Shown: in pieces, positions 1 through 32,442 of the stretch
Layout: the number at the start of each line of letters is the position of its first letter
How positions within the stretch are numbered: the stretch's first letter is position 1
Origin: a virus
Length of the DNA: 32,442 nucleotides
Strand: one strand, 5' to 3'
Virus record (IMG/VR): IMGVR_UViG_3300006224_000026
Span: 1 to 32,442 of that record
The notes under the pieces: generated by a model
What the model was told of the DNA's origin: nothing
The model's input: the letters and a program-made list of their open reading frames with translations, nothing else
The model's database searches: none
Made by a program: the position numbers and the translations under genes

Positions 1-47
1 GTAGGGTCTGTAGTTGAAGGTGCATCGGGTAATGTTGAAATTGCCAT
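1..47 (-). CDS. Distal tail protein, 5' end only (partial)
   Basis: An ATG at 47 on the minus strand opens a frame reading MAISTLPDAPSTTDP that runs off the window edge. An AGAGGA ribosome binding site lies 9 bases upstream, inside the end of the preceding tail gene, and only three bases separate the two genes. The N-terminus, rich in Ser, Thr and Pro, fits the opening of a phage tail or fibre protein, and its place downstream of the tape measure and another tail gene supports that. Only 15 full codons are visible, so the family cannot be settled. Confidence 0.6.
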   Translation of the reverse strand, partial: MAISTLPDAPSTTDP

Positions 48-50
48 ATA

Positions 51-1103
51 CTAAATTTCCTCTAGTTCGAGAGATATAACGGCATAATCTGGATATGCCA
101 AATTAAAAGAAAATCGTTTATAAAATCCAAGAATTAATAGAGATTCAAAATAATCACTAGAGCTATCATCAATACCAGACCAAACAGCAGGGCTGCCAGC
201 TATTGAATCTTTAATAGTTCTAATTCTATTTATTCTGCTTTTCTCTACAAAACAATTCTGAACTGTTTTAGGTACGTTTCTACGCTGAATCATTACGCTA
301 GTTCCACCTGAAAAATCACGCTCAACAGTAGAAAAGTTTAATGTGTCAGATTCAGCAGAATATTGAATTGCGCCTATGTACTCCTTAATTCCAACAACGC
401 AAGCGCCTAGTGATATAGAGTCAAGTCCGGATAAAGTTATGGTAATAACTATATTTGAATAAGGTGGAATATCTAATAATAATAGACTCGGCTTTGTATG
501 AAATGGAAGATAGAAATAATCATACCAATTATTGACATGTCTATTGCTTAAATTTTCTGTATAACTATATACAGTTGCACCTGACGACGTTGCCGTAATA
601 GTAACTGAATTAGCGACAATGGCTAATAATGCTAAAGAGTCAATTCGTTGCCCTGGGGATAGTGTAAAGGCAATGGATGTTGGCGCAGTAGATTGAGTAT
701 TTCTCAATAAATCAAACATAGCCCATTTATTTGTTGGGCCTATTTCTAGCCACCATGTCGTATCTGTTAAGGCATGACCTATATTTGTATTTGCCAAAGA
801 TTCATATATTAAATGGTTTGTTGCATCAATGACTCTATCTGATATAGCATAAGTAGTTCCACCGGCATAAGTTTGATAGGTTGTCCCTATATTAACCCAC
901 CAATCAGTGTCGCTTGTTAAATGATTAGTGTTGCTGTTTTGCAATGACTTATAGACAGTCATTAAACCATTTGCCCCTGCAATGCTTGCGGTATCATTGA
1001 GCGCATACGTTGTGCCAGAGTCCCATGCCGATGGTGCAGTCTCAACGACTGTTGAGCTGGTTAGCATTGAATCTGTAATAGTTAATGGCGGTATTACGTG
1101 CAT
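51..1103 (-). CDS. Distal tail protein with two carbohydrate-binding-like repeats
   Basis: A 350-residue protein encoded just after the tape measure gene, where siphoviruses keep tail tip and host-contact proteins. Residues about 27-75 and 78-125 are two copies of a short module with the pattern W/Y..GTTYA..D....A.....Y.S..N.N..H..tDt.WW..IG. This resembles the small aromatic modules (ChtBD3/CBM5-12 type) used by phage tails for sugar binding. The rest is beta-rich and contains a segment (GISVMIQRRN-like at about residue 270) with no family I recognise. Role in receptor contact is inferred from position and repeats. No catalytic motif is visible. Confidence 0.7.
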   Translation of the reverse strand: MHVIPPLTITDSMLTSSTVVETAPSAWDSGTTYALNDTASIAGANGLMTVYKSLQNSNTNHLTSDTDWWVNIGTTYQTYAGGTTYAISDRVIDATNHLIYESLANTNIGHALTDTTWWLEIGPTNKWAMFDLLRNTQSTAPTSIAFTLSPGQRIDSLALLAIVANSVTITATSSGATVYSYTENLSNRHVNNWYDYFYLPFHTKPSLLLLDIPPYSNIVITITLSGLDSISLGACVVGIKEYIGAIQYSAESDTLNFSTVERDFSGGTSVMIQRRNVPKTVQNCFVEKSRINRIRTIKDSIAGSPAVWSGIDDSSSDYFESLLILGFYKRFSFNLAYPDYAVISLELEEI

Positions 1104-1121
1104 AATGAATTAATTACTTGA

Positions 1122-1136
1122 ATATATCTATTATAT
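1122..1136 (-). repeat. 15-bp repeat shared with the tail tube leader region
   Basis: The plus-strand string ATATATCTATTATAT is present here and identically at 9485-9499. Read on the minus strand it contains TATAAT followed by AGATATAT. Here it lies in the short gap before the 350-residue tail gene. It may be the -10 part of a phage late promoter, but no good -35 box is present at this copy. Confidence 0.4.
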
Positions 1137-1142
1137 ATGTTA

Positions 1143-4100
1143 TTACGCAGGAGTTGTTAAAACGCTTTGCCCATCGCGAGTTACGTTAATTAATATATCT
1201 GCCATTCTTTTGTTTGTTCTGGCTATTTCCGCATTAGATATTTGCAATTTTGATACCTCATTTCGCAAGAAACGTATTTCAGCATTCAATTCTTTATTAT
1301 CTGACTGTCTTGGTTCTGATAACCTCATCATTAATTCTTTGTTATCAGCAGCCGGTAAAATGCGTTCTCCTTTATGGATATTAGCTAACATATCATTAGG
1401 AACTTCATTGATACCAACGGCAAAACCTGGAATGTTTGCCGCCGCTGCCGCTGAGGTTATATTTGCATTTGTCCAAGGTTCATAGCCTTGACTCCATTTA
1501 CTGCTAGTGCGCTGTAGTAGATATTGAAATGATCCTACATAATTATCCCATGCCCACGCATTTGCAGACCATGCAGACCTACTTGCCTCCCATGCTGCTG
1601 AATTTTTAGACATGAATCCTGATAGCTGAGATGCCAAATCAGCAATAGCAACCCTAACCTGCATAACTGCACCTGTAGTAGTCATGGTAGATGTTGTTTG
1701 TAATTGGGCAGCATCAATGATAGCTTGAGCCGTATTTGCTTGTGATGATGCGGTTTGTTGAGCAAGAGCTAGTTGCGCAGATGATGCAGCATTGCCAGCG
1801 GCGATAAAAGCTTGCATTGCGTCACTGACGCTACCAGTCGCAGTAGTGTTGGTCTGAATAGCATAGGTTTGCGCTAATGTTGCAGCGTCCAATTTGACCG
1901 TAAAGTTTTCCATTGCTACCGGTACAGTTAGCATAGATGTATTCACATTGCGTAATACATCAACTTGTAATTGCGCTTGCACTAAGATTTGTTCAAGAAC
2001 AGTCAGTGCTTGTTGTGCTTCGCTTACTTGGTCATCAGCATATTGCGATAATTGCGAAATGGTTGATGATACTCTGGCTTGCGCTCTTGAATAATCAGCA
2101 AAAGATGAATATAACTGTTCAGCAGGTTTTGATACTTCTGTTAAAGCATCTTCAAGCCCTGCAAAGTTGGCAAGCGAACCACCGCCTTTAGCAAACTCTA
2201 AAGCCGATTGTATAATCGCTTGTGATTGCGCCCTAGTTTGCAGAGTTACATTTTGTGTTGCTCCGGTTGTAATGCCTAAAGCAGCATGCAATTTATCTGC
2301 TATATTGGTTAATGAGTTGAGTAAATCTTGCTGTTCTTGAATTTGAGCATTAACAACTTTTTGAAGCTGATTAAAGGCAACGTCAAGCGCGTTATTCGCT
2401 TCTGTGACTGATTTTTGTATTGCAGCATTGAGATCAGCTTGAGCTTTTGCATAATCTTGAGCTGCATAAATCGCCAGTTGTGTAGTACGTAGACTTTCAT
2501 CCATAGCCGCCAATTCTTCCTGACGCTTTCTTACTAAGGCTTCGGCTGTTTTTCCTTGCGCTTCTAATAATTGTATTTCTAGGCTATGCCTGTTTTTTAC
2601 TAATTGTGCCGCTTTAGCCGCTGTTTCATCAGCTAATTGTTGTGCTTTAGCGTTAGCATCTTCCAATCCAGAATAATATTTATCTGCCGTGTCGCTCAAT
2701 TTTAGCAGCATGTTATAGCGTTCTTGATCTTGTTTATTTGTTAAATCAAGACCGTCAGCAAGCTTTTTATAGCCTTCTCTAGTCGCAGGCAGGAATATAT
2801 TTAAGCGATTGAATTGTGATGATAATTGATCATATAATTTTGATTGCTTTTCAGCATCAGAAAAGAATTTATCAAAGAATGACTCAAATTGTTGCTGAAA
2901 GTCTTTTAATCCGCCCGCCGCAGTCACTAAAGCATCAGCCACGGCAATCGCATTATTGCCTAATGATAATCCTGACATAGCAACAGCATCTTTAACTACA
3001 GCAACCTCTGCCACAATGCGAACGGCAGTCTCCAGCATCCCCTCGCCTAATTGCTGGTATTGCGCTAATACATCACCAAAAACAGACACAGACATAGTAT
3101 CAAGTGCTGCGCTCACTACGCCGTTCAATTTCTTAGCGGCATCTTCACCATTCAATCCCTTTAAATCAACAGACAAAGCAGGGATAATGTAGTTTCTAAC
3201 GCGAGCAGACAGTCCCATGCCTAAATTATCAGCCAGCCCAAGCATGGTTTTACCCATGCTACTAAATACATCATTAAGGGCTTTTTGAGTGGATTGATCT
3301 AGTGCGGCATATTGAGTGCTGTATGATGTTTTAGTTTTGCTAAACAAACCGCCTTTTCTGACTGTTTCAATGGTTGCGAATTGTTGAGCAGATAAATCAC
3401 CACCACTCATAATGCTATTAAGTGATGTGGCACCTGTTTGTATGCCTTGAGCCGTTACAGTGCTGGTTGTCTTGCCGCCGAATAGGAAGCCAAGCACTTT
3501 ATTGGCAATAGGGTCAAACTTAGCCAGCCCACCACTACCAAGCATTGCACCTATTTGAATAGCACCACCAATACCACCTATAGAGTTCTTTGCTGCCTGA
3601 GTATTAACCGTAGTCAATCCACCCGCTTGAAATAGCCGAGTAATAACATCATTAATGCCGGTATGTAGATTAGATATTCCTCTATCAATGCTTTGCAATG
3701 TGGCATATTCTGACGCATGAATATCTTTTAATAGCTGATAGGTTTTGCTTACTGATTCTGATTTAGCAGATGAATCACCTAATACTGTGCCGGTATCTGA
3801 TGAGTATTCAGGCGGTTTGCTACTTCCGCCACTACCGCCAAAAGCACCATACCCAAGACCAGCCATTAAAGCGCCCATAGCCGCAACGCCAGCAAAGCCA
3901 AACCATCCAGATTGCTCAAAAAACTTAGCTGCGCCAGCAACCAAGCTTTTTCCGGTTGCCATAACAGACATAGCCATTTCTTTTGCTTGCATAGCCATTT
4001 GAGCAACGGCTAATGTTGTTTCAAGTGCGTGTAATGCTTTAGCTGCGCTTGATTTTTCATCAAACATCTTTGCAGCAGCCCCAACCATTTGCCTAGAACC

Positions 4101-6518
4101 GGCTAATTCTTTTGTCACTCTATCTTGGTTAAGCCGCATAGCTTCTTTTTCATACTTTTCAGTATTTCTTGCTTTTAGCTTAACGTCATTAATATATTGC
4201 TCAGTAATACCTTTGCTTGCATCTGGTTGAAATGATGCGTTTTCGGCTTGTTTTTGATTAAGCTTAATCATGGCATTGGTATTATCTTCTAAAGATTTAA
4301 CCATGTTATCAAATGCGCCAGCCATAGCAGAAATGCCGCCTAAAGCACCATCAAATACAGATGATGATATATCGCCTAAGCCGGTTAGCTTGTCTTTTGT
4401 TTGATCTAATGTTGAATTATATGATTCCAGAGATTTTCTGGTTTCATCGATTTTCTTTTGTTTTTCTTGCTCTTTAGTGACTTCATCGAACTTATTCAAT
4501 AATGGGCCAAGTTCTTCTCTTTTTACGCCACTAGCTAATAATTTTGCGGCATAAGCATCACGCGCAGATAGAGTTAATTGATTGTATTGTTCAATTAAGC
4601 TATCCATAGCTGATTTTTGAGCGTCTTGCCCCTTTTTGACTGAGTTTTGAAAATCTAATTCATCCGCTTGTTGTAATAAATATAACTTCTTTGATTCACT
4701 AAGATGCTGCAAAGAACCATTAATCATGTCATATTCTAAAGACGCTGATTTTGATGAATCTCCACGCAATGCAATTTCTTTTTGCATGTTATATAATGAA
4801 CTTTGATACAAATCATCTAATCGTTTAGCTTGATTTTCTGCGTCTTGTATTACTTTTTTTGCAGCCGATTCTGATTCTCTTTTTATTTGTTCGTTTTTCT
4901 CATGAACCGCTTTAGCTTGCTCTTGCTCATCCTTTATTACAATTTCAGTGTACCAATCTTCGGCATCAGCCATCATGCCCATGTTTTTTTCTTTATCTTT
5001 TAAAGCTTGTTCATCGGCTGCTTTATTAGCTTCTGTAGCTGGTTTTGGTGGTACGTAGTCAGGCCCACGCATACCTCTACCTTTTATTTCTTCGGCTTTA
5101 TTGTAGTAATCAACAACAACCTTTAACTTTGCCGTTATTTCGTCCAAAGTACCAGACACAGCATCAAGAACAGGCGATACAGTGCCGTTTACAGGTTGCT
5201 CAAGTACTTTCATTAACTCAGTCCATGAGTTCTTTATATCGGTATATTTAGCACTTAGATTGTCACCAGCAGCGGCAGCAGCACCTTCATAGTTAGCAAA
5301 TGCTTTTGGCAATATTTCGCCAAACATTTGCGAAGTAACGCCACCAGCAGAGACTACCTTTTTAAAGTCGCCTATCGCACTTTCTCCGGTATAACCAGCA
5401 GCATTAGCAATCTTTAGCATTAAGCCTGGGATAGGGTCAGTAACCTGCTTCATTTCCTCCCATTGTAGAGTCCCTTGGCTTAACGCTTGCGTCATACCAA
5501 CCATAGACATTTTTAAGTCATTAGCAGATGCGCCTGTTTTACTTTGTGCGTTACTTAGCCCCTCTAAAATGTTTTTCGCTTGCTCCCGCGTGATAACCCC
5601 TGTTTGTTCAATAACTAATAAACGAGCAAATGAATCTGACATATCAAGAACATTTTTATGATGTTCTTTTGATACTGATGATAGATACGCTTCCGTAGCT
5701 GCATAATCTTGAGCCGATGAAGTTAAACCTCTCAATCTCATTTCAAGATTTTGCACTTGCTCAACCGTATCAAGCATTAGTTTTCCAATACCAATGGCAG
5801 CACCAATACTGGCATAACGCAAAGCTAACGTGCTTAATGATGACGTTAATTTATTGACTTTTGGTTCAGCTAATTCAGCTTCTTTTTCTATTCCAGCAAT
5901 TAAAGCTAATCTACCTGATTGAGACATGCCACTAGAAATATTGCCCTTTATTTGCGAACCAAATGAAGTTGGTGCAACGCCAGATGACATTTTTTGAGCA
6001 AACGATTGTTGATCTTTGAATAAATTTTCATACATTAACTTCCTTGAATTGTATGAAGCTTTTGTAGCGAACTCTTCCTGATCTAATCTTTGTTTTTCCA
6101 TTCTCAATAAATGAGCATTTCCTTCTGCTACATCATTTACATATTTTTTGTAATTTGCTGTTTTTTGATCGAGAATTTGTTTGTCAATTTGAGCATTAGC
6201 TTTTAACGCTTCGGTATGATCTTTATTCTTTTGTATTAATTTGTTTATTAAAGCTATTTCTTCATTTGCATAGCCTTGAACCTGCATTTTTCTAGCATTG
6301 TAGACAGATGAAGATTCAGTGAGCTTAGAAATGTACAGCTCCATTGACAGAGCGGCATTTTTATTAGCTTTTACAGAATCTTCGCTTGTTCTGTTTAACT
6401 CTCTTGTGGCCGTTTGTGCTTTTTGAGCAGATACAGTAAGGTTATCTAGGTGGATTTTAGACTCTACTACACCACTGGTTTTGATTTCTATGCCAAGTTG
6501 AGCTAGTGTAGTAGACAT
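1143..6518 (-). CDS. Tail tape measure protein
   Basis: At 1791 residues this is the longest gene in the window. It begins directly after the chaperone stop codon, the usual gene order for lambda-like tails. Residues about 250-440 look like the tape-measure N-terminal domain, with motifs such as VQNLEMRLRGLT, GTLQWEEMKQV and PIPGLMLKIANAAG. The rest is mostly Ala/Gln-rich helix and coiled coil, with hydrophobic stretches near residues 230-250 and 830-895 that could enter the host membrane. Near residues 1696-1720 is the C-terminal motif EVPNDMLANIHKGERILP, common in tape measures, followed by a final coiled coil. By the usual 0.15 nm per residue, the tail would be roughly 270 nm long (inference). 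Confidence 0.95.
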   Translation of the reverse strand: MSTTLAQLGIEIKTSGVVESKIHLDNLTVSAQKAQTATRELNRTSEDSVKANKNAALSMELYISKLTESSSVYNARKMQVQGYANEEIALINKLIQKNKDHTEALKANAQIDKQILDQKTANYKKYVNDVAEGNAHLLRMEKQRLDQEEFATKASYNSRKLMYENLFKDQQSFAQKMSSGVAPTSFGSQIKGNISSGMSQSGRLALIAGIEKEAELAEPKVNKLTSSLSTLALRYASIGAAIGIGKLMLDTVEQVQNLEMRLRGLTSSAQDYAATEAYLSSVSKEHHKNVLDMSDSFARLLVIEQTGVITREQAKNILEGLSNAQSKTGASANDLKMSMVGMTQALSQGTLQWEEMKQVTDPIPGLMLKIANAAGYTGESAIGDFKKVVSAGGVTSQMFGEILPKAFANYEGAAAAAGDNLSAKYTDIKNSWTELMKVLEQPVNGTVSPVLDAVSGTLDEITAKLKVVVDYYNKAEEIKGRGMRGPDYVPPKPATEANKAADEQALKDKEKNMGMMADAEDWYTEIVIKDEQEQAKAVHEKNEQIKRESESAAKKVIQDAENQAKRLDDLYQSSLYNMQKEIALRGDSSKSASLEYDMINGSLQHLSESKKLYLLQQADELDFQNSVKKGQDAQKSAMDSLIEQYNQLTLSARDAYAAKLLASGVKREELGPLLNKFDEVTKEQEKQKKIDETRKSLESYNSTLDQTKDKLTGLGDISSSVFDGALGGISAMAGAFDNMVKSLEDNTNAMIKLNQKQAENASFQPDASKGITEQYINDVKLKARNTEKYEKEAMRLNQDRVTKELAGSRQMVGAAAKMFDEKSSAAKALHALETTLAVAQMAMQAKEMAMSVMATGKSLVAGAAKFFEQSGWFGFAGVAAMGALMAGLGYGAFGGSGGSSKPPEYSSDTGTVLGDSSAKSESVSKTYQLLKDIHASEYATLQSIDRGISNLHTGINDVITRLFQAGGLTTVNTQAAKNSIGGIGGAIQIGAMLGSGGLAKFDPIANKVLGFLFGGKTTSTVTAQGIQTGATSLNSIMSGGDLSAQQFATIETVRKGGLFSKTKTSYSTQYAALDQSTQKALNDVFSSMGKTMLGLADNLGMGLSARVRNYIIPALSVDLKGLNGEDAAKKLNGVVSAALDTMSVSVFGDVLAQYQQLGEGMLETAVRIVAEVAVVKDAVAMSGLSLGNNAIAVADALVTAAGGLKDFQQQFESFFDKFFSDAEKQSKLYDQLSSQFNRLNIFLPATREGYKKLADGLDLTNKQDQERYNMLLKLSDTADKYYSGLEDANAKAQQLADETAAKAAQLVKNRHSLEIQLLEAQGKTAEALVRKRQEELAAMDESLRTTQLAIYAAQDYAKAQADLNAAIQKSVTEANNALDVAFNQLQKVVNAQIQEQQDLLNSLTNIADKLHAALGITTGATQNVTLQTRAQSQAIIQSALEFAKGGGSLANFAGLEDALTEVSKPAEQLYSSFADYSRAQARVSSTISQLSQYADDQVSEAQQALTVLEQILVQAQLQVDVLRNVNTSMLTVPVAMENFTVKLDAATLAQTYAIQTNTTATGSVSDAMQAFIAAGNAASSAQLALAQQTASSQANTAQAIIDAAQLQTTSTMTTTGAVMQVRVAIADLASQLSGFMSKNSAAWEASRSAWSANAWAWDNYVGSFQYLLQRTSSKWSQGYEPWTNANITSAAAAANIPGFAVGINEVPNDMLANIHKGERILPAADNKELMMRLSEPRQSDNKELNAEIRFLRNEVSKLQISNAEIARTNKRMADILINVTRDGQSVLTTPA

Positions 6519-6902
6519 CTATTTCTTATCCCGTTTCTGTTTCTCAGCCTGATGGTTAAGATATACAATATCTAACCGTTTAATAATCTTTACGTCCATT
6601 GTCGTTACGCCAGAATCCGTGAGGTTATTCCATGCTTGTATTTCACTATAACTGATCGGATTTGAGCCAAACCCGCTTGAAGTTCTAGCGTTATGCAGTT
6701 GTATGAAATAACCCCAAACAAGCTCCATTCCCTCTGGTAGCTTGATTTTTTCAAATTCTTCCTGATCTGGATGTTTAAATCCGTTTTGTTTCTCAAACAT
6801 CTCAAAGTGAGCGGCTCGTGATGAGCCGTCACCTTGATCTGAGTTTAATTCAAAATTGTTTTTGGCAAATAAAACGAGTTGTTCTATTTGCCATTCTTGA
6901 AA
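6519..6902 (-). CDS. Tail assembly chaperone, T part of a G-GT frameshift fusion
   Basis: The frame reads without a stop from 6914 to the TAG at 6521-6519 and is most likely translated as an extension of the upstream chaperone by -1 frameshifting, giving a fusion of about 261 residues. An ATG at 6800 would give a separate 93-residue protein, but 34 sense codons between the slip site and that ATG encode protein-like sequence (FQEWQIEQLVLFAKNNFEL), which argues for the fusion. The C-terminal part, with IQAWNNLTDSGV and IKRLDIVYL, matches the general pattern of phage T-type chaperones. The tape measure ATG follows the stop with no gap. Confidence 0.85.
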   Translation of the reverse strand, partial: FQEWQIEQLVLFAKNNFELNSDQGDGSSRAAHFEMFEKQNGFKHPDQEEFEKIKLPEGMELVWGYFIQLHNARTSSGFGSNPISYSEIQAWNNLTDSGVTTMDVKIIKRLDIVYLNHQAEKQKRDKK

Positions 6903-7303
6903 TTTAAAATATTCTCACTCGCAGCTTTTACTTGATCTGCCAATGATTTGTTATTAATCAACGCTTGTACGGCTAAAGCATGAGAATATTCTTCGGCAAT
7001 GCCAGACCAGCCTACGATGCAAGCCGCCAAGTTTTCGAAGTTATCTTCGATAATTTCTTCAATATCTTCTAAAGGAATTTCTTTGCCTTTCTTTTTCAGA
7101 AATTCTTCTTGTTGACGTTTTCTGTTAATTTTGGCAAAGATAGCTTTTTTAACTTGTGGCGATTGGTCGCCTACAACTTGGATTCTCCAAGGTGTTTCTT
7201 CGCCGTTTTCGTCTAAATATGGAAATTCAAAAGCATTACTACACTTAGCTGAGGCATTAAAATCTGCGAGAGATAAGACGGGTTTTGATGTTTCGTTTGA
7301 CAT
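6884..7303 (-). CDS. Tail assembly chaperone, G part
   Basis: A 139-residue acidic, helical protein encoded just before the T frame and the tape measure gene, in the position of lambda gpG. Such chaperones coat the tape measure while the tube is built and do not enter the virion. The N-terminus holds a short beta segment (EFPYLDENGEETPWRIQV), followed by charged helices with KKAIFAKINRKRQQEEFLKKKGKE. Its last codons carry the slippery sequence that produces the GT fusion. Assignment rests on gene order, size and the frameshift. The primary sequence is too diverged for a firm family name by eye. Confidence 0.85.
   Translation of the reverse strand: MSNETSKPVLSLADFNASAKCSNAFEFPYLDENGEETPWRIQVVGDQSPQVKKAIFAKINRKRQQEEFLKKKGKEIPLEDIEEIIEDNFENLAACIVGWSGIAEEYSHALAVQALINNKSLADQVKAASENILNFKNGK
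6902..6908 (-). other. Programmed -1 frameshift site (T TTA AAT, overlapping A AAT TTC)
   Basis: In the reading frame of the upstream chaperone the codons ATT TTA AAT TTC form two overlapping X XXY YYZ heptamers, TTTAAAT at 6908-6902 and AAATTTC at 6905-6899. A -1 slip at either joins the same downstream frame. The downstream frame is open only from 6914 and the upstream frame stops at 6886-6884, so the shift must occur in a window of about 28 bases that contains exactly these heptamers. Confidence 0.85.
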
Positions 7304-7339
7304 AAAGTTATTATTTTCTCTTGTTGTTGGTAAGGCAAA

Positions 7340-7372
7340 ATGTTTGGCAGCTAAAATATAACTGCCAAACGT
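7340..7372 (-). terminator. Hairpin between HNH gene and chaperone gene
   Basis: A perfect 9-bp stem (GTTTGGCAG at 7342-7350 with CTGCCAAAC at 7362-7370) has an 11-base loop and can be extended by two pairs. It lies just past the HNH stop codon. On the minus strand it is followed by ATTTTGCC, a poor U-tract, so it may be a weak terminator or an RNA stability element. Confidence 0.5.
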
Positions 7373-7385
7373 ATTTAGTTAAAAA

Positions 7386-7970
7386 TCAAATATGATTCCA
7401 TCTGTTATTATTTTTTATTCTTGATACGTTTGATTGTGTTATTCCATAATCACTAGCAATTTCTTCCTGTTTTCGATTGTCACTTCTTATTGCCATAACA
7501 ATTTCATCTGTAACTTTTGCTTGATTTCCTTTTCTTTCCCCGTATGCGTGTCTATCTTTCATAACCATATCCTCCATGTTTTCTTTATGCGTTCCTAAAA
7601 ACAAATGATTAGGATTTATGCATGACGGGTTATCGCACTTATGACAAACATCAATACCGTATGGTATTTTTCCAATATTTGCCTCATAAGATGATCTATG
7701 AGCAAGCATTACTTTGTTGTTTATACTTATTCTTCCGTAACCAGTATTTGTTAGTGGACTCATCCATATTTGACAGCCACTTTCAGTAATTCTTTCTGAT
7801 AAGCTTTCTAGCCTATCTTTTATATTCATATGCCCAGTATAAATAACGTTTCCATAAAAATTTCCTTTCTTTAACTCTGCTGTGTAATGAGATTTGCATA
7901 ATCCTCTTGCATGAATTTTCTTATCACACTTTGCACATTTCTTTATATCTGTTATACTGTTTTTAGTCAT
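7386..7970 (-). CDS. Free-standing HNH homing endonuclease
   Basis: A 194-residue protein with an intact HNH nuclease core. A zinc knuckle is formed by Cys12, Cys15, Cys25 and His28. The core includes GYGRI at about 77-81, AHRSSYE with His91, VCHKCDNPSC with Cys109, His110, Cys112 and Cys117, the INPNHLFLGT signature with Asn119 to His122, and His128. Residues about 152-190 look like a helix-turn-helix (EEIASDYGITQSNVSRIKNN) that would give site specificity. It sits alone between the tail tube and chaperone genes, has its own GGAG ribosome binding site 6 bases before the ATG, and is bracketed by hairpins. It is probably a mobile element inserted in the tail operon; its target is unknown. Confidence 0.92.
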   Translation of the reverse strand: MTKNSITDIKKCAKCDKKIHARGLCKSHYTAELKKGNFYGNVIYTGHMNIKDRLESLSERITESGCQIWMSPLTNTGYGRISINNKVMLAHRSSYEANIGKIPYGIDVCHKCDNPSCINPNHLFLGTHKENMEDMVMKDRHAYGERKGNQAKVTDEIVMAIRSDNRKQEEIASDYGITQSNVSRIKNNNRWNHI

Positions 7971-7998
7971 TGTAACTCCGACAAGTTATATTGATTAG

Positions 7999-8032
7999 AA
8001 ATCCCTATTATATATCAGTATAATAGGGATTT
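7999..8032 (-). terminator. 14-bp hairpin after the tail tube gene
   Basis: Arms AAATCCCTATTATA (7999-8012) and TATAATAGGGATTT (8019-8032) are perfect inverted copies with a 6-base loop. The hairpin lies directly downstream of the tail tube stop codon and upstream of the HNH gene. On the minus strand the stem is followed by CTAATC rather than a long U-run, so it may be a partial terminator that raises tube protein output over downstream genes. The minus-strand sequence TATAATAGGG could also serve as a -10 box for the HNH gene. Confidence 0.6.
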
Positions 8033-8048
8033 TGTTTATTATTTTAAA

Positions 8049-9269
8049 TTAAGCAAAAGCGGAATCATAAACAGTAAATGTTGTCTGCTGTGATGATGTT
8101 CCAGCACCTCCACTGCTATTTAATAGCGCGGTAAATGGCATTGTCATTGTTAATGACTTAACCCCATCATCCTTTGCTGCACCTCCGAATTTCAATCTAG
8201 GAATAACAAATGATTGATATCCAGCCGCAGCACTATTTGAGTCTGTAAATACACCAACTAAAGAAGATTCAGTTTCATTGTCAAATAAATCTCTAAGTGT
8301 TGCATCTTGGAAAAGTACAGTTGCGTTACCTGATACTTTATAAATACCAGCAGTTACGTCAGGAGATACGTTAGAACCTACGACAGCGCCAACAGCGGTT
8401 GATCCGTTATCAACGCTAAAATCTAAGCCTGTAACAGTTGCAACCTTAGTACCGCCAACATAAAGCGCACCATTAACAGCAGCTAAAATTCCGGTGCTGG
8501 TTACGGCGGTTGGAGTAGTGAAATAGGCTGATGTACTGGTGTCCATATCCAGACCGATAACGCTAAAGTCAACGGTAGACATGCCGGTAGGAGGAAGTTT
8601 TACATCCATTTTGGTAAACACGCAGTCGGTAAACTGTTCTGACTGGGTAATGTCAGAGTAAGCGTGTTCAATCGTCCAGTAGTCTTTGGTATGGGCCGTT
8701 AAAGGGATAGATATAAATTTAGATGATGCGGCTGTCACACTATCGCCAGACGCTTTAGATACGATGGCAGTACCATCTAACGTGGTTACTGTCATAACTG
8801 TGGAAGTCAATGCAGTAATCAACATATTTTTAGTGTTGTTGCCAGTTGCAACTGTCCATCCAGTCCAACGGACCACCATGCCTACTTTAAAGCCCAGTGT
8901 CAGCCAGTTAGCACCTACAGTCGTGAATGTTCCGGCTGTCCCGGTAGTTGTTGCCGCTGTAACGTCAGTCAATGCGCCAGATGAAACCGCAGTAGATGCA
9001 GCAGCACCTAAAGTTGATTCCATGAAAGATTGATATGTGCCGGTGCTTAGTTCGCCTGAAATAGTTCCGCCAACCTTACGCAAGCCGTGACGAAAGTCAG
9101 CAACTTGACGATCTGGCCTAATTTCAGCCGATTCATAAGTGTCTTTGGTTAATTCGATGTTAGACGATGTACGTCTGTAATATTGAGCAGAATCGGCAGT
9201 TGCTTTAGTGCCGAGTGCTGATTGTTTTTTTGCTACTAAAAGTTTTGAAATCCCGGAAGCAATAGCCAC
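8049..9269 (-). CDS. Major tail (tube) protein
   Basis: A 406-residue protein starting at a GTG with an AGGGG ribosome binding site 10 bases upstream. The N-terminal half has the phage tube pattern SGISKLLVAKKQSALGTKA, YYRRTSSNIEL, ESAEIRPDRQVADFRHG and GGTISGELSTGTYQSFME, as in tail tube proteins of the Phage_tube group. Residues about 100-170 form a beta-rich insert (FKVGMVVRWTGW, NMLITALTSTVMTVTTLDGTA) that is probably a surface domain. The remainder continues the tube fold. It lies between the tail terminator and chaperone genes, as expected. The protein should be one of the two most abundant in the virion, which fits the promoter-like leader and downstream hairpin. Confidence 0.88.
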   Translation of the reverse strand: MAIASGISKLLVAKKQSALGTKATADSAQYYRRTSSNIELTKDTYESAEIRPDRQVADFRHGLRKVGGTISGELSTGTYQSFMESTLGAAASTAVSSGALTDVTAATTTGTAGTFTTVGANWLTLGFKVGMVVRWTGWTVATGNNTKNMLITALTSTVMTVTTLDGTAIVSKASGDSVTAASSKFISIPLTAHTKDYWTIEHAYSDITQSEQFTDCVFTKMDVKLPPTGMSTVDFSVIGLDMDTSTSAYFTTPTAVTSTGILAAVNGALYVGGTKVATVTGLDFSVDNGSTAVGAVVGSNVSPDVTAGIYKVSGNATVLFQDATLRDLFDNETESSLVGVFTDSNSAAAGYQSFVIPRLKFGGAAKDDGVKSLTMTMPFTALLNSSGGAGTSSQQTTFTVYDSAFA

Positions 9270-9369
9270 GATAAATAACCCCTATAGGTTTTATTCAAGG
9301 CGGCAATTACTAATCGAGGCATGGTGACGAGGATTAGAGCGAGCTTGATGTGATGTTTATTAATTAAAT

Positions 9370-9483
9370 TTAGTCTTTTTTTACTTCTAGCAACCATTTT
9401 TCCCACGCGCTAATAATGCCTTTTGCGGCACGTATTAATGATTCATGTAGGGCAATGGTTGCTTTGTTCATATTGTCAAGCAT
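9370..9483 (-). CDS. Small unknown protein in the tail tube leader (37 aa)
   Basis: An ATG at 9483 opens a 37-codon frame, MLDNMNKATIALHESLIRAA followed by KGIISAWEKWLLEVKKD, predicted to be one amphipathic helix. It lies in the 250-base gap between the tail terminator and tail tube genes, on the same strand. There is no clear ribosome binding site before the first ATG or before the second ATG at 9471, and a promoter-like sequence touches the start. The composition looks protein-like, yet the lack of a binding site keeps this doubtful. The remaining gap, 9270-9369, holds no convincing gene. Confidence 0.45.
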   Translation of the reverse strand: MLDNMNKATIALHESLIRAAKGIISAWEKWLLEVKKD

Positions 9484-9519
9484 TATATATCTATTATATT
9501 AATTTTGCAAGTATGTCAA
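9482..9519 (-). promoter_or_regulatory. Candidate promoter for the tail tube gene
   Basis: On the minus strand TTGACA (9519-9514) is followed after 15 bases by TATAAT (9498-9493). Alternatively, TTGCAA (9510-9505) is followed after 17 bases by TATAAT (9487-9482). Both match sigma-70 boxes well. The element includes the 15-bp repeat also found at 1122-1136. It lies about 220 bases before the tail tube start, so it could supply extra transcripts of this abundant protein. Confidence 0.5.
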
Positions 9520-9522
9520 GTA

Positions 9523-10140
9523 TTAAGGAAATATATCAGCCCAATATCTAACTTTTATACATTTCTTATAAAAATTACCATCGGGACCATAATCAACAAC
9601 GCTAGGCGTAGCTTCAACTCTTGCCGTTATGTCGGTATTGGTAAATGACGCTCCACGCTTAAAGGTATTTTTAATTAGTTCTACGCGAGTATCAATAGCC
9701 GCTGTACCTTTTTGCAATGGATACATCAAATCTATTTGAAAATAACTATGTATTCTATAGAAATCATCGCCCATCGTTGGGTTTTCAGCGTCAAACGTTG
9801 GGAACCATACTTGCTGCCAAGGGGTATTTGCCGAAGGCTGAGTAAATGGTATGTTTTGCCATGCGGTTAATGTGAACCCGCCGCCAGTGCCGGAAACAGT
9901 TACAGTTTTAGGAATGGTAAACGTACTTGTGCCTGTTACCGTCACAACATAACTACCATCTATCGCTGGTGTTGATCCTGTATGACCTATAATATTTACT
10001 TTCATGCCAGACGTTAAACCATGCGGCGAAGTTGTCGTAATAACGGTGCTAGTGGCTATAGATGATGACGCAATAGCGTTCATTCCATCCAAACCATTAA
10101 TAGCTGTTTCAATAGCCCGTCTTATATAGAGTTCGCTCAT
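9523..10140 (-). CDS. Tail terminator protein with an inserted beta domain
   Basis: A 205-residue protein placed between the HK97-gp10-like protein and the tail tube gene, the standard slot for the tail terminator. The N-terminal helix (ELYIRRAIETAING) and the C-terminal half (TPWQQVWFPTFDAENPTMGDDFYRIH, FQIDLMYPLQKGTAAIDTRVELIKNTFKRG) resemble DUF4128-type terminators, which cap the growing tail tube. Residues about 24-92 are an insert, with SPHGLTSGMKVNIIGHTG, DGSYVVTVTGTSTFTIP and GTGGGFT, typical of FCCH-like beta modules found in phage structural proteins. The insert likely projects from the neck. The ATG overlaps the stop of the preceding gene. Confidence 0.8.
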   Translation of the reverse strand: MSELYIRRAIETAINGLDGMNAIASSSIATSTVITTTSPHGLTSGMKVNIIGHTGSTPAIDGSYVVTVTGTSTFTIPKTVTVSGTGGGFTLTAWQNIPFTQPSANTPWQQVWFPTFDAENPTMGDDFYRIHSYFQIDLMYPLQKGTAAIDTRVELIKNTFKRGASFTNTDITARVEATPSVVDYGPDGNFYKKCIKVRYWADIFP

Positions 10141-10571
10141 AATGATTTAGTCACAATACTGTCAAATTTTAACGATGTTTTTTCTACCCATCCCTCTGGA
10201 ACTTGCCCAGAGTGACCGTTTTCAAGGGCTTGAGCATAATGGGCATTATTTACTATGTAATAGGTATGTCCTGCTGCTTTTTTAGGGATCTTTGCGCCTA
10301 TTCTCACAATAGCATTTGCCCTATCTTTATCTTCGCCTTGTATTTCATTAGTCGGCGCACTATCAACACCTAACTGCCAATTCAGCAAAAAATGACCTGG
10401 AGTATATCCTGGTGGAGCAGGTCTTGACCATGAGTCAGGGTCGCCAATAGGGCTTATTTCTGTTAATTCAAACGCAGTATTTGCCACAACACGAGAAACA
10501 ACCTTATCAGCATCGTCTAGTGTTTGTTTAACAAAATTGGCAATGTCTACTGAGAAGTTATATTGAGACAT
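10137..10571 (-). CDS. HK97-gp10-like tail completion (neck) protein
   Basis: A 144-residue protein with the order typical of this family: an N-terminal helix (VDIANFVKQTLDDADKVVSRVVANTAFELTEISP), a region with PDSW, PGHFLLNWQ, then AGHTYYIVNNAHYAQALENGHSGQVPEGWV near residues 105-130. The block YYIVNNAHYAQALENGHS is the hallmark of the HK97 gp10 or phage-neck family, which joins head to tail. The gene sits between a small unknown gene and the tail terminator, and its stop overlaps the terminator start, which suggests translational coupling. Confidence 0.83.
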   Translation of the reverse strand: MSQYNFSVDIANFVKQTLDDADKVVSRVVANTAFELTEISPIGDPDSWSRPAPPGYTPGHFLLNWQLGVDSAPTNEIQGEDKDRANAIVRIGAKIPKKAAGHTYYIVNNAHYAQALENGHSGQVPEGWVEKTSLKFDSIVTKSL

Positions 10572-10573
10572 TA

Positions 10574-10789
10574 CTAAATTTCTTTCAATTCAAATTTCTT
10601 TCTAATTGTATTAACTTTATCCATGTCTACATCATAATCTTGAAATTCTTCAATAATAACCATTGTTGGGAGTTCACTTGAATTTAACTTCAAAGTTAAC
10701 TCAACAATATGCCGCCCCTCAAGACCTAGCATTTTTAATATTTCAAATTGAAAATCAAGCATGTTTTTTGTTTGTTTTTGACTATTCAT
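10574..10789 (-). CDS. Unknown small protein in the connector cluster (71 aa)
   Basis: A 71-residue protein that starts with an ATG preceded by TATAGGATAGAT, giving an AGGAT binding site. It ends two bases before the next gene. The sequence FQFEILKMLGLEGRHIVELT and LPTMVIIEEFQDYD suggests a compact alpha/beta fold. No family was recognised, but its fixed place between head-closure and neck genes suggests a structural or assembly role. The leader string TATCTATCCTATA also occurs before the small membrane protein gene at 22720. Confidence 0.75.
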   Translation of the reverse strand: MNSQKQTKNMLDFQFEILKMLGLEGRHIVELTLKLNSSELPTMVIIEEFQDYDVDMDKVNTIRKKFELKEI

Positions 10790-10793
10790 TTAT

Positions 10794-11189
10794 CTATCCT
10801 ATAGAAATATTACACTCAATCAAAACAACAGTACCCGCAGGAGCTAATGTCTTGACCATTTTAATTAGATATATAGCGCCATTAGCATCTGTAACGTAGT
10901 CATTAACTTCTGGAACTGTAATTCCTGTAGGCGATAAAAACAGTTGCTTATCACCAGCGACAATGGAAGTAGCCGGTATCATTGACTTACCATAACTAGG
11001 CGTTGAGCCTAGTTGCCCCCATTCAAATATAGCGCCTTTTGCTGTTTCTGTGCTGGTTGTGTCGGTTGCTGTTCCGGTAGCTGGATCGTATGCACCAATA
11101 CTATGATGCGTAAGCGTTAAATCTTGCCCATATTTGGCAAGCATACGCTCAACAGTTGCTTTTACTCTGGCATAGTTAAAGGTAGCCAT
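10794..11189 (-). CDS. Head closure / head-tail joining protein
   Basis: A 131-residue protein, NYARVKATVERMLAKYGQDL at the N-terminus, then beta strands LTLTHHSIGAYDPATGTA, KGAIFEWGQL, GDKQLFLSPTGITVPEVNDYVT, AIYLIKMVKTLAPAGTVVLIEC. This pattern of an N-terminal helix and small beta barrel ending in a strand that describes a parameter limit is characteristic of phage head-closure proteins of the stopper type. Its place between adaptor-type and neck genes agrees. The ATG overlaps the stop of the metallopeptidase-like gene as TAATG. Confidence 0.7.
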   Translation of the reverse strand: MATFNYARVKATVERMLAKYGQDLTLTHHSIGAYDPATGTATDTTSTETAKGAIFEWGQLGSTPSYGKSMIPATSIVAGDKQLFLSPTGITVPEVNDYVTDANGAIYLIKMVKTLAPAGTVVLIECNISIG

Positions 11190-11599
11190 TAATAAGCCTC
11201 AATCAATCTTTGGGCTATACATTGAATAGAATAAGCTTCAAATTCTCTGCTAGGTTCACACTCACCTATATTTTCTTTAATCTCTTGCCATATATGAACG
11301 GCTTCATGTATTAATAATCCGCATATTTCATTAGGGGTAACTCCGTTTTCTTCATTCTTTTGTTTATCAACACAGACTAATGAAATATATTTACCGTCAT
11401 TCTCAAAATGATGGACACTTGCATGTGACCACTCATTAAGAATGAAACTAGGTCTATCTTTTTTAGCTATTCCTAATCTTTTTAACTCTTTATTAAATAC
11501 TTTTTCACTTGTGCATAAAGCATAATAAATTGGCGATAGGATTAATGATCTATCGCAATATTCTAATTGCTTTTTGTCTTTTTTATCTTTCTTACTCAT
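11189..11599 (-). CDS. Putative zinc metallopeptidase (HExxH) within the connector genes
   Basis: A 136-residue protein with LLIHEAVHIWQ, giving the zinc-peptidase motif His98-Glu99-x-x-His102. A glutamate at 119 or 121 (REFEAYSIQCIAQ) is a possible third ligand. The N-terminus is very lysine-rich (KKDKKDKKQLEY). Residues 51-77 include SFILNEWSHASVHHFE, with extra histidines. Small HExxH proteins occur in structural clusters of other proteobacterial phages. Whether it cuts a capsid protein, degrades host material at entry or is a structural relic is unknown. It is translationally coupled on both sides by TAATG overlaps, so it is a regular member of the late operon. Confidence 0.72.
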   Translation of the reverse strand: MSKKDKKDKKQLEYCDRSLILSPIYYALCTSEKVFNKELKRLGIAKKDRPSFILNEWSHASVHHFENDGKYISLVCVDKQKNEENGVTPNEICGLLIHEAVHIWQEIKENIGECEPSREFEAYSIQCIAQRLIEAY

Positions 11600-12129
11600 T
11601 ACGCCCTTTGCACAGTGCTAACTAAAGAATTCATTCCGCCATCTTTTAAATAAATAGACAACATAGCATCAATAGATTTATAAAGTGGCGTATCTGGACT
11701 ACGACTATCATATTTAGTGGTAATTGGCCCGATTGTTTCTTCTGTTACCAAGTCTGATACATCTGGAAATAGACCATCTGTATAGGTTGTTGATCTTAAT
11801 GCTAATTCAGCACAAGCCCGTTGCACTTCTACAGGTACAATATCAGTATCAACATAAGACTGATTAGCGACTCTTATAGGTCTAATATAAACATTTTCTC
11901 TGGGCCAATCTAAAGCTTGTGTGCTTGTATATCTATATCCATCCCAATATGCAGAGTATCGTTGCAACATGAAATCTGTTGCTTTTCGTAACGCTTGTTC
12001 TTTTTGGGCGGTAGTTAATGCCGCCCAAGTTGTATTGCCACGATTAGAAAAATAAGTGTCGGCATCTGCTACACTTATGTATGATTCTGCTGTACTAAGG
12101 CCGGTTCCATCTTCGGTAATTAATGACAT
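11599..12129 (-). CDS. Head-tail adaptor of the DnaT-like phage family
   Basis: The protein begins MSLITEDGTGLSTAESYISVADADTYFSNRG when the ATG at 12129 is used, giving 176 residues. This start overlaps the previous stop as TAATG and has AGGGG 8 bases upstream, which is better than the earlier in-frame start at 12156. The opening ESYISVADADTYF, the helix LTTAQKEQALRKATDFMLQRY, the segment QALDWPRENVY and PVEVQRACAELALR are typical of the phage family often named DnaT-like ssDNA-binding protein. In this gene neighbourhood it is a gp6-like head-tail adaptor, so a DNA-binding role should not be assumed. Confidence 0.8.
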   Translation of the reverse strand: MSLITEDGTGLSTAESYISVADADTYFSNRGNTTWAALTTAQKEQALRKATDFMLQRYSAYWDGYRYTSTQALDWPRENVYIRPIRVANQSYVDTDIVPVEVQRACAELALRSTTYTDGLFPDVSDLVTEETIGPITTKYDSRSPDTPLYKSIDAMLSIYLKDGGMNSLVSTVQRA

Positions 12130-12902
12130 TACAGAACCCCTGTATAAATAAACCAATATCCAGCAAATGTAGTTGGTTGCATAATATTATGGGATGTGCT
12201 TCCACCTGTTGCGGTTGTTACGTATGAACTAGACCCTGTATCTAAACCTTGATAATTAGAGAATGCGTCGTTAATGTCATAGTCATTGCGTACATAACCT
12301 TGTATTGCATGGCTATGTGCCGCCATTTCTGATACAGTTAACGCATGGTTTTCTTCACCTACTACAGCACCTATAGCCCGATTTGTATAAGTAACAGTTA
12401 AAGTATGGGTACCTGTACCTTGTCCTGTTATATCAATCGCTGTACCAGCAATCGCATTTGCACGAGTTGTAGCCAACATAATTAATGTCGCGGATTCTCT
12501 GATTGCATAGTACGTAGTACCTGCCGTAAGACCAGCCGGGGCGGTACCTGTTGTGCTGAGAACTACTGCCGTTCCTGTATAAATACTATCATTAGAGGGC
12601 ACAGTAATATCATTGGCTGCAACTATAACTGCGGTATTAGCAAAGCTTATTGCAAAAGCACCTTGTCCTGCGCCGCCAGGAACACGACCACGCATATCTG
12701 GCAGATTAAATGTTGTTGTGCCATTCCCAACGCCGTATGTAGTGCTTATCTCCGTAAAAAGAGCAGAATATATAGATCGGCTTATGTCTTGCCCATTACA
12801 TAACAGAAGTCCATTTGTTTCTGACGAGCCAGCTTTATAAACAAGCTCGCCTATGTCTCTAACGGCATGTAATTTATTATCACTAACATGAATTCTTGCC
12901 AT
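12129..12902 (-). CDS. Collar-domain fibre-like protein with inserted beta domain
   Basis: A 257-residue protein from the ATG at 12902, one base after the previous stop. An earlier in-frame start at 12941 lies inside the upstream gene. The N-terminal third has the phage collar pattern GLLLCNGQDISRSIYSALF and TFNLPDMRGRVPGGAG. The C-terminal third has VGEENHALTVSEMAAHSHA and MQPTTFAGYWFIYTGV. Between them, about residues 90-175, is an insert (TAVVLSTTGTAPAGLTAGTT, TAIDITGQGTGTHTL) like FCCH beta modules. Collar proteins trimerise and form fibre tips or shaft bases. Finding one next to head genes is unusual and suggests a neck or head fibre, but a displaced tail fibre cannot be excluded. Confidence 0.78.
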   Translation of the reverse strand: MARIHVSDNKLHAVRDIGELVYKAGSSETNGLLLCNGQDISRSIYSALFTEISTTYGVGNGTTTFNLPDMRGRVPGGAGQGAFAISFANTAVIVAANDITVPSNDSIYTGTAVVLSTTGTAPAGLTAGTTYYAIRESATLIMLATTRANAIAGTAIDITGQGTGTHTLTVTYTNRAIGAVVGEENHALTVSEMAAHSHAIQGYVRNDYDINDAFSNYQGLDTGSSSYVTTATGGSTSHNIMQPTTFAGYWFIYTGVL

Positions 12903-12903
12903 A

Positions 12904-13053
12904 TTATTTCTTCTTCGCTTTATCTTTGGCTTTTTTAGCAATACTAAGTGCTATTGCCACGGCTTGCTTTTGTTCCATCTTGGGATGCTTTTTCATTTCC
13001 ATTGATATGTTTTTGCTAATGCTTTTTTTACTATATCCTTTGATTAACGGCAT
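12904..13053 (-). CDS. Small basic phage protein (MPLIKGYSKKSISKNI type, 49 aa)
   Basis: The ATG at 13053, with AGAGG 8 bases upstream, gives 49 residues. A longer frame from 13101 lacks a binding site. MPLIKGYSKKSISKNI, then MKKHPKMEQKQAVAIALS and a lysine-rich tail, matches a small basic protein seen in many phages near structural or packaging genes, with function unknown. The high positive charge suggests nucleic-acid contact or an internal head role, as inference. It immediately precedes the collar gene. Confidence 0.8.
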   Translation of the reverse strand: MPLIKGYSKKSISKNISMEMKKHPKMEQKQAVAIALSIAKKAKDKAKKK

Positions 13054-13100
13054 AGTATTACCTCTATGAATTTTGTTAGATTCTATTAAACTTAATGACA

Positions 13101-13658
13101 TTAAACTTTACGACCTCTAATACCTATAGTTTGAGATACTAGAGACGAAAAGTTATCATTTAATCTTGCTATAAACCTATCTCCATCGCTAAGCTTAATA
13201 GGCATTCCATATTCAGCTGTGACATTAAAATCGACTGTTAGCGTTTGAGATAGCCCGGCAAAAGAAGTTAGTTTTGAATCTGGCGTAACAGATAGCCATT
13301 CATAATTTTGCTTAAATCCAATTCCACTTAATAAAGGAATTTCAGATAATCCATTAGGTTTAACAAAAAATTTAATTCCATTAGTTAACCCTCCTGTTAT
13401 TGCGCCATAATCAGTTTGATTGAAATTAGCATTATCTGATATTGATATTAATAATGTTTGCAGATAATAATTTGTTGTAGCTTGATAATAAAAATCAATT
13501 GGAGATGATGAATAATCGCCATTAAGATTATAAGTTCCTTTTCCGTCACCTGATGCTGTTAAAAAGAACTGTACTGGCAATCCTATTACTGATGGAACAG
13601 AACAAGGATTACCCTCTGTGTCATGGTTGTTCTTTTCATTAATAGATATGATTGCCAT
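13101..13658 (-). CDS. Unknown virion-associated protein (185 aa)
   Basis: A 185-residue beta-rich protein encoded in the run of small genes between coat and connectors. Segments such as VIGLPVQFFLTASGDGKGTY, NYYLQTLLISISDNANFNQ and AEYGMPIKLSDGDRFIARLNDNFSSL suggest a single beta-sandwich. There are no cysteines in conserved pairs, no signal peptide and no catalytic motif. By position it is a capsid decoration or head-fibre subunit, possibly together with the next two genes. The stop abuts the start region of the small basic protein gene, and its ATG directly follows the stop of the 108-residue gene. Confidence 0.65.
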   Translation of the reverse strand: MAIISINEKNNHDTEGNPCSVPSVIGLPVQFFLTASGDGKGTYNLNGDYSSSPIDFYYQATTNYYLQTLLISISDNANFNQTDYGAITGGLTNGIKFFVKPNGLSEIPLLSGIGFKQNYEWLSVTPDSKLTSFAGLSQTLTVDFNVTAEYGMPIKLSDGDRFIARLNDNFSSLVSQTIGIRGRKV

Positions 13659-13985
13659 TTAGGTATTAACTAATTGAGCATCAATCCAAATATCTGCACT
13701 TCCGATTGTTTTTGTTGGACCTGTTGATGAATTGCATATCACAATACCATTATTAAATGGACGGCCATGAATACCAAAATCAATGCTAAAATTAGATGAC
13801 GCACCTACAGATATAATTACTACAGGTGCTGCGCCATCATCAGGCAAAGTAGCAGAATCATGTATTTGTATAAACTGAGCAGATGCTTTTGAATTGTATC
13901 CGCTCAATCCATACAAAGTTGATTCTCTATCCGCAATAATCAAACTAGCAGCATAGGCTGTAGTTGTTTTATTTTGCATAGACAT
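13659..13985 (-). CDS. Unknown small virion-associated protein (108 aa)
   Basis: A 108-residue protein, beta-rich, with YAASLIIADRESTLYGLSGYNSK near the start and FSIDFGIHGRPFNNGIVIC and IWIDAQLV near the end. The segment QFIQIHDSATLPDDGAAPVV is typical of short phage proteins that pack on virion surfaces, where a value and its fallback offset are described by a compact sandwich. No enzyme motif is visible. Its place between coat and connectors and its stop codon abutting the next ATG suggest co-expression with the flanking structural genes. Function is inferred from context alone. Confidence 0.65.
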   Translation of the reverse strand: MSMQNKTTTAYAASLIIADRESTLYGLSGYNSKASAQFIQIHDSATLPDDGAAPVVIISVGASSNFSIDFGIHGRPFNNGIVICNSSTGPTKTIGSADIWIDAQLVNT

Positions 13986-13996
13986 TTAATAAATAC

Positions 13997-14653
13997 CTAT
14001 CTAATGCGTTTAGCGCGTAAAGTGCCGTAAACGCCAACTGTACCAGCGGAGAACGTATCGGCCGCTACCAGATAAACGGTAGTTGTTGCCGTAATGCTCA
14101 ACGATACAGGAGGAATTGCAGTGCTATATCCACCAGTTAAAGTGGTTCCAAATGTAGCGGTTTGGCTAATGCCAGCATCAGTACCCAGTCCGGAACCACC
14201 AGCTTGAGATGGCATGGTGGCAGAAGTTAATGAAATTCCAGCGCCGTATATAGTTGCAGTTGTACCAGTTAATACTCTATCGACTACACCTGACAATTCC
14301 CAGTCGCCAGCTTCTAAACTCAAGCTTGTTACATTCAACGGTGTTGCTGTTGTTTCAGAAACTGCCGAAGCTACTGCTACAGTTGATGTTTTTACTTGAT
14401 CAATTTGCGCTGTATAAGTTGACTCTGCATAAGTCAATGAACCTGTTAAGCAAGTAATTTTAATTCTTACTTCTTGTTGATATTGACCAAATACGCTAGT
14501 TGTACTAGCTGCCATAGAAGAAGATGAAAGTAATGTGCTATATCCATCCCATACTTCAACTAATGCGGTACTAGCTGCGGCAGTTGTTACGACAAATTTA
14601 TTGCCTACCTGAATAACATCAGTATAAGTTTCTTTTGCTACTAATGAAGCCAT
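13997..14653 (-). CDS. Unknown virion structural protein (218 aa)
   Basis: A 218-residue protein dominated by Ser, Thr, Ala and Gly with alternating hydrophobic residues, as in beta-sandwich head decoration or fibre proteins. The N-terminal part (YTDVIQVGNKFVVTTAAAS, EVRIKITCLTGSLTY) and C-terminal part (LEAGDWELSGVVDRV, TTTVYLVAADTFSAG, VYGTLRAKRIR) look like two separate beta domains. The second half resembles small C-terminal domains (GDW.LSG...F......GtL.ArRir) common in short phage structural proteins. Its ATG overlaps the stop of the 67-residue gene. Confidence 0.7.
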   Translation of the reverse strand: MASLVAKETYTDVIQVGNKFVVTTAAASTALVEVWDGYSTLLSSSSMAASTTSVFGQYQQEVRIKITCLTGSLTYAESTYTAQIDQVKTSTVAVASAVSETTATPLNVTSLSLEAGDWELSGVVDRVLTGTTATIYGAGISLTSATMPSQAGGSGLGTDAGISQTATFGTTLTGGYSTAIPPVSLSITATTTVYLVAADTFSAGTVGVYGTLRAKRIR

Positions 14654-14856
14654 TATTTATCTCCTAAAGTGTTAATTACGGGTTCTTTAACTTCTGGCTC
14701 TTTAGGAGCTTTTGGTTCTTTTGGTTCTCTTCTTTGCTTTTCTTCTACTTTACCTTCTACATATAATTCATGTATTTCATGATTAAAGTTTTCTTCTTCA
14801 ATAATTACAAAATCACCTTGTGACGGATGACTTGGTTTAATTCTTAAAACTGCCAT
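14653..14856 (-). CDS. Small proline/lysine/glutamate-rich protein after the coat gene (67 aa)
   Basis: A 67-residue protein with an ordered N-terminal half (AVLRIKPSHPSQGDFVIIEE then NHEIHELY) and a disordered C-terminal half made of repeats of EPK and PKEPE. The N-terminal segment resembles small phage proteins encoded directly after coat genes; their function is not known. The charged tail suggests a flexible linker or head-interior segment. The stop overlaps the next start. No membrane segment or metal site is seen. Confidence 0.68.
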   Translation of the reverse strand: MAVLRIKPSHPSQGDFVIIEEENFNHEIHELYVEGKVEEKQRREPKEPKAPKEPEVKEPVINTLGDK

Positions 14857-14882
14857 TATTATTCCTATTTAATAAATTAAGT

Positions 14883-14904
14883 GACTGCCCAATGAAGGGC
14901 AGTC
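14883..14904 (-). terminator. 8-bp GC-rich hairpin after the coat gene
   Basis: GACTGCCC (14883-14890) and GGGCAGTC (14897-14904) form a perfect stem with a 6-base loop, 27 bases past the coat stop codon. On the minus strand it is followed by ACTTAATTTATT, without a U-run. It may act as a partial terminator or protect the 3' end of the abundant coat mRNA. Confidence 0.55.
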
Positions 14905-14930
14905 TATTAAAAACATAAATGACAAATAGA

Positions 14931-16112
14931 TTAAGCGCCGATCAAAAGACCAAGGAACTCCGGCTTAATTACCTTGTAGCCCCAAGCCAAGTTGATCTCA
15001 TAACGCACTTGACGTTTTTGCTTATAAACAATAAATTCATAAGTAATACCTGATACTGGATCAGTAATCAGCATCATATCGTCAGCATTGTCGCCACCTT
15101 CCGGCATTGCTGGAGCGCGAGTAGCCAATTGAATAGCTGAACGATGGAAGAACATATTACGAGTAGTGGCGGCAACAACAGTAATTGCTACGGCAGAAGC
15201 AGGTAATGCTTGACGCAAACCTGGAGCCGCTAAAGTAATGGTGCCACCGCCTGATACATCAGCATCACCGGAAGCAACAATATACTGGTTAGTGTCGTTA
15301 GCAAAAGTGATAATATCGCCAGCGATAATAGTACCAGTACCAGCAGATGCTAAGGTAATAACAGTTGAACCGATTGCATAGCCAGTTGTATCAGTTGTCG
15401 CGCTTGCACCAGTACCCACTGTAACAGCAGTTTTAACCTGAGCTGATTGATGCAGATCAAAGCCCATAACAGGCGCAGCAGTAATACTTCCTCTACGCAA
15501 CAATTCTTCTGCTGCATTTCCGCCAGTGTTTAACTGGAACAAGGTAGATTGTTTGCCACGCAAACGATTGACAGATGCAGAGCCTAATACCATGTGCAGA
15601 TCAGTAGAAGGTGCGCCGTTTTCTTCCAGAATTTTCAAAGAGTTTGAAAAATCAGACAAATCAGATGCGGTATTAAATGGTGTTCCAGTTGCGGTACCGT
15701 AAGCGCGTGATGCGTAAATATGCTGTGCGGCTAAATCAGTCTCAATCTCATTAGACAATGTACGCAATGCTTGCTCAATACGTTGCTGATTGATTGAGCC
15801 TAATGTACCAGCATTTTGCAAGCCTTTAGTTTCTTCGCCAGTAATACCGAATGGAACAGATCGAGATTTGGTAATCTCCATGCTCACATTGTTAATGTTT
15901 TGACTTGGCGCAGTCGCTGCTACGTTGGTCACTGTTAAGTCTTCCGCAGCCATCGCGCCAACAACCGGCGATCTTACTACCTCGCCAATAGCTGCGCGCT
16001 CTGCGGTGCTATCTCTAGCTACAGCAGGGATAAAGCCGACACGCTCACGCGCAACGGTATCCATTGCATTATAAATATCAGGTAAAAGATCGGTGAGGGT
16101 TAAAATAGCCAT
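14931..16112 (-). CDS. Major capsid protein, P22 coat type
   Basis: A 393-residue protein beginning MAILTLTDLLPDIYNAMDTV, with ARERVGFIPAVARD, AAIGEVVRSPVVG, EITKSRSVPFGITGEETKGL, RIEQALRTLSNEIETDLAA and, near the end, MMLITDPVSGITYEFIVYKQ and VRYEINLAWGYKVIKPEFLG. This matches the P22-type coat family with an HK97 fold. Residues about 233-315 hold a beta-rich insert (STVITLASAGTGTIIAGDII), in the region where P22 coat has its extra domain. The scaffold gene lies directly upstream and no head protease is present, as in P22, where scaffold is recycled rather than digested. A hairpin follows the gene. Confidence 0.9.
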   Translation of the reverse strand: MAILTLTDLLPDIYNAMDTVARERVGFIPAVARDSTAERAAIGEVVRSPVVGAMAAEDLTVTNVAATAPSQNINNVSMEITKSRSVPFGITGEETKGLQNAGTLGSINQQRIEQALRTLSNEIETDLAAQHIYASRAYGTATGTPFNTASDLSDFSNSLKILEENGAPSTDLHMVLGSASVNRLRGKQSTLFQLNTGGNAAEELLRRGSITAAPVMGFDLHQSAQVKTAVTVGTGASATTDTTGYAIGSTVITLASAGTGTIIAGDIITFANDTNQYIVASGDADVSGGGTITLAAPGLRQALPASAVAITVVAATTRNMFFHRSAIQLATRAPAMPEGGDNADDMMLITDPVSGITYEFIVYKQKRQVRYEINLAWGYKVIKPEFLGLLIGA

Positions 16113-16138
16113 TATTTATATTTCCTATATTAAAAAAA

Positions 16139-16915
16139 TTACTTATCAACAACCCTAATCGCCCTGTCTCGCATAATTTTTGCTTGTTGAGCGGTCGATA
16201 AGGTCATAAAGTGCGCCCTAGACATTGTTTTACCGCCGCCTGAGCCTTGTGTTTGTGTTGCACCTGTACCGCCTAAAGAAGCAGCAAACCAGTGCGGTTT
16301 TGTATCTTTTAAAGCATCAGAATTAGCCCACTCTCTAGGGCTAAACGGTGTTTTTCCGTCTTTGCCGATCACAACAGCGCCATCTTCGTCATACATGACG
16401 GCATTGCCATTGTCGTCCAGCTTAAACATGCTCATAGCCACTAGAACTGCGTCATCGTTAGCCATAGCATGAAAAACACCATTAATGCCTGAGCGAATTT
16501 GCTCTTGCAGGGCTTTTTCCTTTAAGTTTGCAACTTTGCTATTGATTGCTTCTAATTCAGCATCTTTTAAAGCCAGTTGCTTTTTCCATTCAGCATCGCG
16601 AAGCTCTAGCTTTTTATTTGCCAGTTCCTCTTGCTTTCCTTCAAGAATCATGCGCTCTTCTTCTGCTTTTGCGGCTTTTTCCTTTAGAGCTTTGTATTCT
16701 TCTAGATCAACTTCCTTTAACCTGTCTTCCATTTCTTGCAGTTGTTTTCTGCGTTTCTCATTTTCCTTATTGAGTTGAGTTACTCTATCTTTCCATCCTG
16801 GGTCTGGAAGCTCACCATCAACATTTAAGAAATACTTCCCATCTCGTTCGGTATATTCTGTTTTTAGGTGTTCAGGTACTGCATCTAGGTTTTCAAGTTC
16901 TAATGCTAAAGCCAT
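16139..16915 (-). CDS. Capsid scaffolding protein
   Basis: A 258-residue, highly charged protein directly upstream of the coat gene. Residues about 45-145 are a continuous predicted coiled coil (KDRVTQLNKENEKRRKQLQE, AAKAEEERMILEGKQEELA). The N-terminus (LENLDAVPEHLKTEYTERDG) and the C-terminal region with PFSPREWANSDALKDTKPHW, a glycine-rich linker and the basic end MRDRAIRVVDK are standard for phage scaffolds, where the basic tail binds coat. It directs procapsid assembly and leaves the head afterwards. GAGGG lies 8 bases before the ATG. It is the first gene of the minus-strand late block, about 200 bases from the divergent gene. Confidence 0.85.
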   Translation of the reverse strand: MALALELENLDAVPEHLKTEYTERDGKYFLNVDGELPDPGWKDRVTQLNKENEKRRKQLQEMEDRLKEVDLEEYKALKEKAAKAEEERMILEGKQEELANKKLELRDAEWKKQLALKDAELEAINSKVANLKEKALQEQIRSGINGVFHAMANDDAVLVAMSMFKLDDNGNAVMYDEDGAVVIGKDGKTPFSPREWANSDALKDTKPHWFAASLGGTGATQTQGSGGGKTMSRAHFMTLSTAQQAKIMRDRAIRVVDK

Positions 16916-16980
16916 GTTTTAACCCTCACGGTTATTAATTTATTTAATAGACACATCTCGCGCTATTTTCTGAGCACAAT

Positions 16981-17004
16981 ATAACATATAAAACAATATG
17001 TTAT
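16981..17004. promoter_or_regulatory. Inverted repeat in the late-operon control region
   Basis: ATAACATA (16981-16988) and TATGTTAT (16997-17004) are perfect inverted copies separated by 8 bases, about 65-90 bases before the scaffold start. The size and spacing suit a dimeric repressor or activator. The sequence is AT-rich with no clear sigma-70 promoter for the late operon, so late transcription may need a phage factor or come from farther upstream. Confidence 0.45.
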
Positions 17005-17027
17005 TTATTGGACGGATTGTATTGATT

Positions 17028-17064
17028 ATATATAACCAAAAAAGCTTGCTTTTTGGTTATATAT
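17028..17064. promoter_or_regulatory. Long palindrome between divergent late and accessory genes
   Basis: ATATATAACC (17028-17037) and GGTTATATAT (17055-17064) are perfect inverted copies, extended by an A6 and T5 run and a GC/GC core. The result is a near-complete 37-base hairpin with one unpaired A. On the plus strand TTGCTT (17046-17051 region) with TAAATT about 17 bases later could be a promoter for the following gene, so the palindrome may be an operator. A terminator role is less likely because no U-run follows. Confidence 0.5.
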
Positions 17065-17118
17065 GTGCTAAATTGATTTTGTGAATTTTATTAATTAAAT
17101 AAATTGGAATTAAAAATA

Positions 17119-17403
17119 ATGAGTAAAGAATTAAAAGTAATTAGTGATTATGTTGAAGAGCTTTCACAAGAATAAATATTCAGCAAATTAAACAAAAGAG
17201 ACATTGAAGCTTTATTAAAACTTGCTTTCGCTCAAATTAAGCGCGATGCTTCAATCGGAAAAGACGTTCGCATTAACAACTTCGGCACATTCAAGCTAAA
17301 AACTCGCGCAGCTCGCAACGGTCGTAATCCACAAACAGGTGAAACAATTGAAATTGCTGAAAAGCAGGTTATTTCTTTTAAGGCTAGTAAGACAGGTAAA
17401 TAA
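17119..17403 (+). pseudogene. HU/IHF-family DNA-binding protein interrupted by TAA
   Basis: The frame from the ATG at 17119 encodes MSKELKVISDYVEELSQE and then a TAA at 17173-17175, after which 75 more sense codons continue in the same frame to the TAA at 17401. Without the internal stop this is a 94-residue HU-like protein: helices at 24-45, NNFGTF at 53-58, the DNA-binding arm with GRNPQTGE at 68-75 and the closing helix [10 protein letters not shown] proteins bend DNA as dimers. No ATG, GTG or TTG exists after the stop that could restart translation. A single nonsense change is the simplest reading; readthrough or a sequence error is possible. The downstream part is so well kept that the change must be recent or suppressed. 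Confidence 0.85.
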
Positions 17404-17405
17404 GC

Positions 17406-17576
17406 ATGACAAACAAAACATCAGAACAAAAGAAAAAAGAAGAAGAACGCAAACGCAGGGAACAAAATAATCAATTAAATAATTCATTCGTATATGGCGA
17501 TACTGGATATTTAAGCGAATCATCGTCTTGCGATACCAGTTCATCAAGTTACGGCGGTTCTTGTGGGTTTGATTAG
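17406..17576 (+). CDS. Small charged and serine-rich protein (56 aa)
   Basis: An ATG at 17406, two bases after the HU-like stop, opens a 56-codon frame ending in TAG. The first 20 residues are Lys, Arg and Glu (SEQKKKEEERKRREQN), the rest is Tyr, Ser and Gly-rich with two Cys (YGDTGYLSESSSCDTSSSSY, GGSCGFD). The AGGTAAATAAGC upstream contains a ribosome binding site. Small phage proteins of this composition, with a basic head and a Ser/Gly/Cys-rich tail, are common and uncharacterised. The closeness to the HU-like gene suggests co-transcription. Confidence 0.65.
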   Translation: MTNKTSEQKKKEEERKRREQNNQLNNSFVYGDTGYLSESSSCDTSSSSYGGSCGFD

Positions 17577-17636
17577 GTAGTATTAAACAAAATAACCTAA
17601 GCATGTTGTAAAACTGCTAAAATAGGATAATTAAAA

Positions 17637-17948
17637 ATGAGTAAAAAATACGTAGAAATAACAGTAGATACAAATGACGGCGATTATGTAACAGAAAGAT
17701 ATTCGTTGCTTGATGGCGAATTAGAAAAATATAGAAAAATAGCCAGTGCGTTGAAAATAAAACATGGAAGATGGCCTAAAGGACAAATGGCTGGTAAAAA
17801 TGATAATCCAAGCTTGATTTATAACGGATTATTAACTAATGAAGAAATAGAATGGTTTAATGAATCAACTCAATATCCTGAATATGGATTCCATTCCATT
17901 GAGTCAATTAAAATTTTAACGATTGTTGACGAAGAAATAATTTATTAA
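17637..17948 (+). CDS. Unknown protein (103 aa)
   Basis: A 103-residue protein with YVEITVDTNDGDYVTERYSLLD at the start and a helix KYRKIASALKIKHGRWPKGQ, then LIYNGLLTNEEIEWFNESTQYPEYGFHSIESIKILTI. AGGATAATTAAAA precedes the ATG. The mixture of strands and helices suggests one compact domain. No family was recognised and there is no metal or membrane motif. It is the third gene of the plus-strand block and is followed by a 93-base gap that can fold into a nested hairpin. Confidence 0.7.
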   Translation: MSKKYVEITVDTNDGDYVTERYSLLDGELEKYRKIASALKIKHGRWPKGQMAGKNDNPSLIYNGLLTNEEIEWFNESTQYPEYGFHSIESIKILTIVDEEIIY

Positions 17949-17977
17949 ACTGAGCAATAACAGTAAATATTGGCGAA

Positions 17978-18009
17978 GCTGTGACGATATGGGAATATCT
18001 AAGGACAGC
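17978..18009 (+). ncRNA. Nested hairpin in the leader of the zinc-ribbon-like gene
   Basis: GCTGT (17978-17982) pairs with ACAGC (18005-18009), enclosing a second stem GATAT (17986-17990) with ATATC (17995-17999) and a GGGA loop. The element ends 32 bases before the ATG at 18042. It could be a translational control element or a protein-binding site. No known riboswitch class was recognised. Confidence 0.4.
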
Positions 18010-18041
18010 ACCTAATTTTAACAACAGCAAAGGTTGACAAA

Positions 18042-18263
18042 ATGAAAGAGCCATTAATACATAGCCATATAACAGATGGATTACCAAGTAATCATAAATT
18101 AGCAAATGAATTTATTTATTGTAAAATTTGCAATTCAATGTTACATGCCGATAATAACGAATGTATGCAAACATGGATTGAGTCAGGAACTGGCAACTAT
18201 TGCCTAAAGTGCTTTTCAAGATCAAAAGGGGCTGTTCTTGAAATTTCAGATGCGATTGAATAA
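18042..18263 (+). CDS. Small protein with a treble-clef or zinc-ribbon-like Cys pattern (73 aa)
   Basis: A 73-residue protein with Cys residues in the order FIYCKICNSMLHADNNEC and GNYCLKCF, that is two CxxC knuckles about 25 residues apart, typical of a zinc ribbon or treble clef. The ATG is preceded by AAAGGTTGAC, a usable binding site. Such small phage zinc proteins often act in transcription or host takeover, but the sequence gives no specific role. It stands just upstream of the structured RNA region and is the last gene before it. Confidence 0.72.
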   Translation: MKEPLIHSHITDGLPSNHKLANEFIYCKICNSMLHADNNECMQTWIESGTGNYCLKCFSRSKGAVLEISDAIE

Positions 18264-18304
18264 GAATACACAATAACCGTCGCCATTAGCGGTTTATCTA
18301 GTAG

Positions 18305-18376
18305 CAACATAAATAACCATTAACATGCCTGCTGGAAGCTGGTGGGAACGCGTCTTGTTAGTGGTTATCTATGTTG
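18305..18376 (+). ncRNA. Long hairpin RNA (21-bp stem, one mismatch)
   Basis: Bases 18305-18325 and 18356-18376 are inverted copies over 21 positions with a single mismatch and one G-U pair, around a 30-base GC-richer loop (18326-18355). No gene covers this 230-base stretch, in a genome where gaps are otherwise short. The last four bases of the stem overlap the 5' arm of the tRNA-like fold that follows, so the two structures exclude each other in part. It could be a structured regulatory RNA or the stem of a larger RNA. Confidence 0.6.
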
Positions 18377-18472
18377 GTGTGCGTCGATATTGGTAAAGGC
18401 GACCCGAAACAGGTAATGCTGTGTGGATATGGTATAAAGCCAATTAGTGAAGGTTCGATTCCTTCCGCCAAC
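18373..18472 (+). ncRNA. tRNA-like RNA without a recognisable anticodon arm
   Basis: GTTGGTG (18373-18379) can form a 7-bp acceptor stem with CGCCAAC (18466-18472). CGTC and GGCG (18382-18385 and 18398-18401) form a D-like arm with a GG-containing loop. GAAGG-TTCGATT-CCTTC (18449-18465) is a canonical T arm. The central 47 bases (18402-18448) do not form a 5-bp anticodon stem with a U33-type loop, and the total of 100 bases is longer than normal tRNA. It may be a decayed tRNA, a tRNA with an insertion, or a tRNA mimic that is part of the structured RNA upstream. No CCA is encoded. Confidence 0.5.
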
Positions 18473-18492
18473 TTCAATTTAATGAGGATAAT

Positions 18493-18684
18493 ATGAATAT
18501 AGAAGAACTGAAAGAAGAAAAGTTACTACTTGAAAACAATATAAGATCATTGGTAAATTCGTTTATTAATAAAACTGACTTGCCTATTTATTCTGTAAAT
18601 ATTGATATGATTGATTGTTCATTAGTTGGTAAAAGAATACCTAATTATATGGTAGATAAAGTTAGAGTTATGGTTAATTTGTGA
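18493..18684 (+). CDS. Unknown small protein (63 aa)
   Basis: A 63-residue protein starting at an ATG with GAGGATA upstream, placed 20 bases after the tRNA-like RNA. The N-terminal half is a charged helix (MNIEELKEEKLLLENNIRSL), the rest a small alpha/beta tail (DLPIYSVNIDMIDCSLVGKR, MVDKVRVMVNL). This outline resembles short phage proteins of unknown role. It overlaps the next gene, whose GTG start lies across its TGA stop. No catalytic or metal motif is visible. Confidence 0.7.
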   Translation: MNIEELKEEKLLLENNIRSLVNSFINKTDLPIYSVNIDMIDCSLVGKRIPNYMVDKVRVMVNL

Positions 18685-19088
18685 CAAATAATATTTTAAA
18701 AAATTCTCCAAAAAAGCAATCTTCAATATCAACAAAACAAGTACCACAATCACCTCCATACGTGAAAATAGGTCGTATTTTTAGAACACATTTCTACGGA
18801 AGATTTGCAGAAGAGTTTTATACTGACTATAACTATAGTAGAAAATATTATCTTCTTGACGATATAAGCTCAAAAACAAAAATAATTAATACTTATAAAT
18901 CAGTATTAATATTTTCAAACGGAGAATGGCTTGTTGATAGCGACAAAATAAAAAAATCATTTTACGATGAAAAAGAAAAATATGAATTATATATTAAGCA
19001 AAAAGAACATGAATATAATAAACTTGATGAAATAAAAAATACATTAATTAATAAATGTAAAGAAAATTTATTAAATAGGTTTAAATAA
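18681..19088 (+). CDS. Unknown protein, lysine/tyrosine-rich (135 aa)
   Basis: A 135-residue protein from a GTG that overlaps the previous TGA. It contains VKIGRIFRTHFYGRFAEEFY, DYNYSRKYYLLDD, YKSVLIFSNGEWLVDSDKIK, and a C-terminal coiled-coil-like helix (EKYELYIKQKEHEYNKLDEI). The middle part could be a small beta domain reading external ligands, but no family was recognised. Codon use is extremely AT-rich, like the neighbouring small genes and unlike the late structural genes. Confidence 0.68.
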   Translation: MTNNILKNSPKKQSSISTKQVPQSPPYVKIGRIFRTHFYGRFAEEFYTDYNYSRKYYLLDDISSKTKIINTYKSVLIFSNGEWLVDSDKIKKSFYDEKEKYELYIKQKEHEYNKLDEIKNTLINKCKENLLNRFK

Positions 19089-19089
19089 C

Positions 19090-19245
19090 ATGACAGACTT
19101 TGAAAGAACAAAACAGTTTTTAGATTCATTGGTCATTGAATATGTTGATTCATTTAATAAATCAATAACATTTGTTAGCAACGAAATATATACAACTTTT
19201 TTATTTGATGATGAAGGAAATTTTTTAAACTTTTATTCATCATAA
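19090..19245 (+). CDS. Unknown small protein (51 aa)
   Basis: An ATG two bases after the previous stop opens a 51-codon frame: MTDFERTKQFLDSL, VIEYVDSFNKSITFVSNEIY and TTFLFDDEGNFLNFYSS. The alternation suggests one helix followed by a beta hairpin. No strong binding site precedes it, but tight spacing suggests translational coupling. No family was recognised. The pattern of aromatic and acidic residues is typical of small phage proteins that bind host enzymes, which is only a guess. Confidence 0.55.
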   Translation: MTDFERTKQFLDSLVIEYVDSFNKSITFVSNEIYTTFLFDDEGNFLNFYSS

Positions 19246-19288
19246 TAATTTATGAATCAGGAAAGTTTTTAAGTGTTGGAGCTTGGGA

Positions 19289-19477
19289 ATGATAGAATAC
19301 CAATATGAAATAGATGTAACATTAAATCCAATGTCATGCTTGCCATGTTATTTAGATAAGTCAAATTTACGCAATATTACTGATATTGCTGATACATGGA
19401 GAAAGTATATAGATGTGTCAACAGGACAAATACACGATTGTGAAGTTTATTATAATATGGCAATGAATGACAGATAA
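19289..19477 (+). CDS. Unknown small protein with a CxxC pair (62 aa)
   Basis: The ATG at 19289 has GGAG 7 bases upstream and is preferred over an in-frame TTG at 19283. The 62-residue product reads MIEYQYEIDVTLNPMSCLPC and continues with NLRNITDIADTWRKYIDVSTG. A single CxxC pair and one later Cys (HDCEVYY) might bind metal. The end of the gene overlaps the start of the regulator gene by 11 bases, so the two are probably translated together. No family was recognised. Confidence 0.65.
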   Translation: MIEYQYEIDVTLNPMSCLPCYLDKSNLRNITDIADTWRKYIDVSTGQIHDCEVYYNMAMNDR

Positions 19478-19673
19478 TAATAATTATATCCTAAACTTCC
19501 GTAAACGCTTCGGATGGTCGCAGCAAAAACTAGCTGATATGTCTGGAATATCAAGAAGCTCTATTAAGAATTGGGAGAATAGCGGTAAAGCACCTAAATG
19601 GATGCGGCTGATTTGCGCGGCATTGGCCTATAATTTACCGGCTTACATCGACAAGGATAATAATGACAACTAA
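19467..19673 (+). CDS. Cro/XRE-type helix-turn-helix regulator
   Basis: A 68-residue protein made almost entirely of one XRE domain. Residues 7-18 form helix 1 (YILNFRKRFGWS), then QQKLADMSGISRSSIKNWENSGKAP covers the turn and recognition helix (QKLADMSGIS and RSSIKNWENS), and PKWMRLICAALAYNLP is the closing helix. It binds DNA as a Cro-like repressor or a replication regulator. Its size suits a Cro-type protein without a protease domain. It overlaps both neighbours, so it is in the middle of the operon rather than behind its own promoter. Palindromes at 16981-17064 are possible targets. Confidence 0.85.
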   Translation: MTDNNNYILNFRKRFGWSQQKLADMSGISRSSIKNWENSGKAPKWMRLICAALAYNLPAYIDKDNNDN

Positions 19674-20118
19674 GATTAACTCTAAAATAACCGGCTACAG
19701 CATCAAAAAAGAACAAGCAATGCCAGAACCACAACCAGCGCCTAAACAAGCCATACACGAGGGATTAAAGCGTCCTGACGTATTGCATGGATCAACTTAT
19801 AAGATTAAGACACCACAATCAGAACACGCGCTATATGTAACCATTAATGATATGGTTTTAGATGATGTACGCCATCCGTACGAAATATTCCTTAACTCTA
19901 AAAACATGGAACAATACCAGTATGTTTTGGCTATGACTCGGCTTATATCTGCTGTATGGCGAAAGGGTGGAAATGCAGCTTTTATTGGTAAAGAATTGCA
20001 GTCTGTGTTTGATCCTAAAGGCGGATATTTTAAAAAAGGCGGGGTATTTATGACGTCATTGGTGGCTGAAATCGGGCATGTTATAGATAAGCATTTAAAA
20101 GAGATAGGTATAAATTAA
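19663..20118 (+). CDS. TSCPD-domain protein (NrdJ C-terminal-like)
   Basis: A 151-residue protein with a flexible, Pro/Gln-rich N-terminus (residues 1-35) and a domain from about 36 on: RPDVLHGSTYKIKTPQSEHA, LYVTINDMVLDDVRHPYEIF, NSKNMEQYQYVLAMTRLISA, and FDPKGGYFKKGGVFMTSLVA. This is the TSCPD family, found at the C-terminus of B12-dependent ribonucleotide reductases and as stand-alone phage proteins. The copy here has no cysteines at all, so it cannot use thiol chemistry and is more likely a binding or regulatory protein. It overlaps the regulator gene upstream by 11 bases. Confidence 0.78.
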   Translation: MTTKINSKITGYSIKKEQAMPEPQPAPKQAIHEGLKRPDVLHGSTYKIKTPQSEHALYVTINDMVLDDVRHPYEIFLNSKNMEQYQYVLAMTRLISAVWRKGGNAAFIGKELQSVFDPKGGYFKKGGVFMTSLVAEIGHVIDKHLKEIGIN

Positions 20119-20119
20119 C

Positions 20120-20347
20120 ATGTGGATAAATCCAAAATACAAAATAAGCAAAAAAGCACACATAGTATCATCATGCTACGATAGGCAATGCCATCCTGAA
20201 ACATGCTGTTGTGGAGATGATGAGTACGCATTGCAACAAGAAGTTGAAACTAAAAACTATTTAGATATGGTTTGCGGTTATCACTTTGCTACTGTTGAGC
20301 GAGGAACTAAAAAAGAGCTGCAAGATTATATGGAATCATTGAAATGA
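20120..20347 (+). CDS. Small cysteine-rich protein (75 aa)
   Basis: A 75-residue protein one base after the TSCPD gene, with a Cys/His cluster (SSCYDRQCHPETCCCGDDEY) and a later Cys (MVCGYHF). This is a likely metal-binding knot. The remainder forms a helix (YALQQEVETKNYLDM) and a C-terminal helix (TKKELQDYMESLK). No family was recognised. The stop overlaps the next ATG as ATGA, so the next frame is probably translated by coupling despite its internal stop. Confidence 0.7.
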   Translation: MWINPKYKISKKAHIVSSCYDRQCHPETCCCGDDEYALQQEVETKNYLDMVCGYHFATVERGTKKELQDYMESLK

Positions 20348-20538
20348 ACGAAAAATACGGAATAACCTATTATCTAACAGCAGAAGATGAAAGATACCCA
20401 ATACTTGTGCTACAAGGTGAATTTGGTAGTGTTTGATATTCGCTTAATAAAAGCAATGGCGAATTAGAGCGAGTATGTATATGCAATGCTTACTGTTCTA
20501 GTGAGTGTGTATGTGGCGCATGGGACGGTGAAAACTAA
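20344..20538 (+). pseudogene. Small Cys-rich protein gene interrupted by TGA
   Basis: The ATG overlaps the previous stop (ATGA) and opens MNEKYGITYYLTAEDERYPI, LVLQGEFGSV, then TGA at 20434-20436, after which the same frame reads YSLNKSNGELERVCICNAYC, SSECVCGAWDGEN to TAA at 20536. The next gene starts at the following base. Both halves are protein-like and the spacing is that of a normal gene, so this is one 64-codon frame with a single TGA at codon 31. Tryptophan (TGG) would fit there. It may be a point nonsense mutation, a sequencing error, or readthrough. Five cysteines in the second half would be lost in the short product. Confidence 0.75.
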
Positions 20539-20721
20539 ATGATAGAAGAAAACAAAGCCCAACGATTAGCGCAAATTGCCATGTTACAAAACGCCTTGGA
20601 TGATTTGCAGTATTTTACTGAATTGATGGATTTAGTTTCTAAGTCAACCAAGATTAAATATAACTCATACATCAATCAAGGCTTTACACCTGAACAGGCT
20701 ATTTATTTGTGTAAGGATTGA
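20539..20721 (+). CDS. Conserved small phage protein of unknown function (60 aa)
   Basis: A 60-residue helical protein: MIEENKAQRLAQIAMLQNAL, DDLQYFTELMDLVSKSTKIK, YNSYINQGFTPEQAIYLCKD. The pattern LQNALDDLQYF...LMDLVSK..KIKYNSYI.QGFTPEQA is one seen in several proteobacterial phages with no known function. It begins at the base after the stop of the TGA-interrupted frame. The C-terminal GFTPEQA.YLC resembles a short helical binding module. No metal or membrane motif. Confidence 0.75.
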   Translation: MIEENKAQRLAQIAMLQNALDDLQYFTELMDLVSKSTKIKYNSYINQGFTPEQAIYLCKD

Positions 20722-20726
20722 AATTA

Positions 20727-20897
20727 ATGCAATATCAAGTAATAACAGAATCAAAACCAGAAAAACTAAGCGAAACTATAACTAATCTCCTTAATTTAGA
20801 CTGGAAATGTCAGGGAGGAATCTCTATTTGTCATAATGACGGTGGATTTATAGGATTAAAACTTATTTACGCTCAGGCGATGATTAAAGAGGATTAA
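20727..20897 (+). CDS. DUF1737-like small protein (56 aa)
   Basis: An ATG at 20727 gives a 56-residue protein: MQYQVITESKPEKLSETITN, LLNLDWKCQGGISICHNDGG, FIGLKLIYAQAMIKED. This is the DUF1737 outline, Y.Vi......L...V..L...GW...GG......Y.QAMi, usually found as a stand-alone domain of about 55-65 residues in phages and bacteria. Function is unknown. A tryptophan-lysine-cysteine segment replaces the usual GW. It is the last gene of the plus-strand block; the bidirectional terminator starts three bases after its stop. Confidence 0.75.
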   Translation: MQYQVITESKPEKLSETITNLLNLDWKCQGGISICHNDGGFIGLKLIYAQAMIKED

Positions 20898-20900
20898 AAC

Positions 20901-20937
20901 AAAAAAGCCATTAAGTTTTTAATTTAATGGCTTTTTT
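20901..20937. terminator. Bidirectional rho-independent terminator
   Basis: A perfect 14-bp stem, AAAAAAGCCATTAA (20901-20914) and TTAATGGCTTTTTT (20924-20937), with a 9-base loop. It has a U-run when read in either direction and lies between convergent gene blocks, three bases after the plus-strand DUF1737 gene and four bases after the minus-strand gene at 20942. It would stop both transcripts. Confidence 0.92.
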
Positions 20938-20941
20938 AATG

Positions 20942-21493
20942 CTATTTTCCTTGCAATAATTTAGTTATAGCTTTTGATACACTATCTCTATATTCCTGTT
21001 TTGACCAATTATACTCTATTCCACAAAAAGTAATTGAGTAACATTGTCCTATATTATTGTTATGAGAATCAACAATATTAATTCCTGAGCAACTGCGTAC
21101 TATTTTTGCATCTGGCAAAGGCAACTCAACCCCATTTAAATTAAATGTTTTTGGTTTTGGTGGGTTCCATGATAATAAATTTATATTAATATAAAATGTA
21201 GCAACGCCTGAAACCAACAATTTATCATTATGTATTGTGTTGTTTTCAATAACAACCTTTATCCCTGTGTCTTTATCATACAACTCATCCCCAACAAAAA
21301 CAGGCTTATCTTCTATGATGGCTATGGCGAACGAATAAACACTTGGCTTATCAGTAAAATATATCTCTTGTAAATTACAAATACTTTCGCCTAGTTTAAT
21401 ACACTTTAAAGGATTAACATTTGTACCTTCACACATATCAATAACTCGTGCATATTCACGATAAAGATCGCTTCTTTTTTCTATCTTATTCAT
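20942..21493 (-). CDS. Unknown accessory protein (183 aa)
   Basis: A 183-residue protein with an N-terminal helix (SDLYREYARVIDMCEGTNVN), then a beta-rich region with YSFAIAIIEDKPVFVGDELY and DKDTGIKVVIENNTIHNDK. It ends in a SWNPPKPKTFNLNGVELPLP segment followed by another beta element and a helix. The string KPVFVGDELYDKDTG.K..V and WNPPKPKTF.LNG.ELP is typical of hypothetical proteins in phages of enterics and related hosts. It is often next to genes such as the one upstream here, with which it overlaps by 8 bases. Function unknown; likely a cytoplasmic accessory factor. Confidence 0.75.
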   Translation of the reverse strand: MNKIEKRSDLYREYARVIDMCEGTNVNPLKCIKLGESICNLQEIYFTDKPSVYSFAIAIIEDKPVFVGDELYDKDTGIKVVIENNTIHNDKLLVSGVATFYININLLSWNPPKPKTFNLNGVELPLPDAKIVRSCSGINIVDSHNNNIGQCYSITFCGIEYNWSKQEYRDSVSKAITKLLQGK

Positions 21494-22034
21494 TAATAAT
21501 CTCAGCCGTAATTTTTCCGGTAATGCCGGATTTTGTTAGTTTAATCTTTACATTTCCTAATTTAAAATTAGGACTTGGCATAATCTCGGCATGTTCAATA
21601 ATATCATGCTCAACTATTTTGTATCGTTCTGGAGAAAAACTTGTTCCTATTTCTTCATCATTAATATCAATATATTCACCATTTGACATTTGAAATACAA
21701 CCCGCTTACCACTCGCTTGCGCTTCTTTCAATTCTCTGTATGGGTCGTGAATCCTGTATCTATCTTTATCTTCATAAAATTCAGCATTTGAATTGCAAAT
21801 CTCCCATTTTCCGTCATTCTTTAAATACTCTATCTTCTTCCCATCCCTAATAGCCCGCCGTAAATGTTCGTATTCGTCGGGTTTTTTAACAATATATAAA
21901 TTATATTCTCCTAATTTATCATTAATAAGCAGTTGCGGACATCCTTTGTAAGTTTTATTGTTTTGATTGTATTCAATCTCCTGCGTAGTATCTTCAAGCC
22001 ATTGTTTAATAAGGACTGCGTGTGGATGTTTCAT
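21486..22034 (-). CDS. Accessory protein with repeated 'YRI' modules (182 aa)
   Basis: A 182-residue protein starting MKHPHAVLIKQWLEDTTQEI. It appears to be built of short beta modules of the form GK.I.......W........F.....YRI: EYLKNDGKWEICNSNAEFYE followed by DRYRIHDPYRELKEAQASGK, then RVVFQMSNGEYIDINDEEIG followed by FSPERYKIVEHD. Proteins with this N-terminus and such modules are common in accessory regions of proteobacterial phages and have no known function. The start overlaps the preceding stop by 4 bases and the end overlaps the next start. Confidence 0.75.
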   Translation of the reverse strand: MKHPHAVLIKQWLEDTTQEIEYNQNNKTYKGCPQLLINDKLGEYNLYIVKKPDEYEHLRRAIRDGKKIEYLKNDGKWEICNSNAEFYEDKDRYRIHDPYRELKEAQASGKRVVFQMSNGEYIDINDEEIGTSFSPERYKIVEHDIIEHAEIMPSPNFKLGNVKIKLTKSGITGKITAEIINE

Positions 22035-22255
22035 TTATTATCTCCAAACAACCTATTATATTCTTCATTACTCGTTAATGATGAGTTTAATGGATGATAG
22101 TCATCCCATTCACCAATATCAGCACATTCAATGCTTTTTACATCTGGCGATATGCATCTATTCGGATAGTTAGCGTTTTCAATTACGCTTTTAATTTCTT
22201 CTTCTCCAATTTCATCAAAATCAATCACTAATAATTCAATCTTATATGCTTTCAT
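22031..22255 (-). CDS. Unknown small acidic protein (74 aa)
   Basis: The ATG at 22255 is used, one base after the previous stop and with GGAG about 10 bases upstream, rather than an in-frame start at 22321 inside the neighbouring gene. The 74-residue product begins MKAYKIELLVIDFDEIGEEE and continues IKSVIENANYPNRCISPDVK and SIECADIGEWDDYHPLN. The first half, a strand then helix, resembles small phage proteins of the type 'K.ElLVIDfDeiG.e.I...IEn..YPN..I.P.V', in which a strand-helix-strand core might bind DNA or another protein. Function unknown. Confidence 0.72.
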   Translation of the reverse strand: MKAYKIELLVIDFDEIGEEEIKSVIENANYPNRCISPDVKSIECADIGEWDDYHPLNSSLTSNEEYNRLFGDNK

Positions 22256-22256
22256 T

Positions 22257-22460
22257 TTATAAGTCTCCGGTATTGTTTTTAATTGAGTCATAAACATCAT
22301 CTTTAAATGCAGATAAAGCAATTATAGCATCGCTTTCCCTTTGTGCGTCTAAGCCTGCTTGATAATATGATTCAAATATTTCAGTTAATACATCAAATTG
22401 TTCATCACCAGAGTCCCACCATTCTTGTAATTTTTGTTGTAATTTTTGTTTCTCATTCAT
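22257..22460 (-). CDS. Small protein with 'AQRESDA' motif (67 aa)
   Basis: A 67-residue helical protein: MNEKQKLQQKLQEWWDSGDE, QFDVLTEIFESYYQAGLDAQ, RESDAIIALSAFKDDVYDSI, KNNTGDL. The central part looks like a helical pair, and QRESDA followed by a helix ending I.NN also occurs in the gene at 27441. A looser form, QRNSDK, occurs in the adjacent gene at 22462. Such small proteins are common in phage accessory regions and have no known role. The stop abuts the next ATG. Confidence 0.7.
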   Translation of the reverse strand: MNEKQKLQQKLQEWWDSGDEQFDVLTEIFESYYQAGLDAQRESDAIIALSAFKDDVYDSIKNNTGDL

Positions 22461-22461
22461 T

Positions 22462-22695
22462 TTAGCTCATCCCATCAGCGTTATAGCCATCTTCACTTGT
22501 ATTGTATTTAATTACATTAGCAAGCTCTTTATTGCCATGAAATAAACAAATGCTTTTATCGCTATTGCGTTGAAATTCTCGGCCTAGTTTGTATGCTTCA
22601 TTCATAGCCATTTCAAAAGCTTCATATCTACCACAAACAAATTCTTCTCGGTATTTATCTGCTATTTGTTGCAGCATTTCATTTATATTATTCAT
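22462..22695 (-). CDS. Small protein with 'QRNSDK' motif (77 aa)
   Basis: A 77-residue protein: MNNINEMLQQIADKYREEFV, CGRYEAFEMAMNEAYKLGRE, FQRNSDKSICLFHGNKELAN, VIKYNTSEDGYNADGMS. The layout, two helices, then QRxSD, then a variable segment and an I.xN end, matches the protein encoded downstream and the one at 27441. This suggests that the three arose from one ancestor. No metal or membrane motif. The gene is one base from its neighbour, in the same minus-strand run. Confidence 0.68.
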   Translation of the reverse strand: MNNINEMLQQIADKYREEFVCGRYEAFEMAMNEAYKLGREFQRNSDKSICLFHGNKELANVIKYNTSEDGYNADGMS

Positions 22696-22719
22696 TTATA
22701 TTATTCATTTTATTTTATC

Positions 22720-22863
22720 CTACAAAACATGATAAACAACAATGGCAGTTGCAATTATTCCAACAATATCTATAAATACAGTTCCAGCTAAATACGATGT
22801 AAGATCTCTATTATCTTCAACGCCATGATTTATTATTACTATCATGGCTATTAATGTAATCAT
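22720..22863 (-). CDS. Small two-helix membrane protein (47 aa)
   Basis: An ATG at 22863 with AGGATAGATAGAA upstream opens a 47-codon frame: MITLIAMIVIINHGVEDNRD, LTSYLAGTVFIDIVGIIATA, IVVYHVL. Two hydrophobic stretches, residues 2-12 and 25-47, flank a short polar loop, so it is probably an inner-membrane peptide. It could be a superinfection-exclusion or holin-like protein, but nothing in the sequence is specific. The leader string TATCTATCCTATA is shared with the gene at 10574. The gap upstream to 22929 is short and AT-rich. Confidence 0.6.
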   Translation of the reverse strand: MITLIAMIVIINHGVEDNRDLTSYLAGTVFIDIVGIIATAIVVYHVL

Positions 22864-22929
22864 TTTCTATCTATCCTATAAATTCATTTTAAAGCTAAAT
22901 TATACCACAATAAAAAATAAATGCACGTT

Positions 22930-24096
22930 TTAATTAATGCCTAGCATCTTTGGATTAACAATATTTCTTGCTACTTCGCCATAGTCCTTGTGCAAAATAA
23001 TAGACTTCATATCTCTTCCTGTTCTATAGCCTAAATTAGCCGCATAAGCATCAGCAGGAGCTAAAACACGGAAAGACTCACAACGTACGCCATTATAATC
23101 TTTCACGCTGTCATGATGGATATGCCCAGTCCACCAGTATCTGAACTCAGTATCACCCCAATCAGACGCGCGATCAACAGCCATAATCATCGGTAGTTTG
23201 TCATGTTTTGATTTATCGCCGTGATGAGTGCCAACTAAGCACTTGCCAAACCGCCAATAATGGTAATGTCCTGGGTTTCTATCTATCGTTATCCTTAGCT
23301 CATTTTCATAGATATTATGCAGACATTCGGTTAATACTATGGATGATGATGGATCATGATTGCCAATTTCAACAATAACATGCACGTTTTGATGTTTGCT
23401 TAAACATTTAGCAATCATATACCGCACGGTTTTAATGGCTGCGCGTACCATTTTCGGGAATCTTCCATCTGCATCTAATAAATGCTTATGGGCTGGAGTT
23501 ACTGTATCAAAGCTATCATAGTGCATGAAGTCGCCAAGTAGAACTATTAACGATGATTCGCAGCTTGGCGAAGAATCAACAAGATGATTAATTGCTCCAT
23601 TAAGCAATCTTTCGCCTATATCAAGATCGTAATCAGAACCTGTTTCCTCATGCCATGAAAGCATTCCGAGGTGGTGATCTCCAACTGGATAACAAGCGGC
23701 TAGGTTGCTATCTGTGTGCTGTGGTGGTGTTATTGGCTCGCATTTTGGCAAAGCATCAGCCATGCCTTGAATAGCTTCTCTGAATATTTCTTCTTGACGT
23801 TCAACGTCTATTGTGCTTTTTACCCACTGTATTTTAGCTTCACCTGTCGCCATGTCGTACATGGTGCTAGCGCCCTTAAGCTTGAAGCCGTCCGGCACTG
23901 GATGAACTAAGTTATGCTTGGGCGAATAACCCATTAAGGCGGCTTTGCGTACTACTTCCTTTTTTGCGCTTCCTATTGTTGACTTACTAATCCCTAGCTT
24001 AACCGCCGCCTTTCTTTCGCTTCCCTCTGATTGTATAGCTTGTAATATTTCTTTTTGTCTATCGGTTGCGTATTCAGCTAGTTTGTTGTAGTCCAT
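22930..24096 (-). CDS. Calcineurin-like phosphoesterase with N-terminal helix-turn-helix
   Basis: A 388-residue protein with two parts. Residues 1-55 form a helix-turn-helix (ATDRQKEILQAIQSEGSERK, AAVKLGISKSTIGSAKKEVV). From about 130 a metallophosphoesterase core has all the expected metal-binding motifs: VGDHHLG at about 137, LLGDFMHYD at about 184, EIGNHD at about 242, GTHHGDKSKH at about 288 and TGHIHH at about 322. Enzymes of this fold hydrolyse phosphodiesters with two metals. In phages this pair of domains is usually annotated as a DNA-repair or Mre11/SbcD-like exonuclease. It is set off by a promoter-like leader and a terminator upstream, so it can be expressed on its own. Confidence 0.88.
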   Translation of the reverse strand: MDYNKLAEYATDRQKEILQAIQSEGSERKAAVKLGISKSTIGSAKKEVVRKAALMGYSPKHNLVHPVPDGFKLKGASTMYDMATGEAKIQWVKSTIDVERQEEIFREAIQGMADALPKCEPITPPQHTDSNLAACYPVGDHHLGMLSWHEETGSDYDLDIGERLLNGAINHLVDSSPSCESSLIVLLGDFMHYDSFDTVTPAHKHLLDADGRFPKMVRAAIKTVRYMIAKCLSKHQNVHVIVEIGNHDPSSSIVLTECLHNIYENELRITIDRNPGHYHYWRFGKCLVGTHHGDKSKHDKLPMIMAVDRASDWGDTEFRYWWTGHIHHDSVKDYNGVRCESFRVLAPADAYAANLGYRTGRDMKSIILHKDYGEVARNIVNPKMLGIN

Positions 24097-24100
24097 GATA

Positions 24101-24164
24101 ATCTATCTATTATTTAAAATAGCCTGATTCTAAACGATAGATAGATAAATAGCAATATTGTCAA
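24101..24164 (-). promoter_or_regulatory. Promoter and inverted repeat before the phosphoesterase gene
   Basis: On the minus strand TTGACA (24164-24159) is followed by an AT-rich spacer. ATCTATCTAT (24101-24110) and ATAGATAGAT (24137-24146) are perfect 10-bp inverted copies 26 bases apart, and the second overlaps the expected -10 region. The -10 box itself is weak (TCTATC), so the promoter probably needs help or is repressed by a protein binding the repeat. Confidence 0.5.
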
Positions 24165-24188
24165 GAATAAACATAAATTTTAGGCAAT

Positions 24189-24215
24189 AAAAAAGCCCAT
24201 GTTTTTAATATGGGC
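24189..24215 (-). terminator. Rho-independent terminator of the portal operon
   Basis: On the minus strand GCCCAT (24215-24210) and ATGGGC (24200-24195) form a 6-bp stem with a 9-base loop, followed by TTTTTTATT. It lies 40 bases past the last gene of the portal group and before the phosphoesterase promoter, so it separates the two transcription units. Confidence 0.88.
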
Positions 24216-24255
24216 CTAGTGACTACATTTTAGAGCCGCCGTTCATGCTATTGCA

Positions 24256-24441
24256 TTACTCAAGCTGGCTATGCGGAGCAGACTTAACCGCCATAAATAT
24301 ATTAACATAATTATCAATAAATTTAGATGCTTTTTTACTTAACTCATCTCTTTCACTACCTGATAACTCATTCCATGCTTCATCATTGCCATTATCACAA
24401 TAGTCTTTACATTGATCTGCTGTAACGTATGATTCATTCAT
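24256..24441 (-). CDS. Unknown small acidic protein (61 aa)
   Basis: A 61-residue protein, MNESYVTADQCKDYCDNGND, EAWNELSGSERDELSKKASK, FIDNYVNIFMAVKSAPHSQL and E. The composition suggests two helices with an acidic surface. It follows the 71-residue gene with no gap and is the last gene before the terminator. The pattern L.GSERDEL.KKA..FID resembles short phage head-tail adaptor proteins with an early helix (SE.E...L..A...ID), so it may be part of the portal neighbourhood, but this is weak. Confidence 0.65.
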   Translation of the reverse strand: MNESYVTADQCKDYCDNGNDEAWNELSGSERDELSKKASKFIDNYVNIFMAVKSAPHSQLE

Positions 24442-24657
24442 TTATGACCACCTACTATTCTTACCATTAATTTTAGATTGTGCGCGTTGTTTGTTAATAT
24501 GTAATTTATTGCTTGTGCTTTTAACATTATTGTCAAACAGTGCATAATATCCATTGTTATTTATTACTCTGTGTAAATACTCACCAGATGATGTAGTAAT
24601 TTTTACAATATCACCAACTCTAAACATATTAGCCGGAAATTGATATGTTAGTGCCAT
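24442..24657 (-). CDS. Unknown small protein, SH3-like start (71 aa)
   Basis: A 71-residue protein: MALTYQFPANMFRVGDIVKI, TTSSGEYLHRVINNNGYYAL, FDNNVKSTSNKLHINKQRAQ, SKINGKNSRWS. The first half (FRVGDIVKITTSSGEYLHRV) has the look of a small beta barrel of the SH3 or KOW type. The rest is basic. The binding site is AGAGGA in the end of the preceding small gene. No family was recognised; it may bind nucleic acid. Confidence 0.65.
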   Translation of the reverse strand: MALTYQFPANMFRVGDIVKITTSSGEYLHRVINNNGYYALFDNNVKSTSNKLHINKQRAQSKINGKNSRWS

Positions 24658-24658
24658 G

Positions 24659-24802
24659 TTAATTCCAATCCTCTATTTTAGGTTTTTTACGCTTTTGAGA
24701 CTCTATCCGCTCAATGATATGTTCATCATCTAACAAATATATTTCTTCGTCGTCCAATATATCATAATCGTCGGTATAATTTAAAGCTTCTTCGTAGTCC
24801 AT
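24659..24802 (-). CDS. Small acidic protein coupled to the portal gene (47 aa)
   Basis: The ATG at 24802 overlaps the portal stop codon as TAATG, and the frame encodes MDYEEALNYTDDYDILDDEE, IYLLDDEHIIERIESQKRKK, PKIEDWN. The N-terminal 30 residues are very acidic (about half Asp or Glu with Tyr), the end is basic. The charge pattern recalls small DNA mimics, but so short a protein could equally be a portal-associated factor. No family was recognised. The tight coupling supports real translation. Confidence 0.68.
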   Translation of the reverse strand: MDYEEALNYTDDYDILDDEEIYLLDDEHIIERIESQKRKKPKIEDWN

Positions 24803-26274
24803 TATGACACCATATCATTCTGTTTATTTGAAATACCTACATTATATGGATTAGGCACTTGCTGTTGTTCTTTTTGCATAGATAGCAATAGGTTAGCTTC
24901 CTCCTTAATCCTATTCAATTCTTTCAATATATCAATGCTTTCTGATATAATGCCATGACGCTTAAATTCTATTAAGAAAGTTTCTTTAGATATTAGATTT
25001 TTTTCTGCTGCATTGATTAAGTCTGCCGCACTTCCCTCTGGCTTATCCATTGCAAAGCTTTTATTTATTTCAACTGTGCCGCCACTTGCCAATCCTTCAT
25101 AATCAGCCATAAACCATAACATCTGGTTAGCGCAATCTTCTAGTGCAGTAGCCCATGCCATGAGTATTGAGTCGGCATCTTTGCTGTCTATTGCGCTTGC
25201 TGTAGCGGTTACACCTGATTTAGTCTCTACTCTAGCTGTCATGCCAGCAGATAACATGCGCTTTTCTATATCTTCAATATCCTGCCGACCTGCTTCTATA
25301 CCTTTTCCTGCGGTTTCAATCAATCCCCATTTGCTATCTGCATTGGGCAATCTAATGATTTGATTCGGGCCTACTTTTCCGATATTGTCGTCAGGTTGCA
25401 ATCCACTAAACACCATCATAGCAAAACGGGCAAAGGTTAAAGCTTGTACCTGTTCGCTTGAACTGTTCCAATGCTGTTTGTTAAGTTCTGCTAATGATTG
25501 AAGCGGCGGCAATCCTTCAAAATAGCCGGTTCTATTGGTATAGAATGGATGCAATGGAATGTAATCTAGTGCTGTTGTCCCTTCTTTGTGTAAAATCCAA
25601 TCCGTTGCAATATTTCCAACCTGCTCAGTCTTACGCCATAGCTCAAAACTTCCAGGGCGCAATACCCTTATTTGCTCAATTTCTTTTTCTGTCCATTCAT
25701 CGTCACCTTGCTCAGTTACACATTCTTTGATGCGAACACATGTTAACGTCTGTACGCCGACTATATTTTCGCTTTCCCATCCGATTATTTGTGATGAATC
25801 GTATAGAATTGCTGTTGATCTAGCCCCCATGTTTTTGACATCAAGGGCTGTGAGTGGTGGCGAACCTTCTTCTGGTTGCTCAATATTTGTATAATCAACA
25901 AAAATAAAACTAATACCATCTTGCAAGCCTTTGAATAATACATCAAATAGAAATGATGTAATATTCCGCCCTTGGCCGTCGATATTGTTGAGTGTTTCTA
26001 ATAGCTGTGGCGGTATATCTGGGTTTATTGTGACGGGCTTGGAGAATACTTTACCGCACATTTTTTGTAGGGTTTGAGCGTAGCCACTGTATAGCGTTGT
26101 GCTTTGTAGACGTACTTTATAGTTGTCTAGTTCTTCGGCGGGATGCTTTGGCATGTATTTCTGCCCCGCTTCGATCATTTCCTCTGTGCCTTCGCATAAT
26201 GTGCGCGATAAGTCCCTTTTTTCCTCTAATTCTATATATCTTTTACTTGGTTTTGCTATGTTATTGCTTGACAT
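24802..26274 (-). CDS. Portal protein, DUF4055 type
   Basis: A 490-residue protein of the usual size for phage portals. Matching segments include RYIELEEKRDLSRTLCEGTE, YKVRLQSTTLYSGYAQTLQK, MCGKVFSKPVTI, NITSFLFDVLFKGLQDGISF and IFVDYT, YIPLHPFYTNRTGYFEGLPP, LQSLAELNKQHWNSSSEQVQ and SGVTATASAIDSKDADSILM. These fit DUF4055 portals. It forms the dodecameric ring at one vertex for DNA entry and tail attachment. It stands about 8 kb from the scaffold and coat genes, apart from the other head genes, and behind its own promoter. A terminase gene would be expected close by but none was recognised. Confidence 0.88.
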   Translation of the reverse strand: MSSNNIAKPSKRYIELEEKRDLSRTLCEGTEEMIEAGQKYMPKHPAEELDNYKVRLQSTTLYSGYAQTLQKMCGKVFSKPVTINPDIPPQLLETLNNIDGQGRNITSFLFDVLFKGLQDGISFIFVDYTNIEQPEEGSPPLTALDVKNMGARSTAILYDSSQIIGWESENIVGVQTLTCVRIKECVTEQGDDEWTEKEIEQIRVLRPGSFELWRKTEQVGNIATDWILHKEGTTALDYIPLHPFYTNRTGYFEGLPPLQSLAELNKQHWNSSSEQVQALTFARFAMMVFSGLQPDDNIGKVGPNQIIRLPNADSKWGLIETAGKGIEAGRQDIEDIEKRMLSAGMTARVETKSGVTATASAIDSKDADSILMAWATALEDCANQMLWFMADYEGLASGGTVEINKSFAMDKPEGSAADLINAAEKNLISKETFLIEFKRHGIISESIDILKELNRIKEEANLLLSMQKEQQQVPNPYNVGISNKQNDMVS

Positions 26275-26284
26275 GATAATGCTC

Positions 26285-26320
26285 TAGTTATATGTAATAC
26301 ATATAACTATAACATTGTCA
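26285..26320 (-). promoter_or_regulatory. Portal promoter with a perfect 25-bp palindrome
   Basis: TAGTTATATGTA (26285-26296) and TACATATAACTA (26298-26309) are perfect inverted copies with one central base. On the minus strand a TTGACA box (26320-26315) lies just upstream, so the palindrome covers the -10 region of the portal promoter. This arrangement is typical of an operator for a dimeric repressor. The palindrome ends 10 bases before the portal start codon. Confidence 0.68.
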
Positions 26321-26354
26321 AGTATTTTGTGCAATTAATGTAAATAATAAACAA

Positions 26355-26681
26355 TTATTTAATGCTTTTACCTATCTCTGCTGCCGCCCTTACTATTGCA
26401 AGTTTAGTAGCTGAATATTTATCTTTATTGTGCATTTCTTTTATTTCTGTTCCTAGTATTACTGTAAAATCCCCGTCTGGCATATCTTTACAAATACTGA
26501 CCGCTAATCCTAACTCAACTGCAAGCCTTAACGCATCACCATCATCAATTATTGGATTCCACCACAAATTACAATCTGTATCGCTATCGTAATAACATAG
26601 TTCACCATCATAAAAATCATCTTCAAATAATTCAAGATTAATAGCTTTTGCTGCTAGTTTTAATAGTTCTTTTTCTTTCAT
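26355..26681 (-). CDS. Conserved phage protein of unknown function (108 aa)
   Basis: A 108-residue acidic protein: MKEKELLKLAAKAINLELFE at the start, then CNLWWNPIIDDGDALRLAVE and LGLAVSICKDMP, ending KLAIVRAAAEIGKSI. The pattern WNP..DDGDALRLAV.L.....(x)n...AIVRAAAEIGK is typical of a small phage family (DUF2591-like) with no known role. It is present in many proteobacterial phages, often in early or accessory regions. No binding site stronger than weak AT-rich sequence precedes the start. It is the gene immediately upstream of the portal promoter. Confidence 0.75.
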   Translation of the reverse strand: MKEKELLKLAAKAINLELFEDDFYDGELCYYDSDTDCNLWWNPIIDDGDALRLAVELGLAVSICKDMPDGDFTVILGTEIKEMHNKDKYSATKLAIVRAAAEIGKSIK

Positions 26682-26709
26682 GGAATTTTAATTTTAACCG
26701 TTGCGTAAA

Positions 26710-27225
26710 CTATAGTTTATCTTTTAATCTATCAGCAAAAAACAAAATACGATCAATTAGTTCTATTTGTTTTGACTTATGTTGCTTTTTTTGTTCGTTT
26801 CTATTTTTTTTTCTATTCATAAGCCTATTAATAAAAGAATATCCTTTTTTTGTCCTTAAATATGTGTTTCCACATGGACATATTAAATTATTACCTATTA
26901 ACTTATTAATAATATCACATTCATTCGGAGTTGTCGGCCTTGGATGTGGATTGTGACCATCATAATACAATAATAATTCTAGTTCTTTTTCGCTCAAATG
27001 AGTGGCGTGTCTTATTCGTTTATGACCGCTATATCCATGTATTAAGCAATACATTTTATCTATGTCATTGATGTATAAATAATCAATAATGTAATCTCCT
27101 TTATTAGTCCATTCTGGTAATTTAGAATAAACATAGCATGGGAAATGATTAGGATCAATTATATCCTCAATGCAATATGTAAACTTCCACTCGTCAAATT
27201 CTTGTTTGTTTTTTAGTAGTTTCAT
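26710..27225 (-). CDS. Unknown protein with a CxC-type zinc-like element (171 aa)
   Basis: The ATG at 27225, overlapping the TGA of the previous frame, gives 171 residues. Features are FDEWKFTYCIEDIIDPNHFP, CYVYSKLPEWTNKGDYIIDY, HKRIRHATHLSEKELELLLY, then ICPCGNTYLRTKKGYSFINR and a very basic helix (LMNRKKNRNEQKKQHKSKQI). The ICPCG plus earlier Cys and His may bind metal, and the basic tail suggests nucleic-acid binding. No family was recognised. Confidence 0.68.
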   Translation of the reverse strand: MKLLKNKQEFDEWKFTYCIEDIIDPNHFPCYVYSKLPEWTNKGDYIIDYLYINDIDKMYCLIHGYSGHKRIRHATHLSEKELELLLYYDGHNPHPRPTTPNECDIINKLIGNNLICPCGNTYLRTKKGYSFINRLMNRKKNRNEQKKQHKSKQIELIDRILFFADRLKDKL

Positions 27226-27439
27226 CAAAACAATTTCCTATTAAAAAAATCAATATCATTAACAATCAAAAACGGAATAATAGCAAATAAACCAATAATT
27301 CCACAAGGTACAGCAAATAAAATATCAGATAACGTCGTTCCATTGCGCTTAGTCCTTATTCCAAACAAAGCTAATAAAAACCCAATTAACCACCATAAAA
27401 AAAAGATAAATAAAAATTACTACAAATTAATTCAAGCAT
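27225..27439 (-). pseudogene. Small two-helix membrane protein split by a slip in a T8 run
   Basis: The ATG at 27439, with AAGG upstream and one base after the previous TGA, encodes MLELICSNFYLSFF and then reaches a run of eight T (minus strand, 27404-27397) after which the frame stops at once. In the -1 frame the sequence continues LWWLIGFLLALFGIRTKRNG, TTLSDILFAVPCGIIGLFAI, IPFLIVNDIDFFNRKLF to a TGA that overlaps the next ATG. Joined, this gives a 71-residue membrane protein with two transmembrane segments and a basic loop. The one-base defect may be a sequencing error, a mutation, or slippage on T TTT TTT used on purpose. Confidence 0.7.
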
Positions 27440-27440
27440 A

Positions 27441-27632
27441 TCACACGGCCTTATTGTTGCGTATTGCTTCCTTAATGGAATTTACACTACAAAATCTACT
27501 ATTTTCATAAACATAAGCATCACTCTCCCTCTGAACTTCTTGGGCGGCTTGCCATGATCTCTTCATTCTCCATTTTACATCACCGTCTTGTTTATTTTCT
27601 TCAAACCACTCATCAAATGTTTTCATTTCCAA
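27441..27632 (-). CDS. Small protein with 'QRESDA' motif (63 aa)
   Basis: A 63-residue protein: MEMKTFDEWFEENKQDGDVK, WRMKRSWQAAQEVQRESDAY, VYENSRFCSVNSIKEAIRNN, KAV. The N-terminal half (MKTFDEWFEEN then a helix with WQAAQE) resembles short phage proteins of the 'F..W........A...W.AA' type, and QRESDA and the end SIKEAIRNN match the genes at 22257 and 22462. A start two codons later (MKTFDEW) is equally likely. Its stop is one base from the membrane protein start, and its start overlaps the end of the gene upstream. Confidence 0.7.
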   Translation of the reverse strand: MEMKTFDEWFEENKQDGDVKWRMKRSWQAAQEVQRESDAYVYENSRFCSVNSIKEAIRNNKAV

Positions 27633-27820
27633 TCCTTAAAAGTTTCCCATTTAGTTATTTGTGTAGCTGTTTCCACCATACAAACAAACATAATGCATTC
27701 ATGAAAAGAAAGATTCTTAAATCTTTCAGCGATCATGAGCATTGAAAAAACATATAAGATTGATGCACTTATTAACGACTCAATTAATACCACTAAACAA
27801 TATAACATGTATTTTTTCAT
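27623..27820 (-). CDS. Small membrane protein (65 aa)
   Basis: The ATG at 27820 with AAGGAT 5 bases upstream is better than an in-frame start at 27838 that lies inside the previous gene. The 65-residue product begins MKKYMLYCLVVLIESLISAS and continues ILYVFSMLMIAERFKNLSFH and ECIMFVCMVETATQITKWET. There is one long transmembrane helix (residues 4-31) and perhaps a second weak one, with a positive N-terminus. It may be an inner-membrane accessory protein such as an exclusion factor. No family was recognised. Confidence 0.65.
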   Translation of the reverse strand: MKKYMLYCLVVLIESLISASILYVFSMLMIAERFKNLSFHECIMFVCMVETATQITKWETFKDWK

Positions 27821-27821
27821 T

Positions 27822-27989
27822 TTAATCCTTAACCCCATAATAAACCCTCAACGCCTTATCAATAACAACACTAGGCTTACCCTCTGCCCTTACCTTTTCA
27901 TCCAGCCATCGTTCTAGGCGAATAGGTACTGCTACTGTGTCTTTTTCTGGACGGCCTGAGCCGGTTCTTTTTTGTTTTGGTTCTTTCAT
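27822..27989 (-). CDS. Ribbon-helix-helix-like small DNA-binding protein (55 aa)
   Basis: An ATG at 27989 opens a 55-codon frame: MKEPKQKRTGSGRPEKDTVA, VPIRLERWLDEKVRAEGKPS, VVIDKALRVYYGVKD. A basic N-terminal tail leads to a strand (DTVAVPIRL), a helix (ERWLDEKVRAEG) and a second helix (KPSVVIDKALRVYYG), the outline of a ribbon-helix-helix repressor. Such proteins bind DNA as dimers through the strand and are used by phages as small regulators. It sits between a membrane protein and the 111-residue gene, without a toxin-like partner. Confidence 0.7.
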   Translation of the reverse strand: MKEPKQKRTGSGRPEKDTVAVPIRLERWLDEKVRAEGKPSVVIDKALRVYYGVKD

Positions 27990-27990
27990 T

Positions 27991-28326
27991 TTATAACTCC
28001 AAATCCTTAACGGCTAATTTAACTTTTTCACACATTAATTGATGCATCTTTTCTGCCGCTTCATAGCTAGAGCATCTATCCATTTCGCCATCTAAAGGCC
28101 CACCAAATACCATTGTTTCAAATAATAATGGTTCTTTATTATCGCCTAATGAATGATCTATGCCTAGAAATACAGTTGATACTGTCACTTGACCAATACT
28201 TTTACCTCCAATTTTAATATTCGCAATATCCTTTTTTACTATCCTATCCGCACTAGAAACCCATTGCGCCCATTTAATCATGTCTGGCTCTGGTATTGCT
28301 TTTTTGTCTTTTAGTATGTAGTTCAT
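27991..28326 (-). CDS. Conserved phage protein of unknown function (111 aa)
   Basis: A 111-residue protein with MNYILKDKKAIPEPDMIKWA, QWVSSADRIVKKDIANIKIG, then VSTVFLGIDHSLGDNKEPLL, FETMVFGGPLDGEMDRCSSY and a helix EAAEKMHQLMCEKVKLAV. The segment STVFLGIDH....PLLFETMVFGGPLDGEMDR is highly typical of a family found in many phages and prophages, of unknown function. It appears in early or accessory regions, as here, and has no catalytic signature. Its stop is one base before the ribbon-helix-helix gene. Confidence 0.8.
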   Translation of the reverse strand: MNYILKDKKAIPEPDMIKWAQWVSSADRIVKKDIANIKIGGKSIGQVTVSTVFLGIDHSLGDNKEPLLFETMVFGGPLDGEMDRCSSYEAAEKMHQLMCEKVKLAVKDLEL

Positions 28327-28329
28327 TGA

Positions 28330-28587
28330 CTATTCTCCATCCTCATAAACCGCAACACAAATCCAATATTCATGCTGCTCATTAATTCTATTGCACTCGT
28401 TTTCATAATCAACATTCCATGTTGTACGCGCTTCAATAATAGGATATTCATCACCACTAAATCCGTATGATGTTTTCATTTCTCCATTCTCTGGTGCGCT
28501 ATACGTACTAAATACACGTAGTTCAGGATGCGCTTGTTTTATTGTGTTCCATACTTCGTAGGTTGTTTTGTGTTTTTTGTAGTTCAT
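28330..28587 (-). CDS. Unknown small protein (85 aa)
   Basis: The ATG at 28587, overlapping the previous TGA (TGATG), gives 85 residues; a GTG at 28590 is an alternative. The sequence MNYKKHKTTYEVWNTIKQAH, PELRVFSTYSAPENGEMKTS, YGFSGDEYPIIEARTTWNVD, YENECNRINEQHEYWICVAV and YEDGE suggests an alpha-beta protein with a last strand. No family was recognised. It may be a factor that interacts with host proteins in early infection. Confidence 0.65.
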   Translation of the reverse strand: MNYKKHKTTYEVWNTIKQAHPELRVFSTYSAPENGEMKTSYGFSGDEYPIIEARTTWNVDYENECNRINEQHEYWICVAVYEDGE

Positions 28588-28775
28588 CACACATTAACCT
28601 CATCTAGTGGACACCATTCTGGAAATTGTTTTGATATATTTTCAACCTTTATTTGTCTATAATTCCTCTTTCTATGGGTAACAGCATTACATCTATTAAT
28701 ATTTTCTTCGCTTTTAAATTGTATAAAGTTTGGACAATTTAAACATGATGTTACTTGTTTTTTATATTCTTTCAT
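28587..28775 (-). CDS. Small Cys-containing protein, 'WCPL' type (62 aa)
   Basis: A 62-residue protein: MKEYKKQVTSCLNCPNFIQF, KSEENINRCNAVTHRKRNYR, QIKVENISKQFPEWCPLDEV, NV. The pattern C..CP......C..........I...FPeWCPL, with four Cys, is shared with short metal-binding proteins of many phages. In those the Cys cluster holds a zinc ion; function is unknown. Its TGA overlaps the next start. Confidence 0.75.
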   Translation of the reverse strand: MKEYKKQVTSCLNCPNFIQFKSEENINRCNAVTHRKRNYRQIKVENISKQFPEWCPLDEVNV

Positions 28776-28787
28776 TTTATTTATTCC

Positions 28788-28979
28788 TCAATCAATCCCC
28801 GCATACAAATGAGGCGCTCTTTTGTCCATTATTAAATCTTCGCAATCGTCTTGTATGCCGTATTCTGGCTTATTGTAAAGCCGTTCTAGCATCTCTACGC
28901 ACTCTTCTTTTGTGTCGTAGTGGATGATTGCGATTAGGCGCATTTCTTCGCGTTTGTAAACATAAGCCTCGTGTTTCAT
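28788..28979 (-). CDS. Unknown small protein (63 aa)
   Basis: A 63-residue protein beginning MKHEAYVYKREEMRLIAIIH, then YDTKEECVEMLERLYNKPEY, GIQDDCEDLIMDKRAPHLYA and GID. It shows a strand-helix-strand layout, YDTKEECVEMLERLY being a typical helix after a beta strand. The start overlaps the stop of the next gene upstream as ATGA. No family was recognised and no metal site is complete. Confidence 0.65.
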   Translation of the reverse strand: MKHEAYVYKREEMRLIAIIHYDTKEECVEMLERLYNKPEYGIQDDCEDLIMDKRAPHLYAGID

Positions 28980-29332
28980 AACAATAACTCCGCTAATTCT
29001 TCAAGCTCGTAATAAACGTGCATTAATCCATCACTATGACCACGTTCCCATGCCATGCTATACGCTTTGTCGGCTTTAGTATGTCCAGTTAATCCACATT
29101 CTTCTAATGCGTCAGCTTTGAATAATTCTTCTAATCTGTCGGTTTGTTCGTTGTATTGTTTCTTTAATTCCTTATATTGCTCAATCTTAGCGTTATATTC
29201 ATCTGCCAATGGTTCTCCGCATTCACTGCAATAGTTAGGCGGTCGAGTACTGCTAAATGGCTCACCGCAGTTGCAAATGCTTTTAGGTCTTTGTGGATAT
29301 TCCATTGTGTTTTTGTATTTATCTATGTTCAT
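28976..29332 (-). CDS. Zinc-ribbon protein with coiled coil (118 aa)
   Basis: The ATG at 29332 has AGGTGAT four bases upstream; the earlier GTG at 29341 lies inside that binding site. Features are NTMEYPQRPKSICNCGEPFS, PNYCSECGEPLADEYNAKIE (a zinc ribbon of CNCG and CSECG), a coiled coil (QYKELKKQYNEQTDRLEELF) and AYSMAWERGHSDGLMHVYYE. The last segment is like phage proteins with A....AWERGH..G. Such a layout is suited to a regulator that binds nucleic acid, but no specific role can be given. It follows one of the repeated promoter cassettes. Confidence 0.72.
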   Translation of the reverse strand: MNIDKYKNTMEYPQRPKSICNCGEPFSSTRPPNYCSECGEPLADEYNAKIEQYKELKKQYNEQTDRLEELFKADALEECGLTGHTKADKAYSMAWERGHSDGLMHVYYELEELAELLL

Positions 29333-29343
29333 TTTTATCACCT

Positions 29344-29398
29344 TTTCATTTATTAGTTAAGTTTTACGCATTGTGCGCTTTGTTTTTATTTAATGCAA
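29344..29398 (-). promoter_or_regulatory. Promoter-leader cassette, copy 1
   Basis: On the minus strand TTGCAT (29398-29393), a 17-base spacer and CACAAT (29375-29370) form a promoter, followed by ACTTAACTAATAAATGAAA and AAGGTGAT before the ATG at 29332. The 16 bases at 29344-29359 are an exact inverted copy of 31885-31900. It drives the minus-strand genes from 29332 downward. Confidence 0.7.
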
Positions 29399-29402
29399 GT
29401 AT

Positions 29403-29495
29403 TTATTTTGCTAAATACCACTCCGGCACATCTCTATTTTTCCATGCTGCTAAATGCTGTTTTGCACCGTTGAAGTGGTTTCGATATGACTGCAT
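29403..29495 (-). CDS. Very small unknown protein (30 aa)
   Basis: The ATG at 29495, one base after the previous TAG, opens 30 codons: MQSYRNHFNGAKQHLAAWKN, RDVPEWYLAK. It is a helix with basic and aromatic residues, QHLAAWKNRDVPEWY being protein-like. The gene end is five bases before the promoter cassette. No ribosome binding site other than the weak GGCGATAG is present, but coupling to the upstream stop is possible. Confidence 0.5.
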   Translation of the reverse strand: MQSYRNHFNGAKQHLAAWKNRDVPEWYLAK

Positions 29496-29496
29496 A

Positions 29497-29937
29497 CTAT
29501 CGCCAACCGCCAAATAATGGCTGGCCTGTTTTAGCTATTTCTTCAACTGCCTTGATCGCTTCATGAAGGCCATTTTTATCAGTGGATCTGGGGTCATCTG
29601 GCTTAAATAAATTCCAGAACATGCCATGACGAGTACATGCAGTCCATACCCCACAATCGAACACTGGCATTTCATAATCACGAATGCATGGGCATACATC
29701 ATCAACCATGAATTTCAATACTTTTGTTTCATCTACTCCACAGCATATACAAGACACAACAGGAACAACATTATCGTGGATAACTTCTTTAGCTGGATCT
29801 TGCACTGGAACATCAACATAAGTATTGCTGGACAATTGACTGATTACTTTATGCTTGTAAAATTCATTTTTAATACCATGTCGCTTCATTTCAATAAAAA
29901 CATAATCGCCAAAATCTAATAATTTATCACTCATCAT
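29497..29937 (-). CDS. Unknown Cys-rich phage protein (146 aa)
   Basis: A 146-residue protein: KLLDFGDYVFIEMKRHGIKN at the start, then EFYKHKVISQLSSNTYVDVP, VSCICCGVDETKVLKFMVDD, VCPCIRDYEMPVFDCGVWTA and CTRHGMFWNLFKPDDPRSTD. The cysteines (CICC, CPC, C, C) may bind a metal. The order beta strand, Cys knuckle, beta strand, then helical end (EAIKAVEEIAKTG) is seen in hypothetical proteins of other phages. GGAG 9 bases upstream supports the start; a second ATG follows at once. It overlaps the end of the previous gene. Confidence 0.68.
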   Translation of the reverse strand: MMSDKLLDFGDYVFIEMKRHGIKNEFYKHKVISQLSSNTYVDVPVQDPAKEVIHDNVVPVVSCICCGVDETKVLKFMVDDVCPCIRDYEMPVFDCGVWTACTRHGMFWNLFKPDDPRSTDKNGLHEAIKAVEEIAKTGQPLFGGWR

Positions 29938-30113
29938 TTAATCAACTCCCCATTAATAAATGCCTGCAATTTAGGCTCATTTTTAATTATCCTGGCGCGA
30001 TCTTGTTTATTAAACAATACTCGCATATCGTTTAATGCTCTATCGCCTCTGTCGTGCTTTAAGCGTAGGTTCTTATCGAATTGTGATTCGTTGCCAAAAT
30101 AGTTATTAAACAT
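29934..30113 (-). CDS. Unknown small basic protein (59 aa)
   Basis: An ATG at 30113 with GGAG about 9 bases upstream opens a 59-codon frame: MFNNYFGNESQFDKNLRLKH, DRGDRALNDMRVLFNKQDRA, RIIKNEPKLQAFINGELIK. It is mostly helical and basic with an acidic patch, and may bind nucleic acid. The stop overlaps the next start (ATGATG). No family was recognised. It is the second gene of the minus-strand operon that starts at the divergent promoters. Confidence 0.68.
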   Translation of the reverse strand: MFNNYFGNESQFDKNLRLKHDRGDRALNDMRVLFNKQDRARIIKNEPKLQAFINGELIK

Positions 30114-30160
30114 TTTATTAACTCCAAAATTAACGGCTCATCCTTGATCCTTGGTTTATA

Positions 30161-30310
30161 TTAAGCGTATTTAAACCAGCTTTTAGCTTCTGCTTCGCGT
30201 GTAAAAGTTTCTTGCCATAACCAGCGTCCAGTTGTGTCGCAGACTGTTACAACTATCCATACTGTGTTTCCGCTGCCGTTGATGCCGTTGTGAATTTCTT
30301 TATGTTTCAT
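30161..30310 (-). CDS. Unknown small protein, first gene of the minus-strand operon (49 aa)
   Basis: The ATG at 30310 has AGGTGAT four bases upstream and a promoter cassette behind it. The 49-residue product is MKHKEIHNGINGSGNTVWIV, VTVCDTTGRWLWQETFTREA, EAKSWFKYA. It reads like two beta strands and a C-terminal helix (FTREAEAKSWFKYA), reminiscent of small phage 'W.E.F.teaEA..W' domains. No family was recognised. Being first in a strong early operon, it may act on the host. Confidence 0.7.
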   Translation of the reverse strand: MKHKEIHNGINGSGNTVWIVVTVCDTTGRWLWQETFTREAEAKSWFKYA

Positions 30311-30353
30311 TTCGATCACCTTTTGTTTATTGGTTAAATTTTTAAGTTGAGCT

Positions 30354-30381
30354 ATTGTACCGCATAAAATAATAAATGCAA
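30354..30381 (-). promoter_or_regulatory. Promoter-leader cassette, copy 2 (minus)
   Basis: On the minus strand TTGCAT (30381-30376), a 16-base spacer and TACAAT (30359-30354) form a good sigma-70 promoter, followed by AGCTCAACTTAAAAATTT and AAGGTGAT before the ATG at 30310. The string AGCTCAACTT after the -10 box recurs in the divergent plus-strand copy. Confidence 0.78.
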
Positions 30382-30401
30382 GTAAAAATTAACAAACAAT
30401 C

Positions 30402-30460
30402 AAAATATTTTTACTTGGTCGTAACACCATTATATATGTCAAACAAAATGAAAATATTTT
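30402..30460. promoter_or_regulatory. Two identical AAAATATTTT palindromes between divergent promoters
   Basis: AAAATATTTT occurs at 30402-30411 and again at 30451-30460, 49 bases apart, in the 88-base stretch between the two -35 boxes. Each copy is a perfect 10-bp palindrome. They could be binding sites for a regulator of both early promoters, although such AT-rich strings can also arise by chance here. Confidence 0.4.
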
Positions 30461-30469
30461 AATTAATAC

Positions 30470-30497
30470 TTGTGTTTATTTATTGGCGTGGTAAGAT
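30470..30497 (+). promoter_or_regulatory. Promoter-leader cassette, copy 3 (plus)
   Basis: TTGTGT (30470-30475), a 16-base spacer and TAAGAT (30492-30497) form a promoter, followed by AGCTCAACTTTTTAAAAC and AAAGGTGG before the ATG at 30536. It is divergent from copy 2 and shares its AGCTCAACTT leader start. Confidence 0.75.
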
Positions 30498-30535
30498 AGC
30501 TCAACTTTTTAAAACAACAGACAAAGGTGGATAAA

Positions 30536-30721
30536 ATGAAACTATTAAAAAACTGGATAGCTGAGGTTAATGGTGAATATGTGTCTATTAATTCAGAAAT
30601 AATAGACTTAATGACAGATGAAAATTTAAATCTATTTGACAATCAAGAAACATTAGAATTTCATCTAGCAGAGCAAGTGGCTGATAATTTAAATGCCAGT
30701 GATTTTGGCTCTGAACAATAA
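30536..30721 (+). CDS. Unknown small acidic protein (61 aa)
   Basis: The ATG at 30536 has AAAGGTGG upstream; a GTG nine bases earlier lies within the binding site. The 61-residue product reads MKLLKNWIAEVNGEYVSINS, EIIDLMTDENLNLFDNQETL, EFHLAEQVADNLNASDFGSE and Q. It is acidic and probably alpha/beta, an N-terminal hairpin with charged helices. No family was recognised. As the first gene of a plus-strand early-type transcript it may target host functions. Confidence 0.72.
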   Translation: MKLLKNWIAEVNGEYVSINSEIIDLMTDENLNLFDNQETLEFHLAEQVADNLNASDFGSEQ

Positions 30722-30788
30722 ACGCTTTTATTAATTAATCGGGCTGACAAAATAGCCATAACTTAAACAAAAAAAATAGCAAAAAGAC

Positions 30789-30971
30789 ATGAATAAATTA
30801 GAAAAGATTGGGATTGACCATATAATAAGCATTATAAAAGGCGCTGATCGACACTTCGATCTATCAAACTGTACAGACCATACAGAATATCAAAGAGATC
30901 ATGACTGGAACTATGCCAAAGAAAAAATTAATGATGCAATTAAACTTCTAGAATCTTTAAAGTATGAATAA
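30789..30971 (+). CDS. Unknown small protein (60 aa)
   Basis: A 60-residue protein: MNKLEKIGIDHIISIIKGAD, RHFDLSNCTDHTEYQRDHDW, NYAKEKINDAIKLLESLKYE. The sequence is a helix, a Cys/His/Asp-rich loop (FDLSNCTDHTEYQRDHD), and a C-terminal helix. The loop could bind a metal through Cys and His but is not a known finger. A 67-base gap precedes it, with no clear promoter, and the binding site is weak. Confidence 0.65.
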   Translation: MNKLEKIGIDHIISIIKGADRHFDLSNCTDHTEYQRDHDWNYAKEKINDAIKLLESLKYE

Positions 30972-30972
30972 A

Positions 30973-31122
30973 ATGACCACCCACCACTACACCAAACAAA
31001 GAATAATAAACGAAAGAACCACTCGCCAGGAAGCCCTAGCAAGGTTTGAGCGTGAGCGTAATTGCTGGATTAATAGGATTAGAGAGTTTTGTTTAATTAT
31101 TAAAAATAAATGCTTGCATTAA
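30973..31122 (+). CDS. Unknown small basic protein (49 aa)
   Basis: An ATG one base after the previous TAA opens a 49-codon frame: MTTHHYTKQRIINERTTRQE, ALARFERERNCWINRIREFC, LIIKNKCLH. It is strongly basic and helical, and the N-terminus THHYTKQR and the helix ERTTRQEALARFERERNCWI suggest nucleic-acid binding. The end overlaps the -35 box of the next promoter cassette. No family was recognised. Confidence 0.55.
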   Translation: MTTHHYTKQRIINERTTRQEALARFERERNCWINRIREFCLIIKNKCLH

Positions 31123-31141
31123 TTATTTTATTTGATATACT
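31114..31141 (+). promoter_or_regulatory. Promoter-leader cassette, copy 4 (plus)
   Basis: TTGCAT (31114-31119), a 16-base spacer and TATACT (31136-31141) form a promoter, followed by AATACCAACTTAACAAGAAA and AAAAGGTGAA before the ATG at 31180. The spacer ATTATTTTAT is shared with copies 2 and 5. Confidence 0.78.
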
Positions 31142-31179
31142 AATACCAACTTAACAAGAAACACAAAAAGGTGAATAAA

Positions 31180-31401
31180 ATGAAAATCTGGCACAACGAA
31201 TCACACAGCTTCATCCAAGGCAAACCATCAGAAGAAGCAAAAATAAACAAATGGTGCGAATCAATGAAGAAATTAGATCACAGATTCATGATTATGACCG
31301 ATGATAGCGATGAAGATGAAATAAGCTACACAATCGTTGTATCTGGAACTACTCAAAAAGAAAGACAAGAACTAGCTCAAGAAGCAAAGAGGATGAAATA
31401 A
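31180..31401 (+). CDS. Unknown small protein (73 aa)
   Basis: The ATG at 31180 has AAAAGGTGAA upstream. The 73-residue product reads MKIWHNESHSFIQGKPSEEA, KINKWCESMKKLDHRFMIMT, DDSDEDEISYTIVVSGTTQK, ERQELAQEAKRMK. A central helix and strand with an acidic loop (DDSDEDE) and a basic C-terminal helix suggest an RNA- or protein-binding factor. No family was recognised. It is first after a strong promoter and its stop overlaps the next ATG. Confidence 0.7.
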   Translation: MKIWHNESHSFIQGKPSEEAKINKWCESMKKLDHRFMIMTDDSDEDEISYTIVVSGTTQKERQELAQEAKRMK

Positions 31402-31631
31402 TGAACTCGGGATTTAATGCAATGGGTAAGAAGATACCAGAAGATAGAAAAACAAGCGCGATTGGATTTATGCAGTCACTAGGAATAACCCAACCTAATG
31501 ATATAGTTAGTAAAGTATCAAAATTTCTTGAGCTGGATAAACCGATTGAGGCCCAACAAGAATCATTGAAATATATTGATTTAACAGCAACATATATGTT
31601 ATTTGCATATTTATTAACTGATAATTTATAA
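31401..31631 (+). CDS. Unknown small helical protein (76 aa)
   Basis: A 76-residue protein that overlaps the previous stop (TAATG): MNSGFNAMGKKIPEDRKTSA, IGFMQSLGITQPNDIVSKVS, KFLELDKPIEAQQESLKYID, LTATYMLFAYLLTDNL. The profile is a helix-turn-helix-like N-terminal half followed by a hydrophobic C-terminal helix, which might be membrane-associated. No family was recognised. Confidence 0.68.
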   Translation: MNSGFNAMGKKIPEDRKTSAIGFMQSLGITQPNDIVSKVSKFLELDKPIEAQQESLKYIDLTATYMLFAYLLTDNL

Positions 31632-31651
31632 CTGAAAAAAAGGATAAAAAA

Positions 31652-31837
31652 ATGAGATATTATATTAATGTATCAGAAAATAAAAACGGTGAGTTCTTAT
31701 TTAGAACTGATTTAGATGATAACTTAGATAGAGTAAAAAGAACTTATGATTTAATAAAAAGTTCAAATAAAGATGTAAAAGTATGTGTTTATTCAACACC
31801 AGATATGACATATACAGAAATTAAAAGCTTTACATAA
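31652..31837 (+). CDS. Unknown small protein (61 aa)
   Basis: A 61-residue protein with AAAGGATAAAAAA upstream: MRYYINVSENKNGEFLFRTD, LDDNLDRVKRTYDLIKSSNK, DVKVCVYSTPDMTYTEIKSF. The profile is strand, helix, strand (YYINVSEN, LDRVKRTYDLIKSS, VKVCVYS), typical of a small ferredoxin-like fold seen in phage-encoded host-interaction proteins. No specific family was recognised. The gene ends inside the next promoter cassette. Confidence 0.7.
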   Translation: MRYYINVSENKNGEFLFRTDLDDNLDRVKRTYDLIKSSNKDVKVCVYSTPDMTYTEIKSFT

Positions 31838-31900
31838 TTATTTTATTCTGTATAATTCTAATCACTTGCTAACTTCTAGGCAGATAACTAATAAATGAAA
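31829..31900 (+). promoter_or_regulatory. Promoter-leader cassette, copy 5 (plus)
   Basis: TTTACA (31829-31834), a 16-base spacer with AATTATTTTATT and a perfect TATAAT (31851-31856) form a promoter that starts inside the preceding gene. The leader contains TAACTAATAAATGAAA (31885-31900), identical in inverted copy to 29344-29359. In place of AAGGTGAT the binding site is a degenerate TGGTAATGA before the ATG at 31911. Confidence 0.7.
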
Positions 31901-31910
31901 TGGTAATGAA

Positions 31911-32366
31911 ATGAATAATTTAAAAAACAAACAGGTATTTCTTAAAAAATTATCAAAAGACAAGATAAAAATGAACTGGAATAAGAATCCAATAAAAATG
32001 GATATGTTTTTATCATTTCTTACTATTGATGTAACAAGATCGTCAAATCATCTTGGGTGTTGTAATGGTTGGACTCAGTTAGTAGGCATGGATGGACTTA
32101 TTATTAAGGGTGGCGTGGTAAATGGAATAGAATACCTAGATAGTTTGGAATATGGGAAAAATTTAGATAATCCGTATAACAATTTCATTAATCCGTTCTA
32201 TTTGTTCCAAGTACTAAATAATGATGGAAAGGCTTTTTTTCTTAATTATTACGCAGAAGAAATAAAAAAAGAACTCTACGACGCTTCTGAAAAGCTAAAA
32301 ATCGCCGATATTAACAAGAAAGAAATATATTCATTTTATGAAGAATTGGGATTTAAGGTAAAGTAA
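31911..32366 (+). CDS. Unknown protein (151 aa)
   Basis: A 151-residue protein: MNNLKNKQVFLKKLSKDKIK, MDMFLSFLTIDVTRSSNHLG, CCNGWTQLVGMDGLIIKGGV, VNGIEYLDSLEYGKNLDNPY and a C-terminal helical part (KKELYDASEKLKIADINKKE). The middle region looks like a small alpha/beta domain with a Cys-Cys pair. No family was recognised. The binding site is weak, so expression may be low despite the good promoter. Confidence 0.68.
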   Translation: MNNLKNKQVFLKKLSKDKIKMNWNKNPIKMDMFLSFLTIDVTRSSNHLGCCNGWTQLVGMDGLIIKGGVVNGIEYLDSLEYGKNLDNPYNNFINPFYLFQVLNNDGKAFFLNYYAEEIKKELYDASEKLKIADINKKEIYSFYEELGFKVK

Positions 32367-32367
32367 A

Positions 32368-32442
32368 ATGAAAACATTATCAGAAAGAATGAATATGAAA
32401 TTTGGATATGTAAGCAATGCCTTTGCTTTTTCGTGCATTGGA
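32368..32442 (+). CDS. Unknown protein, 5' end only (partial)
   Basis: An ATG one base after the previous stop opens a frame, MKTLSERMNMKFGYVSNAFA then FSCIG, that remains open at the window edge. The first eight residues resemble the start of phage repressor-type regulators (MKTLSERM), but the rest does not continue that pattern in what is visible. The family cannot be assigned from 25 codons. Confidence 0.5.
   Translation, partial: MKTLSERMNMKFGYVSNAFAFSCIG

What the first reader, a model, noticed from the sequence alone, without database searches (positions are those of the whole stretch)
18264..18490. Structured RNA with a 21-bp hairpin and a tRNA-like 3' half
This gene-free stretch holds a 21-bp stem with one mismatch (18305-18376) followed by a tRNA-like fold with 7-bp acceptor-like pairing, a D-like arm and a canonical T arm (18373-18472). 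The central 47 bases do not form an anticodon arm. The two structures share bases 18373-18376, so they compete. It may be a tRNA mimic, a decayed tRNA or a new RNA that switches between folds.
Basis: partly seen in the sequence, partly recalled or inferred. Interest (0 to 1): 0.7.

Follow-up and report, generated by a model that had tools for sequence, protein, structure and literature searches.

The report
Phage tRNA-shaped RNA lacking anticodon arm
Between two phage genes lies a sequence that would fold into a tRNA-shaped RNA that cannot decode codons, next to a long hairpin; it resembles a large, apparently uncatalogued group of tRNA-like RNAs that turned up in more than 100 other viral contigs, whose job is unknown.

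Summary
The 21-bp hairpin (20/21 pairs) is the only such inverted repeat in the window; 0 of 100 shuffled windows have one. The tRNA-like part (18373-18473) has 7/7 acceptor, 4/4 D and 5/5 T pairs, U8, G18G19 and U48. A covariance model built only from other phage elements finds it at E=5.6e-10. It is not an ordinary tRNA: ARAGORN finds none, and Rfam tRNA reaches 13.2 bits on the T arm only.

Following it outward, two pattern scans of IMG/VR each hit their 120-stretch limit with tRNA-like elements whose anticodon arm is replaced by a variable centre, often in arrays and behind a 5' hairpin. In a set chosen without looking at the centre, 6 of 161 have a canonical anticodon arm. No Rfam family and no paper found describes them; T4's RNAC, of unknown function, is the nearest seen experimentally.

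Best reading: a non-decoding, tRNA-scaffolded phage RNA. The two folds share only 4 bp and can largely coexist, so a switch is not supported. No close homologue of the window copy was found, so a decaying tRNA is not excluded. Processing and role are inferred.

The parts
18305..18376 (+). 5' hairpin: arms 18305-18325 and 18356-18376 (20/21 pairs), loop 18326-18355 with an inner stem CCUGCUGG/CUGGUGGG
18373..18379 (+). acceptor stem 5' strand GUUGGUG; pairs with 18466-18472; first four bases shared with the hairpin
18380..18381 (+). U8 G9 of the tRNA numbering
   Evidence: alignment to model R1
18382..18401 (+). D arm: stem CGUC/GGCG, loop GAUAUUGGUAAA with G18G19 at 18392-18393
18402..18448 (+). 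central region in place of anticodon arm and variable loop; no 5-bp stem with 7-nt loop and U33; MFE shows two small hairpins; ends in U48
18449..18465 (+). T arm GAAGG UUCGAUU CCUUC
18466..18473 (+). acceptor stem 3' strand CGCCAAC and discriminator-position U18473; no CCA encoded
18279..18284 (+). GUCGCC, can pair with GGCGAC 18398-18403 in an alternative fold that breaks the D arm
18042..18263 (+). upstream ORF, 73 aa, with homologues in other viral contigs (L035-L042); no family
18493..18684 (+). downstream ORF, 63 aa; possible ribosome-binding site GAGG just upstream (18484-18487); no relatives found

Best explanation
18373-18473 encodes a non-decoding, tRNA-shaped RNA. Shown by sequence: acceptor, D and T arms and the elbow nucleotides are those of a tRNA; the anticodon arm is absent and a 47-nt centre stands in its place; a long hairpin lies directly 5'; the unit sits in the 229-nt gap between two same-strand ORFs. 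Shown by comparison: the same design (tRNA scaffold, variable non-anticodon centre, often a 5' hairpin) recurs in more than 100 other viral contigs. Inferred: the RNA is cut out of the operon transcript by host tRNA enzymes (RNase P at 18372/18373, a 3' tRNA nuclease near 18473, then CCA addition), which makes it stable; the hairpin is the leader and would cap the 3' end of the upstream mRNA after RNase P cleavage; the centre is the working part, held on a tRNA scaffold, acting in trans on a host or rival target (RNA or tRNA-binding protein).
For: Model R1, built from 56 other elements with the window left out, hits 18373-18472 with 39.3 bits, E=5.6e-10, next best 16.7 bits. Scaffold fully paired. 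No canonical anticodon arm. Class: 104 of 123 pattern matches are tRNA-like with 6-7/7 acceptor and 4-5/5 T pairs; starting from the T arm and 3' acceptor only, 175 of 185 matches have a complementary 5' acceptor and only 6 of 161 distinct elements have a canonical anticodon arm. Scaffold covariation 0.725 against 0.166 shuffled, 99% of cells paired (the set was chosen for acceptor and T pairing, so this is partly by construction). Upstream 50 nt more structured than a control stretch (mean z -0.75 se 0.10 against -0.03 se 0.09), many with compact hairpins 3-6 nt before the acceptor. T4 RNAC, shown by Northern blot (PMC9697503), has a tRNA-like 3' part by the same model (26.3 bits, E=8e-7).
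Against: Single copy; no homologue in phage records, in the 24 records searched around relatives, or in pattern scans, so no covariation for the window's own element. Its centre does not fold or form a pseudoknot better than chance. Model R1 also matches canonical tRNAs, so the hit proves the scaffold, not the function. Discriminator U73 differs from the A73 of most class members. No promoter or terminator signal above chance. No expression data. The upstream-hairpin trend is partial: downstream stretches also score z -0.47.
Confidence: 0.55

Rival explanations
1. A decaying tRNA: a former class-II-like tRNA gene acquired by the phage whose anticodon arm was lost by insertion or recombination and which has no function now.
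For: Single copy, no homologue in relatives; phages often carry tRNAs; the tRNA-like arms are the only recognisable part; centre not structured beyond chance.
Against: All 16 scaffold pairs, U8, G18G19, U48 and the T loop are intact while the anticodon arm is unrecognisable. The same pattern of intact scaffold and replaced centre recurs in more than 100 contigs and in arrays with no decoding parent in most.
Confidence: 0.25
2. A cis-acting processing signal: the tRNA-like fold attracts RNase P (and 3' tRNA nuclease) to cut the polycistronic mRNA between 18263 and 18493, and the hairpin protects the new 3' end of the upstream mRNA; the excised piece itself has no role.
For: Lies in the gap between two same-strand ORFs, ends 10 nt before a GAGG motif; hairpin directly 5' of the presumed RNase P site; upstream stretches of class members are more structured than control.
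Against: Does not explain why other members occur in arrays, nor why lengths run from 68 to 190 nt with different centres; hairpin is not present in all.
Confidence: 0.15
3. An RNA switch in which the hairpin and the tRNA-like fold exclude each other and control the downstream gene.
For: Bases 18373-18376 are shared, and GUCGCC 18279-18284 can also pair with the D arm.
Against: Only 4 bp are exclusive; hairpin minus 4 bp plus tRNA-like fold costs 2.8 kcal/mol over 18300-18473, before any tertiary gain of the tRNA elbow. The shared segment is absent in class members with a linker between hairpin and acceptor.
Confidence: 0.05
4. A phage Y RNA (YrlA type), a tRNA mimic that tethers Ro60/Rsr.
For: Y RNAs are known tRNA mimics and have been reported in mycobacteriophages (PMC12282133).
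Against: No YrlA match at E up to 10; no TROVE/Ro60 gene in the window or in 30 other records, nearly all holding such elements; arm order here is that of an ordinary tRNA.
Confidence: 0.02

Closest known systems
T4 RNAC (rnaC, species 1 RNA)
   Same: Small phage RNA from the tRNA region, shown by Northern blot, role unknown (PMC9697503, PMC3014915). Its 3' part matches model R1 (26.3 bits, E=8e-7) with acceptor-like pairing, T arm and a long variable-like hairpin and has no normal anticodon arm.
   Different: 139 nt, no D arm in the R1 alignment, adjacent to tRNA genes; in divergent homologues R1 scores fall to 15-24 bits and an alternative terminal stem using the true 5' end fits as well, so kinship is suggested, not shown.
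Canonical phage tRNA (Rfam RF00005), class II such as tRNA-Leu
   Same: Acceptor, D arm, T arm, U8, G18G19, U48.
   Different: No anticodon arm; 13.2 bits on the T arm only, below the 29-bit cut-off; ARAGORN none.
tmRNA (RF00023)
   Same: T arm and acceptor; phages with such elements can carry tmRNA (L048, L050).
   Different: About 100 nt, D stem present, no tag reading frame; only the T arm scores 7.7 bits.
YrlA bacterial Y RNA (RF02553)
   Same: A non-coding tRNA mimic.
   Different: No match at E up to 10, no Ro60 gene.
Murine gammaherpesvirus 68 tRNA-like RNAs (from a cited title, and own knowledge)
   Same: Virus-encoded tRNA-like unit transcribed together with hairpins.
   Different: Animal virus, hairpins lie 3' and make miRNAs; no sequence comparison made.

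Membership tests
Non-decoding phage tRNA-scaffold RNAs (class described here) | tRNA scaffold: 7-bp acceptor, D arm with GG, 5-bp T arm, U8, U48 | tested here: met
   R1 39.3 bits, E=5.6e-10, model built without the window; pairs
Non-decoding phage tRNA-scaffold RNAs (class described here) | no canonical anticodon arm (5 bp, 7-nt loop, U33) and an enlarged centre | tested here: met
   (none found); centre 47 nt between D and T arm
Non-decoding phage tRNA-scaffold RNAs (class described here) | hairpin directly 5' of the acceptor (common, not universal) | tested here: met
Non-decoding phage tRNA-scaffold RNAs (class described here) | pseudoknot or kissing-loop in the centre (seen in a minority) | tested here: not met
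   window p=0.52; 24 of 97 members p<=0.05
Non-decoding phage tRNA-scaffold RNAs (class described here) | AGUCAGG/CCUGACU acceptor lineage, A73 | tested here: not met
   window GUUGGUG/CGCCAAC, U73; about half of the first set also has other acceptors
Non-decoding phage tRNA-scaffold RNAs (class described here) | stable processed RNA in cells | not testable with these tools
   needs RNA from infected cells
tRNA (RF00005) | score above gathering cut-off with anticodon arm | tested here: not met
   13.2 bits, T arm only; ARAGORN none
tmRNA (RF00023) | tRNA-like domain plus tag frame and pseudoknots | tested here: not met
   7.7 bits on the T arm only
YrlA Y RNA (RF02553) | sequence-structure model match; Ro60 partner encoded nearby | tested here: not met
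T4 RNAC | sequence homology to rnaC | tested here: inconclusive
   a blastn search of phage records with the window region found nothing, yet model R1 hits both the window element and rnaC

The most novel reading that the evidence does not exclude
The window element belongs to a widespread, uncatalogued family of phage RNAs that use a constant tRNA scaffold (acceptor, D and T arms, processed by host tRNA enzymes) to carry hypervariable non-decoding centres, often in arrays and behind a 5' hairpin; the variable centres are trans-acting modules shaped by conflict with hosts or rival elements.
Probability: 0.4. Interest if true: 0.85.

Novelty: new variant of a known kind. Interest (0 to 1): 0.68.

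Why it matters
If these RNAs are made, many phages produce tRNA-shaped molecules that cannot decode. That changes how phage 'tRNA genes' should be counted, and it offers a concrete frame for T4 RNAC, a phage RNA known from the tRNA region without a function. The conserved outside and variable inside suggest natural tRNA-scaffolded RNAs, a design so far used by engineers. It is directly testable with small-RNA sequencing in phage-infected cells.

Tried and rejected
Nucleotide similarity in phage records, exact T-arm 24-mer, relatives of the downstream 63-aa ORF: nothing. Relatives by capsid, TSCPD and 73-aa proteins lack the element. ARAGORN with introns and low threshold calls tRNA-Tyr at 18373-18473 but also 237 other places, so not informative. 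Acceptor pattern in genomes found only two ordinary tRNA-Ser genes, so no host parent tRNA was identified. Antisense match of the centre to the window is at most 11 nt, about what chance gives by a rough estimate. Pseudoknot in the window centre: not significant. rnaD of T4 does not match. YrlA and Ro60: negative. Theta ribozymes next to phage tRNAs (PMC10879173) were considered as a source of the 5' hairpin; no HDV-type Rfam match appeared in the window. Literature searches for such RNAs gave no description; most subscription journals are not covered.

Full report
What was checked. The window is a 32,442-base IMG/VR virus record, 36% G+C. Its capsid protein is nearest to Caulobacter phage DMCA (66%); portal, scaffold and exonuclease genes are recognisable. 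The finding lies in the 229-nt gap between two ORFs on the + strand, 18042-18263 (73 aa, with homologues) and 18493-18684 (63 aa, no relatives).

The hairpin 18305-18376 has 20 of 21 pairs. It is the only inverted repeat of its strength in the window, and 0 of 100 shuffled windows have one. The tRNA-like part has acceptor GUUGGUG/CGCCAAC, D stem CGUC/GGCG, T arm GAAGG-UUCGAUU-CCUUC, U8, G18G19 and U48. RNAfold gives this cloverleaf-like outline for 18373-18473 without constraints. A search for such a combination finds one place in the window and none in 200 shuffles. Fold energy of the whole region is only moderately unusual (z -2.54), and that of the tRNA-like part alone is not (z -1.74).

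It is not an ordinary tRNA. ARAGORN finds none; no Rfam family reaches its cut-off; the tRNA model scores 13.2 bits on the T arm alone. There is no 5-bp anticodon stem with a 7-nt loop and U33. The two structures share only GUUG 18373-18376. Keeping the tRNA-like fold and dropping 4 bp of the hairpin costs 2.8 kcal/mol over 18300-18473; over 18264-18490 the cost is 9.3 kcal/mol, because GUCGCC 18279-18284 can pair with the D-arm strand. Tertiary contacts of a tRNA elbow are not in these numbers. Competition is therefore possible but mild.

Looking for relatives. Nothing similar was found by BLAST in phage records or by an exact T-arm 24-mer in IMG/VR. Records related by capsid, TSCPD-domain or 73-aa protein carry no convincing match. 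A pattern for the acceptor, D loop and T arm brought in contig L028, which holds several tRNA-like elements with odd centres behind short hairpins.

That led to a class. Of 123 matches in the fetched DNA, 104 have 6-7 of 7 acceptor pairs and at least 4 of 5 T-stem pairs, with centres that are not anticodon arms; ARAGORN misses most. A second scan used only the T arm and 3' acceptor of the commonest type, so that the centre was not selected. It also hit the limit. Of 185 matches, 175 have a fully complementary 5' acceptor; of 161 distinct elements (68-190 nt, median 104) 6 have a canonical anticodon arm; 152 have GG in the D loop; 148 have A after the acceptor. Among all model hits, 2 of 106 elements with this acceptor type have a canonical anticodon arm, against 43 of 115 with other acceptors. 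Arrays occur: at least 12 aberrant elements in L114 and 8 in L049, among ordinary tRNA genes. A 735-kb uncultured phage record, LR756501, has one of 110 nt next to a tRNA-Trp gene.

The window fits. A covariance model (R1) from 56 such elements, without the window, pairs only acceptor, D and T arms. In the window it gives one clear hit, 18373-18472, 39.3 bits, E=5.6e-10; the next is 16.7 bits. R1 also scores canonical tRNAs, so this establishes the tRNA scaffold; the missing anticodon arm is what places it with the class. The window differs in acceptor sequence, in U73 and in a centre that shows no significant pseudoknot. About a quarter of the class does show one (24 of 97 at p<=0.05, mean score 23.3 against 20.0 shuffled), and three elements (L058, L088, L028) look by eye like kissing loops.

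The hairpin is probably part of the design. Stretches of 50 nt upstream of the class elements fold better than a control stretch 300 nt away (mean z -0.75 against -0.03), with downstream at -0.47. Many end in a compact hairpin 3-6 nt before the acceptor, with recurrent loops such as GGAAAGAC. The window's hairpin is longer and abuts the acceptor.

Known relatives. T4 RNAC is a small RNA from the T4 tRNA region, seen by Northern blot, role unknown (PMC9697503, PMC3014915). R1 matches its 3' part with 26.3 bits, E=8e-7, and the isolated part folds with acceptor-like stem, small arm, 10-bp variable-like arm and T arm. In diverged homologues the score is lower and a different terminal stem is possible. 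I treat it as a possible example of the same kind, not as a proven homologue. Y RNAs and tmRNA were tested and not met. No paper in the searchable library describes such RNAs; that library lacks most subscription journals.

Mechanism. Shown: tRNA scaffold, missing anticodon arm, 5' hairpin, position in an operon-like gap, recurrence of the design. Inferred from the known action of RNase P, 3' tRNA nucleases and CCA-adding enzyme: excision from the mRNA into a stable RNA, with the hairpin left as the 3' end of the upstream message. Inferred more weakly: the variable centre is the working part and acts in trans. The main rival is that this single copy is a decaying tRNA; intact pairing of all 16 scaffold pairs with loss of exactly the decoding arm, repeated across many phages, speaks against it but does not exclude it for the window.

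Verdict. The group is better supported than the membership or the function of the window copy.

Noticed in passing
L028 (IMGVR_UViG_2585427860_000004), minus strand, reverse-complement coordinates 5200-8312: Array of tRNA-like elements with aberrant centres; several are preceded by hairpins with loop GGTTCGTGAGAATAG; hairpins with similar loops followed by a T run, like terminators, precede elements in L052, L058 and L093.
   Followed up: partly
L114:7183-12206 and L049:285-3472: Arrays of aberrant tRNA-like elements, nearly all with acceptor AGTCAGG/CCTGACT (up to one change) and T arm ACAGG/CCTGT but different centres, among ordinary tRNA genes; two elements in L114 (7991, 8524) are identical but for one base.
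   Followed up: partly
L284:1409-1547 (T4 rnaC): T4 RNAC has a tRNA-like 3' part by model R1; divergent homologues suggest a terminal stem between the true 5' end and the 3' end with an A-U to G-C change.
   Followed up: partly
L046, L081, L062, L109, L049:1775, L128, L114:11360 upstream: Recurrent 5' hairpin with a loop GGAAAGAC, preceded by TGAC and followed by a short A-rich linker to the tRNA-like element.
   Followed up: no
window 6721-6900: Strongest predicted RNA structure of the window (z -9.2 on the minus strand) around the gap between ORFs 6519-6800 and 6884-7303.
   Followed up: no
window 17949-18041: Small hairpin GCUGU-GAC-GAUAU-GGGA-AUAUC-UAAGG-ACAGC in the preceding intergenic gap, upstream of the 73-aa ORF.
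   Followed up: no
window 27997-28097, minus strand: Second-best R1 match (16.7 bits, E 0.006), inside ORF 27991-28326; probably chance.
   Followed up: no
window 7386-7970, minus strand: ORF that looks by eye like an HNH homing endonuclease, next to a tail gene; no family search was run on it.
   Followed up: no
window 18042-18263: 73-aa protein with CxxC pairs and a conserved NECMQTW motif, with homologues in several viral contigs (L035-L042), without a Pfam or PHROG family.
   Followed up: partly
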